Shown: positions 1 through 64,000 of the stretch, one piece after another
Numbering within the stretch: the stretch's first letter is position 1
Layout of the letters: every line of letters starts with the position of its first letter
NCBI RefSeq assembly: GCF_027925155.1
Contig: NZ_BSDY01000002.1
Coordinates: forward strand, 124,001-188,000
DNA: 64,000 nucleotides
Direction of reading: 5' to 3'
DNA from: Propionigenium maris DSM 9537
GTDB lineage: Bacteria > Fusobacteriota > Fusobacteriia > Fusobacteriales > Fusobacteriaceae
Position numbers and translations under genes: made by a program
Notes under the pieces: model-generated
Database searches by the model: none
What the model saw: only the letters and a program-made list of their open reading frames with translations
What the model was told of the DNA's origin: nothing

Positions 1-2560
1 ATAGGCATCCCCGTCTTCCCTTATTACAAGGTATCTGTTGTCTTCTAGCCCTACTACCTTTCCATCTAGCTCCGGATTTTTCCTTAGGGCACTGTACTCC
101 TCCTGAGTAATCTTCCTGCTGAAGTCATCTCCTATGAATTCGTAGTCCGTTCTTGGTCTGGAAGTAACCTCGGCTATCTCTACCTCTCCCCTTTCATTTA
201 GGGTGAAGTATCTGCCATCCTCTATCTTTATTGCTCTCTCTCCCAGCTCAGAGTCTGTTGCAGCGTTCATTATCTCCTCTGGGGTTATCTCCCTGCCGCT
301 TTTCTCATCTAGGTAGAGGTTTTCATCTGGCTTCATCACCTCTGTGACAACTATATTTCCCTCGTTATCCTTGGTAAAGTATCTGCCATCCTCTATCTTT
401 ATTGCTCTCTCTCCCAGCTCTCCTATCACCTCTGCAGAGTCAAAGTCGGATTCCCTTACCTCCTTTTTAGTCTTGGGATCCACTATATGTGAGATCATTT
501 CGAAATCCTCGGTTACCTTGGCAACCTTAAGTGCCCCTTCCTTATCCATTATAAAATGTCTGTTGTCCCCTAGGTCTACGCTCTCCATACCTAAGGCTTC
601 ATTGTACTCCTTCCTTTGAGTAAACTCCTTCTCCGTAAGCTTTGCGCCCGTCTCTGGATCTACAAAGTAGTCGTCTCTTTCCCTTGTATACTCAACCTTA
701 ACAGAACTTATGTCTCCGTCCTTGTCCCTTACGAAGTACCTTCCGTCTCCTATCTCTACAGCCTCTTGGCCTAGCTCATCGTGGTAGATTTTACTACTGT
801 CAAAGTCATCGGTTGCTAATTCCTTGCCGCTTACAGGATCCTTTACGCTCTCCGGTCTCTCCTGAACCTCACTTAATTCAATTACTTTGATTTCACCGGC
901 TTCATCCTTAACAAAGTACCTCTTTGCGTCAATCTTCACAGCATCCTGAGATAAGCTTTCTTGATAACTTTTTTGGCCTTCAAAGTCTTCACTGCTGATC
1001 TTAACCCCCGTCTCTGGATCTATGTACTCATCTGCTCTCTCCCTCACATAGTCCACTTCGGCTACCCTTATCTCACCGGAGTCATCCTTGATAAAGTATC
1101 TGCCATCTCCTATCTCCACAGCATCCTGCCCTAGATCCTCATTGAACTTTTTAGTACCTTCAAAGTCATCGGTTGCCAGCTCCCTGCCACTTTGAGGGTC
1201 CCTTACACTTTCAGGCCTCTCCTGTACCTCGGTCACCTCTGCTACCTTTATCTCACCGGAATCGTCTTTTATAAAGTACCTGCCATCTCCTATCGCTACT
1301 GCCTCTTGACCTAAGTCATCATTGTAGGTTTTATCCTTATCGAAGTCGTCAAACCCTATTTCTCTATTGGTAACAGGGTCATATGCTTTGCCTGGTATCT
1401 CCTTTACACCTGTTATCTCTGTAATCCCTACGCTTCCGTCGTCATTCTTTGTAAAGAATTTACCGTCCCCTATCTCAACGGCTTTTTTACCTAACAGTTC
1501 ATTCACAGGAGCATTCTCAAGATCCTTTTCCGTTACTTTTTTTCCGCTATCCTTGTCAAAGAAGTATTCACTTCCTGGCACAAGCTCGGTTTTGGGCTTG
1601 ACCATTACAACTGGTTCATCGCTTCCCTCCTTCCATACGATATTCCTGTCGGGATCATCGGTTTTAAGAACCCTTCCACCCAAAGCTTCGTCGTAAGGAA
1701 GATCTCCCAGCTCCCTTTCCCTGATCACTTTACCCGTTTTCTCATCTGTAAAGAATATATCTTGCTTCTTTTCAGATGTTATAAGAGTAATCTCTTTAAA
1801 GGTTTTTACTTCTTTTTCTGAATTTCCAAGGAGCACATCCTTCTTGAAGCTGTCGCTCCCCTTTACTACAAATGATCCGGAGTTTCTAAAAAAATTATTT
1901 CCTCCCACTCCGATTATGTCCATTTCTTTCTTTTTAGTAAATTCTCTTTCCGTATACTTTAATACTGTGTTGGCATCCAGTCTTACTTCACTCTCATATA
2001 CATTTGCACCCTTACCCTCCTTTGTAATAGCCTTGTTATCCTCTAGATCCTTCAGCCTTATCTCATTTCCAAGGGAATCCTTTATGGTCTCTCCTAGTTT
2101 ATTTTGTAGCCTTTCGCTTCCTGTATCCCTTACCTTTGTATTGGTTTCAATTATTATTTCACCCTTTTCATCAACAGTAAGGAATCTTTTCCCCTCTCCA
2201 TCTAGAGCTATTTTTCCCCTTTCCTGAATCTCGTTTTTGGTAAATGCCTTTCCTGTAACCTCATCTCTGAACTTCTCACTCCCCTTTTCATACTGGTACT
2301 TTGGTACCTCTTTGATTACAGGGGCTTCTCCGTCCCTTCCTTGAACCCAGAACCTGTCGGTTTCAGAGTCTTCGGAAATCTTTATTGCCTTTCCTCCCAG
2401 CTCTTCCTTGTATTCCGCCTTGTCAAAAGCGTCCTTTGATATCTCCATTCCTGTAAGTTCATCTTTATATTTTCTGTCCTTCAAAACACTTTCTATATCG
2501 TACTTTACAAGTTTTCCATTCTCTTTTCTGATAAAGTACCCGCCATTTTTCTGAGCCTCA
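1..2560 (-). repeat. 60-residue (180-bp) tandem repeats in the TpsA distal region
   Basis: Coding repeats with a core [RK]-[YF]-F near 31, 206, 377, 557, 737, 917, 1097, 1277 and 1457, and more divergent units near 1640, 2185, 2360 and 2540. Spacing is exactly 180 bp between units 377 and 1457; the last two intervals are 171 and 177 bp. Each unit reads roughly as G-D-G-R-Y-F, a D-x-x-G-E-I strand pair, a charged spacer with D-P-x-[TS]-G, a [DE]-x-[DE]-F element and L-G-x-x-A-[VI]-x-I. I do not recognise the family. The array probably continues beyond base 1. Confidence 0.85.
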
Positions 2561-5500
2561 TTAAGCTCTTTTTGGGTAGGCTTTATCACCTTATCTTTAT
2601 TCTTTTGAGAAGTATTCTTTTGCGTCTCCTTCTCCTTTACCTTTTTAGAGTACTTCTTGAAATTTTTTGAATCTACCTTTATCTTGGAGATATCCTTGAT
2701 TCCATCCAGTATCTCCTTTGCAGCTTTAGCATCCCCGGCCTCATGCGCTGCCTTGGCCGCCTTCAGCCCTAAATCATAGTTATTCAGGTCCGTCATAAAC
2801 TTCATAAGTGCATCTTTATTTGTAGCATTCATGCCGTTATTCCCACTTCTCTTAACTATCTTATGGAGCTGCTTTTTCTGAATCTCATCGTAGTTGTTTC
2901 CAATGGAATCCTTATATCCTTGCTTCTTAAAAAAGTCTTCCTGACCCTTTATCTTGGAGGATAAGATCTTATTTGTGGCCACATAGGGGTCCTCACCCTT
3001 TTCTTGGGATTCTCTGATTGCAACCTCTACTTCCTTTCCGAGGCCCACTTCAGATCCCTTCTTACCTACAAAATCAAACTTCTCCTCTACCTTGGCTTCT
3101 TTTTCCTTGATCTTTGCTGCCTCTCCTGCTTCCTCCTTTGGTCGTGAAACCTCTACTTTATCCTTAAAGTCCGGTGTACCCATCACCACCTTTTCCTCTT
3201 TTACCTTTATACTTTCATTTATATCCTTCTTTAGATTAACTACTTCAGTTTGAGTTTTTGTTCCATCTATTTCTGGGAGCTTTTCAACCTTGTCCACAAG
3301 CTTTTTTGGTCCCTCTATATCTGGTGACTCTATCTTTATATTCTTTACCTTTCCTGAATCTACCTCTGGTTTAGATACATCTACCTTTACCTTTATGCCC
3401 GAATCTACCTCTGGGGTTTTTATATCGATCTTATTGACCTTTCCAGAATCCACGCTTACCTTTATAGACTCCGTCTTCTTGGTGATTCCCGAGTCAACCT
3501 TAGGGCTTGTATAGTCTATACTTACCTTGGGCTTTGTCTCTGTCACAACATCCGGTTTATTCGTTACTTTATTCGGTTCTCTGTCCTTCCCTCCTAAAGC
3601 TGGGTTCTTACTGACTACTTTATCGATGCTGTTTACTGTATCTTTATTGACAAAAATATTTGAAGTATCTCCCTCACCCCTATCTCTCAGAGAATTGGAA
3701 TCCTCTTCCGTAATCTTTTTCTTTGGCTCTAGAGTATAGTCGAAATCCCACTTAAAGTGCTTGTCATCTCTTGTTGTTTCCAGAGCATTTTCAGTATCCC
3801 TGTTTACATCTATTCCCGAGTCTTCCAAGCTCTCTCCTCCAACACTTACGTTTCCTGCTCCTATCGTCGAGTTCACGTTCCTGTCCTTGTGGAACCCTTC
3901 TACCCTTCCGCCTTTGACGTCCACACTGTCTACTCCATTCTCAGAAACGCTGACTCCCAGACCTCCGTAGCCTCCGTCTCTCATATGAGAATCCTTTAAG
4001 TCCTCCACCGTCAGACCTCCAGTTGCAAAGTTAAGGTTTCCGTCCTCAGCTGCTATAACTCCTCCCTTCAGGGCAGTGTTCCCACCTACATTTATATTTA
4101 CATTGCCTCCTGTAATGCCGCTCTGCTCCTTTACCCACTCCTTCTCTTCTACTATTTGCCCATGGGTTACCCCTGCGCTTCCATTTCCTCCATAACCGTC
4201 TAGCCCTATGCTTCCAGAACCAGAAAGATTGAAGTCTGTGGATTTTAAGTTGTGGTCTAAGGTATCCTGCACACTCTCTATATTTAAGTCTCCACCAATA
4301 TCCGCAGTCACACTTTCACCGGAAATATTGGCACCCTTTAAGGTAGCATCATTATCTATTTCCAGCACTACATTTCCCCCGTTTATCTTGGAGTTGTTGT
4401 AAGTTACTGAATCTGTCTTTGAATCTACAAAGGATCCGTCTATGCTGGCATTTATACTTCCTTCTACTCCACTCTCAGCTCCTACAGTTCCACCTACTCC
4501 CGCTGAAACTCCTACATAGTAGCCGTCCTCCTTGTGGTGGTACTCACTTTTAGAGGCCTCCATATTGAACTCCTCTGCTTTTATAAATACCGAGTCTGTT
4601 CCCTCTATCTGCATCCCCTTGAAGTCCACCTTACCGTTTTCCGCACTGATAAGTATATCCTTGGCTGATATCTCCGAGTCTATGGCTGTCTTGCTTTGAG
4701 TTGTTGTGTCAGAGTGAGAAACCGATACCCCTAGGTTGGCGTAGGTATCAACTAGGGTTCCATCCTGCTTGGATAAAACTCCTCCCATCTCAACTGCTCT
4801 CGCAAATATCTCCCAGGCACCGCCGCTGGAATATTCCGAATCAGAGTAATCGGCCATGCCCTTGGCTGCCTCGGCGATATCCAGCAGAGGAACTGTATAT
4901 CCTACATCTGCTCCTACCCTTACATTGGTCTGCTTGGCACTGGCATTCACTTCATCCTGCACATAAGTTGAGTTTACATCCCCCTCTTCCGAGATTATTC
5001 CCACGCTGTTGTCTGCGTCTATCTTTACCGATTCCAGGTTCACGTCGTTCTTGGCTTTTATCGTTATGCTTCCACCCTCTATTGAGCTCCGCTCGTGAGT
5101 CGTTGCATCTAGACTTTCCTCGATTTCAGTATATTGGAAGATTGTACCAGTAGCAGATCCGTTGGCACCGAACTCACTTAGGTGAGTACCTGTGCTAAAT
5201 CCCTTTCCGTGGAGCGATTCAGCACTCTCATTAAGTCCTGGAGATGACCAGTACCCGGTTTTTCCTCCACCGTGTCCTGTGCTGGTGTCCTCACCGCTTA
5301 CCTTGTCGTCGTGTTCCGACAGAACAGATTCTCTGGCTCCTAAGATTGTGTCCGATACCCCGGCATCTGAGTCTCCAAATCCCCATGTCTTTTTCTTTCT
5401 TTCATACTTGTGTTCCAGTGCGATGGTTCCTATGTTGACATCCCCCTCCTTGGACATAAGAAGATTTTCATCCCCTTCACCCTTTATAGTGCTGCCAAGT

Positions 5501-8500
5501 ATGTCCAGGTCCTTGTTAGATGATATCTTTACACTGCCCTCTCCAGCATCGATTGTCGATCCCGTTAATGATTCACTGTAAGTATAGATCGACTCTTTAT
5601 CGCTGCTAAAGACACCATTCTTTTCTCTTTTGTAGTCGCTCTCAAATGTGTTTTTTACCCCGGAAATATTGACCTTATCACCCATGAGGACTACATCTCC
5701 CCTCTCGGTGCTCACATTGCTTCCTATTATGTCCAGGTCCTTGCCGGCCTTTATTCCCACTCCTTCTCCAGCGCTTACGCTGCTTCCCAGGTGGATTGTG
5801 GATTTTTCCTTAAATGTCTCGTGGGCGGTATCCTTTTCTATGCTACTCTCCAGCTTGATTGTATCAAATTTCACATTATTTTCAGCGGTAATCGAGGCTT
5901 TCTCAGTTGCAGTAACCATTCCCCCCTTCATGATCACATCGTTTCCTGAGTCGATTATTACATTTTTACCGCCTATACTTCCCACTGCTTTTACCTCATC
6001 TATAAAGCCGTCCAGCTTGGTGTTTCTCTCAACTACCGACTCATTGATGACGTCTCCCTTTACCGTTTCAAGCACCACATTTCCCGTACCGGATATGCTT
6101 CCACCGATATTTTTGATGTCATTTTCAGCCTTCAGCTGGATATCTCCCCCCACTATGGCTCCCATGGAACCTTCTCCGTATTTGTTGAGGATGTCTCCTG
6201 CGTCGATGCTGACAAGGCTGTCTCCCTTTACCGTGGAACCGATATTTTCAAACTTGTCCCCCTTTATCTCCACTACCTCTCCAACTATTGCCGAACCAGA
6301 AGAGCTTGAATCCAGGGCTGTCCCCCCCGTCTGCACATTGTTTGAAGATACATATACCCTTGGCACCAGTACCTCTACTCCGTCTACCTCCTCCTTTACA
6401 TACCATACTATGTCCTTGTCCAGGTTCTTCATCTGCTCTTCAGTCAGGGGTTCTCCCACGACCAGTCCCAGTTCATCAGATGCTAAAACGGAGTTATCCA
6501 GCAGGTACTTCATAAGAGAGATCTCATCAAACTCGCTTCCCTCCATCTTTCTTCCGCCAGTTGCCTTAAGGTACATCTCATTTACCAGCATGGTTTCATA
6601 GTAGTTGTCCCCCAGCCTTCTGAAATCATCCTCCGAGTCATCCCCTAGCTTCTCAAAGACATAGCCGCTTCCATAGTAGTTTTCATCGTTTATGAAGTCG
6701 ATATTTGTTTCAATAAGTGGTTTTTGTACTCCATCGATCACTACATCGTCGTTCCTTATAAATATTCCGTTGTCTCCCTCAGGGATCTCAATATGGTCTC
6801 CAGGGTCTACAACTATCTCCACACCCTTTATAGGGTCTACATCTGGGCTCTCTAGATCTGGAGCTTCCCCCTCTACCTTGTCTATCTTATCTGCTTCCCC
6901 CACTTCATCCACTTCATCCACTTCTGTGTCGTCCGTTATCTCCCCTACAGAAACGTCAGCATCATCCACTGCATCTTTATCTATCGTCTCCTGATCCTCA
7001 AAATCGATTCTGTCTCCCACATCTACCAGGGAGTCTCTTCCCTCCTCTATGCTGTCGGCTATTCCTCCCACAGTTGTTAGGTTCTTCACGTCTCCAGTCA
7101 GCTTGACCTTCCCTCCTGCGCTGATTAGGGCCTTGTCCTCAGAGACCAGGGTGACTTTTTTTGTGGTCTTGCTGGCTGATTTCTCTCGAACCGAAGGCTT
7201 TGTTCCTCCCTGTGTATTAGATCTCCTTACCTTAAACTCCACTCTGATAGTATCTATCGTCTCGTACTCCAGAGCTTCCGTTACATTCCTGATCTCCTTG
7301 GCTGTGATATCTATGTTCCTGTCCGCCCTTATCACTCCGCCGTTTACCAGGTCTTTGCTCAGCTTCATCTCTATGTCCCCGCCGGCTTCCAGGGCAGCCT
7401 GCCTCACCCCGATGCTATCCTTTGAGCTGGCAGTATTAAAATCAAGATCTAGGGTTAGATCATGATATCTTTGACCGTTAAGAAAGCCACCATCCCTGCT
7501 TTCCTTATTAACAGTAGCAGAATTTAGGTGCCCCCCATCCCTTAACTCTATTATTAAATCGCTATTATATGTGTGTATCACAAGGTCTCTCATGTCTTCA
7601 GGAACAAGATTAGGACCATGACCATATAACATCCAAAATAAATCCTCTTCGAAATCATATAGACTACCTTCATCCCAGAGGTCCCTTAGGCCCAGACCAG
7701 ACTTCCAAACATAGGTACTGTTATTAATCCAGTTATTGTATATATGAGTATCTAAGAAATTCTTCATAAGTTCATCTTCCGACATTTCCATAAACCCATA
7801 CTTACTAAGCTCCTTTGCATGGATATACTCGTGGTACTTTATGGCCTCGTTGTAGAAGTTGATGGCCTCCACAACTATGTTGCCCCCGGCCTTTATCTTT
7901 CCTGCCTTCTCCTTATCCGCCTTGTTGTATATGCTTCCCGCTGCCCTCAGCTCCATATCTCCCAGCAGGGTCAAGATCTGAGCTCCCGCTTCGTTGATGA
8001 TATGCCCATGCCTTGCCACCAGGCTTAGGTTTTCAGTAGCGTACAGGGATGTATTTGACCTCAGCAGTATCTCGTCTGCACTTATAATAAGGTCTCCGTT
8101 GGACTGAAACTGCCCTTCATTTGTAACCTTCTGCCCCTTGGCAACATCCAGGTGCACCTTACCCAGTCCCAGTATCTTTCCCTCGTTGACAAAAGACTCC
8201 TGAAGGCTGATCTTGGTTTCTTTCGTTCCCCCGTAGATCTTTGAATCCCTGTTGTGGATGTAGTTTTTGGCTGTCAGGTTCATACCCTCTCCCGAGCTCA
8301 AAAGGGCCTCCTCTTCAGAGCTTCCTGTGTTCCGCACATAGTTCTTTGCGCTTATATCGAGGTCTCCCCCAGCAAATATCACCTTGCTGTTTGATATATC
8401 TCCCTCCATCGAGTCCAGTATAATGTCTCCGTTGGATACCACTTCTATCTGATCATTGATTATATCGCTGAAGTTCCTGATTTCAATGAGGGTATCTCCA

Positions 8501-11500
8501 TATATCGTTCCCGTAAGAGTGAAGTCATTGGAGTGCTTTCCTAGCTTAGTTAAGTCTATAGTTAGACTTCCGTTTGTTATTATCTCTCCTGCATTATTTT
8601 CAAGCTTTATCGTATGTATTTTGATTCCCTTTCCAGATAATATCTCACCCTGGTTGTTGTTGATATACTCTGCTATTACCGAGATAGCTCCCGAAGCGTT
8701 GATAAGGCCGCCTTTATTGGTTAGTCCTATCCCCCCTATTTCCATGAGGACGTCTTCATTGGCAAGGATTTCTCCTGTGTTTACTACCTCTTCAGCCTCC
8801 ATTATCAAGTTGGCTGCCGAAACTAGCTCTCCGGCACCGTTATTTTTGATTATTTCGGAAATGAGCCTCAGATCTTCCTTAGTGCTTATGTTTCCTTGGT
8901 TTTCAAGGGTTTCGCTGTAAACCTCTAATCCACCGGCACTGTAAAAGTCACCGGAATTCCTCACATCTTTAGCCTCTACTCTAAGGTGTGGCGAACCTTC
9001 CTTCCCCTTGCTTTCCCCTTCATCCTCGGATTCACTTGTCAGTGCTCCCAGAAGTCCTCCCTCTTCATTGATGAGGATCTCGGCTTCAATCCTTCCACTT
9101 CCCTCAGTCAGGAGGTTTCCTCTGTTGAGAATTTGGGTCGCTTCAACTGTAAGTAGGCTGCTCCCCTTTACTACCGAATCCTTCTCAGACTCAAAATTAG
9201 AAGTTTTTATCTCCAGCTCCTCTCCTACAATTACCCCTGAGTTGTGCAGGCCTTCTGTAGCTTCAATATCTACCCTCTCCCCTGCTATCTGACCGTCTTT
9301 TTGGTTGTCCAGCTCCTTACTTCTTACCTTCAGGTCGTCCCCTGCAATTACACCTGAGTTGTGCAGGCCTTCTCTAATTTCCATATCTACCGTCGTTCCT
9401 GCTATCTGGCCCTCTTCTTGGTTGTTCAGCTCCTTACTTCTTACATTCAGATCGTCCCCTGCAATTACACCTGAGTTGTATAGGCCTTCCGTGGTTTCGA
9501 TACCTATCCTCTCTCCTCCGATCTGGCCATCCTTCTGGTTCTTCAGCTCCTTAACTTTTATTTCCAGGCCGTCCCCCGTTATTAATCCTGAGTTCTGAAG
9601 GGTTTCTGCACTTTCGATACCTACACTCTCTCCTCCGATCTGGCCATCCTTCTGGTTGTCCAGCTCCTTAGCTTTTATTTCCAGGTCGTCTCCCATTATT
9701 AATCCTGAGTTCTGAAGGGTTTCTGCACTTTCAATGCCTACACTCTCTCCTCCAATCTGGCCATCCTTCTGGTTATCCAGCTCCTTAACTTTTATTTCCA
9801 GCTCCGAGTCTGAAATTATTCCCCCGCTATTTACGAGTGTCTCTGCTTCCAGGGTTATGCTGCCCTCCGAGTAGATCACAGCTTCATCCTTGTCCTCATC
9901 CTCATCCTTGCTCTTCCCCTCATTGAGCAGACTACCATTGAGCAGACTACCATTGAGCAGACTACCTGCATCTATCCTTATATCTCCACCCAAAATACTC
10001 TTTTGGTTTTTAACTTTAGCTGCTTCTACTTTAAGCGATCCAGTGGAATAGATGTCTCCCTTGTTTTCTAAGGTATTTCCTGCTTTGGTGTCAAGGCTTC
10101 CCTCTGAATAGATCGTTCCATCGTTTACTATATCCTTCTCAGAGCTTATCTCTCCCTTGCCTCCGAGGTTTTGAATATTTCCTGTATTCTTAATGGTCTC
10201 CGAACCTATGTAAAGTCCTTCCCCGGACAAAAGAGTTCCTTCGTTTTCTATTGTTTCCTTCGCACTTAAAGAAAGGCTCCCCTTGGAGTTCTCCAAGTCC
10301 CCCTCTTCATTGAAGCTGCTTCCAGACATTATATTTCCATCGGAAGTATTCCTCAGGGTATTCCCTGCTATTTCAATATCTTTTTTTGCAAGAATCAGAC
10401 CGCTGTTCTCTACACGCTCTCCCTCTATTGCTAGCCCCTCTTTGTCAGCGAGGATAGTACCCTTGTCATTGGTCAGGTTCCCCTCTATGGAAACTTCATT
10501 TCCCAGGACCGTCCCCTGGTTTCTTATTCCTTCCGACTTCAGAGCCACCTTTCCGCTCCCAGCTGCCATCTGTCCCTCGGAAAGGTTAGATACTTCCTTT
10601 GAAGTTATAATCTCTAGGTTTCTTCCCGCTGCCACAGCTCCTCTGTTGGAAACCCTCTCACCGCTAAGTGTGAGGTCTCCCTCCTCAGTTGCTACTACTC
10701 CCTCCTTCTCATTGTTTAAGTAGCCGCTTTTTATCTCCATCTCACTTTTAGCATAGATGGTGTCTTCATTTACTACTCTGTCTGCCTCTACTTTTACAGA
10801 CCCCTCCGAGTATATTGTTCCGCTATTGTTTAGCTCCTTCCCCGTCACCTCAATGGAAGTAGTCCCCTGGATCGTTCCAGAGTTAGTGATTGAGTTATTG
10901 TTAACCCCACTAACTTTATCTCCTGCTATAATTCCACTGTTGATGACATTACGGGAGTCCTTTATCCTTACTTCTCCCTCTCCGTAGAGCTGTCCGGAGT
11001 TCACTAAACTCTTTTCTCCACTAACCTCCAATAAGTTAGTTCCCACTACATCTCCTGAATTTACAACACTTCCTCCCCTTAAGGTAACGGCATCTTCTCC
11101 GTAAAAAGTGTCTTCATTTATAATACTTTCAGCATTGGCATAGATATCCTCTCCGCTTATGGTTCCCTGATTGATTATCTCCCTCCCCTGAAGATCCATC
11201 CTTCCCCCTGCCGCCAGGGATGAATCCTCCGAAACATGGATCTGATTTTTCATATCTGCCTTTAAGCTTTGAGCTTTCCTTTCATCCGGATCCACACTTG
11301 CAACTATGCTCTCATTTTTTACCTCCAGGTTCTCTCCGGAAATTACAACTTTATTTTTACCTGCTGCATATCCTCCCTTTCCTTGAAACTTTACATCCTT
11401 AGCCGCATCTATCTCTAAATTGTTTTCTGAGTAGATGAATCCCTCTTCACCTGCCTGCCTGATATCTCCTTCACTACTTTTGAGCTTTATATCCCCACGA

Positions 11501-12429
11501 CGGGTAATCGCATTCTTTACCTCGAGGTTTCCCTGAGAATCTATCTCTAAATCACCCAGAGTTGCAACCAAGTTAGATTTAGTATTTACTCCCACTCCTT
11601 TATCAGTTGCTATCAGCTTAATCTTTCCTGCAGACATGGCTCCAAGTTCACTGGCATCTATGGCAAACTGATATTTTCCGTCACTTCCGTGACTTTTATG
11701 GGTTGCCTCCTCATAGTCATAGGTATTGTCTCCCGTTAGCACCTTTAACTCCTTTGTGCTTTTGTTCTCCGTCCTAGTACTTGAGATCACCCCGCCTATC
11801 TTTGCAGCCCTGGAAAGGATTTCAAAATAATCGACCTCCTCTATGTTTACAAACCCGCTCTCTGCAACCTCTACAATTCCGTCTGTTATTCTCAGCTTTA
11901 GGTTTCCGTCTACTCCATCGAGCACCTGTCCTGTTGTGAGGGTTACTCTGGGAGTATTTATAAATCCCCCTCCACTCATATAGATACCGTTTGCATTGGC
12001 CAGAATAAAATCTGCTTCGCTTCCTGCAACCTCTACGAATCCCTCTATTTCAGACCTCTTTAAACCCGTTACTTCAGAGAGGATTGTTTTTGCCTCTTTT
12101 CCTGGAGTTATATTGTCATTTCCATAAATAAGTCCCGCAAGTGTAGTCAGACTCATATCCGCAGAGTTATTTAATATTAATCCTCTTTCATTGACATTGA
12201 ACTCTAGGAATTTATTGTGAGATAGTCCTCTGTCATCTGGAGTTACTATATCGATCTGATCTATTCCGTTGGCTGTTTTTCCAAGTCTGGCCCTGTGCCT
12301 TTCATGAGTATTTTTGTCGATAATCACTCCGGCGCCATACGCGGTAACGTTATATGGCATTAAGAAGTTGTATATTGTCCATCCTATGAATCCCTTTGTT
12401 AGCTTATTATCCTTTATCCTTCTATTCAT
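1..12429 (-). CDS. Giant TpsA-type filamentous haemagglutinin/adhesin (C-terminus beyond window)
   Basis: The secreted exoprotein of a two-partner secretion system. The ATG at 12429 has a GGGAGAA ribosome site and lies 18 bp after the TpsB stop. I found the frame stop-free in every stretch I translated, including right down to base 1, so at least 4,143 codons are present. The N-terminus has a signal-like hydrophobic stretch (about residues 13-30), then a TPS/haemagglutination domain with the diagnostic GLSHNKFLEFNV...LNNS and NANGIY motifs (about 60-160). Long beta-helix repeats follow, including five or six 39-residue units (about 866-1083) and a GSLLN triplet (about 822-836). After that come a W/Y-rich insert (about 1530-1650), an acidic linker, IGGSISG-type haemagglutinin repeats (about 2100 on), a Pro/VDSG linker (about 2970-3045), and 60-residue repeats from about 3290 to the edge. 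The C-terminal tip, where a CDI toxin could sit, is not visible. Confidence 0.93.
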   Translation of the reverse strand, partial: MNRRIKDNKLTKGFIGWTIYNFLMPYNVTAYGAGVIIDKNTHERHRARLGKTANGIDQIDIVTPDDRGLSHNKFLEFNVNERGLILNNSADMSLTTLAGLIYGNDNITPGKEAKTILSEVTGLKRSEIEGFVEVAGSEADFILANANGIYMSGGGFINTPRVTLTTGQVLDGVDGNLKLRITDGIVEVAESGFVNIEEVDYFEILSRAAKIGGVISSTRTENKSTKELKVLTGDNTYDYEEATHKSHGSDGKYQFAIDASELGAMSAGKIKLIATDKGVGVNTKSNLVATLGDLEIDSQGNLEVKNAITRRGDIKLKSSEGDIRQAGEEGFIYSENNLEIDAAKDVKFQGKGGYAAGKNKVVISGENLEVKNESIVASVDPDERKAQSLKADMKNQIHVSEDSSLAAGGRMDLQGREIINQGTISGEDIYANAESIINEDTFYGEDAVTLRGGSVVNSGDVVGTNLLEVSGEKSLVNSGQLYGEGEVRIKDSRNVINSGIIAGDKVSGVNNNSITNSGTIQGTTSIEVTGKELNNSGTIYSEGSVKVEADRVVNEDTIYAKSEMEIKSGYLNNEKEGVVATEEGDLTLSGERVSNRGAVAAGRNLEIITSKEVSNLSEGQMAAGSGKVALKSEGIRNQGTVLGNEVSIEGNLTNDKGTILADKEGLAIEGERVENSGLILAKKDIEIAGNTLRNTSDGNIMSGSSFNEEGDLENSKGSLSLSAKETIENEGTLLSGEGLYIGSETIKNTGNIQNLGGKGEISSEKDIVNDGTIYSEGSLDTKAGNTLENKGDIYSTGSLKVEAAKVKNQKSILGGDIRIDAGSLLNGSLLNGSLLNEGKSKDEDEDKDEAVIYSEGSITLEAETLVNSGGIISDSELEIKVKELDNQKDGQIGGESVGIESAETLQNSGLIMGDDLEIKAKELDNQKDGQIGGESVGIESAETLQNSGLITGDGLEIKVKELKNQKDGQIGGERIGIETTEGLYNSGVIAGDDLNVRSKELNNQEEGQIAGTTVDMEIREGLHNSGVIAGDDLKVRSKELDNQKDGQIAGERVDIEATEGLHNSGVIVGEELEIKTSNFESEKDSVVKGSSLLTVEATQILNRGNLLTEGSGRIEAEILINEEGGLLGALTSESEDEGESKGKEGSPHLRVEAKDVRNSGDFYSAGGLEVYSETLENQGNISTKEDLRLISEIIKNNGAGELVSAANLIMEAEEVVNTGEILANEDVLMEIGGIGLTNKGGLINASGAISVIAEYINNNQGEILSGKGIKIHTIKLENNAGEIITNGSLTIDLTKLGKHSNDFTLTGTIYGDTLIEIRNFSDIINDQIEVVSNGDIILDSMEGDISNSKVIFAGGDLDISAKNYVRNTGSSEEEALLSSGEGMNLTAKNYIHNRDSKIYGGTKETKISLQESFVNEGKILGLGKVHLDVAKGQKVTNEGQFQSNGDLIISADEILLRSNTSLYATENLSLVARHGHIINEAGAQILTLLGDMELRAAGSIYNKADKEKAGKIKAGGNIVVEAINFYNEAIKYHEYIHAKELSKYGFMEMSEDELMKNFLDTHIYNNWINNSTYVWKSGLGLRDLWDEGSLYDFEEDLFWMLYGHGPNLVPEDMRDLVIHTYNSDLIIELRDGGHLNSATVNKESRDGGFLNGQRYHDLTLDLDFNTASSKDSIGVRQAALEAGGDIEMKLSKDLVNGGVIRADRNIDITAKEIRNVTEALEYETIDTIRVEFKVRRSNTQGGTKPSVREKSASKTTKKVTLVSEDKALISAGGKVKLTGDVKNLTTVGGIADSIEEGRDSLVDVGDRIDFEDQETIDKDAVDDADVSVGEITDDTEVDEVDEVGEADKIDKVEGEAPDLESPDVDPIKGVEIVVDPGDHIEIPEGDNGIFIRNDDVVIDGVQKPLIETNIDFINDENYYGSGYVFEKLGDDSEDDFRRLGDNYYETMLVNEMYLKATGGRKMEGSEFDEISLMKYLLDNSVLASDELGLVVGEPLTEEQMKNLDKDIVWYVKEEVDGVEVLVPRVYVSSNNVQTGGTALDSSSSGSAIVGEVVEIKGDKFENIGSTVKGDSLVSIDAGDILNKYGEGSMGAIVGGDIQLKAENDIKNIGGSISGTGNVVLETVKGDVINESVVERNTKLDGFIDEVKAVGSIGGKNVIIDSGNDVIMKGGMVTATEKASITAENNVKFDTIKLESSIEKDTAHETFKEKSTIHLGSSVSAGEGVGIKAGKDLDIIGSNVSTERGDVVLMGDKVNISGVKNTFESDYKREKNGVFSSDKESIYTYSESLTGSTIDAGEGSVKISSNKDLDILGSTIKGEGDENLLMSKEGDVNIGTIALEHKYERKKKTWGFGDSDAGVSDTILGARESVLSEHDDKVSGEDTSTGHGGGKTGYWSSPGLNESAESLHGKGFSTGTHLSEFGANGSATGTIFQYTEIEESLDATTHERSSIEGGSITIKAKNDVNLESVKIDADNSVGIISEEGDVNSTYVQDEVNASAKQTNVRVGADVGYTVPLLDIAEAAKGMADYSDSEYSSGGAWEIFARAVEMGGVLSKQDGTLVDTYANLGVSVSHSDTTTQSKTAIDSEISAKDILISAENGKVDFKGMQIEGTDSVFIKAEEFNMEASKSEYHHKEDGYYVGVSAGVGGTVGAESGVEGSINASIDGSFVDSKTDSVTYNNSKINGGNVVLEIDNDATLKGANISGESVTADIGGDLNIESVQDTLDHNLKSTDFNLSGSGSIGLDGYGGNGSAGVTHGQIVEEKEWVKEQSGITGGNVNINVGGNTALKGGVIAAEDGNLNFATGGLTVEDLKDSHMRDGGYGGLGVSVSENGVDSVDVKGGRVEGFHKDRNVNSTIGAGNVSVGGESLEDSGIDVNRDTENALETTRDDKHFKWDFDYTLEPKKKITEEDSNSLRDRGEGDTSNIFVNKDTVNSIDKVVSKNPALGGKDREPNKVTNKPDVVTETKPKVSIDYTSPKVDSGITKKTESIKVSVDSGKVNKIDIKTPEVDSGIKVKVDVSKPEVDSGKVKNIKIESPDIEGPKKLVDKVEKLPEIDGTKTQTEVVNLKKDINESIKVKEEKVVMGTPDFKDKVEVSRPKEEAGEAAKIKEKEAKVEEKFDFVGKKGSEVGLGKEVEVAIRESQEKGEDPYVATNKILSSKIKGQEDFFKKQGYKDSIGNNYDEIQKKQLHKIVKRSGNNGMNATNKDALMKFMTDLNNYDLGLKAAKAAHEAGDAKAAKEILDGIKDISKIKVDSKNFKKYSKKVKEKETQKNTSQKNKDKVIKPTQKELNEAQKNGGYFIRKENGKLVKYDIESVLKDRKYKDELTGMEISKDAFDKAEYKEELGGKAIKISEDSETDRFWVQGRDGEAPVIKEVPKYQYEKGSEKFRDEVTGKAFTKNEIQERGKIALDGEGKRFLTVDEKGEIIIETNTKVRDTGSERLQNKLGETIKDSLGNEIRLKDLEDNKAITKEGKGANVYESEVRLDANTVLKYTEREFTKKKEMDIIGVGGNNFFRNSGSFVVKGSDSFKKDVLLGNSEKEVKTFKEITLITSEKKQDIFFTDEKTGKVIRERELGDLPYDEALGGRVLKTDDPDRNIVWKEGSDEPVVMVKPKTELVPGSEYFFDKDSGKKVTEKDLENAPVNELLGKKAVEIGDGKFFTKNDDGSVGITEITGVKEIPGKAYDPVTNREIGFDDFDKDKTYNDDLGQEAVAIGDGRYFIKDDSGEIKVAEVTEVQERPESVRDPQSGRELATDDFEGTKKFNEDLGQDAVEIGDGRYFIKDDSGEIRVAEVDYVRERADEYIDPETGVKISSEDFEGQKSYQESLSQDAVKIDAKRYFVKDEAGEIKVIELSEVQERPESVKDPVSGKELATDDFDSSKIYHDELGQEAVEIGDGRYFVRDKDGDISSVKVEYTRERDDYFVDPETGAKLTEKEFTQRKEYNEALGMESVDLGDNRHFIMDKEGALKVAKVTEDFEMISHIVDPKTKKEVRESDFDSAEVIGELGERAIKIEDGRYFTKDNEGNIVVTEVMKPDENLYLDEKSGREITPEEIMNAATDSELGERAIKIEDGRYFTLNERGEVEIAEVTSRPRTDYEFIGDDFSRKITQEEYSALRKNPELDGKVVGLEDNRYLVIREDGDAY
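3300..3520 (-). repeat. Pro/VDSG low-complexity linker repeats in TpsA
   Basis: The TpsA frame contains four V-D-S-G blocks separated by Lys/Ile/Pro-rich spacers of the type K-x-x-x-I-K-x-P-E. This looks like an extended linker between the beta-helix part and the distal 60-residue repeats. Confidence 0.7.
9180..9835 (-). repeat. 117-bp tandem coding repeats in TpsA
   Basis: Equivalent positions recur at 9253, 9370, 9487, 9604 and 9721, exactly 117 bp (39 residues) apart, with a partial sixth unit. The 9487-9721 copies are near-identical in DNA, which suggests recent duplication or conversion. Each unit carries the usual haemagglutinin strand pattern (L-x-N-S-G-x-I, L-x-I-x-x-K-E-L, D-G-Q-I-x-G). 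Confidence 0.88.
9921..9965 (-). repeat. 15-bp x3 perfect microrepeat in TpsA
   Basis: Three identical 15-mers (9921-9935, 9936-9950, 9951-9965) encode G-S-L-L-N three times. Copy-number change by slippage would keep the frame. An acidic D/E/K low-complexity run lies beside it at 9885-9920. Confidence 0.95.
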
Positions 12430-12447
12430 GCTGTTCTCCCATTTTTA

Positions 12448-14154
12448 TCAAATATAAATACCTGCTAAAATATAAAATATCCCGCTTTCATCTTTTTCAA
12501 CATAATCTGGCGCTTTTATCGGAAGGGAATAGGTGACACTCAGACTTCCGAAGTTAAAGTTCCTCTTCAGCCCCACCGAAGCTGAGAACAACTCCTCTCT
12601 GCTCAGGTATTTGCTGCTTCCCTTATTTATGCTGTTATCCGCAAAACCATAATCTGCTCCCAAAAAAAATTGGAGCCCGTGAAGTCCTTTGAGGACATGT
12701 CTGGGTTCCTTGAATCTGAGAGTATAATAAAGTTGTTGCCTGATAAACATCCCATTTTCTCCGCTTACTCCATTTTTAAAGCCCCTTACCGTAGTATCAT
12801 CCCCTATGTAAAACTTATCTGAACTATAGAGGTTGTCCAAGCTGTACTGACTGTCCAAAGTACTCTCATAGGCCAGGGAATTATTTAGCCATCCCAGTGG
12901 TTTATAGTACCTTCCGTAAAATTTGATCCTATCAAACTGTCTTTTAGCCTCAGAGCCCTCTTTGTCTTTATGGGCCCCCAGGCTTCCCAGTCCCCTGGTA
13001 TAGCTCAGTTTTCCGTACACACTTCCATTTAAAAGAATTCCTGTATACGAAACCCCTAAGTCGTATTGAGAACTTCTGTAGCTGCTGGACTCAACCCAGC
13101 TTTTCTCAATATAGTTATCGGAATCTTTCAGGGTAAAGTTTGACTCCAGCCTTACTCTTCCCCTGCTTCCATTAAAAATCGTTTTATTTAGTTTCAGTTT
13201 TATACTTTGTGTTTCACTTTCCTGGAGGATTTCATTTACCTCTCCCTCCATTGTATTCTTACTTTGGGAGTAACTGTAGTTAAATCCCGTTTCCCAGAAC
13301 CCCATGGGGATCTTGTAATCAAGAAACGCGTTTCTACTATACCTTTCCGTATCATCCTCTGTAGTTGTGGATCCCTGGATATACAAGTTGTCGCTGAATC
13401 CTAAAATATCTCCATGGGTATATGAAAGCTTTACATTGTCCTCTCCTGTTCCCTCTGAACCTAAATTATCATAGTTTAAATCTATATTTCCTATCCTTTT
13501 CCTTTTAAAGTCTCCCTTCAAAATAGTTTGACCTATTTCACTTCCAGGAAGCAGTTTATAGGACCCCGTGCTTTTGGGTACACTATTTATTATGTTCTCG
13601 CTTAACTCAATTTTCTTTAGATCTATTACTTCTCCCTCTTTTATTTGCAAATTGAATTTCTCTTTAATTTTATCCTTTATCCTTCCATCATTTATCTCAA
13701 CCTTCTCCAGTTTTCCTTCAAAGATTTGTAGACTTAACTCCTCTGATTTCAAATTTTGGTCTACTGGAATTGTTACCCGTGCAGCAATATATCCCTTTTT
13801 TATATAGGCATTGGTTATGTCTTTTATCAGCTGATGGATCTCAACCATACCCATTTCCTTGTTGACGTATTTTGATATTATTTCCTTCTTTTCCTTAGTC
13901 GAGAGAAGTTCGGAATTAATTAAGGTTATTTTTGAAACATAGAATTTTTTTCCCGAATTGATGTCGTAATCCTCTTCCTCTTCCACCTCTTCGATTTTCT
14001 CTACTTCCCTCCTTAACTGATTGCCTACTTCCTTTTCTATTCTCCTTCTCATTTCCTGTTCTTGAATTCTTTCAGCTGGGTTCCTTATTTCCCTCCCCAG
14101 GCTTATATGCGACAAAATTAACAGCAAAAATAAATATACTACTTTCTTTTTCAT
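12448..14154 (-). CDS. TpsB outer-membrane transporter (ShlB/FhaC family)
   Basis: The Omp85-superfamily pore that exports the adjacent TpsA. It is 568 aa, normal for the family. It has an N-terminal signal peptide, a charged E/R-rich periplasmic stretch, POTRA domains (about residues 70-200; one has the typical IKKGYIAARVTIP turn), then a 16-strand-type beta-barrel of alternating aromatic/polar strands. The conserved VRGF-type loop motif appears as TTVRGFKNG (about 460), and the protein ends in an aromatic strand. The ATG overlaps the upstream OmpA-like stop by 4 bp (ATGA), so translation is probably coupled, and tpsA follows after 18 bp. The pairing with tpsA makes the assignment firm. Confidence 0.95.
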   Translation of the reverse strand: MKKKVVYLFLLLILSHISLGREIRNPAERIQEQEMRRRIEKEVGNQLRREVEKIEEVEEEEDYDINSGKKFYVSKITLINSELLSTKEKKEIISKYVNKEMGMVEIHQLIKDITNAYIKKGYIAARVTIPVDQNLKSEELSLQIFEGKLEKVEINDGRIKDKIKEKFNLQIKEGEVIDLKKIELSENIINSVPKSTGSYKLLPGSEIGQTILKGDFKRKRIGNIDLNYDNLGSEGTGEDNVKLSYTHGDILGFSDNLYIQGSTTTEDDTERYSRNAFLDYKIPMGFWETGFNYSYSQSKNTMEGEVNEILQESETQSIKLKLNKTIFNGSRGRVRLESNFTLKDSDNYIEKSWVESSSYRSSQYDLGVSYTGILLNGSVYGKLSYTRGLGSLGAHKDKEGSEAKRQFDRIKFYGRYYKPLGWLNNSLAYESTLDSQYSLDNLYSSDKFYIGDDTTVRGFKNGVSGENGMFIRQQLYYTLRFKEPRHVLKGLHGLQFFLGADYGFADNSINKGSSKYLSREELFSASVGLKRNFNFGSLSVTYSLPIKAPDYVEKDESGIFYILAGIYI

Positions 14155-14648
14155 TTAGTTCCTTCCTCTAAAAAATAAACCTCTACTCTCCTGTTTTTTC
14201 TTCTATTTTCCTCTGTATCATTGGCTGCTACAGGTTCCGACCACCCCTTGCCTGAAATCTCAGTCCTTACCTCCAAATCCTCTGGCATTAACTCCATTAT
14301 CAGATCAGCCACTGAACTGGCTCTTCTATAGGATAAACTTATATTGTACTCCTCTGGGCCTGTTTTATCAGTATGTCCCACAACCCTGAGCATTCCCTTC
14401 CTTCCTCTTATCCTTTCCACCACCCTTTCAGCTACTATATCCGAGGTTATAGTGGAATCTACAATGCTACCCTTATTTAAATCAAAACTCCCCAAATTAC
14501 TGTCAAAGGTTAACAATTTTTCTATCAAACTGCTTCTCTCTAAACTTGGCAGGCTTACCCTGTTAGATACAACCATTCTTACATCCTCCCTGTAGCTCTT
14601 GCATGAAGTAATCACCACAGCTAAACCTATTAAAAAAATATATTTCAT
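14151..14648 (-). CDS. OmpA-like peptidoglycan-binding lipoprotein
   Basis: A small outer-membrane lipoprotein of about 165 aa. The signal peptide ends in the lipobox V-I-T-S-C, and the C-terminal half is an OmpA/Pal-type domain with VVGHTDKTG and the closing NRRVEVYF motif, which bind peptidoglycan. A GTG three bases upstream (14651) is an alternative start; the ATG at 14648 sits about 8 bp after AAGGAG. It lies between the small exported protein and tpsB, overlapping the latter. A plausible role is anchoring the secretion machinery to the wall; that is inferred from position only. Confidence 0.9.
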   Translation of the reverse strand: MKYIFLIGLAVVITSCKSYREDVRMVVSNRVSLPSLERSSLIEKLLTFDSNLGSFDLNKGSIVDSTITSDIVAERVVERIRGRKGMLRVVGHTDKTGPEEYNISLSYRRASSVADLIMELMPEDLEVRTEISGKGWSEPVAANDTEENRRKNRRVEVYFLEEGTK

Positions 14649-14660
14649 CACGCTTACTCC

Positions 14661-15320
14661 TTAAAATTTAATAGTCCCCCTCAGGAAAATCTCCTCTGCA
14701 TCCTCATTCTCAACTACTTCCTTCAGCTCTCCTAGATCCAGAATATTGTAGCTTCTCAATGTACTTTCAGGAATAATCTCCTCTATCATCTCCTCTAAAA
14801 TCCCAGAGCTTACTTCCCCAGAACCATACATTATTTTTCTATAAAACTTTTCAACCTTAACTTCCCCTTTATTTTCGTCCTTCGGCCCAAAATATTTATA
14901 TGTCTTTTTTATGGTTTTTATGGGAACATACATTATTAAGTCTCTTCCCTCAAGGTTTAACACATATGATTTTTCAACAACCTTTTTCACTCTTCCTTTA
15001 GAGTCTTTTTTTTCTTTTATCTGATAAACTTTCTCCCACTTGGGGTCCCCCTCCTTCCTTTCCCCCTTCTTGTTGTCAAAAACAATCCTCTTGGCAAAAA
15101 CTTTTTTTAGTGTTGTATTTTTACTCTCCATTACCTCAACCTTAAAAGAGTGCTGCTCCTGCAAGTCCTCTTCTAGATTCTTCTTAACTAAATAGTTGGC
15201 CACACTTGATCTGTTTGCTCCTCCCTCTAATAATTCCACTTCCAAAGATCCTTCTGCATCTAAGAAAGTGGCAAGCAAGAGAAATAAACCAGCTAAGTAT
15301 AACTTCCTCCTAAAACTCAT
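14661..15320 (-). CDS. Exported protein of unknown function in the secretion operon
   Basis: 219 aa with a clear signal peptide (hydrophobic residues about 8-21, cleavage near LDAEG). The mature part is very Lys/Glu-rich, with no cysteines or recognisable catalytic motif. Its ATG lies inside the end of the autotransporter gene (11-bp overlap), and the OmpA-like gene follows within about 10 bp. I do not recognise a family. Context suggests a periplasmic or outer-membrane accessory of the autotransporter/TPS system. Confidence 0.75.
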   Translation of the reverse strand: MSFRRKLYLAGLFLLLATFLDAEGSLEVELLEGGANRSSVANYLVKKNLEEDLQEQHSFKVEVMESKNTTLKKVFAKRIVFDNKKGERKEGDPKWEKVYQIKEKKDSKGRVKKVVEKSYVLNLEGRDLIMYVPIKTIKKTYKYFGPKDENKGEVKVEKFYRKIMYGSGEVSSGILEEMIEEIIPESTLRSYNILDLGELKEVVENEDAEEIFLRGTIKF

Positions 15321-18300
15321 ATGTCATCCCTACCTTTCCTGAAGCTTCCCACAGGTCCCTTCCAACTTCTGCTCCTCCATTAAGAAACACTGAAAATCTA
15401 TCCGACAAGTCTGCTTCTATCCCTAGATCAAAAGCAAATGTTATAGCCGGCATATCAACCGGTTCCACATCGTATTTCACATCTGGCTTGAAAACGTAGT
15501 AACCCTCTCTGCTCTCCATAGGATCTCCAAAGTAGTAGTTCACCCTTCCTCCCAGCTTTGTTCTTATATTCTTATTCCGCTTTATTTGCTCTACTCCCAG
15601 ATTCAATACAGGAGTTAATGTTTCATTTTTATCAATATCCATAGCATAGTAGTAATCGCCATCTTCTTTGTATCCCGGGGTATGCTGGTACACCACTCCC
15701 AGATCTATATATGAATTGTATACTGTATTTTTGTTGCTCCTGTATTCATGGCCTAGAGATACTCCTCCCTTGCTCACATAACTATCGTAGTCCGCCTCAA
15801 GACCTATATCCTTTCCTGTAACCCCTCTCTTAAGGTCATGGGTATTAATAGAAGTTGCCAGGTATCCCCCTACCTTAAACTCATCTATCCTTCTTACCAG
15901 GCTTCCGTTTAGAATATAGCTTTCCATGCTCTCTTTGCTTGAATGTCTGTATTTCAGACTGGTATCTATAAATGAAAAACCTAATTCATAGAGTACGTCT
16001 TCCGAGATCTTGTGGTGGAATTTAACACTACTTCCATACCTGTCGTAGTCAAACTTGCCTTTACCATCTCCGCCGTCAAAATTTCCGGACCCACCCACAG
16101 CTTCCATTTGGAATAAATATGGTATCTCTGCATTGTGAATCTTATCTATTGCTTTAAAGGAGTCTGTCGTATGAGCTACTTCATTAACATTTTTTATATC
16201 TAAGTATGAGTGGGGATAATTGAATACCCCGTCGTAGTATGAGTCGGGCAAATACTTCCCCTCTTCACTTCTTTTCAACACCAGGCTTAAATCGGTTTTG
16301 TCACTTGAGAGCCTGTAATCTCCCGTCCAGCCTTCCACCACATTTATTACTCCCACACTTTCATCCGACACTCCTGTAATTTCCTCTTCTGTAAAGATGT
16401 TTGGAATTACTATTTCATCTGCCTCAGTCACATAAACCCTGTCTATGGGCATATAGTTCAGCTTACCATCTATCTTCAGCTCCTTGGCATGAATTGTGCT
16501 GCTCAGTCCATCGTTGACCCCCACCTGCATCGTTAATTCACTTCCCTCAGATATTAAAAGGGTCCCTTCATAGTCAGCTGTACTTCTATGATCCTCTTTA
16601 AGGGTGTCTTTTTCTGGGGCTTTCAAGACAATGTTGTTTCCTATCTCAAAGGCACCCTCCTTTAAGTCCAGGTGAGAAAAATTGACTAAGTCATAGTTTA
16701 ATTTATGGATGTCAGAGCTGTTGTCGGTATTAGTTCCATAAAAGGTCCCCACACCTCCAGCTGAGTATACCCTTCCCCTTACTGAGGATTTTGTATCCAT
16801 ATAAAGCTCACTGTCTTCAACTCCCATGTAGATAGCCACTCCATCCTCTGCTGTATTGCTTATATGTCCCTCATTTATTACTTTTGCATCGTTTATTGCC
16901 TGAATTCCATAGGACTCCTCTGTATCAACAAAAATAGTTCCCGTGTTCACCAAGGTGGTCCCGTCCAATCCAACTAATCCCGAGGAATTTTTTCCATGAA
17001 TTTTGATACTCCCCTCATTTATTGCTTTTTTTATGTTGTACCTTGCATAGGCCGCCATAGAGTTACTTCCCTCTTCATCTATCCTTACGTTTCCAACACT
17101 TTTTACAACTGTATTATCGTCTGGATTCACATCAAAGGCTTGATTTCCATTCCCCTTTACTACGATTTCCCCTGTATTGATTAGGCCTGCATCTTCATTT
17201 TCATAATATATACCCGTCTGCCCCTCTCCCTTTATAACTATTTCTCCCTTATTTTGTATAAACTCTCCTCCTGGGTTGTAGATGGCAGCCCCACCCTTTC
17301 CCCCAAGAGATATTAATTTTTCATTGATAGTTTTTTTCCCGTCTTCGGAATGGATCCCGAAATTTGAACTTCCGTCTACAATATTAATATTTCCTCTATT
17401 AATAGCTTCACCGGTGTTTTCAACACTTATTACTGCAATCCCACTTCCATTTTTTACGTCTACATCCCCTTCGACTATCCCCTTCTGTATGTTATTTTTT
17501 ACTTCAATAGCTCCTGAATTTGTGGAATCGATTATCGAAACCTTCCCCACACTCTTAACTTCACTGTCCTTAACCTCATCTACTGCAAAAGCCCAGTTTC
17601 CATTACCTTTTATTATTATTTCGCCGTCATTTTTAACCTCATTTACATTTGTATAAGTTACGGCTGTTCCTTCTGAACCTTCCATCAAGATTGTGCCGTT
17701 GTTTTGAACCTCATTTATCCCGATTCCGGTCAGTCCCACTCCAAAATCACCCTTCATATGTATTGTTCCGTTATTGACTGCATTATTCAAGGAAGGGTTA
17801 CCAGATTTATTGTCACTGACGATTCCATAGTTTCTGTATCCCTCCATAATTATTTCACCACTATTCTCCAATTGTGATCCTTCATAAGAGATCATCCCTC
17901 TTCCTTGATATGCATCCGATCTTATGATCCCCTCATTAAATGACTTGGAGTCTCCCTTCCCCTCTATTGCTGCACTATTAGTTCCTGAAACTGTTATTTC
18001 ACCTGTATTTTTTTGATTTGCGTCCGAGAAACCAACCATCCCCTGAGACATTGATCCACCAACAATTATTTTTCCACTATTTGTACTCCTTCCACCGTGA
18101 GATTCCATTGCTGCAACATTTCTTGAGTACTCTGTAATGTCTATTTCGCCGCTATTTTCTATGTTGCTGCCATTTCCCCCATAGATTCCTATATTGTTCT
18201 CTCCCTCTATTTTCATTGTTCCTATATTTTCTACAGTGGAGTCATCAGCAACAATTCCCATTCCCCCTCCATAAGACTCTATATTAATTATTCCTATATT

Positions 18301-18561
18301 TTTTACATGAGATTTATCTGTAGCTCTTATCGCTGCCAAGTTACTGTTATGTGAAGGATGAGTCCCCTCTACAAAAATTTCCCCCTTATTTACAAGCTCC
18401 TGCCCTGGATTTGTATTTTTCAACCCTTCCCTTTCAAGCAGTTGAGGGTTTCCCTCATTATCAACAATTACCTTGGTACCTTCTCCAATTTCAGTTGAAT
18501 AACTTATTTTAGAACTTGTTACTATTAGGGCAGCTAAAAACAATATTGATTTCATTTTCAC
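15310..18561 (-). CDS. Type Va autotransporter adhesin
   Basis: 1,083 aa. After the signal peptide (about 1-22) comes a long passenger of short repeats around N-x-G-x-I-x-[IV]-x-G (about 50-600), predicted beta-helix. The C-terminal autotransporter barrel (about 810-1083) has regularly spaced aromatic strands and ends in Y-E-F, as expected for BAM recognition. The start used is GTG at 18561; the ATG at 18555 is two codons further and equally plausible after AAGGAG. It sits between the SurA-like lipoprotein (36 bp upstream) and the small exported protein. Substrate or receptor cannot be told. It resembles the large adhesins typical of Fusobacteriota. Confidence 0.9.
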   Translation of the reverse strand: MKMKSILFLAALIVTSSKISYSTEIGEGTKVIVDNEGNPQLLEREGLKNTNPGQELVNKGEIFVEGTHPSHNSNLAAIRATDKSHVKNIGIINIESYGGGMGIVADDSTVENIGTMKIEGENNIGIYGGNGSNIENSGEIDITEYSRNVAAMESHGGRSTNSGKIIVGGSMSQGMVGFSDANQKNTGEITVSGTNSAAIEGKGDSKSFNEGIIRSDAYQGRGMISYEGSQLENSGEIIMEGYRNYGIVSDNKSGNPSLNNAVNNGTIHMKGDFGVGLTGIGINEVQNNGTILMEGSEGTAVTYTNVNEVKNDGEIIIKGNGNWAFAVDEVKDSEVKSVGKVSIIDSTNSGAIEVKNNIQKGIVEGDVDVKNGSGIAVISVENTGEAINRGNINIVDGSSNFGIHSEDGKKTINEKLISLGGKGGAAIYNPGGEFIQNKGEIVIKGEGQTGIYYENEDAGLINTGEIVVKGNGNQAFDVNPDDNTVVKSVGNVRIDEEGSNSMAAYARYNIKKAINEGSIKIHGKNSSGLVGLDGTTLVNTGTIFVDTEESYGIQAINDAKVINEGHISNTAEDGVAIYMGVEDSELYMDTKSSVRGRVYSAGGVGTFYGTNTDNSSDIHKLNYDLVNFSHLDLKEGAFEIGNNIVLKAPEKDTLKEDHRSTADYEGTLLISEGSELTMQVGVNDGLSSTIHAKELKIDGKLNYMPIDRVYVTEADEIVIPNIFTEEEITGVSDESVGVINVVEGWTGDYRLSSDKTDLSLVLKRSEEGKYLPDSYYDGVFNYPHSYLDIKNVNEVAHTTDSFKAIDKIHNAEIPYLFQMEAVGGSGNFDGGDGKGKFDYDRYGSSVKFHHKISEDVLYELGFSFIDTSLKYRHSSKESMESYILNGSLVRRIDEFKVGGYLATSINTHDLKRGVTGKDIGLEADYDSYVSKGGVSLGHEYRSNKNTVYNSYIDLGVVYQHTPGYKEDGDYYYAMDIDKNETLTPVLNLGVEQIKRNKNIRTKLGGRVNYYFGDPMESREGYYVFKPDVKYDVEPVDMPAITFAFDLGIEADLSDRFSVFLNGGAEVGRDLWEASGKVGMTYEF

Positions 18562-18592
18562 TTCAGAGACTCTCCTTATTTAAAACAGTTTT

Positions 18593-18614
18593 ATTTTTTA
18601 TTTTTTATTTTTTA
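18593..18614 (-). repeat. Heptanucleotide (TTTTTTA)3 tract at gene junction
   Basis: Adenines at 18593, 18600, 18607 and 18614 mark three perfect 7-bp units. They span the stop codon of the SurA-like lipoprotein gene and the gap to the autotransporter. Gain or loss of a unit would change the lipoprotein C-terminus and the junction spacing. Confidence 0.85.
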
Positions 18615-19083
18615 TTATTTCTTCAATTTTTTGATCTAAAGAGTATTTTTCTTTAACCTCTTCCAAAATATCTGCAATCTCATTTTTAAGTTTTGCTTCG
18701 TATATCAAATTTTTAATTGCAGGTTTAACTTCCTCTAGGGTTTTACCTTCCAGTCCCTCTTTGTTTTTGTTGTAGATCTCCAGCATCTCCTCCTCTGAAA
18801 CATCGACTCTTTCGTTGGCCAGGGAAAGAATATAGTAGTCATTTACAGCTCTTCTTTTTAATGAATCCATCCTTTCCTTATCTTCCTTTGTTTTTAGCTT
18901 TAGGTTGGCCTCCTTATAGACAGCTTTTGATAAAAAAGCTCCCAGTAGCTCCTCCTCCGTTTTATTTGCTGCTTCTGCCTTTGTTAATCTCACCATCTTG
19001 TCATCTCCTTTTGATTTTTGAATTTCATTCTCGCCACATGCTAATAAGCTGAATAAGCTCAAAGCTAGAATTAATTTTTTCAT
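18598..19083 (-). CDS. SurA/PrsA-like periplasmic lipoprotein without a rotamase domain
   Basis: 161 aa from the ATG at 19083, preceded by AAGGAGG; a longer in-frame reading starting at 19134 lacks a good ribosome site. The signal peptide ends in the lipobox LLAC. The helical mature part contains the SurA_N-type pattern V-S-E-E-E-M-L-E-I-Y and K-T-L-E-E-V-K-P-A-I-K, typical of the chaperone module of SurA/PrsA/trigger-factor relatives, but there is no parvulin domain after it. As first gene of the operon it probably escorts the unfolded autotransporter or TPS proteins. The chaperone call rests on pattern only. Confidence 0.7.
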   Translation of the reverse strand: MKKLILALSLFSLLACGENEIQKSKGDDKMVRLTKAEAANKTEEELLGAFLSKAVYKEANLKLKTKEDKERMDSLKRRAVNDYYILSLANERVDVSEEEMLEIYNKNKEGLEGKTLEEVKPAIKNLIYEAKLKNEIADILEEVKEKYSLDQKIEEIIKNKK

Positions 19084-19160
19084 GCTCTTCCTCCTTAATT
19101 TTTTAGTTTTTATCTTTTTCAAGCATACTGTCAATATATGAAATATATGTTTGCTTCAGT

Positions 19161-19189
19161 ATATTATCGAACTCTATGACCCTGAACAA
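19161..19189 (-). promoter_or_regulatory. Promoter of the secretion operon
   Basis: On the minus strand, -35 TTGTTC (19189-19184), a 17-bp spacer and -10 TAATAT (19166-19161), about 80 bp upstream of the lipoprotein ATG. The -35 box overlaps the AACACTTGT half-site at 19186-19194, so binding there should block or modulate transcription. Confidence 0.5.
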
Positions 19190-19388
19190 GTGTTAAAACC
19201 ACCCATAATTAAAATCTACTTATAATTTTAAGTTTTTGTTCATTTTTTATAGTTTGATTTTTAAGTATAGGAAGAGAAATATTACTTATTTATTGAAAAT
19301 AAAAATAAAAAATAAATTGATATTTTCAACTAAAAGACAGAGGAAAAAATTCAGTAAAAGATAAGTTATATTTCAATCCAATAAAAAA

Positions 19389-19409
19389 ACAAGTACAAAA
19401 TGCACCTGT
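19389..19409. promoter_or_regulatory. Operator-like palindrome (9-3-9), imperfect
   Basis: Arms 19389-19397 and 19401-19409 are separated by AAA and match at 7 of 9 positions when inverted. The outer ACAAGT/A(C)CTTGT-type ends and the geometry equal those of the perfect site at 19487. Confidence 0.5.
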
Positions 19410-19486
19410 TATAAAAATTCTTTTTTAACTATAAGTTCTAAAAAACTTATGGTATTTAATTTTTAGAAGAGAATAATAAAAAAGCT

Positions 19487-19507
19487 ACAAGTGTTAAAAA
19501 CACTTGT
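19487..19507. promoter_or_regulatory. Operator: perfect palindrome ACAAGTGTT-AAA-AACACTTGT
   Basis: Nine-bp perfect arms (19487-19495, 19499-19507) around AAA, in the intergenic region between the MarR-like gene and the secretion operon. Half-sites recur at 19186-19194 (overlapping the operon promoter), 19564-19572 (8/9), 19674-19682 (8/9) and 22114-22122 (upstream of the hydrolase). This is the most likely binding site of the MarR-like regulator. Confidence 0.65.
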
Positions 19508-19817
19508 TTAAAATTCATAATTATTTTAAGATAATGTCTCCAGAAAACATCCCTGCTTTGCAAAACACTCGTGCTAAAGCCTTGCCTGGTTTAAAATAAC
19601 GCTTTTATAAAAAATAAAATATTTGCTCATCTAATTTTTAAAAGGCTTAACTTAACAAGCCTCAATTATAAAAAACACTTGAATTAATTTCATAATTACT
19701 TTAAAATAACGTACCTTAGAATACGTACATGTTTACGATAAATAATTTAGGGTTTTTCTGTGTAAGCAGATTTAAATTTTATAAAATCAGTACTATATTT
19801 TTGAAAGGAGTTTATCT

Positions 19818-20309
19818 ATGAAAAAACAAATTCGTTATCAGTATAATCTCGGCACTAACTTACCACTATCAAATAAATTTTATCTGGAACTTTTGAAAGA
19901 AGAAATTAAAGAAAGTAAGAAATTAAAGGGATTAAACCCCAGTGAGTTCTTCCTTCTTTCCTCTCTAAGAACCTATGAAGAGGTTACTTTTTATGAGCTA
20001 GATAAATACCTTCCTTTTGATAGAAAATTTTTACATGATAAAGTTAATAAGCTTGTGGAACTAAATCTAGTTAAAAAATCACTTAGAGCAGATGGGGCAT
20101 CCCTCCTAAGTATATTTCCTGAAGTTCGGGAAGACATAAATAAAATAATTAAGGAAAAGGTTTCATTAATTTGCGAAGAGATGTCTGAAGAAAGGTTTCG
20201 GCTTCTCACGGAGTTGCTCAACGAGCTCAATGGAGCTTTAATGAGTATTTTAGGAAGGCCACCTTACAGGGAACTTAATGACAGATACATTGAAAAATGG
20301 GAGGTATAA
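19818..20309 (+). CDS. MarR-like winged-helix transcriptional regulator
   Basis: 163 aa. ATG after AAAGGAG. An N-terminal helix is followed by a winged helix-turn-helix: FFLLSSLRTYEEVTFYELDK, then a recognition segment around FDRKFLHDKVNKL, and a wing (KKSLRADGASLLSIF). The C-terminal helices contain SEERFRLLTELLNEL, the dimerisation pattern of MarR proteins. It is transcribed divergently from the surface-secretion operon, and the gap carries palindromes suited to a dimeric regulator. No ligand can be inferred, and there is no downstream partner gene, only decayed DNA. Confidence 0.8.
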   Translation: MKKQIRYQYNLGTNLPLSNKFYLELLKEEIKESKKLKGLNPSEFFLLSSLRTYEEVTFYELDKYLPFDRKFLHDKVNKLVELNLVKKSLRADGASLLSIFPEVREDINKIIKEKVSLICEEMSEERFRLLTELLNELNGALMSILGRPPYRELNDRYIEKWEV

Positions 20310-20334
20310 CTTATTTATTCTTCCAATAAAGTAA

Positions 20335-20469
20335 AATTCTTATCTTTTGAATAATAAGGCAGCGGGAAAATCCCAGGTAGAAAATCAGAAGGCGTTTATA
20401 GAGCCTATGATAGAGATGATCGCCAAACAGCTTCCCATAGATCTAGAAGTCAAAGTAAGAAGGGCATAA
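20335..20469 (+). pseudogene. Remnant of a gene 3' end
   Basis: An open stretch of 44 codons plus stop without a proper start. It encodes a sequence with KAFIEPMIEMIAKQLPI and ending KVRRA, and is followed 50 bp later by an intact intrinsic terminator. Codon use looks coding. Probably the tail of a deleted gene; I do not recognise the family. Confidence 0.4.
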
Positions 20470-20519
20470 TTCTATAAAGAAGTTATTACGCTTTAAAAAT
20501 AATAATTTTTGAGTTCATA

Positions 20520-20544
20520 CAGGTCCTAAAAGGGACCTGTTTTA
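20520..20544 (+). terminator. Intrinsic terminator
   Basis: Seven-bp stem CAGGTCC/GGACCTG (20520-20526, 20533-20539), loop TAAAAG, followed by TTTTA. It lies downstream of the gene remnant. Confidence 0.7.
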
Positions 20545-20902
20545 TTTGAATAAATTAAGTTTTCGATTAATTTTAATATACTTTCTTAACTTTACTCCTC
20601 TGATTATTTCATATGTATTTTTTAACTTTTATAGATTTCGCCTTTTATTAATAATAAAGTGATGAATAGAATAGCTGTTAGCAGGAAATTTATTATTAAT
20701 TCAACTTTCAATTGGTAGTTGTCAAACTCCTTTATTACTATATACAACTACATATATAAGTTTAGAATCAAAATGAATATATAATAAGAATTTAACAACT
20801 TTTATTCTTGACTTTACTTAAAGGTAATTCTAAAGTTTTTTAGTTGGTTTATCTTCATTATCTAACAATAAGAAATATACTTCCTCTTTATTGAATCGTT
20901 GA

Positions 20903-21052
20903 ACGAATCTAAAGGTGTCTGATTACTATGAAGTTTTAGAACTTAAATCATATCCTTTTTTAATGGGAGTATTGATTGGCCTAATAAAAAAACTTTCTAA
21001 AGGGCCATGTGATAAATTGACGATTTCATCTGATAGATGGAGGAGACATTAG
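20903..21052 (+). pseudogene. Remnant coding fragment
   Basis: 49 open codons without a start codon, with plausible protein sequence (YYEVLELKSYPFLMGVLIGL, then KKLSKGPCDKL) ending in RWRRH-stop. Probably debris of a deleted gene; family not recognised. Confidence 0.3.
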
Positions 21053-21110
21053 AATCAAACTCACAACAACTGTTTAGGTCATTTTATAAATAAAAACAGA
21101 AAAGAAAAGT

Positions 21111-21154
21111 CCTGTAGAGTACATCACTCCTGTAGGAGTGATGTACTCTACAGG
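21111..21154. terminator. Very long perfect hairpin at the hydrolase 3' end
   Basis: Perfect 20-bp arms (21111-21130, 21135-21154) with loop TGTA. It starts 7 bp past the hydrolase stop; on the minus strand a T-rich tract follows. It could act as a bidirectional terminator. The perfection is unusual and may point to a palindromic insertion. Confidence 0.75.
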
Positions 21155-21160
21155 ATGGTG

Positions 21161-22036
21161 TTAAAGATAAAGATCATACCACTTTAGCTGTTCGGCAGAT
21201 ACTTTTTGAAGGGCATCTCCAGTATAGATGTCGTAGTGGGTAGAATCCACCATTATAATTTTTTTTTCACTAGTAGTTAGACTACTGTATATTTTCTCCG
21301 ATTCCCCTGAATGATTTACCTTATCTCTGGCTGCTCCCACGATCAATACGGGAATATTTATCTTATGGGAAATTTTTTCTGGTTTCCATTCATCGATATA
21401 GCTTATGGTGGTGAATGGAACCTTAACTTTAAGAGCTTCTGGAAACAAAGGACTGTATTCTTCAAAAAACTTCTGGGATTGATCATCTGAAAGAATTTTT
21501 TTCAAAGGTAGCTTCATAATCTTATTTTTGCTTGTGGCACTCAATAAAGATTTATTAATGGACTCCCTCCTTTTGGTCTTCTCCATCTCTGATAAGCCAT
21601 AGGTGTTGTTTCTCTCGCCGTCTCCAAATGCAATCTGTATACAAAGAGCCTTGACCCTTTCATCATTAGCTGAAGCAATTAAGGCATTTGCACCACCTAA
21701 AGATGTGCCCCAAAGACCTATTCTTGAAGAGTTGATCTCAGCCTGTGAACTTATAAAAGTTATTGCACTTCTTATATCTCTTACCTGCTCCTCAGGAATG
21801 ATCTGTCCCTGAGGACCATCACTTTCTCCAAATCCCCTATAATCAAAAGTAAAAACAGCATAGCCCTCCTCTGCAAACTTTAGGGCAAAGTTTGGAAGAA
21901 GAAGCTCCTTTATTCCTGCAAAACCATGGCAAAGGATGATCGCTGGAAGCTGGGTGCCTCCACTATAACCTTTGGGAAGATATAAGTTCCCCTTTAATTT
22001 GTATCCGTCTGAATAGAATTCTAATTCTTTTAACAT
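21161..22036 (-). CDS. Alpha/beta hydrolase (dienelactone hydrolase/S15-like)
   Basis: 291 aa, cytoplasmic (no signal peptide). It shows the oxyanion-hole HG motif (ILCHGFAG, about residue 36), the DYRGFGES strand, the nucleophile elbow G-T-S-L-G-G (about 112), an acid strand LIVGAARDKVN and the catalytic His region DSTHYDIYTG. A GGGGG-type ribosome site precedes the ATG. It is isolated among decayed DNA, but its upstream region carries an ACAAGTGTT half-site like that of the secretion operon, so it may belong to the MarR-like regulon. Substrate unknown. Confidence 0.85.
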   Translation of the reverse strand: MLKELEFYSDGYKLKGNLYLPKGYSGGTQLPAIILCHGFAGIKELLLPNFALKFAEEGYAVFTFDYRGFGESDGPQGQIIPEEQVRDIRSAITFISSQAEINSSRIGLWGTSLGGANALIASANDERVKALCIQIAFGDGERNNTYGLSEMEKTKRRESINKSLLSATSKNKIMKLPLKKILSDDQSQKFFEEYSPLFPEALKVKVPFTTISYIDEWKPEKISHKINIPVLIVGAARDKVNHSGESEKIYSSLTTSEKKIIMVDSTHYDIYTGDALQKVSAEQLKWYDLYL

Positions 22037-22113
22037 AAATCCCCCTTTTAATAAATTGTTAGAACAAACTAAATTATATAGTCACAACACTGTACCTCTT
22101 AATTAAAAATATA

Positions 22114-22122
22114 ACAAGTGTT
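22114..22122 (-). promoter_or_regulatory. ACAAGTGTT half-site upstream of the hydrolase
   Basis: An exact match to the half-site of the 19487 palindrome, about 80 bp upstream of the hydrolase ATG. The second half is degenerate. The following bases resemble those after the 19186 copy (TTAAAACCAC versus TTTAACCCAC). Confidence 0.4.
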
Positions 22123-22194
22123 TAACCCACTCTACAAATAAATAAAGTTCAATGTAAGAATAAACTTAAATATCCTCCTACTGAAGCTACTTTA

Positions 22195-22446
22195 TCACAG
22201 GCTAGACGAATCCTCATTTTGTCCCAGGGCCTTTGCATTTCTGTTGACATTATCATACCCCTTAGTCCTTTTTAAAGCATCTTCCCCTGGCATATTGCCG
22301 GTACCACCATTCATAGCTACTCCAACTATTTCTTCATTAAGATAAATCCCATGCCATAGTATACCCTTTCGATCTTTCTTTCGTACCTGCCTGTGTTCAT
22401 AACTTCTACCTTTATATTCTATCCTTTCAAGTTTTTTATCTACTAA
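22195..22446 (-). pseudogene. Decayed coding fragment
   Basis: Eighty-three open codons with no start codon near the upstream stop. The peptide looks genuinely coding (RIEYKGRSYEHRQVRKKD, then GIYLNEEIVGVAMNGGTG and ending in QNEDSSSL). A short open piece in another frame lies just upstream (VIPELRHDYAHCN), consistent with a frameshifted gene. Family not recognised. Confidence 0.45.
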
Positions 22447-22853
22447 TTACAATGAGCATAGTCATGTCGCAGTTCGGGTATTACGCTGGTGAAAACTTCT
22501 CATTAAATACATTTTATTAATGACTGTAAGATTTCATAACTCATAGAAAATTAAACATTTTATGAATTATTGAAAATTCTTTTCCAGCTGCAATTTTACT
22601 CTCCCTCAACAGAAGACAGTGGTTTAAGATATTGGATGCCAGCAGGGGAAGGGAAGTAGATTAATTTAATGTAATCTTGAGAAAAGCCTCCATCCCTACT
22701 TCATCTTAATCTCCATGAATAAACTAGTTACTTTCTTCCCTTAAATAGTTGAGTTTCGTAACAATATATGATAGAGTGTCTGGTAAGAGAACTACTTCAT
22801 TGGTCCTTAGGTCATTGGAATAGTCTCTTGAAAAGAGAATTTGGGAGGAAGAT

Positions 22854-23159
22854 ATGAAGAAGCTAATCATCGCTATAGCAACCCTTACTCTGGGAACTGC
22901 GCTAATGGCAAATACAACCACTGGTAGTGGAGAGGGATACAACGGGGATATCCTTGTGGAAGTAACAAGAGATGGAGACAAGATTACTGCTGTGGAGGTA
23001 GTGGATCACTCAGATACTCCGGGAATCGCAAAGAGAGCTATCTCAAGGGTAACTGGAGCTATAATTGAAGCTCAGTCTACAGAGGTAGACACAGTAGCTG
23101 GAGCTACCTATACTTCAGAGGGAATTATCCAGGCTGTAGAGGATGCTCTTTCCAAGTAA
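22854..23159 (+). CDS. Exported FMN-binding domain protein
   Basis: 101 aa: a signal peptide (about 1-19, cleavage near LMANT) and a single FMN_bind domain. The C-terminal motif D-T-V-A-G-A-T-Y-T matches the D-x-x-[SA]-G-A-T-[ST] flavinylation site seen in RnfG, NqrC and the extracellular electron-transfer protein PplA, where ApbE links FMN to the Thr. The ATG follows GGGAGGA, and the gene is monocistronic with its own terminator. It probably shuttles electrons in the periplasm or at the surface. No ApbE or reductase gene is in the window. Confidence 0.85.
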   Translation: MKKLIIAIATLTLGTALMANTTTGSGEGYNGDILVEVTRDGDKITAVEVVDHSDTPGIAKRAISRVTGAIIEAQSTEVDTVAGATYTSEGIIQAVEDALSK

Positions 23160-23175
23160 TTAAAATATATCAAGG

Positions 23176-23206
23176 GAGTCGTACGTCAGTACGGCTCTTT
23201 TTTTAT
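23176..23206 (+). terminator. Terminator of the FMN-binding protein gene
   Basis: Nine-bp stem (23176-23184 with 23189-23197, one G-T pair), GTCA loop, then a T8-type run. Confidence 0.85.
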
Positions 23207-23319
23207 TTCAATTAAAAGGTTTTTAGGCCTATATTTTCTATATAATATTCAGTTACCTTTAAAATTTATAGTGAATATATCTAGTAATCTGAGTATCAGA
23301 TAAAGGGGAGGGGTTAGCT

Positions 23320-24246
23320 ATGAAACTTTCAAGTTATTTGGATCCGGCATTTATATATACCGATATAGAAGCTGAGACCAAAGAGGAGGTTGTAAGGGAG
23401 ATCTTAAACAGGATCTCAGCCAGGGACAGGGGCGTAGCAAGGATGAAGGATACCATCTTAAAGGGAATCATGACAAGGGAGGAGGAGATCTCTACCTGTA
23501 TGGGAATGGGAATAGCTATCCCCCATGCCAGAATAGATGGTTTCGATGACTTTTTAATAAGTATTGCAACAGTAAAAAATCCTATTTCATGCCAGGTGGC
23601 TTCCCTAAACCAGGCAGATGAGGTTAAGGTATTTATCCTTATTGCCTCAGAGGTTCTGAAAAACAAGAGGATGCTCAAGGTAATGTCGGGAATTATGAAG
23701 ATGGCCACAAAAACTCCAGAGGTCTTAGAGGAGATAAAGAAAGCCACAGATCCAGGAAAGATCTTTCAGCTGATAAAGAAGAAGGACATTGAGATAGATG
23801 GAAAGATCACTGCAGAAGATGTTTTGAGTCCAGATCTCCATCCGGTTCTACCTTCAGATACCTTAGAGGAGGTTGCTAAGAGGCTTATTGTAGAGGGGAG
23901 AGCTGGTCTTCCTGTTGTGGGAGAAAATGGCAGGTTTCTGGGAGAGATCACAGAAAGGGAGCTCATTGAGTTCGGAATGCCAAAGTACACCTCAGTAATG
24001 CAGGATCTTAGCTTCCTCACAGTGGGAGAGCCCTTCGAGGAGTATCTGGTCAATGAAAAAACTGCAACTATTGAAGACCTCTACAGAAGAAAGGATGTTT
24101 TGATAGTTGACCGGAGGGAATCCATTATGGAGATCTGCTTTCTTATGGTAAATAAGGGAAAAACAAGGCTCTATGTAGTGGAAAACGGCCACTACTTTGG
24201 AATGATTCAGAGATCGGATATTATTAAGAAGGTTCTCCACATTTAA
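23320..24246 (+). CDS. PTS EIIA (fructose/mannitol-type) fused to a CBS pair
   Basis: 308 aa, cytoplasmic. Residues 1-150 form a PTS_EIIA_2 domain with the phospho-acceptor histidine in G-M-G-I-A-I-P-H-A-R; residues about 165-305 form two CBS domains (VLPSDTLEEVAKRLIVEGRAGLPVV and a second copy ending MIQRSD). The ATG follows AAGGGGAGGGG. A permease gene starts 22 bp downstream. With no EIIB/EIIC nearby, the likely job is regulation: phosphorylation state plus adenine-nucleotide sensing by CBS controlling the permease. That role is inferred from the pairing. Confidence 0.85.
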   Translation: MKLSSYLDPAFIYTDIEAETKEEVVREILNRISARDRGVARMKDTILKGIMTREEEISTCMGMGIAIPHARIDGFDDFLISIATVKNPISCQVASLNQADEVKVFILIASEVLKNKRMLKVMSGIMKMATKTPEVLEEIKKATDPGKIFQLIKKKDIEIDGKITAEDVLSPDLHPVLPSDTLEEVAKRLIVEGRAGLPVVGENGRFLGEITERELIEFGMPKYTSVMQDLSFLTVGEPFEEYLVNEKTATIEDLYRRKDVLIVDRRESIMEICFLMVNKGKTRLYVVENGHYFGMIQRSDIIKKVLHI

Positions 24247-24268
24247 AAATGAAGAAAGGACGCTTATA

Positions 24269-25546
24269 ATGGACTTCAGTTTAGTTGTTGCTCTCATTGT
24301 TTTTATCACAACATTCTACTTTATCATTACAGAAAAGATTCCAAGATCTGTAGCAGCTGTAATAGGAGGAGGGGCTGTAGTTTTTTTTAGAATAATCGAT
24401 GAACATGAAGCTCTTCACGCCATAGGAATAAACCTTGAGATAATATTTCTTCTCATGGGACTCATGATAATTGTAAATATCATGTCGGAAACCGGTATAT
24501 TTCAATGGGTCGCCATAAAGATGGCTCAGGCCGCCAGAGGAGAACCCATAAAGATAATGATCCTTCTGGGAATAGCATCTGCCGTGGCATCTGCTTTTCT
24601 GGATAATGTAACTACAATACTCCTGATATTTCCTATATCTATACTTATAGCAGAGGAACTAAAGCTTGATTCCCTTCCCTTTCTACTTACGGAAATATTT
24701 GCAGTTAATCTTGGTGGGGCTGCCACCCTTGTAGGTGACCCGCCAAACCTTATCATAGGTAGTAAGGCTGACTTTGGCTTCAATGATTTTCTGATCAATA
24801 TGGGTCCCCTTGTTATTATTAATATGGTAGTATTTCTCCTTACTATGGTATTTTTTTTCCGGAAAAAATTGGTGGTTTCCAGGGTCCTCAAGGCAAAAAT
24901 TATGGAGATGGATGCGGACAGAGTAATCAAGGACAGGGTTCTTCTGAAGAAATCCCTTGCTGTCTTTGCCCTTGTGATTATAGGCTTTATTACAAATGTA
25001 GTTACTCACTTTGGGCTGGCAGTGATCTCCATCTCTGGAGCTATTGTTCTTGTCCTCATTACTAAAAAAGATCCCGACCATATCTACAGCCAGATCGAGT
25101 GGCCAACTCTATTCTTCTTTGCCGGCCTATTTATCATAGTGGATGCCCTTGCTGCCACAGGGATAATCAGCAGTGCTGGTCAGGAGATCGTCAAGCTCAC
25201 CAGAGGAAACATAAAGTACACCGCTGTATTTACAGTCCTCTCATCTACAGCTCTTGCTCCCCTCTTGGGAGCTATGCCATATACAATATCCTTTGTAAAG
25301 GTATTGGGGGAACTTACTACCCACCTTCCTGGAAATACCGATCCCTTGTGGTGGGCCCTCTCTATGGGAGCTTGCTTTGGGGGAAATATGACCCTTATCG
25401 GCTCAGCTGCCAATGTGGTGGGAGCCAGCATGGCTGAAAAGGCTGGAACCCCCATCAGTTTTATAAAGTTTTTCAGGTATGGAGTTATAGTAACACTTCA
25501 ATCTACAATTCTCAGTCTTATCTACCTCATCCTGAGATACTTCTAA
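24269..25546 (+). CDS. ArsB/NhaD-type ion transporter (CitMHS/P-protein family)
   Basis: 425 aa with about 11-12 membrane segments. It carries family signatures: LDNVTTILLIFPISI (about 112-126) and the hairpin motif NLGGAATLVGDPPNLIIGS (about 150), with a second related repeat GACFGGNMTLIGSAANVVGA near the C-terminus. Family members are Na+/H+ antiporters (NhaD), arsenite or carboxylate transporters; the substrate cannot be decided here. It follows the EIIA-CBS gene by 22 bp with AAAGGA as ribosome site and ends at a strong shared terminator. Confidence 0.85.
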   Translation: MDFSLVVALIVFITTFYFIITEKIPRSVAAVIGGGAVVFFRIIDEHEALHAIGINLEIIFLLMGLMIIVNIMSETGIFQWVAIKMAQAARGEPIKIMILLGIASAVASAFLDNVTTILLIFPISILIAEELKLDSLPFLLTEIFAVNLGGAATLVGDPPNLIIGSKADFGFNDFLINMGPLVIINMVVFLLTMVFFFRKKLVVSRVLKAKIMEMDADRVIKDRVLLKKSLAVFALVIIGFITNVVTHFGLAVISISGAIVLVLITKKDPDHIYSQIEWPTLFFFAGLFIIVDALAATGIISSAGQEIVKLTRGNIKYTAVFTVLSSTALAPLLGAMPYTISFVKVLGELTTHLPGNTDPLWWALSMGACFGGNMTLIGSAANVVGASMAEKAGTPISFIKFFRYGVIVTLQSTILSLIYLILRYF

Positions 25547-25580
25547 TTAAAACTCTTAAAGAGAGAGTAGTTTAAAAAAT

Positions 25581-25620
25581 AAAAGAGAGGGAGGCTCTGT
25601 TACGAGCCTCCCTCTCTTTT
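25581..25620. terminator. Bidirectional terminator between permease and pyrE
   Basis: Perfect 17-bp arms (25581-25597, 25604-25620) with a 6-nt loop, A-run on the left and T-run on the right. It serves the two convergent transcripts. Confidence 0.9.
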
Positions 25621-25663
25621 ATCTCTTCCCCAAATTATATCTCTTTAGTCTCTAAGCTTCCTT

Positions 25664-26287
25664 CTATCTTCCCCACTCAGATGGTGCCTTGTTCCACTTA
25701 AGAGCTGTTTCAGCTTCATCTGACTTCAGGTACTCCTTCTCAGTTGCTAGACCGATCAGATTTGAGAAGTTTGATAGAGTTACCCATGGACAATTTGCCT
25801 CATCAAATGCCTTGTGAGCCTTCTCAAACTCATATGAGAAGATCGCCACTACCTCTACAGACTCTGCTCCAGCCTCTCTTGCTGCTTCCACTGCCTTGAT
25901 GGAGCTTCCACCAGTTGAGATAAGGTCCTCTACTACGATTACTTTCTTCCCCTTTAGATCTGCTCCCTCTATCTGGTTTCCAGCTCCGTGTGCCTTCTTA
26001 GCTGATCTGATATATGCCATAGGTACATTCAGCCTGTCCGCTACAAATGCTGCCCAAGGGATTCCTGCTGTTGCTGTTCCTGCCAGTACATCGTACTCCT
26101 TGTCTGCAAGCATCTCTACGAACCCCTCTACTACAGCTCCTCTTCCTTCAGGATATCCGATAACCTTTCTGTTGTCACAGTAGATTGGACTCTTGATCCC
26201 CGATACAAATGTGAATGGCTCCGCTACATTTAGTCTTACTGCCTCTGTCTCTAATAATACTGATGCTACTACCTTTGCTCTATCCAT
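25664..26287 (-). CDS. pyrE: Orotate phosphoribosyltransferase
   Basis: 207 aa, last gene of the pyr operon. Converts orotate and PRPP to OMP. The PRPP-binding loop VIVVEDLISTGGSS (about residues 117-130) and the flexible-loop RSAKKAHG region are present. The ATG overlaps the pyrC stop by 8 bp. Length is typical. Confidence 0.95.
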   Translation of the reverse strand: MDRAKVVASVLLETEAVRLNVAEPFTFVSGIKSPIYCDNRKVIGYPEGRGAVVEGFVEMLADKEYDVLAGTATAGIPWAAFVADRLNVPMAYIRSAKKAHGAGNQIEGADLKGKKVIVVEDLISTGGSSIKAVEAAREAGAESVEVVAIFSYEFEKAHKAFDEANCPWVTLSNFSNLIGLATEKEYLKSDEAETALKWNKAPSEWGR

Positions 26288-27473
26288 TTATCTTCACTTC
26301 CCTTCCATTAATTTTATTAAACTTATCTTCATTGTCTGCACTATAGATTACATTTCCATTTACCACTGTGGTCTCAACCCTTCCCTTGACCTCTCTTCCG
26401 TCAAAGGGGGTCCATCCGCACCTTGAAACTATCTCCTCATTTTTCAGGGTATACCTTCTCTCCATATCCACTATGATTATATCTGCATCATACCCAGCCT
26501 CCAGCCTTCCCTTTCCCTTTAGGTTAAAGATCTCAGCTGGTTTGGTGGAGTACATCTCCACAAGCTTAGCCAGAGTCAGCCTTCCCTCATTTACTGCATC
26601 CAGCATCAGAGGCATAGCCGTTTCTATCCCTGGAATTCCAAAGGTTACCTTGGCATCCTTCTCCTCTAGTGTATGAGGGGCGTGATCTGTACCTAGGGTA
26701 TCTATCATTCCCTCCTCTATGGCTCTCCACATGGCATCCACATCTGTCTGGGGCTTCAGCTCAGGCTTCATCCTGAGCCTCTGAGTCTGCTCCTCAAGGT
26801 TCAGGAATAGGTGGTGTGGCGTTACCTCCACATAGATCTCCTTATAGTCCTTTCTAGCTTCCCTAACAAGCTCCAGCTCAGACTCCTGGGAGATGTGACA
26901 CAGGTAGAGCTTCTTGTTGTACTTCCTTGCAAAGTCGATGGCCTTCTGTACCATCTCTCCCTCTGCATGGACCATTACCTTTTCGCTTGCCTCAAAGATC
27001 TCTCCCAGTACCTCATCATTTTCTATGAGCATCTTTCCTGTGGATATATTGAGGAATACCTTTGTTGCCACAATATTCTGGGCTCTTCTTATCTCATCTG
27101 AGTTGTTGTCCAGGGATCCCCCAAAGTTAAACCCGAAGTTTACTATGGACTTCTCCTCTGAGAGTCTTCTCTTCTCCTCCAGTGCTTCCACTGTGATAGT
27201 TGCAGGATTGGTGTTTGGCATATCTATATAGGTAGTTACTCCACCCTTGGCACAGGCCATACTTCCCGTCTCAATGGTTTCCTTGTGAGTCATTCCAGGT
27301 TCCCTCATGTGTGTATGTACATCTATCATCCCTGGAAGAACATCCTTCCCCTGGGCATCCAGGATCTCCCCGCTATACTCCATACCAGCCTCTATCTTGG
27401 CTATCTTCCCCTCTTGGATAAGGATATCCACCAATCCCTCTCTATCTATTAACTTACAATTTTTTATCAGCAT
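26280..27473 (-). CDS. pyrC: Dihydroorotase
   Basis: 397 aa class I type amidohydrolase that closes carbamoyl-aspartate to dihydroorotate. Metal-binding motif DVHTHMREPG near residue 50, a His pair further on (LCHISQ, TPHHLFL) and the catalytic Asp in LGTDHAPHT. The ATG follows GAGGAGG. Located between pyrF and pyrE, which it overlaps by 8 bp. Confidence 0.95.
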   Translation of the reverse strand: MLIKNCKLIDREGLVDILIQEGKIAKIEAGMEYSGEILDAQGKDVLPGMIDVHTHMREPGMTHKETIETGSMACAKGGVTTYIDMPNTNPATITVEALEEKRRLSEEKSIVNFGFNFGGSLDNNSDEIRRAQNIVATKVFLNISTGKMLIENDEVLGEIFEASEKVMVHAEGEMVQKAIDFARKYNKKLYLCHISQESELELVREARKDYKEIYVEVTPHHLFLNLEEQTQRLRMKPELKPQTDVDAMWRAIEEGMIDTLGTDHAPHTLEEKDAKVTFGIPGIETAMPLMLDAVNEGRLTLAKLVEMYSTKPAEIFNLKGKGRLEAGYDADIIIVDMERRYTLKNEEIVSRCGWTPFDGREVKGRVETTVVNGNVIYSADNEDKFNKINGREVKING

Positions 27474-27504
27474 CGATATCCTCCTCTATACTACTTTTAC
27501 CTTT

Positions 27505-28218
27505 CTATGCCAGCGCTTCTTGGATCTCAGCCATTACCAGGTTCGCTGCTTCCACTGGGTTCTCAGCCTTGGTAATCGGTCTTCCCACTACCAGGAAGTC
27601 ACATCCGCTTTCGATGGCCTTCTTAGGTGTCATAATTCTCTTCTGATCGTTGGCTGCTGCCCACTGTGGTCTTACTCCCGGACAGATAGTCTTAAAGCTT
27701 TCCCCGCAGACCTCCTTGATACTCGCTGCTTCCCATGGCGAACAAACTACTCCGTCCATTCCGCTCTCCTTTGTAGCCTTTGCCCAGTGCATAGCCAGCT
27801 CCTTGATGTTAAGCTCCGTTGCAAAGTGCTCTGAAACCTCCTCCTCTGAGAAGCTTGTAAGTACTGTTACAGCGATAGCCATCGTTTCAGGGCTGATCTC
27901 CTTTACCCTTTCAGCCACGCTCTTCATCATAGTTCTTCCTCCACCTGCGTGTACGTTGAACATGAATACATCCTGCTTGGCAGCAAAGATGGAAGCCATC
28001 GTTGTAGTGTTTGGAATATCGTGGAACTTAAGGTCTAGGAAGATCTTCTTTCCAAGACCGTTAAGGTAGTTTACTGCCTCTCCCTTGGAGTTAAGGAACA
28101 TCTCAAGTCCTACCTTATATACCGATACTGCATCTCCCAGTGTTTCAACAAGTCCCTTTGCATCCTCTAATGTTGGATAGTCCAGTGCTACGATTAATCT
28201 GTCCTTTGCATTTATCAT
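27505..28218 (-). CDS. pyrF: Orotidine-5'-phosphate decarboxylase
   Basis: 237 aa from the ATG at 28218, which has AAGGAG directly upstream; a longer reading from 28251 would add 11 unlikely residues. The active-site D-x-K-x-x-D signature is F-L-D-L-K-F-H-D-I-P-N-T, and the phosphate-binding end has CPGVRPQ and VVGRPIT. It makes UMP. Between pyrD and pyrC. Confidence 0.95.
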   Translation of the reverse strand: MINAKDRLIVALDYPTLEDAKGLVETLGDAVSVYKVGLEMFLNSKGEAVNYLNGLGKKIFLDLKFHDIPNTTTMASIFAAKQDVFMFNVHAGGGRTMMKSVAERVKEISPETMAIAVTVLTSFSEEEVSEHFATELNIKELAMHWAKATKESGMDGVVCSPWEAASIKEVCGESFKTICPGVRPQWAAANDQKRIMTPKKAIESGCDFLVVGRPITKAENPVEAANLVMAEIQEALA

Positions 28219-28311
28219 GTGAATTCTCCTTCTTATAAAATTATTTTTCAACCCTATAAATCTCTCTATCCTTCAATTCTCCACTGCTCCCCCAGCAGCT
28301 GGATCTATCAT

Positions 28312-29259
28312 CTATGCTGTCTTTTCCTTCTTCTCCTCCACTGCCTTTGGCGGGTGGATACATCCTACTATCTCAGAGATGTTTTCTAGGTTATTCTCCT
28401 CACAGTACTTCTGCAGTCCCTCTTTGATCTCCACTGGGAGCATTGGGTTTGTGAATATTCCCGTTCCCAGAGAGATTGCGTTGGCTCCTGCCATGAAGAA
28501 CTCGATTGCATCCTCTACACTTGAGATTCCTCCCATTCCAAGTACCGGAATGTTCACTGCCTGGGATACCTGATATACCATTCTCAGTGCTACTGGCTTT
28601 ACCGCCGGTCCCGATAGTCCCCCGAAGATATTTCCAAGTACTGGCTTCTTCTTCTTAATGTCTATCGCCATTCCAAGAAGGGTGTTGATAAGGGCTACTG
28701 CGTCTGCCCCGTTGGCCTCTACTATCTTTGCTATTCCTACGATATCTGTTACATTTGGTGACAACTTTACGATGATTGGCTTAGTTGTAACCTCCCTCAC
28801 CATCTTAGTTACCTTCCCTGCTACCTCTGGGTTTGCTCCAAAGGCCATTCCCCCGTCCTTTACATTGGGACATGAGATGTTCAGCTCTATGGCTTTCACT
28901 GCATCTATCTTTTCCACCCTCTTAGCTATCTCTATGTACTCCTCTACAGTCTTTCCATTGATGTTTGCTATGATGGGGCTTGTGATATCCTTGATCTCCT
29001 CTAGGATTACATTCTCAAAGTAGTCTATCCCCGGGTTTTCCAGTCCTACGCAGTTCAGCATCCCTGCAGGAGTTTCAGCTATTCTCGTACCGTAGTTTCC
29101 GTCTCTTGGCTCATTGGTAAGTCCCTTTACCACCACAGCTCCAAGCTCACTTGGATCGAAGTAGTCCTTGTACTCCCTTCCGAACCCGAAGCATCCAGAT
29201 GCTGTCATAATCGGGTTGTTTAAATCTAAACCTACAAAACTCGTCTTCAATCTATTCAT
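28312..29259 (-). CDS. pyrD: Dihydroorotate dehydrogenase class 1B, catalytic subunit
   Basis: 315 aa FMN TIM barrel. Catalytic Cys in ELNISCPNVK, FMN-phosphate region MGMGGISSVEDA-type near 250, and start context GAGGAG. The neighbouring pyrK-like gene supports the NAD-dependent 1B type. The C-terminus ends in a short Lys/Glu tail (about EEKKEKTA). Confidence 0.95.
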   Translation of the reverse strand: MNRLKTSFVGLDLNNPIMTASGCFGFGREYKDYFDPSELGAVVVKGLTNEPRDGNYGTRIAETPAGMLNCVGLENPGIDYFENVILEEIKDITSPIIANINGKTVEEYIEIAKRVEKIDAVKAIELNISCPNVKDGGMAFGANPEVAGKVTKMVREVTTKPIIVKLSPNVTDIVGIAKIVEANGADAVALINTLLGMAIDIKKKKPVLGNIFGGLSGPAVKPVALRMVYQVSQAVNIPVLGMGGISSVEDAIEFFMAGANAISLGTGIFTNPMLPVEIKEGLQKYCEENNLENISEIVGCIHPPKAVEEKKEKTA

Positions 29260-29315
29260 TAATTTTCTCCTCGCTTTTTAAAGAATTATCTGTGTCGGTC
29301 CTACTCCTGACTTCC

Positions 29316-30110
29316 TTAGTTACAGCTGCATCCTGGCTTGTCTGCTGGATCGAAATCTAGGATCTCCTCTGCGTCAAATACCGGTCCGTCTGCACATACC
29401 TTCTTCATACCAGCCTTTGTCTTTATGGAGCACCCTACACATGCCTTTACTCCGCATGCCATTCTCTCCTCTAGGGATATCTGGCATCTTACTCCACTCT
29501 GGTATGCTGTGTCTGCTACCGCGAGCATCATTCCGTGGGGACCACATGTGTAGATAAGGTCGTAGCTGTCCTTAGCCAGCATATCCTTTAGGACCTCCAC
29601 TGTATTTCCCTTTACTCCCACGCTTCCGTCATCTGTTACCACTGTGATCTCATCTATATTAAAGTTCTTTACTATCTCTACTGCTCCGGCATCTCTTCCT
29701 CCGGCGATGAACCTTACGCTGTTTTTCTCTCCTAACTTCTCAGCAAGAAGCTTCAGAGGAGCCATTCCCATTCCTCCTCCTACAAGGATTACCTTCTTTC
29801 CCTCTATCCCAGTATCAAAACCTGTTCCCAGAGGTCCCTGGATATTTATCTCATCCCCAGTCTGAAGTCCTGCAAACTCAGCTGTTCCCTTACCTACAGT
29901 TTCATAGTAGAACTCTAGCACTTCATTATCTGCATCTGCGTGGTGAAGACTTATGGGTCTTCTCAGTACCCTTACATCATTTTTACACTTTATCATGAAG
30001 AACTGTCCTGCTTTGGCTGCCTTGGCTGCCTTAGGTGCTCTTACCTTCATTAGATAGTACTTATCCCCAACGTACCTGTTCTCTAAAATCTTTACATCCT
30101 CTAAATACAT
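29316..30110 (-). CDS. pyrK: Dihydroorotate dehydrogenase electron-transfer subunit
   Basis: 264 aa. FAD-binding barrel (RRPISLH motif about residue 52), NAD-binding domain with VGGGMGMAPL, and a C-terminal 2Fe-2S site C-G-x-K-A-C-V-G-C plus a distal Cys. It passes electrons from PyrD to NAD+. The C-terminal tail GCSCN is Cys-rich. Lies between pyrI (10 bp) and pyrD. Confidence 0.93.
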   Translation of the reverse strand: MYLEDVKILENRYVGDKYYLMKVRAPKAAKAAKAGQFFMIKCKNDVRVLRRPISLHHADADNEVLEFYYETVGKGTAEFAGLQTGDEINIQGPLGTGFDTGIEGKKVILVGGGMGMAPLKLLAEKLGEKNSVRFIAGGRDAGAVEIVKNFNIDEITVVTDDGSVGVKGNTVEVLKDMLAKDSYDLIYTCGPHGMMLAVADTAYQSGVRCQISLEERMACGVKACVGCSIKTKAGMKKVCADGPVFDAEEILDFDPADKPGCSCN

Positions 30111-30120
30111 TCCTTCACCT

Positions 30121-30558
30121 CTATCTTAAATTTATTGAATTCTTATGAGTTGTTCTCTCGCAGTAGTTGCACCTGTAGTTGTCCTCTTCCCTGTAAAACT
30201 TAGTGGGTGCTCCCTCAAAGTTTGTGATGCACTTTGGATTTCCGCACTTGATGGTTCCCACTACCACATCAGGTGCTGAAACCTTCTCCTTCTTTACAAC
30301 CTTGCAATCCTCTATATAGTTGATGGTAGCTTCTGGAGCAAGGAGAGCTATCTTTTCCATCTCCCCCTTCTCTATCTTCCTTCCCTCTACCTTTATTATT
30401 CCCTTTCTTCCAAGAGCTTTGCTTTCTAAGTTAAAGGCTACAGTTACCTTCTCCTTGGCACTACTCAGCTCAAGGATCTCCATTATCTTAAGGGTCTTCT
30501 CTGAATCTATATGATCTATAACGCTCCCGTTTTTAATTGCTGTTATCTGAAGTTCCAT
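30121..30558 (-). CDS. pyrI: Aspartate carbamoyltransferase regulatory chain
   Basis: 145 aa, close to the usual ~153. An N-terminal allosteric nucleotide domain (NGSVIDHI) and a C-terminal zinc domain with C-x4-C (CGNPKC) and C-x2-C (CNYC) bind Zn and contact PyrB. Its presence implies a class B, nucleotide-regulated ATCase like that of enterics. It begins 12 bp after pyrB. Confidence 0.95.
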   Translation of the reverse strand: MELQITAIKNGSVIDHIDSEKTLKIMEILELSSAKEKVTVAFNLESKALGRKGIIKVEGRKIEKGEMEKIALLAPEATINYIEDCKVVKKEKVSAPDVVVGTIKCGNPKCITNFEGAPTKFYREEDNYRCNYCERTTHKNSINLR

Positions 30559-30570
30559 TCTCTTCCCTCC

Positions 30571-31491
<921 letters not shown>

Positions 31492-31503
31492 TTATAAATT
31501 TCT

Positions 31504-31554
31504 AAAAAAAATGGGAATAGCAACTACAAATCACATTGTAGTTACTATTCCCAT
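31504..31554 (-). terminator. Attenuator upstream of pyrB
   Basis: Read on the minus strand: 19-nt arms (31554-31536 and 31529-31511) pairing fully with one U-G wobble, a 6-nt loop (31535-31530), then seven further U (31510-31504). The leader-peptide stop UGA (31533-31531) is inside the loop. A ribosome reaching the stop would cover the 5' arm and prevent termination. Confidence 0.9.
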
Positions 31555-31683
31555 ATATCTTTTAAATATAATATTAAATAAATTAGAAACAATAGATAAA
31601 TCTTTAAATAACGAAGATAAAATATTGGATGGACCTGTCAGAAATTTTAACTTTTTCCTCTTAACAACTAACTTGTTCAGCAT
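31531..31683 (-). CDS. pyrBI-type leader peptide (PyrL-like)
   Basis: A 50-residue ORF starting at the ATG at 31683, seven bases after AAGGAGG. It begins M-L-N-K-L-V-V and is rich in Leu, Ile, Phe and Ser. The middle 60 nt of its mRNA (31620-31561) contain about 34 U residues, then the ORF runs into the attenuator and stops in its loop. This is the architecture of E. coli pyrL (44 codons), in which low UTP stalls RNA polymerase in the U-rich tract so that the coupled ribosome disrupts the terminator. The peptide itself need have no function. The sequence was read directly; the mechanism is by analogy. Confidence 0.8.
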   Translation of the reverse strand: MLNKLVVKRKKLKFLTGPSNILSSLFKDLSIVSNLFNIIFKRYMGIVTTM

Positions 31684-31717
31684 CTCCATCCCTCCTTCAT
31701 TTTTTCACTTCGAAGAG

Positions 31718-31746
31718 TATACCAACTTTTGTTTTAAATTACAAGA
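31718..31746 (-). promoter_or_regulatory. Promoter of the pyr operon
   Basis: On the minus strand: -35 TTGTAA, 17-bp spacer, -10 TATACT (31723-31718). This puts the start site some 30 bp upstream of the leader ATG. Confidence 0.75.
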
Positions 31747-31798
31747 GTTTTATTTAAAAAAAATCTTAAATTTTTCTCTGAAAAAGATATAACCGATA

Positions 31799-32212
31799 TT
31801 ACGCTCCCTTTTCACCCTTTAATTTTTCTTCCTTTAGCTCAAGGACTCCGCTGTCCCTTCTCTTGCTCACACCCTCAAAAATTCCTCCATCCTCGATTAC
31901 CAGGTTAGCTGTAAGAACATTTCCCTCTACTCTTCCCCCACTGAGGATCTCTACTGTGCTGCACTCTACATCTCCCTTAAAGATTCCGCTTACCACAACT
32001 CTCTCTGCTGTAAGGGTTCCCTCTATCCTACCGCTTCTTCCAATAGTTACTCCGCCGGTAGACTCAATATTTCCCCTCAAGTACCCATCTATATTCAGGT
32101 TGCACTCTAGGTTCATATCCCCCTCTATTCTTGTTCCTTGTGCGATAGTAGTTGTCCCTGCAACTGAAATGTTCTGTACTGCTTCCTTATCAGACCTACC
32201 AAAGATTGCCAT
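31799..32212 (-). CDS. Bactofilin
   Basis: 137 aa polymer-forming cytoskeletal protein. The central bactofilin beta-helix (about 15-115) shows regular G-x-I-x-G-x-[IVL] strands such as GNIESTGGVTIG. A short basic C-terminal tail is rich in Lys/Glu. ATG after AAAAGGAG. The first 88 nt overlap the 3' end of the M23 peptidase gene in another frame. Bactofilin-M23 pairs act in cell-shape or envelope remodelling in other bacteria. Confidence 0.9.
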   Translation of the reverse strand: MAIFGRSDKEAVQNISVAGTTTIAQGTRIEGDMNLECNLNIDGYLRGNIESTGGVTIGRSGRIEGTLTAERVVVSGIFKGDVECSTVEILSGGRVEGNVLTANLVIEDGGIFEGVSKRRDSGVLELKEEKLKGEKGA

Positions 32213-33033
32213 TTTATATTTTTCTCCTTTTCAAATAGTGTATTGTAATTCTCCAGATTCCACTTAGCAAAGTTAATTGGATCCAGCTTTTTACCTAAAT
32301 AGTGTATCTCATAGTGGAGATGAGGTCCCGAAGACCTTCCTGTATTTCCGGTTTTACCGATCTTATCCCCCTTGGAAACTACGTCTCCCACCTTTACATC
32401 TATCTTGCTCTGGTGGGCGTAGTAGGTTTCAAATCCAAAGGCATGAGATATTATGGTGAGCTTTCCAAAGGTACCATGCCTTCCTGCAAACTTAACAACT
32501 CCGTCGGCAGGGGCTATTATCTGTGTCCCCACAGGCGCTCTGAAGTCTAAGCCCCAGTGATTCATTCTTGTTTTTAATACTGGATGGATCCTCGATCCAT
32601 ACTTACTTGTATATATGGTAAAGGGGGTTATAGGGTTTCCGCTGGGGATTATATTAAGCAGGTGCTCCCTCTCTGCTGCTGTAAGCAGGGCTATATCAAG
32701 CCTCTCATCTATACCGCCTCCCGAGTCCACATCTGAACCTATTATACTCTCCACCGCCTGAAGCTTCTCATTTAGATTATCCAGCTCCATCGCCTTTCCT
32801 GCTATCTCCTCCTGGATACCATCCATATCCGACTGGAGCCTCTCATTTTCCCTCTGAAGGTGGTTATACTCCGATGCCTTCTGTCCCAGGATGATAACGC
32901 TTACTCCCAGAATAAGAAAGATTCCGGCCACTCCTCCCACTACATATAGTAAATACTTTTTCATCACCTGATTTAAGGTATAGTGTTTAGATCCTTTTAC
33001 ATCTGTTATCGTTATGTACAAGTTATCTCTCAT
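32125..33033 (-). CDS. Membrane-anchored M23 (LytM) metallopeptidase
   Basis: 302 aa. One transmembrane helix (about 27-50), a coiled coil (about 52-97), and an M23 domain (about 150-262) with zinc ligands in NHWGLDF (H-x3-D) and HLHYEIH (H-x-H). It should cleave peptidoglycan peptides in the periplasm. The last ~29 codons (RKQYRTFQLQGQ...) lie within the bactofilin gene, so that tail may be a read-through extension of an older, shorter protein. Start ATG after AAAGGGG. Confidence 0.9.
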   Translation of the reverse strand: MRDNLYITITDVKGSKHYTLNQVMKKYLLYVVGGVAGIFLILGVSVIILGQKASEYNHLQRENERLQSDMDGIQEEIAGKAMELDNLNEKLQAVESIIGSDVDSGGGIDERLDIALLTAAEREHLLNIIPSGNPITPFTIYTSKYGSRIHPVLKTRMNHWGLDFRAPVGTQIIAPADGVVKFAGRHGTFGKLTIISHAFGFETYYAHQSKIDVKVGDVVSKGDKIGKTGNTGRSSGPHLHYEIHYLGKKLDPINFAKWNLENYNTLFEKEKNIKWQSLVGLIRKQYRTFQLQGQLLSHKEQE

Positions 33034-33187
33034 GAAGTTAGCCCCTTTATGTTATTCATTCAGTGTAATTACAATTTTACAGAGTTTTATGGAAAATATC
33101 AACTGTATAATCTCTGATTTCCCTATCTTTTCTTCTCTAAATTATATCCAGCTGAACTTTTTATTTAGATATTTTGTTTATGGATTG

Positions 33188-33358
33188 CTATTTTTCTTTA
33201 AGGTTGGTCTTTATAAAGTGTATTATTGTACACTTTAATTTTCTGAAGCTGTGGTTGCAGCCCATGTCAGGTCTTTTTTCTTCCAAAAATTTAGAGGTTA
33301 AGTCTGTAAACTCCCCTTCGGTGAGGTGGGATTCATCAACTTGACCCCTCCAGAGCTT
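33188..33358 (-). pseudogene. Short coding remnant
   Basis: 56 open codons without a start codon. The peptide looks coding (VDESHLTEGEFTDLTSKFLE, then RPDMGCNHSFRKL). Probably the degraded 3' part of a small gene; family not identified. Confidence 0.35.
33214..33237. promoter_or_regulatory. Operator-like palindrome TAAAGTGTA-N6-TACACTTTA
   Basis: Perfect 9-bp arms (33214-33222, 33229-33237) about 180 bp upstream of the M23 gene. It may be a repressor site or part of a promoter; no matching regulator is evident. Confidence 0.4.
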
Positions 33359-33381
33359 TCAGGACATTAAAAATAAAAAAA

Positions 33382-33426
33382 GCTATCACAGTCATAGATA
33401 AAACAAGTTCATACCCCTGTGATAGC
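33382..33426. terminator. Terminator-like hairpin downstream of the second bactofilin
   Basis: Ten-bp arms GCTATCACAG/CTGTGATAGC (33382-33391, 33417-33426) with a 25-nt loop, and on the minus strand a T7 run after the stem. Confidence 0.6.
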
Positions 33427-33449
33427 CTTTTAAATATAATTCCTTTAAA

Positions 33450-33818
33450 CTACGCCGAATCCCTCTTTCTTATATTTCCTTCAAATATTCCACCGTCTCC
33501 TATTATAAAGTTTCCAGCTGTTATCCTACCTATCATGGTTCCACCGTCCATTACCTCCAGCATATCACAGTCCACCTCTCCCTCTATGATACCGCTAAGG
33601 GTTATCCTCTTGGAGGTGACGCTCCCCTCTACCCTTCCGTTTCTCCCTACCAGTACCTCTCCAGTGGTAGATATACTTCCCTCATAGTATCCCTCTATAT
33701 GCAGATTCCCCTCCAGGGTCAGCTCTCCACCCCTTATGGAACCTCCAGCGGAGATCCTAGTATCCTCTGGCGAATCTTCTCTCTTTTTTTTCCTCTTAAA
33801 TATACCGAACATCTTCAT
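33450..33818 (-). CDS. Bactofilin (second copy)
   Basis: 122 aa. A basic N-terminus (FGIFKRKKKRED) is followed by a bactofilin beta-helix (about 22-118; GEVLVGRNGRVEGSV and similar strands). ATG at 33818 with GGAAGGGAG three bases before; a second ATG two codons in (33812) is also possible. Paralogue of the bactofilin at 31799; together with the M23 peptidase it forms a small envelope-shape module on the minus strand. Confidence 0.9.
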   Translation of the reverse strand: MKMFGIFKRKKKREDSPEDTRISAGGSIRGGELTLEGNLHIEGYYEGSISTTGEVLVGRNGRVEGSVTSKRITLSGIIEGEVDCDMLEVMDGGTMIGRITAGNFIIGDGGIFEGNIRKRDSA

Positions 33819-34185
33819 CTACTCCCTTCCTAAACATTTTTTCTATCTATAAACATGCTACTTCTACTTAAACTCATATTTTCTTGGATACCTGTAAGTA
33901 TTCTTCCTCTCACATAGCTCCAGTCCACCCCTTAAAGATCTGTCGCATCCTAAACTTCCTACAATTCTAAGTTGTTTTTATGTAAATTATGTGATGGATT
34001 CATAGGTTTTTCCGTAAGTTTTGTGATCTTCACAGAGAAATTTCAGACTTCCCTCTCCTCCCCTTACACTGCCCTTAAATTTGCATAAAGTTTAGCTTGA
34101 AAAACGATCGGTTTTAAAATTTTAATATATAATAGTAGAGCTTTATGGAAGATATATGTAATGTAATTAGAGAAAGGAGAGAACT
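33819..34185. other. Intergenic region
   Basis: Divergent upstream DNA for the second bactofilin and the OmpA gene. The minus strand has an open fragment (33864-33977) ending in RKNTYRYPRKYEFK with no start codon, possibly debris. TATATAAT near 34120 could be the -10 of the OmpA promoter. Nothing else seen. Confidence 0.4.
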
Positions 34186-34812
34186 ATGAAAAAATTAATT
34201 ACAACTATCCTCTTGGGGATGATACTTGCAGCTCCAGCTGCTGGAGAAAATAAGAGAGTAAAATTTGGAGCAGGGGGGGCTGCTGCTGGAGCCGCTGCTG
34301 GATACCTCCTGGGAGGAAATACAAAGAGTACCGCCATTGGAGCTGCCCTGGGAGGAGCTGCCGGAGCCCTCAAGGGACACAGCGACATGAAGCAGCAGCA
34401 GGAGGAATTTGAGCAGACCCTTGCAGATACTGGGGTTAGTATAGTAGAGGAGGGAGACAACCTCAGGCTCATCATGCCTGGAAATCTTACCTTTGCCACT
34501 AGCAGCTCAGATATAAATGCTGACTTCTATCCTGTGCTTTCCTCTATAATGAATATATTAAAGAAGTATGATGATACCCGTCTCACAGTTACAGGGCATA
34601 CAGACAGTACTGGAAACCTGGAGATAAATAGAAGACTTTCTGTGGAGAGGGCCGACAGCGTCAAGGACTACTTTGTCTCCCAGGGAGTTGCAGATATGAG
34701 GATCTTTGCCCACGGGATGGACAGCAGGATGCCTATAGCTACCAATGATACCCCTGAGGGAAGGGAAGCCAACAGAAGAGTTGAGATAGAGATCACTCCA
34801 AACTCCATATAA
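34186..34812 (+). CDS. OmpA-family outer-membrane/periplasmic protein with glycine zipper
   Basis: 208 aa. Signal peptide (about 1-20), then a Gly/Ala-rich glycine-zipper segment (about 25-65; GAGGAAAGAAAGYLLGG), then an OmpA C-terminal domain (about 95-205) with TVTGHTDSTGN and the closing NRRVEIEI, which bind diaminopimelate in peptidoglycan. ATG after AAAGGAGAG. Resembles YiaD-type proteins. Monocistronic with its own terminator. Confidence 0.92.
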   Translation: MKKLITTILLGMILAAPAAGENKRVKFGAGGAAAGAAAGYLLGGNTKSTAIGAALGGAAGALKGHSDMKQQQEEFEQTLADTGVSIVEEGDNLRLIMPGNLTFATSSSDINADFYPVLSSIMNILKKYDDTRLTVTGHTDSTGNLEINRRLSVERADSVKDYFVSQGVADMRIFAHGMDSRMPIATNDTPEGREANRRVEIEITPNSI

Positions 34813-34825
34813 TTGATAAAATCTA

Positions 34826-34888
34826 ACAGTTGTAAAGTAGGTTTTTACAGTATTTTGTAAAAAAGCCGACTTTACAACTGTGTTTTTT
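34826..34888 (+). terminator. Terminator of the OmpA gene
   Basis: 13-bp outer stem (34826-34838 with 34869-34881) with a second inner stem (GGTTTTTAC/GTAAAAAAGCC) and a trailing T6. Confidence 0.85.
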
Positions 34889-34959
34889 ATTTGTGACTTA
34901 AATTGATTTTATATTATTTTATAATAACTGTTCTGTAAATTATAGGACTATCGTGGTAT

Positions 34960-34977
34960 TGTAAGCGTTTGCTTACA
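34960..34977. promoter_or_regulatory. LacI-family-type operator TGTAAGC-GTTT-GCTTACA
   Basis: Seven-bp perfect arms. The first 14 bases fit the cre consensus TGWAARCGYTWNCW at every position. It is about 215 bp upstream of the permease -35 box. Confidence 0.5.
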
Positions 34978-35192
34978 TTGTTTTTTTCAAATTAATTGAT
35001 TTTTTTTAAATATTTTTTCATCGAATTTTAATCTTTTTTTCTAAATATTGAACATTTTTATAAAATTAAATAATTGTTTAAAACCATTGATTTTTGGCGT
35101 TTTTCAAGTGATTGCTTTCACTTCTGTAAAGTTTGTACCACTTTTTTGCACTTTTCGAACATTAAATCCTATTTATTGGATAGTTTTTGCTG

Positions 35193-35221
35193 TTGACACA
35201 TTCAACTTTTTTCTGTATCAT
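35193..35221 (+). promoter_or_regulatory. Promoter of the APC permease
   Basis: -35 TTGACA (35193-35198), 17-bp spacer, -10 TATCAT (35216-35221), 47 bp before the ATG. Confidence 0.8.
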
Positions 35222-35268
35222 AAGTTTCAAATCAAAAACAAAGTTATATTTAAACTTGGGAGGACAAA

Positions 35269-36600
35269 ATGGCAAAACTAGAAAAGAACTTTGGATTTAT
35301 GACTGCTCTTACTACTGTTGTAGGGATGGTTATAGGTTCTGGTGTATTCTTCAGACCAAACGTAGTATTTAAAGCAACTGAGGCACCTGGTATCGGAATG
35401 GTACTTTGGGTAGTTGCTGGAATTATATCTATTGCAGGAGGACTTACTGCTGCAGAGCTGGGAGCGGCAATCCCAAAAACTGGTGGTATGATCGCCTGGC
35501 TTGAGGAGGCTTTCGGTAAGAGAGTAGCTTTCCTTCTTGGATGGACTCAGGCAGCAATCTTTATGCCTGGAACACTGGCGGCACTGGCAATCATCTTCGC
35601 AACTCAATCGGTAAGCCTTATGGGGCTTGGACAGGGAGCTATCGTTCCTATGGCAATTGGATGTATCGTGTTACTTGCAGCAATGAACTCTATCAGTTCA
35701 AAGCTTGGAGGAGGGATCCAGGTTGTTTCAACTGCAGGTAAGCTAATACCATTATTTGCTATCATTATATTTGGATTTATGAGACCTGAGGGAGGAGCAG
35801 CTAACCTGTCTCCAATGTTCCCAGAGGCTCTTTCAGAGGGTAAAACAATGTTCGCAGCTGTTGGAGCAGCTCTTGTATCTATCATGTTCGCATTTGACGG
35901 ATGGATCAACGCTGGAGTTCTAGCTGGTGAGATGAAGAACCCTGCAAAGGATCTTCCAAAGGCAATCGTTGGAGGACTAGCTGGTATCACTGTAATCTAT
36001 GTTCTTATCAATATAGCTTACCTATATGTTCTTCCTGCAGATGTTCTTGCTAACTCAGCAACTCCTGCAGCAGACGTGGCAATGGCTCTGTTTGGACCTA
36101 TTGGTGGTAAGTTTATCACTGCTGGTATTGCAGTATCTATCTTCGGTGCTTGTAATGGATATATGCTTACTGGTATGAGAGTTCCATATACTCTTGCTTC
36201 AGAGGGGCTTCTTCCTGGATCGGATAAGATCGGTAAGATCCACCCTAAGTTTGGTACACCGGTAGCATCTTGTGCTCTTATCTCTGTACTGGCTATCCTT
36301 TACACACTGTCTGGACAGTTCAACTTACTAGCTGACCTTACAATATTTGTAATCTGGGTATTCTATACTCTTACTTTCATAGCTGTTATCAAGCTGAGAA
36401 AGGATCAGCCAAACCTACACAGACCATACAAGGTACCTCTGTTCCCGATAGTGCCAATCATCGCTATTATCGGAGGAACTTACATTGGAGTATCTACATT
36501 CATTAATACTCCTGTATATGCTATTGCAGCATCCCTTGCAGCACTAGCTGGTCTTCCAATCTACGCTATGCAGAGCAAGAAGAAAGCAGCTACTGCTTAA
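35269..36600 (+). CDS. APC-superfamily amino-acid permease (SteT-like)
   Basis: 443 aa, about 12 membrane helices. The first helix carries the substrate-binding signature VVGMVIGSGVFFRP, helix 3 has AAELGAAIPKTGG, and FAFDGWINAGVLAGEMKNP marks helix 6. The whole pattern closely follows B. subtilis SteT (serine/threonine exchanger, LAT family), so small neutral amino acids are likely; the exact substrate is unproven. ATG after GGGAGG. Monocistronic. Confidence 0.88.
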   Translation: MAKLEKNFGFMTALTTVVGMVIGSGVFFRPNVVFKATEAPGIGMVLWVVAGIISIAGGLTAAELGAAIPKTGGMIAWLEEAFGKRVAFLLGWTQAAIFMPGTLAALAIIFATQSVSLMGLGQGAIVPMAIGCIVLLAAMNSISSKLGGGIQVVSTAGKLIPLFAIIIFGFMRPEGGAANLSPMFPEALSEGKTMFAAVGAALVSIMFAFDGWINAGVLAGEMKNPAKDLPKAIVGGLAGITVIYVLINIAYLYVLPADVLANSATPAADVAMALFGPIGGKFITAGIAVSIFGACNGYMLTGMRVPYTLASEGLLPGSDKIGKIHPKFGTPVASCALISVLAILYTLSGQFNLLADLTIFVIWVFYTLTFIAVIKLRKDQPNLHRPYKVPLFPIVPIIAIIGGTYIGVSTFINTPVYAIAASLAALAGLPIYAMQSKKKAATA

Positions 36601-36610
36601 TTGAAAATTA

Positions 36611-36641
36611 AAAGGATGACTCTAAGAGTCATCCTTTTTTT
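36611..36641 (+). terminator. Terminator of the APC permease
   Basis: Near-perfect stem AAAGGATGACTCT/AGAGTCATCCTTT followed by a T7 run. Confidence 0.9.
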
Positions 36642-36687
36642 ATTTCCCTATATATCACTTTCTCTTCGCAATCCTCTTATGAATTCT

Positions 36688-36713
36688 GTTACTTTGTCTT
36701 GACACAAAGTAAC
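36688..36713 (-). repeat. REP-like palindrome, copy 1
   Basis: Ten-bp perfect arms GTTACTTTGT/ACAAAGTAAC with loop CTTGAC. The reverse complement (loop GTCAAG) matches copy 2 at 42456-42483. It lies upstream of the isoprenoid operon. Confidence 0.7.
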
Positions 36714-37175
36714 CAAAGGTCAAGACCTTCGGCAATCGACTTTTCCAGAAAGTTCAGAGTTTCTCTTCCTTTTATTGGCTCTAGATAGAACCTAAACTGT
36801 TCGACGGAAAGAGGTAACATATACTGTGACGCCTAAACGTCTGCCTACGGTCACTTTATATTTCTATTTTAGACTTTTCAAACATACCTTTTGTAGTTCG
36901 TCTTAAATCTTTTTTCTAATTAATCCTCACAAAGTTCCTTACATTAGTTTAGGATAGCTTTGCTCGTCATATTACTCTGGTGCCTTTAAATTCGTGGTAA
37001 TTTGTGATAATTCGTGACAGAATTTTTATAGATTTTTCCACTTCCTGCTTATCTAAGTAAGTTTTTCAACTTTAATTTTTTATTAATGTCCTCTTTAAAA
37101 CTCCCATAGAAAAAGGATTTCTATACCTTTTATCTAAAAGACTAGTGATAAATTTAGTATTACTGGGAGGTTAAA

Positions 37176-38090
37176 ATGACTAAAAAGCAGATAATAACCA
37201 TTCTTGCACCATATTCCTGGTCGGCGGCAATAGTGCCGGTTACCATTACGACCCTTTTCTACCTCTATCAGGGGGGAAGCTTCAGGTTGGACCTTATTGT
37301 AGCCATACTCCTTGCTGCAGTGTTGGGGCAGAGCTTTACCAATATAGTAAACTGCTACTCGGACTTTATGAGCGGGCTGGACACCGAGGACACGATATTT
37401 GACTCTGCAGGTTCAGTTATTGTAGGGGAGGGAGTTGATCCCAAGGATGTGAAGAAGCTCATGGGCTATGTATTTATAATCTCCATCATCCCCATCCTCT
37501 ACCTTACCTATATACGAGGTCCCCTCGTACTAATCTTTGGAGGGATAGGAGTCATCTCAGGTCTCATCTATTCAGCGGGGCCCCTTCCCATCTCCACAAC
37601 TCCCATCGGGGAGATCTACTCGGGAGTAGTGGACGGCTTCTTTATCTCAGGGCTCTCCTACTTCATATACTCAGGGGGGCTTTCCTGGGAGATCTTTTTC
37701 ATCGCCATCCCGGCAGTGCTGTGGGTAACCACAATGACCTTTACCAACAGTATCTGTGATATGGAGAAGGACAGTTCCCACCGCCTTACCCTTGCCCTCC
37801 TTTTGGGAAAGGAAAGGTCTATCCTGGCTCTGAAGCTCTTCTATCTGGGGATGTTTTCCTTCCTCATAGGAGCTGTAGCCATTGGTCTTCTTCCAGTATC
37901 TATGCTCCTTCTCACCCTTACCCTACCTGTTATCTGGAGGAGACTCACAGGGATAACCACAGAAAACACCACTATGAGGAATAAGTTTCCCCTAATGGGT
38001 CTATCCTGTGGTTCTGGGATAATCTTCTTTAAGGTCTACACCCTTATTATGGCAGGGGAGATAATCTGGAGGGGAGTGATGCCAGGATGA
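37176..38090 (+). CDS. UbiA-family prenyltransferase (MenA-like)
   Basis: 304 aa, about 8-9 membrane helices. Both Asp-rich motifs of the UbiA superfamily are present: N-x-V-N-C-Y-S-D-F-M-S-G-L-D (about residue 60) and N-S-I-C-D-M-E-K-D (about 190). They bind the Mg-prenyl diphosphate. The pattern resembles MenA (1,4-dihydroxy-2-naphthoate prenyltransferase), but no other men genes are here, so the acceptor is open. First gene of a five-gene operon; the stop overlaps the next start by 4 bp. Confidence 0.85.
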   Translation: MTKKQIITILAPYSWSAAIVPVTITTLFYLYQGGSFRLDLIVAILLAAVLGQSFTNIVNCYSDFMSGLDTEDTIFDSAGSVIVGEGVDPKDVKKLMGYVFIISIIPILYLTYIRGPLVLIFGGIGVISGLIYSAGPLPISTTPIGEIYSGVVDGFFISGLSYFIYSGGLSWEIFFIAIPAVLWVTTMTFTNSICDMEKDSSHRLTLALLLGKERSILALKLFYLGMFSFLIGAVAIGLLPVSMLLLTLTLPVIWRRLTGITTENTTMRNKFPLMGLSCGSGIIFFKVYTLIMAGEIIWRGVMPG

Positions 38091-38452
38091 AGTTAAAAGA
38101 TATAGAGACCCAGGAGTATTTTAAACTTATCGATGGAGAATATATGAAGGAGCTCTCCTCCATCACCTCAGAGAGGGAGGTCCAGACAGACTTTAAAGTT
38201 GCATACCTCATCCTCCACTTTCACATCTCTGGGAATGAGGAGGGGGAACAGGAGAAAAACATCCTTCTGGGAGACCTCTTTATATCCATTCTCACTGGAC
38301 GCCTCACCTCAAGGGACAGGGGGCTTCTAAGAAGGATTATTCACAGGATATCCCACTGTCACTCTCAAAGGATTATGGGGAGGGCAGTATGCTACAGGGA
38401 AGAACTCCTTCCCCTTGCAAGGGAGGTGGCCTATGCTAAAGGAGATCTTTAG
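38087..38452 (+). CDS. Small protein, possible component I of a heterodimeric prenyl diphosphate synthase
   Basis: 121 aa, soluble, mainly helical. A segment K-N-I-L-L-G-D-L-F-I-S-I-L-T recalls the conserved G-D-x-[FY] stretch of heptaprenyl diphosphate synthase small subunits (HepS), though it is shorter than those. It overlaps UbiA by 4 bp and the catalytic synthase by about 20 bp, a tight coupling that would suit a subunit. The assignment is inference from context plus one short motif. Confidence 0.4.
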   Translation: MKLKDIETQEYFKLIDGEYMKELSSITSEREVQTDFKVAYLILHFHISGNEEGEQEKNILLGDLFISILTGRLTSRDRGLLRRIIHRISHCHSQRIMGRAVCYREELLPLAREVAYAKGDL

Positions 38453-39380
38453 AGATGACCTTATAAGAATAGAGGAGAGTATCTATACAATTATAGAGGA
38501 GATAGAGGATCTCCTCATAAGGAAGGAGGTCAAGAGGCTGGTAGCATCTGGGGGGAAGAGGCTCAGACCCCTCTTCCTCATCTGGTCTGCCAAAGCTGGT
38601 ACTCTGAATGATAGTTGCTACAGGGCTGCTGCTGCCCTTGAGCTCCTCCATACAGCCTCCCTCATCCACGACGATATTATAGACAAAAGTTTTATGAGAA
38701 GGGGAGAGGCTACCACCCTTAAGATCCACGGCGGGGAGGAAGCCACCTCCATAGGGGCTGTTCTCTCCCTCTTTGCCATAGATCAGATAACCTCCCTGGG
38801 AGATGAAGGGGTGTCCCGCCTTCTGGTCTCCACCCTAAAGGACCTCTGTATGGGAGAGATCAAGCAGCTGGAGGAGAGATATAGCTTTCAGTGCACATAC
38901 GAGGACTACCTGGAAAAGATCGCCAAGAAGACTGCCTCCCTCCTGGCCCTTCCCTGTATTGCAGGGGGTATCCTCTCTGGAGCCAAGGAGGATACAAGAA
39001 GAGAGCTCTTTTCCATAGGGTTTAATATAGGGTGTGCCTTCCAGATCCTGGATGATATAAAAGATATCACCTCCTCCCCGGAGGATACAGGAAAGGAGAG
39101 TGGCGAGGATATCAGAAGCGGTATAGTGACCCTTCCCTACCTCCTTCACATGGAGGAGGATGAGGAGTTTAAAGGGTGGATTGAAGCTCTTTCTCCCCAC
39201 TCGGAGAAGGAGGATTTTCATAGAGTTGTTGATGCAGTTAGAAAATCTACGGCTATTGAGAGATGCTACCAGATAAGCAACTCCTATCTGGAGAGAGCTT
39301 CCAGATCCCTCTCTGCTATCGCTTCTCCTGAAGCGAGGAAGGGATTCACCTTTGTCATAGATCACCTCTACAGGAGGTAG
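38433..39380 (+). CDS. Trans-polyprenyl diphosphate synthase
   Basis: 315 aa from the ATG at 38433 (GGGAGGTGG five bases before). First Asp-rich motif HDDIIDKSFMRRG (about 85), second FQILDDIKD (about 205), and an N-terminal GGKRLRP. The fifth residue before the first motif is Ala rather than a bulky aromatic, a sign of a long-chain product. It supplies the prenyl tail for the UbiA enzyme two genes upstream. Confidence 0.92.
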   Translation: MLKEIFRDDLIRIEESIYTIIEEIEDLLIRKEVKRLVASGGKRLRPLFLIWSAKAGTLNDSCYRAAAALELLHTASLIHDDIIDKSFMRRGEATTLKIHGGEEATSIGAVLSLFAIDQITSLGDEGVSRLLVSTLKDLCMGEIKQLEERYSFQCTYEDYLEKIAKKTASLLALPCIAGGILSGAKEDTRRELFSIGFNIGCAFQILDDIKDITSSPEDTGKESGEDIRSGIVTLPYLLHMEEDEEFKGWIEALSPHSEKEDFHRVVDAVRKSTAIERCYQISNSYLERASRSLSAIASPEARKGFTFVIDHLYRR

Positions 39381-39447
39381 AGTAATTTAAAGTTATCAAA
39401 TATATCCCTTCCTTAACTAGGAGGGAGGGGTTGAAAAAGGAGGAAAC

Positions 39448-40932
39448 ATGAAGGATATTATTGTTATCGGAGCCGGCCCTGGAGGACTTTCCACAGCCAT
39501 GCTCCTTGCTCATAGAGGATACAATGTAAGGGTCTTTGAAAAACAGGGGTATATCGGAGGAAGAAACTCTCAGATAAAGCTGGGAGACTACTCCTTTGAT
39601 ATGGGCCCCACCTTCTTTCTCATGAAGGAGATCCTGGAGGAGATATTTACAGAAACCGGAAGAAATCTTGAGGACTATGTGGACCTCATAGAGATAAATC
39701 CCATGTACCGTTTAAAGTTCGGAGAGGGGAAGACCTTCTATCCCTGGTCGGCTTCTGAGAAGGAGAGGATGATAGAGGAGATCGAGAGGGTCTTCCCTGG
39801 AGAATCAGGGGGCTACCTGGAGTATCTCAGGAGGGAGGAGGAGAAGTTCCAGAGGCTGATCCCCTGCCTGCAGATTCCCTACTCTAACCTTGCAGACCTT
39901 TTTAAGCTGAACTTTATCAAGGCTCTTCCCTACCTGGATGCCCATAAGTCTCTCTACACCTCTCTGGGAAGATACTTTAAGGAAGACCTCCTCAGGCTTT
40001 CCTTTACATTCCAGGCAAAGTATATCGGGATGTCCCCATGGGAAGCCCCGGGAACCTTCAGTATCATCTCCTACCTGGAACACAAGATGGGAATCTACCA
40101 CGTGAAGGGAGGACTGAACAGACTCTCCCATGCCATGGCTGAGGCTGTTGTAGAGGATGGAGGAAGTATCGAGGTCGACTGCCCGGTAAGGGAGATCCTT
40201 TTTGAGGGGAGAAAGGCTGTCGGTGTGGAGCTTGCCGACGGAAGAAGGATAGAGGGAGATCACGTCATCATGAACGCTGACTTTGCCATGGGGATGAAGA
40301 AGCTCATACCAGATGCCCTGAAGGACAAGTACAGCGACACCAACCTCCAAAAGAAGAAGTACTCCTGCTCCACTTTCATGCTCTACCTGGGGCTAGATAA
40401 GGTCTACGAAGATCTTCCCCACCACAACATTATCTTTGCTAAAAACTACAGGGAAAACATTGCCGACATAACAGAGAGAAAGATCATCTCCGAGGATTTT
40501 TCCTTCTATGTTCAGAATGCCTCTGTATCAGATCCTACCCTGGCCCCAGAGGGAAGGTCCGCCCTCTATGTACTGGTGCCGGTCCCCAACAACAAGTCCA
40601 GCATAGACTGGGAGAGGGAAAAACACTCCTACAGGGATATGGTTATGAGAGCTCTGGAGAATGAAGGTGGCTTTGAAGGCATCTCGGAATCTATAGAGGA
40701 AGAGAGGATAATCACTCCTGCAGACTGGGAAAAGGAGATGGATGTATACCTGGGAGCTACCTTTAATCTGGGACACCAGGTCTCCCAGATGCTCATCCTG
40801 AGACCCCACAATAAACTGGAGGGATATGAAAACCTCTATATTGTGGGAGGAGGAACCCATCCTGGAAGCGGACTTCCCACAATCTATGAATCTGGAAGGA
40901 TTACAGCCAACCTCATCCACAGGGAGGTATAG
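39448..40932 (+). CDS. CrtI-family FAD-dependent phytoene desaturase/isoprenoid oxidoreductase
   Basis: 494 aa. Dinucleotide-binding motif IVIGAGPGGLSTAMLL at the N-terminus, the YIGGRNSQI FAD segment, and the family C-terminal signature GGGTHPGSGLPTIYESG. Family members desaturate, saturate or isomerise isoprenoid chains. No phytoene or squalene synthase is present here, so the substrate may be the prenyl tail or the prenylated ring product made by this operon rather than a carotenoid. It begins 67 bp after the synthase with AAGGAGG and ends 2 bp before the UbiB-like gene. Confidence 0.85.
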   Translation: MKDIIVIGAGPGGLSTAMLLAHRGYNVRVFEKQGYIGGRNSQIKLGDYSFDMGPTFFLMKEILEEIFTETGRNLEDYVDLIEINPMYRLKFGEGKTFYPWSASEKERMIEEIERVFPGESGGYLEYLRREEEKFQRLIPCLQIPYSNLADLFKLNFIKALPYLDAHKSLYTSLGRYFKEDLLRLSFTFQAKYIGMSPWEAPGTFSIISYLEHKMGIYHVKGGLNRLSHAMAEAVVEDGGSIEVDCPVREILFEGRKAVGVELADGRRIEGDHVIMNADFAMGMKKLIPDALKDKYSDTNLQKKKYSCSTFMLYLGLDKVYEDLPHHNIIFAKNYRENIADITERKIISEDFSFYVQNASVSDPTLAPEGRSALYVLVPVPNNKSSIDWEREKHSYRDMVMRALENEGGFEGISESIEEERIITPADWEKEMDVYLGATFNLGHQVSQMLILRPHNKLEGYENLYIVGGGTHPGSGLPTIYESGRITANLIHREV

Positions 40933-40934
40933 AT

Positions 40935-42146
40935 ATGAATAGCTTTGCCTTCCTGAGACTTGTATCATCCTTCTATAAAAAGAAACTTCCAGACCTGAAG
41001 AAGATCCAGGGGAAGGGACTCCTGGCTGTAAAGGTGGCCCAGCACTATGCTCTGAGGGCTGACTTTCTCTCTGAGGAGATGTGTACCCACCTGAGCAAGC
41101 TCTATACCCACAGCTATCCTGCCAGGGAGGAGACCCTCTCCCAGCTCATAGGAGACGAGGAGTACCTCAGGAGCAGCTTTACCTCCTGGGAGGAGAAGCC
41201 CTTCTCCTCTGCCTCGGTGGGGCAGGTACATAGGGGAGTCACATCCACTGGAGAGAGGGTTGCCATCAAGGTAATCAGGGGAAGCTTCAGGGAACCCTTT
41301 CTGAGAGACCTTCAGAGTATAGAGGGACTTATAGAGAGGATTAGGGGAGTGTGGCCCAAGTTTAACAAGATCTTCAATCCCATAGGGATCCTTGAGAATA
41401 TTAAAAACTATACCCTGGAGGAGTTAAACCTTCTCCACGAGTACCGGGATACTGAGGAACTCAGGGGGATAAGGGATAGGTGGATAGAGGAGTTCGATCT
41501 CTCCACCCTGGATTTTCCCAAGCTCTACAGGGAGCTCTCCTCTGAAAACCTTCTGGTATCCCAGTATATAGAGGGGGAAACCTTTGACAGCCTTTTAAGC
41601 AGAGAGGCCCTTACCTACGATACCCTCCTTGAGCTCTTCAGGCTTCACAGCTTCTATATCTTCAGGGTGGGAACCTTTCACGGTGATCTTCACCCTGGAA
41701 ATATAATCCTTGGAAGGGACAATAAGATCTACCTCATAGACTGTGCCGGTCTCTCCAAGATATCTCCAAAGCTTCAGAGGGGACTCTTCTGGTTCTTCTA
41801 CTATCTCAGCAGGTATGACTACCATGGGGCTGCCAGGTACCTCAACAGGATGTCCCTCATCCCCATAGAGGGAGAGGTATACGATGAATTTCTGAATAAG
41901 TTCCTTCTTCTCTACCAGGACTTCAAGGGAGCCACCGTTTCTGAGATCAGTCTTACCAGACGGATGATGGAAACCATTAAGATGGGAATCAACTCTGGAA
42001 TGGATTTTGGAGATGGGATGTTCCCCGTCATAAAGAGCCTTATGTATCTGGATGGAATGGTTTTAAGGTGTAAGCCAGAAGCTGTCCTCATGGAGGATGT
42101 GAGGGAGTTTACAGACTACCTCATAGACTGGATTCCAAAGGAGTAA
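40935..42146 (+). CDS. UbiB/ABC1-family atypical kinase-like protein
   Basis: 403 aa. Family elements: an N-terminal K-V-A-Q (canonical K-x-G-Q), the Ala/Ser loop FSSASVGQVHRG, the Lys in VAIKVI, the catalytic region FHGDLHPGNI and a metal-binding I-D-C-A-G in place of DFG. Unlike many bacterial UbiB proteins, a C-terminal membrane segment is not obvious. UbiB-type ATPases help extract membrane quinone precursors. Being last in this operon suggests assistance with the isoprenoid product. The altered KxGQ and DFG deserve note. Confidence 0.85.
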   Translation: MNSFAFLRLVSSFYKKKLPDLKKIQGKGLLAVKVAQHYALRADFLSEEMCTHLSKLYTHSYPAREETLSQLIGDEEYLRSSFTSWEEKPFSSASVGQVHRGVTSTGERVAIKVIRGSFREPFLRDLQSIEGLIERIRGVWPKFNKIFNPIGILENIKNYTLEELNLLHEYRDTEELRGIRDRWIEEFDLSTLDFPKLYRELSSENLLVSQYIEGETFDSLLSREALTYDTLLELFRLHSFYIFRVGTFHGDLHPGNIILGRDNKIYLIDCAGLSKISPKLQRGLFWFFYYLSRYDYHGAARYLNRMSLIPIEGEVYDEFLNKFLLLYQDFKGATVSEISLTRRMMETIKMGINSGMDFGDGMFPVIKSLMYLDGMVLRCKPEAVLMEDVREFTDYLIDWIPKE

Positions 42147-42675
42147 AAACTAAAAATGATTCGCACCTTTCTCTTGTACCCCAAGGACATTTCTTCCCTA
42201 TGGTCAGGTCAAAAAAAGATGCCTATACAAAAAAATTACCACGAATCCCCCAAGAGAACTTCTTCGCTACGCTCACAGCGTTAAACGAATTAGGATTTCA
42301 AATTAAAATGCTGTCTGCAGGTAGTCGTCGGACTTCACTTAAAAAGCTTACTTCAAATTGCGTTTAACTTCTTTAGGCTCTGTAGAGAGCCCAGGAGAGC
42401 AATGGAAACTATGTTCTTACTTATAAAGACAATTACCGAAAGACTTGATTTTTTGGATACCTTTGTATCAAGACAAAAGTATCGAATTTTCTTTGGTTCG
42501 TTTTTCCTTTATTCTTACTTTACTTTAGTAAACTTTAGAAGAATGGTATGTCCGACTAGAAATAAACCATATAACGTACCTTATATAAAAACCTTATCGA
42601 TTAACTTTTGAGATCTTTTAAAAGTTTCATAATTTAATTTACAAAAAAGACCTGAAGGTACTACCTTCAGGTCTT
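42147..42675. other. Intergenic region with REP-like element
   Basis: Non-coding. Contains copy 2 of the palindrome and scattered sequence like the 36.7-37.1 kb gap. A 69-codon open frame (42402-42611) has low-complexity content and no ribosome site. Confidence 0.5.
42456..42483 (+). repeat. REP-like palindrome, copy 2
   Basis: Arms GATACCTTTGT/ACAAAAGTATC (one mismatch) with loop ATCAAG. Opposite in orientation to copy 1 and just downstream of the isoprenoid operon. Confidence 0.7.
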
Positions 42676-42677
42676 TT
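42645..42677. terminator. Bidirectional terminator between the isoprenoid region and the K+ channel
   Basis: 16-bp arms around a centre at 42661 with A-run left and T-run right. The channel stop codon (42678-42676) overlaps the edge of the stem. Confidence 0.88.
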
Positions 42678-43683
42678 ATTCAGATATAGTTTTCAGTGCT
42701 GCTATCTGTTCGCTGTTTCCAAGAACCAGGAGCTTATCTCCCATATTTAGTACAGTATGAGATCTGGGGTTCAGCTCTACCTCCCCCTCCTTCTCTATAC
42801 CTATAACTATGAGGTTAGTCCTCTGAGGGATCTTGGCTTCCCTCAGGTTGCTTCCTACCAGTTCACTCCCCGTCTTAAGGGGTACCGATGCAAAGTTCAG
42901 CCCCTCCAGACTGTGGTTTTTACTCATTACATCCAGAAAGCTCACTATCTCGCTCTGGGTTGCCGTAGCAAACATCCTGTTGGCTGCTATCTCCAGTGGG
43001 GATATTATCTTATCCGCTCCGGCCCTTCTGAGCTTCCCCTCACTACTTGCCTCTACAGCCCTTGTAATTACCCTTATATCCCTATTCAGATCCTTGGCAC
43101 TGAGGGTAACAAAGAGGTTGTCTGCATCGGTAGATAGTACCGAAAGAAGAACCCCAGCCCTCTCTATACCAGATTTTTTAAGGATCTCATCATCTGTGGC
43201 ATCACCAAGGACATAGAGGATGTTATCCCCATACCTGGCTACCATCCCCTCTATACTTTCAGGAGATTTTTCTATCACCACAAAGGGGTACCCCTTATTC
43301 ATAAACTCCTCTATGAGCTTCTTTCCCGTCCGTCCATTTCCGGCGATTATATAGTGTCTCCTCAGTTTTTCAATCTTCTTATTCATCTTTACACTCCTCA
43401 GGTAGGTTCTCATCTCCCCCTCTACAAAAAATGTGGTGAGGCTGGTAGCTGCATAGATTACCACACTTATTCCGGAGAATATCAGGCCGCTGGTAAAAAG
43501 CCTCCCTGCAGGTGAGAGGGGACTTACCTCGCCAAATCCCACTGTGGAAAGGGTTATTGCCGTCATATAGAGGGCATCTGTAAGGGTATAACCCTCTATA
43601 TAGATATATCCCAGGGTTCCCGCTATTCCAATTCCCAAAAGAACTGCCAGGGCCCCCCATACCTTCTTCAATTCTTGATCCAT
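42676..43683 (-). CDS. Two-helix K+ channel with RCK (TrkA-N/TrkA-C) domains
   Basis: 335 aa. Two membrane helices flank a pore loop with the selectivity filter S-T-V-G-F-G-E (about residue 47). A TrkA-N domain (YIIAGNGRTGKKLIEEF, a variant Rossmann motif; about 110-230) and a TrkA-C domain (about 250-335) follow. This is the MthK/Kch layout, a ligand-gated K+ efflux or uptake channel. It follows the degenerate EAL gene by 12 bp, so the two are probably cotranscribed. Confidence 0.93.
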   Translation of the reverse strand: MDQELKKVWGALAVLLGIGIAGTLGYIYIEGYTLTDALYMTAITLSTVGFGEVSPLSPAGRLFTSGLIFSGISVVIYAATSLTTFFVEGEMRTYLRSVKMNKKIEKLRRHYIIAGNGRTGKKLIEEFMNKGYPFVVIEKSPESIEGMVARYGDNILYVLGDATDDEILKKSGIERAGVLLSVLSTDADNLFVTLSAKDLNRDIRVITRAVEASSEGKLRRAGADKIISPLEIAANRMFATATQSEIVSFLDVMSKNHSLEGLNFASVPLKTGSELVGSNLREAKIPQRTNLIVIGIEKEGEVELNPRSHTVLNMGDKLLVLGNSEQIAALKTISE

Positions 43684-43695
43684 AAAAGATACCCC

Positions 43696-44334
43696 TTATT
43701 TTTTGTATATGAGATCTACTCCCACTTCTCTAAGGTTTTTTTCGTCTATCTTCTCATTTTCCTTTATCTTATAGATTATTTTTCCCCCATAGGATTTCGT
43801 TGTCTCTATGAGCTCCCTGTTTTCAAGGCTGCTGACCTCCACCATATGGGGCTCTATAAGGGATAGAAGGTTTCTGTCTAGACTCTGATTCCCCTCCTTG
43901 ATGAGGATCTCATATCCCTCCTCTACATAGTCAAGGATCTCCTCCACATCGCTCCAATCCTTGAATCCCTTGATCTCAAAGCAGATATTCTCCTTACTCA
44001 GCTGATACTTGTTCAGCATACTCTCGATATTGCTGAAGAGAAAGTCGCTGTCCTTTATATAGTTTACCCTGAGGGTATAGAAGAACTTCTTGTCCAGGTA
44101 TCCCCTCTCCCTTGCTATCTTAAGGGCTTTATCCTTTATCTTTGAGATGAAGAATTCAAAAAAGTTTTCATCGTAGACCCAGTCATAGATCTCCTCCTTT
44201 TCAAGAGCCATATCCTCTGGGAACTCCTTGATCACCTTATAACCATATATCTCATTGGTTTCCAGATCCCTTACAGGTACAAAATTAATCTTTACATCCT
44301 CTATCGCTTTCTTTAGATCGCTACAAATCGCCAA
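43696..44334 (-). CDS. Degenerate EAL-domain protein
   Basis: 212 aa, soluble. The fold pattern of EAL phosphodiesterases is visible: FVPVRDLETNEIYGYKVIKEF (where Y-Q-P-I...G-x-E-A-L is usual), FYTLRVNY (the strand-2 region), and ENICFEIKGFKDW (the I-x-x-E-I-T-E strand). The eponymous E-A-L is K-V-I, and several metal-binding acids are missing, so hydrolysis of c-di-GMP is unlikely; a binding or protein-interaction role is possible. Start is TTG at 44334 with AGGGGG nine bases upstream. It precedes the K+ channel by 12 bp. Confidence 0.6.
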   Translation of the reverse strand: MAICSDLKKAIEDVKINFVPVRDLETNEIYGYKVIKEFPEDMALEKEEIYDWVYDENFFEFFISKIKDKALKIARERGYLDKKFFYTLRVNYIKDSDFLFSNIESMLNKYQLSKENICFEIKGFKDWSDVEEILDYVEEGYEILIKEGNQSLDRNLLSLIEPHMVEVSSLENRELIETTKSYGGKIIYKIKENEKIDEKNLREVGVDLIYKK

Positions 44335-44359
44335 GCTAAAATCCCCCTAACTAAATAAA

Positions 44360-44389
44360 GGGCTTCAGACTCCATGGAGTCAAAAGCCT
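44360..44389 (-). terminator. Hairpin between grdX-like and EAL-like genes
   Basis: Stem built on GACTCC/GGAGTC extended by GGCTT/AAGCC with a mismatch, followed on the minus strand by CCTTTATTT. A weak terminator or processing site. Confidence 0.5.
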
Positions 44390-44477
44390 CTCTATTCTTC
44401 ATAAGTAATAGATAAATTATATCACCATCTATAGATTTGTGTCAATTTTTAGCTCTTTCCGATAAATTTTTAACCTT

Positions 44478-44855
44478 TTAAACTCCCTTGACCCATTCCC
44501 TTATAAGGTTAAGGTCCACATACCTGTACTCCTTGAGTTTTTCCTCGGAGAGCTTCTCTCCTCCTCCATTTTCCTCCAGCTTTTCCGCCACACTGTGAGC
44601 TCCCTCGATAAACTTCATGGACTTCTCATCCATGATGTGGGCTGAGGATGAAATTGCTATGGATTTATAGGGATTTTTTGAATCTGCAATATTGGACATG
44701 ATGGGATCCGTCAAAAGGGTATGTCCCTTGTGGATCTTATCCCTTACAAGATCCAGTACATCCATAAACCTACCCTCCTTGAGATAGATTACTTCATCTG
44801 TCTCCTTGTAGAAATTGTATACCTTTCGATTATTCGTTACCAAAATATACTTCAT
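44478..44855 (-). CDS. GrdX-family protein
   Basis: 125 aa from the ATG at 44855, which has AAAGGAGGGGG upstream; an in-frame extension to 44903 lacks a ribosome site. The pattern K-Y-I-L-V-T-N-N near the start and D-K-I-H-K-G-H-T-L-L-T-D-P and N-P-Y-K-S-I in the middle match the GrdX family, a small protein of unknown function encoded with glycine/sarcosine reductase in clostridia. No other grd genes are here, so this is an orphan. It has its own promoter. Confidence 0.65.
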   Translation of the reverse strand: MKYILVTNNRKVYNFYKETDEVIYLKEGRFMDVLDLVRDKIHKGHTLLTDPIMSNIADSKNPYKSIAISSSAHIMDEKSMKFIEGAHSVAEKLEENGGGEKLSEEKLKEYRYVDLNLIREWVKGV

Positions 44856-44881
44856 ATGCAACCCCCTCCTTTGTTGGTACT

Positions 44882-44910
44882 TTATTAGCACAGAAACTTT
44901 CAATAGTCAA
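44882..44910 (-). promoter_or_regulatory. Promoter of the grdX-like gene
   Basis: On the minus strand -35 TTGACT (44910-44905), 17-bp spacer, -10 TAATAA (44887-44882), about 30 bp before the ATG. Confidence 0.7.
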
Positions 44911-44978
44911 GAGTCGAAAGCTTTTTTTAATAAAACTATCCCAAGTTTTTCAAGGGCTCCAGATAAAGTGTTTTGTTT

Positions 44979-46316
44979 CTAACCATACATCTTTTCATCG
45001 AAGATCTTGCTGGCAAGGTCTACAAAGGTACTTCTGTGAACTGTATCTAAGCTGATATGGGCGGTCTCATCTATTCCCTTGAGCCACTCCACCGCTGTAA
45101 AGAGTCCCGACTTATCTGGATCCACCCTGGATATCGTCTGCTGTCCGATATCCCCGATAAGTATCATTTTACAGTTTTCACCTATCCTCGTGATAATGGA
45201 TCTCATGGCATGGGCATCAAAGGACTGGGCTTCATCCAGTATTAAAATCCTGTTTATAAAGCTCGACCCCAGGATAGAAGAGACATCCAGAACATCCAGC
45301 TTCCCCTTGCTCTTAAGGGACATGAGAAGCTCCAGTCCATTCTTTCCCTTCTTTCCCCTTATCTCACTGATATTTTCAAGGGTAGTGGTATAGTTACCAA
45401 AGTGGGTAAGAAGCTTCTCCTCTGTGTCTCCAGTGGTAAACCCCTGATAACTCCACTTATCTATGGGCGAGGTATTTTTCCCCACTATGACCTTTTCATA
45501 TACCTCGTGCTCAAAGACCTGTTCCAGAGCAGCTGCAAGGGCCAGAAGGGTCTTTCCGCATCCCTGCCTGGAGGTAATGGTTACAAAGGGGATCTCGGGA
45601 CTCAAAAGGACCTCTAGAGCAAACTTCTGCCTGTCATCTCTTGCCTTTACTCCAAAAGCATTACCATCCTCAAACCTTAGCTTAACTATCCTCTTCTTCT
45701 TATTGTCATACCTCCCCAGAATCTTATTGTAGTCATAGTCTGTGAGGCCTATAAAAAACTGGTTGGGGTACATATGCTCTATCCCCAGCTCCTCAAGGGT
45801 TAGCCCTCCCTCGCTGTAGAACCTCTTCACATCCTCTACCTCTACCTTTTTGGTAAGAAGGCCGTTGTAGAGGTCATCCAGCTTATGCTTATCTGAAAGG
45901 TCCATATGTTTACACTTTATCCCAAGGGAGGAAGCCTTCAACCTCATACTGATATCATTGGTCACCAATATATCCTCCTTATGGCTGGGGCTGAGCATAA
46001 GGGACAGTATCTTATTGTCTGCATAGTTGAGGTCGTAGTTTTCCGGAAGCTCTCCTGAAAGCTTTTCTATGGAGCTTTTGAGGATCACATTGTTTCCCAG
46101 CTCTATCCCCTCTAACAGGTTCCCCTCATTCTCTATCTTCTTAAAGTGTCTGAAAAACTGCCTTGCTCTGAAGCCGCTGTTTCCCTCCCTTGATTTTAAT
46201 TTATCCAGCTCCTCCAATACATAGATGGGAAGTTTTATGATACAGTCTGAAAACTCCCTCATAAAGTATGGGTTGGCTATAATTATATTGGTATCTACTA
46301 CATAAGTTTTAGTCAT
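44979..46316 (-). CDS. PIN-PhoH fusion ATPase (PhoH2/YlaK-like)
   Basis: 445 aa. N-terminal PIN nuclease domain (1-~140; VVDTNIII, YADNKILSL and TNDISMRL acid positions) joined to a C-terminal PhoH ATPase with Walker A TSRQGCGKTLLA (about 247) and Walker B RILILDEAQSFD (about 350). PhoH2 proteins are RNA helicase/ribonucleases. The gene is monocistronic or read with the downstream grdX-like gene. Confidence 0.92.
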   Translation of the reverse strand: MTKTYVVDTNIIIANPYFMREFSDCIIKLPIYVLEELDKLKSREGNSGFRARQFFRHFKKIENEGNLLEGIELGNNVILKSSIEKLSGELPENYDLNYADNKILSLMLSPSHKEDILVTNDISMRLKASSLGIKCKHMDLSDKHKLDDLYNGLLTKKVEVEDVKRFYSEGGLTLEELGIEHMYPNQFFIGLTDYDYNKILGRYDNKKKRIVKLRFEDGNAFGVKARDDRQKFALEVLLSPEIPFVTITSRQGCGKTLLALAAALEQVFEHEVYEKVIVGKNTSPIDKWSYQGFTTGDTEEKLLTHFGNYTTTLENISEIRGKKGKNGLELLMSLKSKGKLDVLDVSSILGSSFINRILILDEAQSFDAHAMRSIITRIGENCKMILIGDIGQQTISRVDPDKSGLFTAVEWLKGIDETAHISLDTVHRSTFVDLASKIFDEKMYG

Positions 46317-46502
46317 CTTTCCCCCTGGTGTTTTCGCAAAAATTGATCTAATATAATTGTACCACCATTTAATCCCATTCTTGATATTTTTCTTATGAAA
46401 ACTTTAGTAGCTTTGTATACTCTTTCTTTACAAAATGTGATATATTTATAGGAGTACAGTAATTTAAAGTAATGAAATAAATGATTGAGTGCGAGGTGGC
46501 AT

Positions 46503-47003
46503 ATGTTTAGAGCTAGTATTATCTGTTTAAGTGATAAAGGGTATAGAGGAGAGAGAGAGGATAGAAGTACCGGAGTAATAAGGGAGATTCTTGAAGGAGG
46601 AAACTATGAGATAGCAGGGGAGATCCTTATACCAGATGAGTTTGATATGATTAAATCCTCCCTCATAGAGGTCTGCGACAGGGACAGGGTGGATCTTGTG
46701 ATAACAACTGGAGGTACAGGACTTTCTCCCAGGGATGTCACCCCTGAGGCTACACTGGAGGTTGTGGAAAAGCTTGTTCCCGGAATCCCTGAGGCCATAA
46801 GAGCCTACTCCATGACCATAACAAACAGAGCTATGCTCTCCAGGGGAGTTGCCGGAGTAAGGGGGGCTACCCTTATAATAAACCTGCCAGGAAGCCCCAA
46901 GGCTGTAAAGGAGAGTCTGGAATATATCCTTTCTCCACTGGAGCACGGGCTGGAAACCCTCACCGGTAGAGCCAGCGAGTGTGCCAGAGGTGAAAATAAG
47001 TAA
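46503..47003 (+). CDS. moaB: Molybdenum/tungsten cofactor protein MoaB/Mog
   Basis: 166 aa from the ATG at 46503 (GAGGTGG upstream; an in-frame TTG at 46485 is less likely). It binds molybdopterin and adenylylates it. Signatures: ITTGGTGLSPRDVTPEA (about 66) and INLPGSPKAV (about 125). The stop overlaps the tupB start by one base. First gene of a moaB-tupB-tupC-moaA operon. Confidence 0.92.
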   Translation: MFRASIICLSDKGYRGEREDRSTGVIREILEGGNYEIAGEILIPDEFDMIKSSLIEVCDRDRVDLVITTGGTGLSPRDVTPEATLEVVEKLVPGIPEAIRAYSMTITNRAMLSRGVAGVRGATLIINLPGSPKAVKESLEYILSPLEHGLETLTGRASECARGENK

Positions 47004-47689
47004 TGGACTATATTATAGGAGGATTTGCAGAGGCTCTTAAACTGCTCCTTTCCATGGACAGGGAGCTCTACTCCATTATTCTCCTCTCCATAGGGGTGTC
47101 GGCTACAGCTACCCTAATCACTCTGACCACAGCTCTTCCCCTGGGAGTGGCCCTGGGACTCAAGAGGTTTAGGGGAGAGGGGATCTTTTCCAGGGTAGTA
47201 TTTTCCCTTATGGGAGTTCCCTCTGTGGTCATCGGTCTTACAGTGGCTCTTCTTCTTTCCAGGAGATCCCTTCTGGGATTTATGCAGCTTCTCTACACGC
47301 CATCAGCTATGATAATAGCCCAGGTTCTCCTCATCACTCCCCTTGCCACGGGACTTGCCTACAAGCTCTCAAGAAAGCAGGGACGGAAGATTAAGAACCT
47401 TGGAAGAACCCTTGGGGCTGACAGGCTGCAGATAGTAGCCCTTGTTTTCAGAGAACTCAGGGGAGAGATCCTTGTAATAGCCCTCACCTGCTTCTCTCGG
47501 GCTATTACCGAGGTGGGAGCTGTTATGATAGTGGGAGGTAATATAAAGGGAAGAACCAGGGTAATGACAACAGCCATCTCCATGTTAAACTCCATGGGAG
47601 ACTACTCCATGGGGATAGCTCTGGGGATCATATTATTTGTTGTTACCTTCATCCTGAACTGCATAGTATACAGCCTCCACAGGGAGTAA
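47003..47689 (+). CDS. tupB: Tungstate/molybdate ABC transporter permease
   Basis: 228 aa, about 5-6 membrane helices. It has the binding-protein-dependent permease EAA-like loop (LGRTLGADRLQIVALVFREL) and the TupB-typical IGVSATATLITLTTALPLG near the N-terminus and SRAITEVGAVMIVGGN near 170. Substrate specificity (W or Mo) is inferred from family and from the flanking pterin-cofactor genes. Confidence 0.85.
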   Translation: MDYIIGGFAEALKLLLSMDRELYSIILLSIGVSATATLITLTTALPLGVALGLKRFRGEGIFSRVVFSLMGVPSVVIGLTVALLLSRRSLLGFMQLLYTPSAMIIAQVLLITPLATGLAYKLSRKQGRKIKNLGRTLGADRLQIVALVFRELRGEILVIALTCFSRAITEVGAVMIVGGNIKGRTRVMTTAISMLNSMGDYSMGIALGIILFVVTFILNCIVYSLHRE

Positions 47690-47721
47690 CAATAAAATTT
47701 TAGATCTTTCAGGAGTTGGCA

Positions 47722-48366
47722 ATGATTAAGATAAAAGGTTTAATTAAAAATTTTGGCACTAGAAATATACTGGATATAGATGAACTGAATATAGAGGAGG
47801 GCACTATCACAGCCATAGTAGGAGAGAATGGTCTGGGAAAGAGTACCCTCTTTAATATAATCGCAGGTCTGGACAGGGAGTATGAGGGAGTTGTGGAAAC
47901 CGGTATAGGCTCCAAGGAGGTCACCCTTGTACAGCACCCTCCCCTCCTCCTGGACAGGAGTGTAGAGGAAAATATCCTCTATCCCCTAAGGATAAGGGGC
48001 ATGGCTAGAGGTTCCATGGAGAAGAGGGTCGGAGAGCTTCTGGGACTCTTCAATATAGAATATTTGAGAAAGAAGAATGCCCTCTCCCTTTCAAGTGGCG
48101 AAAGGCAGAAGGTGGTTCTTGCCAGGGCCCTTTCATTTTCTCCAAAGCTTCTTCTCCTGGATGAGCCTGCCTCAAACCTCGACACAGTGTCGGCAGCCAC
48201 CATCGAGGGAGCCATAAAAGATTTCAACAGTAAAAATAAGGCCACCGTCCTTCTTATCAGCCACGACAGGGAACAAGTGGCAAGGGTAGCCCATAGGACT
48301 ATCAACCTCAGAGATTATATGAAAAATTCTTTAACTGAAAAAGGAGACACTACCTATGATAGATAA
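47722..48366 (+). CDS. tupC: Tungstate/molybdate ABC transporter ATPase
   Basis: 214 aa from ATG 47722 (AGGAG upstream). Walker A GENGLGKST (about 34), signature LSSGERQKV, Walker B LLLLDEPASNLD and the H-loop ISHD. It powers the TupB permease. It overlaps moaA by 11 bp. No substrate-binding TupA is in this operon. Confidence 0.9.
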   Translation: MIKIKGLIKNFGTRNILDIDELNIEEGTITAIVGENGLGKSTLFNIIAGLDREYEGVVETGIGSKEVTLVQHPPLLLDRSVEENILYPLRIRGMARGSMEKRVGELLGLFNIEYLRKKNALSLSSGERQKVVLARALSFSPKLLLLDEPASNLDTVSAATIEGAIKDFNSKNKATVLLISHDREQVARVAHRTINLRDYMKNSLTEKGDTTYDR

Positions 48367-49303
48367 ACACGGAAGAGAGATAAACTATTTAAGGCTCTCC
48401 CTCACTGAGAGCTGCAACCTCAGGTGTCTCTACTGCAACCCCGACGGCTGTACCTCACCTCAGGAGGTCTTAATGGATACAGAGGAGGTCATCTCCCTTG
48501 TAAGGGGGGCAGCTAAGCTTGGAGTAAGGAAGGTCAGGTTCACCGGAGGAGAACCCCTTCTCAGAAGAGATATTGTAGAGATAATTGAAAGAACCAGCAG
48601 CATAGATGGCATCGACGATATCGGCCTCACCACAAACGCCCTCCTTCTGGAAAACCTGGCTCCAGCCCTGAAGAAGGCCGGCCTCAAGAGGATAAATATA
48701 AGCTTGGATACGCTGAGGGAGAACAGATACCTGGAGATGACAGGGGGAAGGATTCAAAAGGTATTTAAGGGAATAGAAGCTGCCCAGAAAGCGGGCTTCA
48801 ATTCCATAAAGATCAACTCGGTCCTAATAAAGGACTTCAACGAGGATGAGATAGTTGACCTCTGTGAGCTTACAAGGGAGAGGGATATCCACGTAAGGTT
48901 TATAGAGCTTATGCCCATGGGGGATTCCACAAGCTGGAGTAGCCAGCACTACCTCTCCTCTAAAACAGTCCTTGAAAGGTGCCCTGACCTCAGATTGGTT
49001 GACAGGGAGTATGCAGCTTCCCCCTCCCTTCTCTACTCCTATCCTGAGGGTAAGGGAAGAGTGGGAATCATCAATCCCCTTTCAGATAAGTTTTGCAGCA
49101 GCTGCAACAGGATAAGGGTCACCTCTCAGGGAAGGTTAAAACTCTGTCTTCACTCGGACAGGGAGATCGACCTCCTCACAGCTCTCAGACGGGGAGAAAG
49201 TATAGAGAGGATCATCCAGGATGCCCTTACATCTAAGCCCTCTGAGCATAAGCTGGAAGAGGGGGAATATATATCTAAAAATATGGTCTCAATCGGGGGA
49301 TAG
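48356..49303 (+). CDS. moaA: GTP 3',8-cyclase (radical SAM)
   Basis: 315 aa. Radical SAM cluster C-N-L-R-C-L-Y-C (about 22-29) and the second, C-terminal cluster with CSSC and a Cys 14 residues on (KLCLHSD) that binds GTP. It makes the first intermediate of molybdopterin. Together with moaB and the Tup transporter it forms a pterin-cofactor operon; moaC, moeA and the others must be elsewhere. Confidence 0.95.
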   Translation: MIDKHGREINYLRLSLTESCNLRCLYCNPDGCTSPQEVLMDTEEVISLVRGAAKLGVRKVRFTGGEPLLRRDIVEIIERTSSIDGIDDIGLTTNALLLENLAPALKKAGLKRINISLDTLRENRYLEMTGGRIQKVFKGIEAAQKAGFNSIKINSVLIKDFNEDEIVDLCELTRERDIHVRFIELMPMGDSTSWSSQHYLSSKTVLERCPDLRLVDREYAASPSLLYSYPEGKGRVGIINPLSDKFCSSCNRIRVTSQGRLKLCLHSDREIDLLTALRRGESIERIIQDALTSKPSEHKLEEGEYISKNMVSIGG

Positions 49304-49312
49304 ACTCCACTG

Positions 49313-49347
49313 AAAGACAGCAGGAAGCTCTCCTGCTGTCTTTTCTT
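49313..49347 (+). terminator. Terminator of the moa/tup operon
   Basis: 13-bp arms AAAGACAGCAGGA/TCCTGCTGTCTTT around AGCTC, followed by TTCTTTTC. Confidence 0.85.
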
Positions 49348-49543
49348 TTCCTCTCAATCTCAATACTTCATCGCCTTCTTTTACACTTCTCCTATTAAAG
49401 GTATAGCAATCTATAGTCCCTCCCTCCACTATCCCACCTCAGATTTCCCCTTGAACTTCCCATAAAATTTTTGTAGTATACAGATAATTTAATCACACTG
49501 ATTTTTGTTATATCGATTTAGATAAGATATCAAGGGGGATAAG

Positions 49544-50419
49544 ATGATATTAGGTGCTATAGAAGCTGGAGGTACGAAGTTTGTCTGTGCTATAGGTAAT
49601 GAAAGGGGAGAAGTTTTGGAAAGGGTGAGCTTTCCCACAACAACTCCAGAGGAAACTATGAAGAAGGTTGTGGATTTCTTTAATGGGAAGGAGATAATCT
49701 CCATGGGAGTGGGATCCTTCGGTCCAATAGACCCAAACAAACACTCTCCCACCTACGGGTATATAACCACTACTCCCAAGCCCTACTGGGGCAACTACAA
49801 TATCCTGGGAGAACTGAAAAAGCACTTTAAGGTCCCCATGGAGTTTGATACCGATGTAAATGGAGCTGCCCTTGGGGAGTTAAAGTGGGGAGCTGCCAAA
49901 GGATTAAGCTCTGCCCTCTATATAACTGTGGGAACTGGAATAGGAGCCGGCGCTGTGGTAGAGGGAGAGATGATAAATGGTCTCCTCCATCCAGAGATGG
50001 GACATATCTATGTGAGAAGGCACCCAGAGGATACATATGAGGGAAGTTGCCCATATCACGGAGATTGTCTGGAGGGACTGGCAGCAGGACCAGCTATAGA
50101 GGCCAGATGGGGGATCAAGGGTGATATGCTCCCTGTAGATCATGAAGCCTGGGATATGGAGGCCTACTACCTGGCTCAGGCTCTTGTAAACTACATCCTT
50201 ATCCTCTCCCCAGAAAAGATTATAATGGGAGGGGGAGTAATGAAGCAGCAGCAGCTCTTCCCTAAGATAAGGGATTATGTACAAGAGATCTTAAAGAGTT
50301 ATATTGCAAAGGAGGAGCTTGCCTCTAAGATCGACGAATATATCCTCTACCCTGAACTTGGAGATAATGCTGGCATATGCGGAGCCCTGGCTCTGGCCCT
50401 TACCGCCCTGAATAATTAA
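49544..50419 (+). CDS. ROK-family fructokinase
   Basis: 291 aa. N-terminal phosphate motif EAGGTKFVCAIG, catalytic D in TDVNGAALGE, TVGTGIGAG and the ROK zinc site (HPEMGHIYVRRH with C-P-Y-H-G-D-C). The GHIYVRRHPED pattern is typical of bacterial fructokinases (ScrK/GmuE). ATG after AAGGGGG. Monocistronic; no transporter beside it. Confidence 0.88.
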   Translation: MILGAIEAGGTKFVCAIGNERGEVLERVSFPTTTPEETMKKVVDFFNGKEIISMGVGSFGPIDPNKHSPTYGYITTTPKPYWGNYNILGELKKHFKVPMEFDTDVNGAALGELKWGAAKGLSSALYITVGTGIGAGAVVEGEMINGLLHPEMGHIYVRRHPEDTYEGSCPYHGDCLEGLAAGPAIEARWGIKGDMLPVDHEAWDMEAYYLAQALVNYILILSPEKIIMGGGVMKQQQLFPKIRDYVQEILKSYIAKEELASKIDEYILYPELGDNAGICGALALALTALNN

Positions 50420-50447
50420 TTATCAACTGTATTTGCTAAGGGAATCC

Positions 50448-50490
50448 ATAAAAAAGGAGTAGGACTTTTAAAGTCCTACTCCTTTTTTAT
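50448..50490 (+). terminator. Terminator of the fructokinase gene
   Basis: Perfect 21-bp arms (50448-50468, 50470-50490) with central GGACTTTTAAAGTCC and a terminal T6. Confidence 0.9.
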
Positions 50491-50687
50491 GGCTTTATAT
50501 ACTAAACATTTATTTATTTTTCTTGCTTTTACCGAAACTATCTGGTATTATACTAACAACTTGTCTTAAAAAGAAACAACTTTTACACCACTGTTCTACA
50601 ATGGATTTTACGTCTATAATTCAGTGGTCGAGACAGGTATACTACTACCATAAATCTATACAGATAAAATCTTAGGAGGATTTCACC

Positions 50688-51311
50688 ATGTTTTTTAAAC
50701 ACCTGTATTATCTACTTGGTCTTATGCTACTGGCCCTTGGAGTAAGCCTTACCCTTATAAGTAATCTCGGTGCGGGAGGCTGGGATGCCCTTGTGGAAAA
50801 TCTTTACAAAGCCACCGATATAAAGATAGGTACTTGGATCATCGTTATAGGTCTTATACTATTAGTTGTAGCTGCTCTTCTAAAGAGGGAGTTTATAAAC
50901 TATAAAGCCTTTATCATCTCCATTATCCTTGGAAAGCTTATAGATATCTTCTATTATCCACTGATTCAGGTGATCACCTCTGAATCCTTCCTTACAAGAT
51001 TTTTAATTCTTGTGGCAGGACTTATCTCCATCGGGGTCGGGTTAGCTATGATGTTTGTGACAAACTTTCCTAAAAATCACACTGAAACATTTATCTTCTC
51101 CATAGTAGACACCACAGGTCACTCCTATCAGAAGGTTAAAACCATAGCAGATGTAACTGCTCTTCTTCTGGCTGTGTCTATAGGCTTTAAATTAAATGAC
51201 TTTTCAAACCTAGGCCTCGGTACAGTGTTAATCTCATTTTTTATGGGGAGTATTGTACACCATATCCTTCCAGTAGCCGAGAAGGGGATGGCCATCCTTG
51301 TAAAGGAGTAG
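50688..51311 (+). CDS. YczE/YyaS/YitT-family membrane protein
   Basis: 207 aa, about 5 membrane helices. The family pattern LGVSLTLISNLGAGGWDAL (about 17-35) is clear, and the second half repeats a similar helix pair. Function of the family is unknown. ATG after TAGGAGG. About 70-100 bp upstream, CCACTG (near 50588) and CAGTGG (near 50621) form an inverted pair around TATAAT. Confidence 0.75.
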   Translation: MFFKHLYYLLGLMLLALGVSLTLISNLGAGGWDALVENLYKATDIKIGTWIIVIGLILLVVAALLKREFINYKAFIISIILGKLIDIFYYPLIQVITSESFLTRFLILVAGLISIGVGLAMMFVTNFPKNHTETFIFSIVDTTGHSYQKVKTIADVTALLLAVSIGFKLNDFSNLGLGTVLISFFMGSIVHHILPVAEKGMAILVKE

Positions 51312-51335
51312 ATAGGAAGATACCACCTACAATTT

Positions 51336-51362
51336 ACTGACCTCCCAGAGGTCAGTTTTTTT
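51336..51362 (+). terminator. Terminator of the YczE-like gene
   Basis: Nine-bp stem ACTGACCTC/GAGGTCAGT, loop CCA, then T7. Confidence 0.88.
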
Positions 51363-51489
51363 ATCTCTCATTAACTGCAAGACACCTCTATCTTTATACT
51401 GTAAAACTACTGGAAGTGTTAAAAAATTTGCATGGAAATTTAAAAAAAGCTATAATTATTCCTTAGCAGAAAATGACTTGGAGGTAGAT

Positions 51490-52422
51490 ATGATAAAAAA
51501 GATACTTATACTACTGTTGGTTCTTTCCATGAGAGCCTTTGGGGATGCTCATATTCTCATGTATCACAGGATAGGGGACAGCAGACACCCCTCAACCAAC
51601 GTCTCAGTTGAGGCCTTTGAAAAGCAGCTGAGATTTTTAGAGGACAATGGATATGAGATAGTGGAACTAAGCAGGATAGTAGAAGCTGTGAGAGATAAAA
51701 GGGAGCTGAATGACAAGTGGGTGGCAATAACTATAGATGATGCCTATAAATCCTTCTATGAAAATGGTCTACCCCTTTTAAAGGAAAGGGGATATCCCTT
51801 TACACTATTTGTAAATACCCAGGCTGTGGAGAGGAGGTACGGGGACTATATGACCTGGAAGATGATCGAGGACTCCAGCAGATATGGGGAGATCGGAGGC
51901 CACAGCCATACCCACAGCAGTATGCCGAAAATAGACAAACAGCAGATGAGGGAGGAACTAAAACTCAACAAGAAACTCCTGGAGGAAAGGATCGGAGAGA
52001 TGAGGTACTTTGCCTACCCCTATGGTGAATACTCCAAGGAGGTAGCCGATGAAGTTGAAAATCTGGGATATAAAGGTGCCTTTAAGCAGGTAATGGGAGC
52101 TGTAAGCACAGACAGCAACCTCTATACCTTAAACAGGATCCCCATGGGAGAAAAGACAAACCTTAGGTTTTTCCTGTCTATGAACTACCTCCCCGCAAGG
52201 TGGGAGAGAGTGGATATTGAAGGAGACATCCTTAAAGGGATGAAGGTTACCCTTCCAGAAGAGGCAGAGAAGGTAGAGGTATTCTTAAGTGGCTATGGCT
52301 GGGAGTGGACCCGTGTAGAGAAAAGCTATATCAGGGTAGACAAGAAGCTTCTCAGAAGTAGAAACAATATAATAATAAGGGACAGTAAAAACAGATACTC
52401 AGATTATCTGATATTAAGATAA
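51490..52422 (+). CDS. Exported polysaccharide deacetylase (NodB domain)
   Basis: 310 aa from ATG 51490, directly after GGAGG; an in-frame TTG at 51478 is part of the ribosome site. Signal peptide (about 1-18), then a NodB fold: MYHRIG start, Asp pair AITIDDAY (about 82), metal-binding GGHSHTH (about 137) and FAYPYGEY (about 175). A C-terminal beta-rich segment of about 90 residues follows. It is probably a carbohydrate-binding module. It should deacetylate a periplasmic or surface glycan. Confidence 0.88.
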   Translation: MIKKILILLLVLSMRAFGDAHILMYHRIGDSRHPSTNVSVEAFEKQLRFLEDNGYEIVELSRIVEAVRDKRELNDKWVAITIDDAYKSFYENGLPLLKERGYPFTLFVNTQAVERRYGDYMTWKMIEDSSRYGEIGGHSHTHSSMPKIDKQQMREELKLNKKLLEERIGEMRYFAYPYGEYSKEVADEVENLGYKGAFKQVMGAVSTDSNLYTLNRIPMGEKTNLRFFLSMNYLPARWERVDIEGDILKGMKVTLPEEAEKVEVFLSGYGWEWTRVEKSYIRVDKKLLRSRNNIIIRDSKNRYSDYLILR

Positions 52423-52438
52423 AGAATAAAATTTTAAA

Positions 52439-52475
52439 GGAGCAGTGGTCACCTGGACCACTGCTCCTTCTTTTC
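52439..52475 (+). terminator. Terminator of the deacetylase gene
   Basis: 12-bp arms GGAGCAGTGGTC/GACCACTGCTCC, loop ACCTG, T-rich tail. It also faces the glnN 3' end. Confidence 0.88.
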
Positions 52476-52560
52476 TTCCAATACTTTAATTACAACTTAT
52501 TATTTTTAAACTAGTTATAATTCTAACCCTCTTTAAAAAAGATCTCTCTTTCCTAAAGCA

Positions 52561-54672
52561 TTACAGGTGATATAGCATCTCCTCATAACCTGGCATAGGC
52601 CAAGCTTTAGCTGGCATCATAAGTTCTATTCTATCAGATATCTCCCTTACTTTTTCCATAGAAGCTACAACCTTACTTCTTGAGTGCTGAATATGAGAGT
52701 CTACAGAATCAAACTCACTTCTCTCAACATGCTCTCTCAGCTCCTTAACAGCATCTGTAAGTCTTCCAATCTCTACTCCAAGAGCCTTTATACCGTCCAT
52801 CTGCGAAAGAAGAAGCTCCTCTGAAAGGATCTTTGATGCAGCATTTATAACCTCTGCTCTCTCCTTTAGCTCTCCATTGGCAGCTGGTATTACTTCTCTC
52901 TCTATCATCTTGAGAATAGTCTTTCCCTCTAGGTGAAGCTGGTTTATATACTTCTCAGCATAGATCTGATATCTAGACTCCAGCTCTCCCCTTGTGAATA
53001 CTCCGTGCTTACCAAAGAGTTCTGCAGTTTCATCTGCAAGGTAGTACTTCAGTACATCATTGGTTGCCTTCAGGTTAGGAAGTCCTCTTCTAGCAGCTTC
53101 CTCTACCCACTCGCTTCCATATCCGTTTCCGTTGAAGATTACCCTTCCATGCTTCTCATAGGCACCCTTGATTATCTCCTTCATGGTAGCCTTTATATCC
53201 GAGCTCGCCTCTAGCTTCTCTGCATACTCCGACAGCACCTGAGCAACGATGGTGTTTAATATTACATTTGGTGTAGAAGTTGAAGCCGATGACCCCACCA
53301 TTCTAAACTCAAACTTGTTTCCAGTAAAGGCAAATGGAGAGGTTCTGTTTCTGTCTGTCATATCTTTAGGAAGCTTTGGCATAGAATCTACTCCAAGCTC
53401 AAGCTTAGCTCCCTCCTCTACATGATCTCCCTTTATTCTTCCCAGAATATTGCTCAGCTGATCTCCAAGGAAGATAGAGATGATTGCAGGGGGCGCCTCA
53501 TGTCCTCCCAGTCTGTGGTCGTTATTCGCACTTGCTGCTGACAGTCTAAGAAGTGGAGCATATCTGTCCACTGCCTCTACTACAGAGGTAAGGAATAGGA
53601 GGAACTGTGCATTCTTCTTTGGGTTTTCTCCCGGCTCTAACAGGTTGATTCCAGTGTCTGTAGCCAGAGACCAGTTGTTGTGCTTACCAGATCCGTTGAT
53701 CCCTGCAAAGGGCTTTTCATGTAGAAGGGCCACAAGATCGTGTCTTGCTGCTACCTTCTGAATAATATCCATTGTGATCTGGTTGTTGTCTGTAGCTACA
53801 TTGGCTGTAGTAAATACCGCCGCCATCTCAAACTGGTTTGGTGCCACCTCATTGTGCTTTGTCTTGGATGTAACCCCTATCTTCCAAAGCTCCAGATCCA
53901 GCTCCCTCATGAACTTAGCTACTCTTTCCTTGATAGTTCCAAAGTAGTGTCCTGTAAGCTCCTGGTCCTTTACACTTGGAGCTCCTATAAGGGTTCTTCC
54001 TGTATGCTGTAGATCAAGTCTTTTCAGGTAGAACTCCTTCTCCACTAGGAAGTACTCTTGCTCTACTCCAAGGGTTACACTTACCTTGCTGCTCTCCTTG
54101 TCTCCTAGAGATTTCAATACTCTAAGAGCCTGTCTCTCTACAGATACCATAGATCTTAGAAGAGGTACCTTCTTATCCAGAGCTTCCCCAGTGTAAGCCA
54201 CAAAGGCTGTAGGAATATATAGTGTCGTTCCAGAGTTATCCTCTCTCAGGAATGCAGGAGATGTAGTGTCCCAAGCTGTATACCCCCTTGCTTCAAAGGT
54301 AGATCTCAGTCCTCCATTTGGGAATGAGGAAGCATCTGGTTCCCCCTTTATAAGCTCCTTTCCTGAAAACTCCATAAGAGCTTCTCCCACATTAGTTGCA
54401 TTGATAAATGAATCGTGCTTTTCAGCTGTTAATCCTGTCAGGGGCTGGAACCAGTGAGTAAAGTGAGTGGCTCCATTTTCAATAGCCCAGTCCTTCATAG
54501 CATTTGCAATTACCTCGGCCACTGCTAGAGTCAGTTCGCATTTTCCTTCTTGTACTCTTTTAAATTCCTTAAAAATACTCTTTGGTACACGCTGCTTTAA
54601 AGTTACCTCATTAAAACAGTTTTCTCCATAGATCTCTGTTAAAGGCTTCTTTTTAAAATCAACTCCTATCAT
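52561..54672 (-). CDS. glnN: Glutamine synthetase type III
   Basis: 703 aa, the usual length for GSIII. It has the N-terminal GSIII region (HFTHWFQPLTG, about 70), the glutamate/ammonia core EVAPNQFEMA and the NKHN-like loop GSGKHNNWSL, and the long C-terminal helical part. It makes glutamine from glutamate, ammonia and ATP. ATG after GAGGAGGAG. The upstream 400 bp contain a riboswitch-small ORF unit and a terminator only 66 bp before the ATG, so expression may depend on read-through or a promoter within that gap. Confidence 0.95.
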   Translation of the reverse strand: MIGVDFKKKPLTEIYGENCFNEVTLKQRVPKSIFKEFKRVQEGKCELTLAVAEVIANAMKDWAIENGATHFTHWFQPLTGLTAEKHDSFINATNVGEALMEFSGKELIKGEPDASSFPNGGLRSTFEARGYTAWDTTSPAFLREDNSGTTLYIPTAFVAYTGEALDKKVPLLRSMVSVERQALRVLKSLGDKESSKVSVTLGVEQEYFLVEKEFYLKRLDLQHTGRTLIGAPSVKDQELTGHYFGTIKERVAKFMRELDLELWKIGVTSKTKHNEVAPNQFEMAAVFTTANVATDNNQITMDIIQKVAARHDLVALLHEKPFAGINGSGKHNNWSLATDTGINLLEPGENPKKNAQFLLFLTSVVEAVDRYAPLLRLSAASANNDHRLGGHEAPPAIISIFLGDQLSNILGRIKGDHVEEGAKLELGVDSMPKLPKDMTDRNRTSPFAFTGNKFEFRMVGSSASTSTPNVILNTIVAQVLSEYAEKLEASSDIKATMKEIIKGAYEKHGRVIFNGNGYGSEWVEEAARRGLPNLKATNDVLKYYLADETAELFGKHGVFTRGELESRYQIYAEKYINQLHLEGKTILKMIEREVIPAANGELKERAEVINAASKILSEELLLSQMDGIKALGVEIGRLTDAVKELREHVERSEFDSVDSHIQHSRSKVVASMEKVREISDRIELMMPAKAWPMPGYEEMLYHL

Positions 54673-54731
54673 GTTACACTCCTCCTCAATATTTTAATGT
54701 TTATAAAAAATAAATTATAAATAGCTAGGTA

Positions 54732-54769
54732 AATAAAAAAGATAGAAATCCCTTGGGAATTCTATCTTT
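54732..54769 (-). terminator. Terminator at the end of the small ORF
   Basis: On the minus strand: AAAGATAGAA and CCC arms pairing with GGG and TTCTATCTTT (one U-U mismatch), then T6. The small-ORF stop codon (54764-54762) lies in its 5' arm. Confidence 0.85.
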
Positions 54770-54905
54770 GATTATCAATTATTTTTTTAGTCGCTAAGTC
54801 CTTTTTAAGAGGTGCAGAATATGCAGTCGACAACACCAGCCCCTTTTCAAGGGGATCGCAAGAATATACAGTTTTCATCTTTTTTTCTAAAGCAGACAAA
54901 AGCAT
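54762..54905 (-). CDS. 47-residue small protein under riboswitch control
   Basis: ATG at 54905 with TAGGAGG six bases upstream, 47 codons, TAG at 54764. The peptide begins MLLSALEKKMKTVYSCDPLE and ends IIDNQR; one Cys, no membrane segment. It lies between a purine-class aptamer and a terminator, forming its own short unit just upstream of glnN. I do not recognise it. The mRNA also contains a short hairpin (CCCCTTGAAAAGGGG, complement of 54841-54855), so the region might instead be a structured RNA. A good ribosome site argues for translation. Confidence 0.5.
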   Translation of the reverse strand: MLLSALEKKMKTVYSCDPLEKGLVLSTAYSAPLKKDLATKKIIDNQR

Positions 54906-54917
54906 AAACTCCTCCTA

Positions 54918-54955
54918 TAAAATAAAATCGTCATTTTTGCAAGCAAAAATAGACG
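54918..54955 (-). terminator. Riboswitch expression-platform terminator
   Basis: On the minus strand CGTC-T-ATTTTTGC pairs with GCAAAAAT-GACG (54955-54929) and is followed by ATTTTATTTTAT. Its 5' arm (54952-54940) can alternatively pair over 13 bp, two of them G-U, with 54979-54967, which begins in the 3' strand of the aptamer P1. Binding of ligand should free the terminator: an OFF switch. Confidence 0.65.
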
Positions 54956-54974
54956 AAATTACAGTACTATCTTT

Positions 54975-55043
54975 ACTTGTAGCAAGGCCATTTACGGCGG
55001 CCTAGTAGAAACATCAGGTCCCTATTACCTGACATATACAAGT
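54975..55043 (-). ncRNA. Purine-class riboswitch aptamer (noncanonical J3/1)
   Basis: 69 nt, the standard length. P1 ACUUGUA/UACAAGU (7 bp); J1/2 UAU; P2 GUCAGGU/ACCUGAU; L2 AAUAGGG fits the consensus xAUAxGG; J2/3 GUUUCUAC is exact; P3 AGGCCG/UGGCCU; L3 CCGUAAA is exact. The specificity position before P1 is C, as in guanine types, but J3/1 reads U-G-C where G-A-C is usual and the base after J2/3 is U, so the C53-G72-type pair is lost. It may be a variant with altered ligand. It precedes the small ORF and glnN. Confidence 0.75.
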
Positions 55044-55054
55044 TTTTACAACTT

Positions 55055-55085
55055 ATTTTAATGAATATTATCACAGCTGTGTCAA
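55055..55085 (-). promoter_or_regulatory. Promoter of the riboswitch unit
   Basis: On the minus strand -35 TTGACA (55085-55080), 19-bp spacer, -10 TAAAAT (55060-55055). This places the start a few bases before the aptamer. Confidence 0.55.
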
Positions 55086-56114
55086 TTAATCAAGCACTTT
55101 TTTGTAGCACAAAGTTGCCTTTTTCCAAGAAGTGGACATTTTGCCACCATCCGCCTTAGAATCTAGTACAAATTCTGGAATTACTACCTCCTGAACAAAA
55201 GAAATTTCTACTTTTTTTAGTTTAATGGAACCCCTCTTAATTATCTTTAATGGGTCAGCCTGAGAAAGCTTTTCTATTTCCTCACCCTCTACTCTGACCA
55301 TAGTTTCCACTGGAAGTCCCCTCATGAGAAGTGCCAGCTTATTTACCTTAACGGCATTTTTCAGGATAAACTCTACCCTTTCATTGGTATTCAAATTCAT
55401 CACCTTGGAAACAGAATAGTATTTATAAAGGGTATCCACTATCTTTAAGAGCTTTAAGTACTCAAATCTCTGAGGAAGGGTAATAGTTACATCCAGACTG
55501 TCTCCCTCTATCCTTATATCATTTCCAGCCACTACTTTCTGCATAAAGGTATATACCTCAAGGGCTCTTTTAAATGGAAGATCCTTGCATACTGAGTAGG
55601 AGGTAAGCTTTGTCATACCTATGGTTCCGTTATCATAGATTACTCCTTCAAAACCTATCCTGCACTCCCTGCTTTTCAGGTGAATCTTCCGTTTACCAAT
55701 CCCCTCTTCCCTTAAAACCTTAAAGTTGTAGAGGGTCTGTCCCAGGGAGGTAATACTTACTCCCCCTGCTGAGAAGAGGTTTCTCTTAGGAAGTTTCTCC
55801 TCTGTATACCCAAAGCCTACAGGGAGCTTTAACTCCTCTACCCGCGCAGCCTCTATATCCAGAAAGCTTTTCACTTCAAAACCAGGGTTCTCAATGAGAA
55901 CTTCCCCTATTTCCTCTACTTCACCCTTTGGCTCCTCTTCAGCTTCAGAGACTTCCAATACCTCTTCACTCTCAGGGGTAGTAGGCTGCTCATCTTCTAA
56001 TCTCTCTGTTTCTGAATCTACTGAGGTCTCAGCCTCTTCAGCTGCCTTCTCTTCTAAACTTTCTTCTGAAGGGAGTGGAGGTTCTGTAGCTGCCTCTTCA
56101 CAGGTTTCAGCCAC
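55086..56114 (-). CDS. Acidic-linker protein, probable -1 frameshift continuation of the SIR2-like gene
   Basis: Nominal GTG start at 56114 without a convincing ribosome site. The frame is open further upstream to the A9 run at 56205-56197, with no ATG. The first ~85 residues are Glu/Pro/Ser-rich and look like a linker; the rest (about 90-342) is a folded, mixed domain I do not recognise (GVSITSLGQTLYNFKVLREE, then GFEGVIYDNGTIG). A -1 shift at A-AAA-AAA would fuse about 370 residues onto the SIR2-like protein. The gene ends next to the riboswitch promoter. Confidence 0.6.
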   Translation of the reverse strand: MAETCEEAATEPPLPSEESLEEKAAEEAETSVDSETERLEDEQPTTPESEEVLEVSEAEEEPKGEVEEIGEVLIENPGFEVKSFLDIEAARVEELKLPVGFGYTEEKLPKRNLFSAGGVSITSLGQTLYNFKVLREEGIGKRKIHLKSRECRIGFEGVIYDNGTIGMTKLTSYSVCKDLPFKRALEVYTFMQKVVAGNDIRIEGDSLDVTITLPQRFEYLKLLKIVDTLYKYYSVSKVMNLNTNERVEFILKNAVKVNKLALLMRGLPVETMVRVEGEEIEKLSQADPLKIIKRGSIKLKKVEISFVQEVVIPEFVLDSKADGGKMSTSWKKATLCYKKVLD

Positions 56115-56182
56115 TTCTATATCTTCATCCTGTGATTCTTTTTCAGCTTTTTCATCCTCTTTTATTTCATTTAGTTCAATTT

Positions 56183-57013
56183 CTACATTAGTAGGCTTTT
56201 TTTTTCCTGTCTAACTTCCTCTAGAGGCAGGTCTACAATCCCCTCTCCTATCATATACTCCCTGATAGCTTCTATAAACTCCATATCACTCTGCTTAAGA
56301 AGCTTTATCTCATTGGCATTTAACCAGTTAAGTGCTGTTGTATTTATTATAGATGATGAGGTTATAAAGTAAGCACTGGCTCTTACTCCCTCTAGCTTAT
56401 TCAGTACCATGGAGATATTATTTATGGTATCTGGATCATCCAGATCATATCCAATAAAAAGAACGATTCTCCCGTTAATCTCCTGGGCAAGCCTGTTAAA
56501 AAACTCATTGTAGATGGGAAGGATATCCAGCTTCCTCATATCCTGCTTTGTAATAATAGTTTTATTCAGGTCGGCCAAACTTCCATTTACCCTATAGAGT
56601 TTCTTATCATTGATACCCCCAAGATCCTCTGAGTAGTAGTTCACCTTAAATACACTGTCTCCATAGGCTTTCTCCACAAGATCATCTATACTGGTAGTAA
56701 TAATACTCTCCACAAAGGGCGCTTCTGCAAAAACCTTCAGGGGGTTTCCCGCACTGTCATCCCCACTATATTGATTCCTTATCTTCTTTAGAAGCTTGGA
56801 TTTACTTCCGCTTATACTGTCAAGGTATACCTGGCTTACTTCTGCCAGGGATTTTTTATCCTTAATTGCGTTCTTTGCACTTTCATTTATATCTGTACAA
56901 ATACTTCGAGCCAGATCTTTTTTTGTAGGGAGTCCCACTATCTTAGAGATCGCGTCTCCAATCCACAGGACCAGCTTCTCTCCCTCCTTTATTCTTCTTA
57001 TAATATTAGACAT
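56183..57013 (-). CDS. SIR2-like protein with altered catalytic residues
   Basis: 276 aa from ATG 57013 (AGGAAGAG upstream; a GTG at 57028 is a weaker alternative). SIR2_2-type pattern: LWIGDAISKIVGLPT where G-A-G-x-S is usual; IITTSIDDLVE (about 110); the catalytic H-G becomes N-G in YRVNGSLAD (about 145); IVLFIGYDLDDPD (about 190). Loss of the His suggests no NADase or deacetylase activity. The ORF stops with TAG just after nine A's (coding QEKKSLLM); the -1 frame continues for 370 codons. Neighbour of lon. Confidence 0.65.
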   Translation of the reverse strand: MSNIIRRIKEGEKLVLWIGDAISKIVGLPTKKDLARSICTDINESAKNAIKDKKSLAEVSQVYLDSISGSKSKLLKKIRNQYSGDDSAGNPLKVFAEAPFVESIITTSIDDLVEKAYGDSVFKVNYYSEDLGGINDKKLYRVNGSLADLNKTIITKQDMRKLDILPIYNEFFNRLAQEINGRIVLFIGYDLDDPDTINNISMVLNKLEGVRASAYFITSSSIINTTALNWLNANEIKLLKQSDMEFIEAIREYMIGEGIVDLPLEEVRQEKKSLLM

Positions 57014-57135
57014 CGTCTCTTCCTCCACCTATGATTTTATCTATGCTAAAATAATCTCCAATTTTGATTAGTTGTTCTCAAGATAGTATACCCTATTTAA
57101 GGTTAATAAACAATAAGATTTGGAAGAAAAAAGAA

Positions 57136-57164
57136 AAAATAACCCCTCTCTGAGGGGCTATTTT
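57136..57164. terminator. Terminator of lon
   Basis: 13-bp arms around TCT; A-run and T-run on both sides. On the minus strand it follows the lon stop by 3 bp. Confidence 0.88.
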
Positions 57165-57166
57165 AC

Positions 57167-59548
57167 TTACTTCTTAAAGGCATGCTTCAGTACATCGTCG
57201 AAGTAGTCTGCATAGTGAACAGTTACTCCCTCTCTGATATAATCTGGCAATCTTTCGAAATCTTTTTTATTGTCCTTTGGTACTATGAGAGTATAGATTC
57301 CAACTCTTCTTGCAGCTATGGTTTTCTCCCTTATTCCTCCAATAGGAAGAACCTTTCCTGTAAGGGTGAGTTCTCCAGTCATGGCAATATCGGTTCTCAC
57401 TGCTCTTCCCTTAGCCAGTGAATAGAGAGCTAGAGCCATTGTTATTCCCGCTGAAGGTCCATCCTTAGGAGTAGCTCCTGCAGGTACATGAAGGTGTACA
57501 GAATTGGAGTCAAAGAAGCTCTTTATCTTTTCATCGCAGGCATTTTCATTGCATAGGTGTGATCTTATATAGGAGTAGGCTATCTCTGCTGACTCCTTCA
57601 TTACACTACCCAGCTGACCCGTCTGCTTAAATCCGCTTCCCTTGGAGCTGATATTGGTGGCTTCTATATAGAGAGTTGCTCCACCCATGGATGTCCAGGC
57701 CAGTCCCAGAGTTACTCCTGGTCTGCTCTTCTGATAGAGTTCTTCCGTTGTAAATAGAGGTTTTCCCAGGTACTCCTCTAGGTTCTTCTTGTTGATAGCC
57801 ACCTTCTTGAGATCTCCCTCAGCTATCTTAAGGGTAGTCTTTCTCATAAGTTTACGTATATTCTTTTCAAGGTTTCTTACTCCTGCTTCCCTTGCATACT
57901 TTTCTACTATATCCTCCACAGCTCCCTGGGAGATAGATATCTCATTTTTATCCAGTCCATGCTCCTTCATCTGATTTGGCAGAAGGTATCTCTTGGCAAT
58001 CTCTAGCTTCTCCTCGAGAATGTATCCAGGAAGCTGGATAACCTCCATCCTGTCCAGAAGTGGTCTCGGTATAGTGTCCATAGTATTTGCTGTTGTAATA
58101 AATAGAATATTTGAAAGATCATATCTTACATCCAGATAGTGATCCAGGAAGTCCTTGTTTTGTTCAGGGTCCAGCACCTCTAGAAGAGCTGAAGCGGGAT
58201 CTCCCCTGAAGCTGCTTCCTATCTTGTCTATCTCATCCAGCATAATTACCGGGTTGGAGGTTCCTACCCTCTTTATGGCCTGGATTATCTTTCCTGGCAT
58301 AGCCCCAATATATGTTCTTCTGTGTCCCTTTATCTCAGCCTCATCCCTCATTCCTCCCACAGAGAACCTGTAGAACTCACGGTTCAAGGAACCTGCGATA
58401 GACTTACCGATGGAGGTCTTACCTACTCCTGGAGGTCCTACGAGACAAAGGATGGATCCAGTTACATTTCCCGTCTTCATGATTGTACTGATGAATTCAA
58501 GGATACTTGTCTTTACATCATCTAGACCATAGTGGTCGCTGTCTAGGATCTTTCTGGCCTTCTTTACATCCAGCCTGTCCTCTGAGAACACTCCCCAAGG
58601 TAGTTCCACTATAGACTGAATATAGGACCTGGTTACATGGAACTCTGGAGAGCTCTTATCCAGAAGCTGGAGCTTTTCAAACTGCTCCTCTACCACCTTG
58701 CTGGCCTCCTCCGACAACTCTATCTCATCCAGCCTGGAAGCCAGCTTCTCTATATCGGCCTGCTTCTCATCCTTCTCCATTCCCAGCTCCTTCTTTATGA
58801 GCTTAAGCTGCTCCCTCAAGAAGTACTCTTTTTGCTGGGTACTTACCTTGTCCTCTATCTTCTTCTGGATACTCTCCTGCAGGTGGGCTATCTCCAGCTC
58901 CTTCTTCAGAAGTATCAGAAGTTTTCTACACCTCATCTCAAGGCTGAATTCACTGAGGAGCTCCTGAAGTTCACTGCTCTCAGTCTTCAGCATAGATGCA
59001 ATGAGGTCCATCAAGATGGCAGGTTTATCATAGGATACCTGAGACATGAGAAGTTTCAGCTCCTCCTGAAGCATTGGATTTACCTTAAATACCTCCTTGA
59101 GGGAGGTCATTATTGCCAGCATATAGGCCCTTACCTCATCGTTGGGAGCCTCCTCGGATTCATGGTTGTAGTCCACCTCCCATACCAGCTGAGGCGACTT
59201 CTCCACTTCTTTTACCTTTTTAAACCTGTTGATTCCCTGAGCTATCACCTGTACCGTGTTGGGCGACAGGGAGGTCACCTTATGGATCTTCACTATGGTT
59301 CCCACATCATAGAGGTCAGATTCCAAAAGATTTACCTCATTTGCCTCCTTGGCAAATACAAGCCCCAGAAGCTTATTTTCATTTTGATCTATTCTCTTTA
59401 TAGCCTCTAAAAACTGCTCCCCTGAAAAGGTAATAGGTATCATTATATTTGGAAAAATTGGCCTGGTTATTATAGGCAGTATCACAAGTTTTTCAGGTAA
59501 AACTTCACTTACACTTACCAATTGATTAGTATTACTCTTATCTGTCAT
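57167..59548 (-). CDS. lon: ATP-dependent protease Lon
   Basis: 793 aa, standard bacterial LonA. N-terminal substrate domain (VLPEKLVILPIITRPIFP), coiled coil (~190-290), AAA+ module with Walker A GPPGVGKTSIGKS (about 368), Walker B MLDEIDKIG, and the protease domain with catalytic Ser in PKDGPSAG and Lys in GIREKTIAA. ATG after GAGGAGGGGG. Cytosolic quality-control protease. Confidence 0.97.
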   Translation of the reverse strand: MTDKSNTNQLVSVSEVLPEKLVILPIITRPIFPNIMIPITFSGEQFLEAIKRIDQNENKLLGLVFAKEANEVNLLESDLYDVGTIVKIHKVTSLSPNTVQVIAQGINRFKKVKEVEKSPQLVWEVDYNHESEEAPNDEVRAYMLAIMTSLKEVFKVNPMLQEELKLLMSQVSYDKPAILMDLIASMLKTESSELQELLSEFSLEMRCRKLLILLKKELEIAHLQESIQKKIEDKVSTQQKEYFLREQLKLIKKELGMEKDEKQADIEKLASRLDEIELSEEASKVVEEQFEKLQLLDKSSPEFHVTRSYIQSIVELPWGVFSEDRLDVKKARKILDSDHYGLDDVKTSILEFISTIMKTGNVTGSILCLVGPPGVGKTSIGKSIAGSLNREFYRFSVGGMRDEAEIKGHRRTYIGAMPGKIIQAIKRVGTSNPVIMLDEIDKIGSSFRGDPASALLEVLDPEQNKDFLDHYLDVRYDLSNILFITTANTMDTIPRPLLDRMEVIQLPGYILEEKLEIAKRYLLPNQMKEHGLDKNEISISQGAVEDIVEKYAREAGVRNLEKNIRKLMRKTTLKIAEGDLKKVAINKKNLEEYLGKPLFTTEELYQKSRPGVTLGLAWTSMGGATLYIEATNISSKGSGFKQTGQLGSVMKESAEIAYSYIRSHLCNENACDEKIKSFFDSNSVHLHVPAGATPKDGPSAGITMALALYSLAKGRAVRTDIAMTGELTLTGKVLPIGGIREKTIAARRVGIYTLIVPKDNKKDFERLPDYIREGVTVHYADYFDDVLKHAFKK

Positions 59549-59695
59549 TTTTCTCCCCCTCCTCTTAACTTTCTATCTAGTACTTACAAAATATGAATAC
59601 ATTTCCTTTTCTCATAAACATTATTTTTCTCCCCTAGGAAACCCTTTAATCCTATGGTATAAGAACTATATCATGTAATTTTGGAGTGAATTTTT

Positions 59696-61141
59696 ATGAA
59701 TGAAAATATCATCTCTCTTCTGTCGGACTATATCTACCTAATGAACATATTTTTCATAATAACCATAATCTTTGTAGAGAGGAGAAAACCTGTATACAGC
59801 CTCTTCTGGATTACTATTCTTACCTTTACATCCTACCTGGGATTTATTATCTACCTCATGTTCGGACTGAGCTTTCGAAAGAAGAGGATAACAAAAAAAT
59901 TTTATAAGAGAAGCCTTTTTAGAAGGGTTTTCGAGGAGAGAAGAGAGGATACTAAAAAACTTGAACCCTGGAAGCAGCTCATCAACTACTTTGAGTATAC
60001 TGGAAAGAACCGCCTCACCTTCTCCAATGCTGTTAAAGTGTATCTTCACGGGGAGGAGCTCTTCAGGGATCTCACACGAAATATCAGGAAGGCAAAAAGC
60101 TTCATCCACCTGGAGTACTTCATCTTTGAATACGACGAGACAGGAAAGAAGATCGGTGAACTACTCATGGCCAAAGCCAGAGAGGGGGTCGAGGTTAAAC
60201 TCATCATCGACGGAGTAGGTTCCAGAAAGCTTCCGAAATCCTTTATAAGAGAGATGAGAAGGAGCGGCATAGAGCTGGAAACCTTCTTCCCCCTCTACTT
60301 TCCTATTATCCATCTGAGAGTAAACTACAGAACCCACAGAAAGATCGTCATAGTGGATGGTAAGACAGCTTATATGGGAGGATTTAATATAGGTGAGGAT
60401 TACCTGGGAAGGGGACCCCTGGGTTACTGGAGGGATACCCATGTCCGCCTCCACGGCAGCATAATACGTGAACTGCAAAAGGAATTTCTCTCCTCCTGGC
60501 ACTTCACCAAGGAGCAAAGACTCTTCAAAAGAAGGGAGGAAGTCCCTCCTGTGGAACTAAAGCGCTACTTCCCCACAGTGAAGACCAAGGGTGAGTGTCC
60601 CATACAGGTAGTGGGAAGCGCTCCAGACTACGATTTCAGGCTTATAAGGGATGGATTTCTCAAGATAATATCAAGTGCAAAAAAATATATCTACATCCAT
60701 ACCCCCTACTTCATTCCAGATGATTCTACCTATGAAGCTCTCAAGCTGGCTTCCCTCTCTGGAGTTAAGGTAAAAATAATAATTCCAAATAAACCCGATC
60801 ATATGATGGTATACTGGGCATCCCTTTCATACGTGGGGGAACTCATGAACTTCGGTATCGATTTCTACACATATAACAATGGTTTTTTACACAGTAAGAT
60901 GATAGTATCTGATGACAGCATTGCTACCTTGGGGAGCTCCAACTTTGATCACAGGAGCTTCTATCAAAACTTCGAGATAAACTGCTTCTTCTATGACAAG
61001 GGGATAGTTCACCAGCTCAAGAAGGCCTTCATAGAGGACCTCAAGGTAAGTACAAAGATATCCAGTGAGAGGTATAAGCAGAGAAGGGTCATAGTAAAGA
61101 TAAAGGAATCCATCAGCCGCCTCTTTTCCCCAATACTTTAA
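59696..61141 (+). CDS. cls: Cardiolipin synthase
   Basis: 481 aa. Two N-terminal membrane helices (about 13-55), then two phospholipase D domains with H-x-K-x4-D: HRKIVIVDG (about 215) and HSKMIVSDD (about 398). It condenses phosphatidylglycerol to cardiolipin. ATG after TTGGAG. Transcribed divergently from lon, followed by a PHP phosphoesterase gene 31 bp downstream. Confidence 0.93.
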   Translation: MNENIISLLSDYIYLMNIFFIITIIFVERRKPVYSLFWITILTFTSYLGFIIYLMFGLSFRKKRITKKFYKRSLFRRVFEERREDTKKLEPWKQLINYFEYTGKNRLTFSNAVKVYLHGEELFRDLTRNIRKAKSFIHLEYFIFEYDETGKKIGELLMAKAREGVEVKLIIDGVGSRKLPKSFIREMRRSGIELETFFPLYFPIIHLRVNYRTHRKIVIVDGKTAYMGGFNIGEDYLGRGPLGYWRDTHVRLHGSIIRELQKEFLSSWHFTKEQRLFKRREEVPPVELKRYFPTVKTKGECPIQVVGSAPDYDFRLIRDGFLKIISSAKKYIYIHTPYFIPDDSTYEALKLASLSGVKVKIIIPNKPDHMMVYWASLSYVGELMNFGIDFYTYNNGFLHSKMIVSDDSIATLGSSNFDHRSFYQNFEINCFFYDKGIVHQLKKAFIEDLKVSTKISSERYKQRRVIVKIKESISRLFSPIL

Positions 61142-61172
61142 AGCAACGATTAAAAATTAAAAGGAGAGAAAT

Positions 61173-61922
61173 ATGATTGAATTTGATAAATTAAGTGATT
61201 TTTTTAAGGAGATCCATCCCTTCAAGGATGATGGAAGAGAACTGTATTTAGACCTTCACATGCACACCTATGCTTCCGACGGTTTTAACAGGGAGGACTT
61301 CCTCATAGATTTTTTAAGGGAGAAGGAGCACCTCATCTCCATTACAGACCACAATGAGATCAGGGGAGCTGTGGCCATAGAGGGTTCCGGTATCAACAAT
61401 GTTCCAGGAATAGAGCTTGGGTTCATCGATGGTTTTGAGCTTCTGATCTACTTTAAAACTATAGAAAAGCTGGAGGATTTTTACATAAGGGAGGTGGAAC
61501 CCCACAAGCACAGATACAGGATGGCCCGTACAAATAAGGATGTCTACTACTTCCTAGACCTCTTAAGGGAGAGGGAGTGCCATATATCCATACCCCACAT
61601 CAATGGCCTTGCCCAGAAAAACTTTATCAAAAACAAGGAGTATATAAAGGATATCCTGCAGAAGGTGGACTCGGTAGAAACCTACAATCACACCCTGACC
61701 AAGGGAAGAAACCTCGCTGCTAAATCTTTGAGAAAAAAATATGATCTCACAGCTACCTTTGGAAGCGATGCCCACATCAACAGGGAGATAAAATCCTACT
61801 ACAGGTTTTTAAATGAGGAGGAGAGAAAACACCACAAGCTTGTGGATACCCTCTACAAACTCCCAATGATCTCAGGTATCGGACAAAAACACCTTATCCA
61901 TGCTCTACTAAATAAAAAGTAG
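61173..61922 (+). CDS. PHP-domain phosphoesterase
   Basis: 249 aa, cytosolic. Metal ligands of the PHP fold: DLHMHTYASDG (about 28), ITDHNEIRG (about 57), an E in PGIELGF (about 80), HISIPHING (about 138), and GSDAHIN near 205. Substrate unknown; relatives hydrolyse nucleoside or histidinol phosphates. Probably cotranscribed with cls (AAGGAGAG between them). Confidence 0.85.
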   Translation: MIEFDKLSDFFKEIHPFKDDGRELYLDLHMHTYASDGFNREDFLIDFLREKEHLISITDHNEIRGAVAIEGSGINNVPGIELGFIDGFELLIYFKTIEKLEDFYIREVEPHKHRYRMARTNKDVYYFLDLLRERECHISIPHINGLAQKNFIKNKEYIKDILQKVDSVETYNHTLTKGRNLAAKSLRKKYDLTATFGSDAHINREIKSYYRFLNEEERKHHKLVDTLYKLPMISGIGQKHLIHALLNKK

Positions 61923-61951
61923 GATTTAGCAAATGCTAAATCCTACTTTTT
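61914..61951. terminator. Bidirectional terminator between PHP and histidine-kinase genes
   Basis: 18-bp arms (61914-61931, 61934-61951). Both stop codons sit in or next to the stem. Confidence 0.9.
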
Positions 61952-63363
61952 TAAATATAGTTCTTTGTAGGAAAGGTCACCATTATCCTTGTTCCCACTC
62001 CCACTTCACTTTCAACATCTATCTTGGCCTTATGAAACTCCACTATATTCTTTACAATGGACATCCCCAGACCATAACTCTTAGCAGACCTGTTTCTTAC
62101 CTTGTCACTCTTATAGAATCGTTTAAAGATATTCTCAAGATCCTCCTTTTCTATACCTACTCCCTCATCCTCTACCACCATATAGATATTGCTCTCATCC
62201 CCTGTAAGGCTCAGAATGATATTCTTCCCCTCAGGTGTGTACTTGGATGCATTTTTTAGAAGTTCCCTTACCAGCATACTAAAGAGGTCCTCCACAGTGT
62301 GCATCACAATACCTCTTTGAATGTTAGCTGTATAGAGGTGAACCTTATCTATGAGCTCCTGCTTCTCCATAAGGCCGCTCAGCAGGTCGGAGATATTTAT
62401 AGCCTTAGCTTCCCCCTTGAGAGCCATATTTTCCTTTCTGGCTATAAAGAGCAGGGTGGAGATAAGGTTATTCATATGAAGACTTTCATGCTTTATCTCA
62501 GCCACTGCCTTATCCACTATCTCAGGACTTCCCTTGGCTCCTGCGTCTAAGAGATCCACATAACCCTTTATCACCGTAAGGGGGGTCCGGAGCTCATGGG
62601 ATGCATTGGATATAAAGGTTTCCTGGTTTTTAAAGGCCATCTCCAGCCGCTCCACCATATTGTTTATAGTTACAGAGAGCTTTCCCAGTTCATCTTTATC
62701 GTTAATCACCTTTATCCTCTGATTTAGGGCATACCTGTTTATCTTCTGAGTTGTCTTGGTTATCTCATTTATAGGCACAATAATAGAGGAGTGCAGAATC
62801 TTGCCTGAATAGTAAGCCAGAATAAGAGCCAGAATATTAGCTCCAAAAAGGGACTTCAGGAGGGTGAAGAGGTCTGTTATTACAAACTTCATACTCCCTA
62901 TTATCTGAATAACAAATGAACTTCCCCTTATCTTAAAGTCGTTGTTGTAGACTATATAGGTTTCCTTGTCATACCTCTTTATCTGAAAGTCTCCAAGCTC
63001 CTCATCGTGGGCGATATTGTACTTTACCTCCCTGTGGGAGAGTATCTTCTTCTCATCCTTCCAAACCTTTATAGAAAGCTTCCCCAGATCTGCAGAGATA
63101 TCCCTTATTATATTCCCGTTAAAGTTTCTTCCAAAATCCTCCAGCTGCTTCATATCGTCTAGATCCTCTATCTGAGCAATCTGCTTCTGAATATGATTTT
63201 CTATCCCTAGTATAACATTCATACTTCTGTTTCTTTCCCAGCTATAGAAAAATATAGACGCCGAAGTGTTGAGGGTAAAAAGTATAATAAAAACCGATAC
63301 CCCATAGGAAAAGTATATCTTCTTTCCCAGGGTATTTATATGGGAATTTATAAATTTTTTCAA
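61951..63363 (-). CDS. Sensor histidine kinase
   Basis: 470 aa membrane kinase. First helix about 14-36, a periplasmic sensor domain (~37-165), second helix about 170-190, HAMP (~190-240), HisKA with SNASHELRTPLTVIKG (phospho-His about 252), and an HATPase domain with NASKYT, DEGVGI and GLGMSIV. It follows the response regulator by 8 bp. Its stimulus is unknown. Confidence 0.93.
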   Translation of the reverse strand: MKKFINSHINTLGKKIYFSYGVSVFIILFTLNTSASIFFYSWERNRSMNVILGIENHIQKQIAQIEDLDDMKQLEDFGRNFNGNIIRDISADLGKLSIKVWKDEKKILSHREVKYNIAHDEELGDFQIKRYDKETYIVYNNDFKIRGSSFVIQIIGSMKFVITDLFTLLKSLFGANILALILAYYSGKILHSSIIVPINEITKTTQKINRYALNQRIKVINDKDELGKLSVTINNMVERLEMAFKNQETFISNASHELRTPLTVIKGYVDLLDAGAKGSPEIVDKAVAEIKHESLHMNNLISTLLFIARKENMALKGEAKAINISDLLSGLMEKQELIDKVHLYTANIQRGIVMHTVEDLFSMLVRELLKNASKYTPEGKNIILSLTGDESNIYMVVEDEGVGIEKEDLENIFKRFYKSDKVRNRSAKSYGLGMSIVKNIVEFHKAKIDVESEVGVGTRIMVTFPTKNYI

Positions 63364-63371
63364 CCTTCCAC

Positions 63372-64000
63372 CTACCTAATAATATATCCTACACCACGGA
63401 TATTCTCTATAAGCTTCTCATCAAAGTTCTTATCCACCTTAGCTCTCAGATAGTTTATATATACAAAGACAATGTTGTTGTCCTCCTCATAAAAACCTTC
63501 CCAAATCTCTGTAATTATCTCCTCCTTGGTAACCACCTTTCCCTTATTTTCCAGTAGAAGTCTTAAGATCTTAAACTCATTTTTAGTAAGATTCAGATCC
63601 TGTCCGTCTCTCTCCGCCTTATAGGTATCCAGATAGATCCTAACTCCCTTATGCTCGATGGTATTTTTATTCTCATATGTCTTACTTCTTGTGTTTGCCT
63701 TTATCCTCATAAGAAGTTCTGCAAACTCAAAGGGCTTTGTCATATAGTCGTCTACTCCGCTCTCAAAGCCTATTAACTTATCATTAAGGCTGTCTTTAGC
63801 TGTAAGCATAATAATAGGTATATCTGAAAATTCTCTGATAGCCTTTGCTACCTCTACTCCGTCCATTCCGTATATCATTACATCAAGTAAAATAAGGACA
63901 TAGTCATTTTTTCTTACCATGCTAACTGCAGTTTCCCCGTTGTCAGTTATATCTGAATCATAGCCTGAATACTTAAGTTGCAGGTTAAGTAATTGCGATA
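63372..64000 (-). CDS. OmpR-family response regulator (N-terminus beyond window)
   Basis: The frame is open to the right edge; the ATG at 63920 is internal, because upstream codons encode typical receiver sequence (LKYSGYDSDITDNGETA). Receiver phospho-acceptor Asp in LILLDVM, Thr in MLTAKDS, Lys in TKPFEF; then a winged-helix DNA-binding domain (NLTKNEFKILRLLL...RGVGYIIR). First gene of the pair with the histidine kinase. The true start lies outside the window. Confidence 0.93.
   Translation of the reverse strand, partial: SQLLNLQLKYSGYDSDITDNGETAVSMVRKNDYVLILLDVMIYGMDGVEVAKAIREFSDIPIIMLTAKDSLNDKLIGFESGVDDYMTKPFEFAELLMRIKANTRSKTYENKNTIEHKGVRIYLDTYKAERDGQDLNLTKNEFKILRLLLENKGKVVTKEEIITEIWEGFYEEDNNIVFVYINYLRAKVDKNFDEKLIENIRGVGYIIR

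Follow-up and report, generated by a model that had tools for sequence, protein, structure and literature searches.

A probable glnN leader in Propionigenium maris

The window analysed here is the whole 64,000-nt stretch taken from the genome of Propionigenium maris DSM 9537 (contig NZ_BSDY01000002.1, positions 124,001 to 188,000), and coordinates without a further label are positions within it. On its minus strand lies glnN, encoding a type III glutamine synthetase that a sequence-only reading of the locus had already named and that Pfam bears out (GSIII_N, E 7.3e-75). The gene is preceded by a leader with the following parts, listed in the direction of transcription:

55055..55093, minus strand: candidate leader promoter (consensus scan only)
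54960..55061, minus strand: purine riboswitch aptamer, guanine type (C74) (Rfam RF00167, 81.5 bits)
54940..54979, minus strand: antiterminator (sequence and folds)
54917..54955, minus strand: terminator 1, U-rich tail included (folding)
54762..54905, minus strand: leader ORF of 47 codons (ORF list, six other 47-aa versions, positional counterparts in three other genera)
54735..54769 (stem 54738-54769), minus strand: terminator 2 (folding and terminator script)
52561..54672, minus strand: glnN, type III glutamine synthetase, the presumed regulated gene (Pfam GSIII_N)

The consensus scan offers two candidates for the promoter: option A, TTGACA-19-TAAAAT at 55055-55085 (11/12), and option B, TTGATT-15-GATAAT with an extended -10 at 55067-55093 (9/12). 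The leader ORF has 47 codons and an AGGAGG ribosome site (54911-54916) 5 nt 5' of its ATG, as expected from the earlier description of a small ORF with a good ribosome site, and about 66 nt separate terminator 2 from glnN. Upstream of the leader are a 342-aa protein whose N-terminal part is long and acidic and which lacks a notable Pfam match (55086-56114, minus) and, next to it, a SIR2-like protein (Pfam SIR2_2, E 1.8e-16; 56183-57028, minus).

The antiterminator is formed by CAAGUAAAGAUAG (54967-54979) pairing with CUAUUUUUGCUUG (54940-54952) over 13 bp, and from the sequence and the folds it excludes both P1 and terminator 1. The minimum-energy fold of 54915-55061 contains the antiterminator while that of 54915-55043 gives P1 and terminator 1, consistent with two alternative states; the 13-bp antiterminator and terminator platform proposed beforehand was thus recovered, with all 13 pairs and the alternative folds. 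Terminator 1 has its stem at 54929-54955 (-12.6 kcal/mol for 54915-54962) and terminator 2 at 54738-54769 (-15.4 kcal/mol for 54735-54775). A simple terminator scan listed neither (0 found); terminator 1 rests on folding and reading, and terminator 2, also anticipated by the sequence-only reading, was found by folding and additionally by a separate script. What had not been remarked on before is that the 5' arm of terminator 2 consists of the last ORF codons and the TAG stop.

Class of the aptamer

The aptamer matches RF00167 on the minus strand at 54960-55061 with 81.5 bits (gathering cut-off 37; E 4.6e-13) over the complete model (1-102), and is the sole Rfam match above gathering within the 64-kb window. 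Its three-stem junction with the conserved J2/3 and L3 is present. Both the purine class and the core placement (54975-55043) given by the sequence-only reading hold up against the covariance model. In the Rfam alignment the J3/1 segment U-G-C is accounted for by an A73G change and a U.U mismatch at the closure of P3, with C74 intact; residues 73 and 74 follow xpt numbering. The consensus G-A before C74 is therefore replaced by U-G, a feature that varies within this genome and that we do not take as excluding the aptamer from the guanine riboswitches. According to PMC11477304, position 74 is C in the guanine class and U in the adenine class, and the RF00167 alignment places a C here.

Seventeen purine aptamers exceed the cut-off in the 4.1-Mb P. 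maris genome, the one in the glnN leader scoring highest. (Elsewhere in the phylum search the number of purine aptamers per genome ranged from 0 to 15.) By eye, 10 of the 17 have A at position 73, 4 have G and 3 have U; at position 74, C occurs in 14 and U in the other 3. The idea that the odd J3/1 marks an unusual aptamer finds no support in this count, and a new ligand class was rejected: G73 recurs in 4/17 aptamers here, and the glnN leader aptamer retains C74. Given C74 and the recurrence of G73, the aptamer is best classed as an ordinary guanine type, with G73 a local habit of this genome.

The 16 other aptamers lead to 15 first ORFs which, as far as they could be named, are purine-type genes. 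Eight of the 15 score above the NCBIfam cut-off: two xanthine permeases, FGAM synthase, formate-THF ligase, adenine deaminase, xanthine phosphoribosyltransferase, GMP synthase and IMP dehydrogenase. Three match only under the curated cut-off (L102, L106, L110), and four have no NCBIfam match at the 1e-20 limit (L099, L100, L101, L108). The adenine deaminase gene lies behind a U74 aptamer, as adenine sensing would predict. FGAM synthase and GMP synthase, both behind aptamers of this class in P. maris, use glutamine. Locus L101 has tandem purine aptamers (G000:C3:142883-142984 and 143038-143139, minus), both with U74 and so of adenine type by that base, which precede one lipoprotein-like gene.

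Leaders of glnN in Fusobacteriota

We found glnN in 88 of 98 Fusobacteriota genomes and examined 88 upstream regions, comprising 87 of relatives and the window, from 84 genomes. Left out were the region of G091 (a full-length glnN match) and those of fragments in G014, G035, G047, G048, G080 and G085, except for one G080 fragment; five regions were shorter than 450 nt owing to contig ends. In nine of the 88 regions, from four genera, glnN is preceded by a short ORF that has a ribosome site and whose stop codon lies at or within a terminator. These nine are the window, L113-L115 (Ilyobacter), L116, and L118-L121 (one genus, of the Psychrilyobacter type; the L121 stretch tested is contained in L019, from Psychrilyobacter). 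These ORFs have 30-55 codons. Five of the nine were flagged by script, and L113-L115 and L120 were added by eye; four further script-flagged frames (L152, L170, L175, L194) were rejected, as by eye they belong to upstream genes that end over 110 nt away from glnN. The leader ORF is absent from L117 and L122, which belong to the same genus as L118-L121. In a wider survey of 79 glnN loci (L061 left out), a stop codon inside a terminator occurs only in L019, itself from Fusobacteriota. Hairpins with AAAGGC...GCCTTT-like arms were seen before glnN outside the phylum (L080, L085, L086, L087, L090) and are possibly another type of attenuator.

Rfam scans of the 87 upstream regions of relatives returned purine aptamers in three and glmS ribozymes in four. 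The purine aptamers (L118, L119 and L120; 57.3, 59.1 and 57.4 bits, C74 kept) each have their own terminator and lie between the terminator of the leader ORF and glnN; the L121 leader has no such cassette. A search of relatives for the aptamer together with the 47-aa ORF thus did turn up combinations of ORF and riboswitch before glnN, but in a different order and with a peptide whose similarity between genera is marginal. Relative to the leader ORF the aptamer is 5' in one genus and 3' in another, and glnN is downstream in both, which ties the riboswitch to glnN. The proposal of a self-contained unit in which the riboswitch acts on the ORF itself is not supported: in relatives such an ORF belongs to the glnN leader whether a riboswitch is there or not. 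That distribution, together with a purine riboswitch directly before glnN in three genomes, makes glnN the more likely regulated gene and the ORF a leader ORF; we consider glnN probably the gene that matters for the riboswitch.

Ribozymes of the glmS class usually stand before glmS. Here four genomes, all of a single genus in another family of the order, have them just before glnN (72.3-87.7 bits by Rfam):

L128, 1283-1442, plus strand: glmS ribozyme before glnN
L129, 3029-3188, minus strand: glmS ribozyme before glnN
L130, 3641-3801, minus strand: glmS ribozyme before glnN
L132, 1294-1452, plus strand: glmS ribozyme before glnN

A glmS-like motif in L030 was not confirmed by Rfam. Among the matches listed in a search of the open-access literature there was no report of a purine riboswitch or a glmS ribozyme before glnN.

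The predicted peptide of the leader ORF

If the ORF encoded a true small protein, acting in trans on glutamine synthetase or elsewhere, the guanine riboswitch could control that protein and glnN could have its own promoter. The ORFs of the window type speak most for this. Six other versions in the protein collection (P0003-P0008) are all exactly 47 residues long with 74-94% identity (P0002 is a shorter start of the window's own ORF), and the seven 47-aa peptides keep the core MLLSxLEKKxKTxY...LEKGLxLST. In addition, LEK-x-LVLS is common to the window and L116 peptides (15 of 4000 shuffles). A precedent exists in cyanobacteria, where PMC6316151 describes a glutamine riboswitch before gifB, whose small protein IF17 inhibits glutamine synthetase. 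The likeness extends to a riboswitch and a small ORF in the control of glutamine synthetase; the ligand class and the phylum differ, and the small ORF has no DUF or Pfam similarity.

Against a small protein, the similarity across genera is marginal: in the best three of nine comparisons 15, 72 and 178 of 4000 shuffles reach the score, and in the other six 637-2723 do. The window peptide and the L019 peptide reach a score equalled by 202 of 5000 shuffles. The peptide has no Pfam match at E up to 10, and in 60 other genomes the ORF has no match at E < 0.1, the eight weak matches (best E 0.12) including two inside long unrelated frames. No match over 80% of the ORF length was found in the plasmid search, and the ORF was not found by pattern in viral contigs. 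Nor did 97 other Fusobacteriota genomes yield a convincing relative, the only match at E <= 0.05 being in L111 (39% over 41 aa, E 0.0037 per genome, 0 of 5000 shuffles). This would derive the ORF from a CobC-type histidine phosphatase (named by eye), an origin that we rejected; we treat the match as chance, as it is the best of a 98-genome search and the peptide belongs to no Pfam family at E up to 10.

We compared dN/dS in the Ilyobacter and Psychrilyobacter-type leaders, the window type being known as peptides only. Over nine pairs the leader ORF gives values of 0.24-2.35, calculated from as few as 1.5-8.5 synonymous differences in each pair; the corresponding glnN values are 0.02-0.09. For Ilyobacter the values are 0.59, 0.59 and 0.90 (glnN 0.06-0.09), and for the Psychrilyobacter type 0.24, 0.34, 0.60, 0.75, 1.27 and 2.35 (glnN 0.02-0.08). 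In each of the nine pairs glnN has more synonymous differences per site than the ORF, and the single indel among the compared ORFs is of 12 nt. On these three grounds it looks as though the frame and the RNA are kept while the amino acids drift in the two genera compared. Conservation of the small ORF's codons, named beforehand as a test, gives a mixed result: in these two genera the frame, the stop position and the ribosome site are kept, but the amino acids seem only weakly constrained, which counts further against a small protein. So does the position of the riboswitch behind the ORF in L118-L120, where it is unable to control it. We regard a protein acting in trans as unlikely overall, though the sequences of the window type could still accommodate a functional peptide.

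In predicted folds the ribosome site of the leader ORF pairs inside the ORF in L118-L121 and in the window (54905-54916), which may be a chance effect of composition.

The stop codon and terminator 2

The stem of the ORF's terminator begins 8 nt before the end of the stop codon in the window, L118, L119 and L121, about 9 nt before it in Ilyobacter (by eye) and 2 nt before it in L116. As a control, 105 long frames of the genome gave 20 terminators with stems starting from -2 to +30 nt from the end of the stop, 5 of the 20 at +2 or less. Terminators near stop codons are thus usual in this genome, the depth of the overlap being the one unusual point. Having a stop codon within a few bp of a terminator lowers termination in E. 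coli from ~90% to <10% through the ribosome, as reported in PMC4824070, which also mentions the ribosome/polymerase coupling of the pyrBI (pyrL) leader. With the stop codon of the ORF inside its 5' arm, terminator 2 could be masked by a ribosome in the same way.

The relatives give mixed signs of passage through this terminator. For the riboswitch of L118-L120 to act from its place behind the terminator of the ORF, polymerase should read through that terminator; in L119, P1 begins 20 nt past the terminator stem. In L121 the ribosome site of glnN begins 14 nt past the stem, and the 27 nt preceding the gene contain no promoter-like site of at least 8/12. Upstream of the ORF, L118-L121 all retain a promoter-like site with an extended -10 (TATAAT or TATACT; consensus scan). 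Promoter-like sites do overlap the ORF's terminator in L113 and L115 (10/12), L114 and L116 (9/12) and L118 and L120 (8/12), and a 9/12 site reaches into the aptamer in L118-L120. In the window, the gap from terminator 2 to glnN contains a 9/12 site whose spacer is 19 nt, so a separate transcript start for glnN may lie there. Such sites near terminator 2 are what a small protein with a separately transcribed glnN would call for.

The same anatomy could also arise if the guanine riboswitch were the sole regulator and terminator 2 were constitutively leaky, letting a fixed share of transcripts pass over a translated spacer into glnN. The drift of the peptide agrees with this, as does our failure to find an antiterminator pairing with the arm of terminator 2 that is common to the leaders compared. 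However, an ORF, a ribosome site and an overlap of stop and terminator in four genera, even where there is no riboswitch, are poorly explained by a spacer, and we think a merely leaky terminator improbable. Attenuation by codon stalling, in which a ribosome waiting at glutamine codons would mask terminator 2 and glnN would answer to charged tRNA-Gln, is very improbable: the single glutamine codon of the window ORF is indeed next to last, at the 5' arm of terminator 2, but there is no run of such codons, L116 and L118-L121 have none, the one or two in L113-L115 are distant from the stop, and the Q-R end may persist only as a terminator stem.

A model for the control of glnN

We propose that two attenuators in series, the first sensing guanine and the second sensing translation, set the expression of glnN (probability about 0.55). 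When guanine is bound, P1 would hold, the 13-bp antiterminator would be blocked and transcription would end at terminator 1. When guanine is absent, polymerase would pass terminator 1 and the small ORF would be translated; a ribosome close to the polymerase would then mask the 5' arm of terminator 2, giving read-through into glnN. Where translation lags or fails, terminator 2 would form. The net effect would be expression of glnN under purine shortage, provided that translation keeps up, and its shut-off when purine is plentiful.

The two steps differ in standing. Guanine-off attenuation at terminator 1 is very probable, as it follows the anatomy of a known riboswitch class. The guanine riboswitch (RF00167) of Bacillus xpt is of the transcription-terminating type; the leader here resembles it in the C74 aptamer, the antiterminator/terminator platform and the expected switching off with ligand, and departs from it in that a 47-codon leader ORF comes next and then glnN. 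A response of terminator 2 to ORF translation we hold to be somewhat better than an even chance. The nearest likeness is the pyrBI (pyrL) leader of E. coli, in which nucleotide shortage slows polymerase and the ribosome catches up. As in pyrBI, a leader ORF of similar length, here with its own ribosome site, extends into the 5' arm of a terminator that lies ahead of a biosynthetic gene; unlike pyrBI, the gene is glnN and a riboswitch is added in series. A pyrBI-like response to nucleotide supply would agree with the riboswitch. The leader differs from a trp-type attenuator in lacking a codon run for the regulated amino acid (one Gln codon here) and a shared antiterminator pairing among the glnN leaders.

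Purines and amino sugars receive nitrogen from glutamine, and the earlier suggestion that sensing of purines is logically coupled to glutamine supply appears right. The glmS ribozyme (RF00234) fits the same logic: before glnN in four Fusobacteriota genomes, it senses a glutamine-derived product; it differs from the riboswitch in P. maris in being self-cleaving and usually placed before glmS, and is not found before glnN in P. maris. The two purine arrangements and the glmS ribozymes suggest that glnN leaders collect sensors for products derived from glutamine. Enterobacterial glutamine synthetase is subject to cumulative feedback inhibition. More tentatively, and with the odds slightly against it, the glutamine synthetase of Fusobacteriota may be under cumulative feedback at the level of RNA, its glnN leaders having repeatedly acquired such sensors (guanine riboswitches at two positions in two genera and, in another family, the glmS ribozyme). 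The sensors would be stacked on a translated leader ORF, through which glnN transcription would depend on the ribosome keeping up with polymerase. If true, RNA would here play the part that cumulative feedback inhibition plays for the enterobacterial enzyme.

The modular order of the leaders, with the aptamer 5' of the leader ORF, 3' of it or absent, lets swaps of modules test attenuation in series. If the model is true, known sensor RNAs would have moved from the genes of their own pathways to the supplier of a shared substrate, and purine- and GlcN6P-sensing RNAs on glutamine synthetase would close a feedback loop without a protein regulator.
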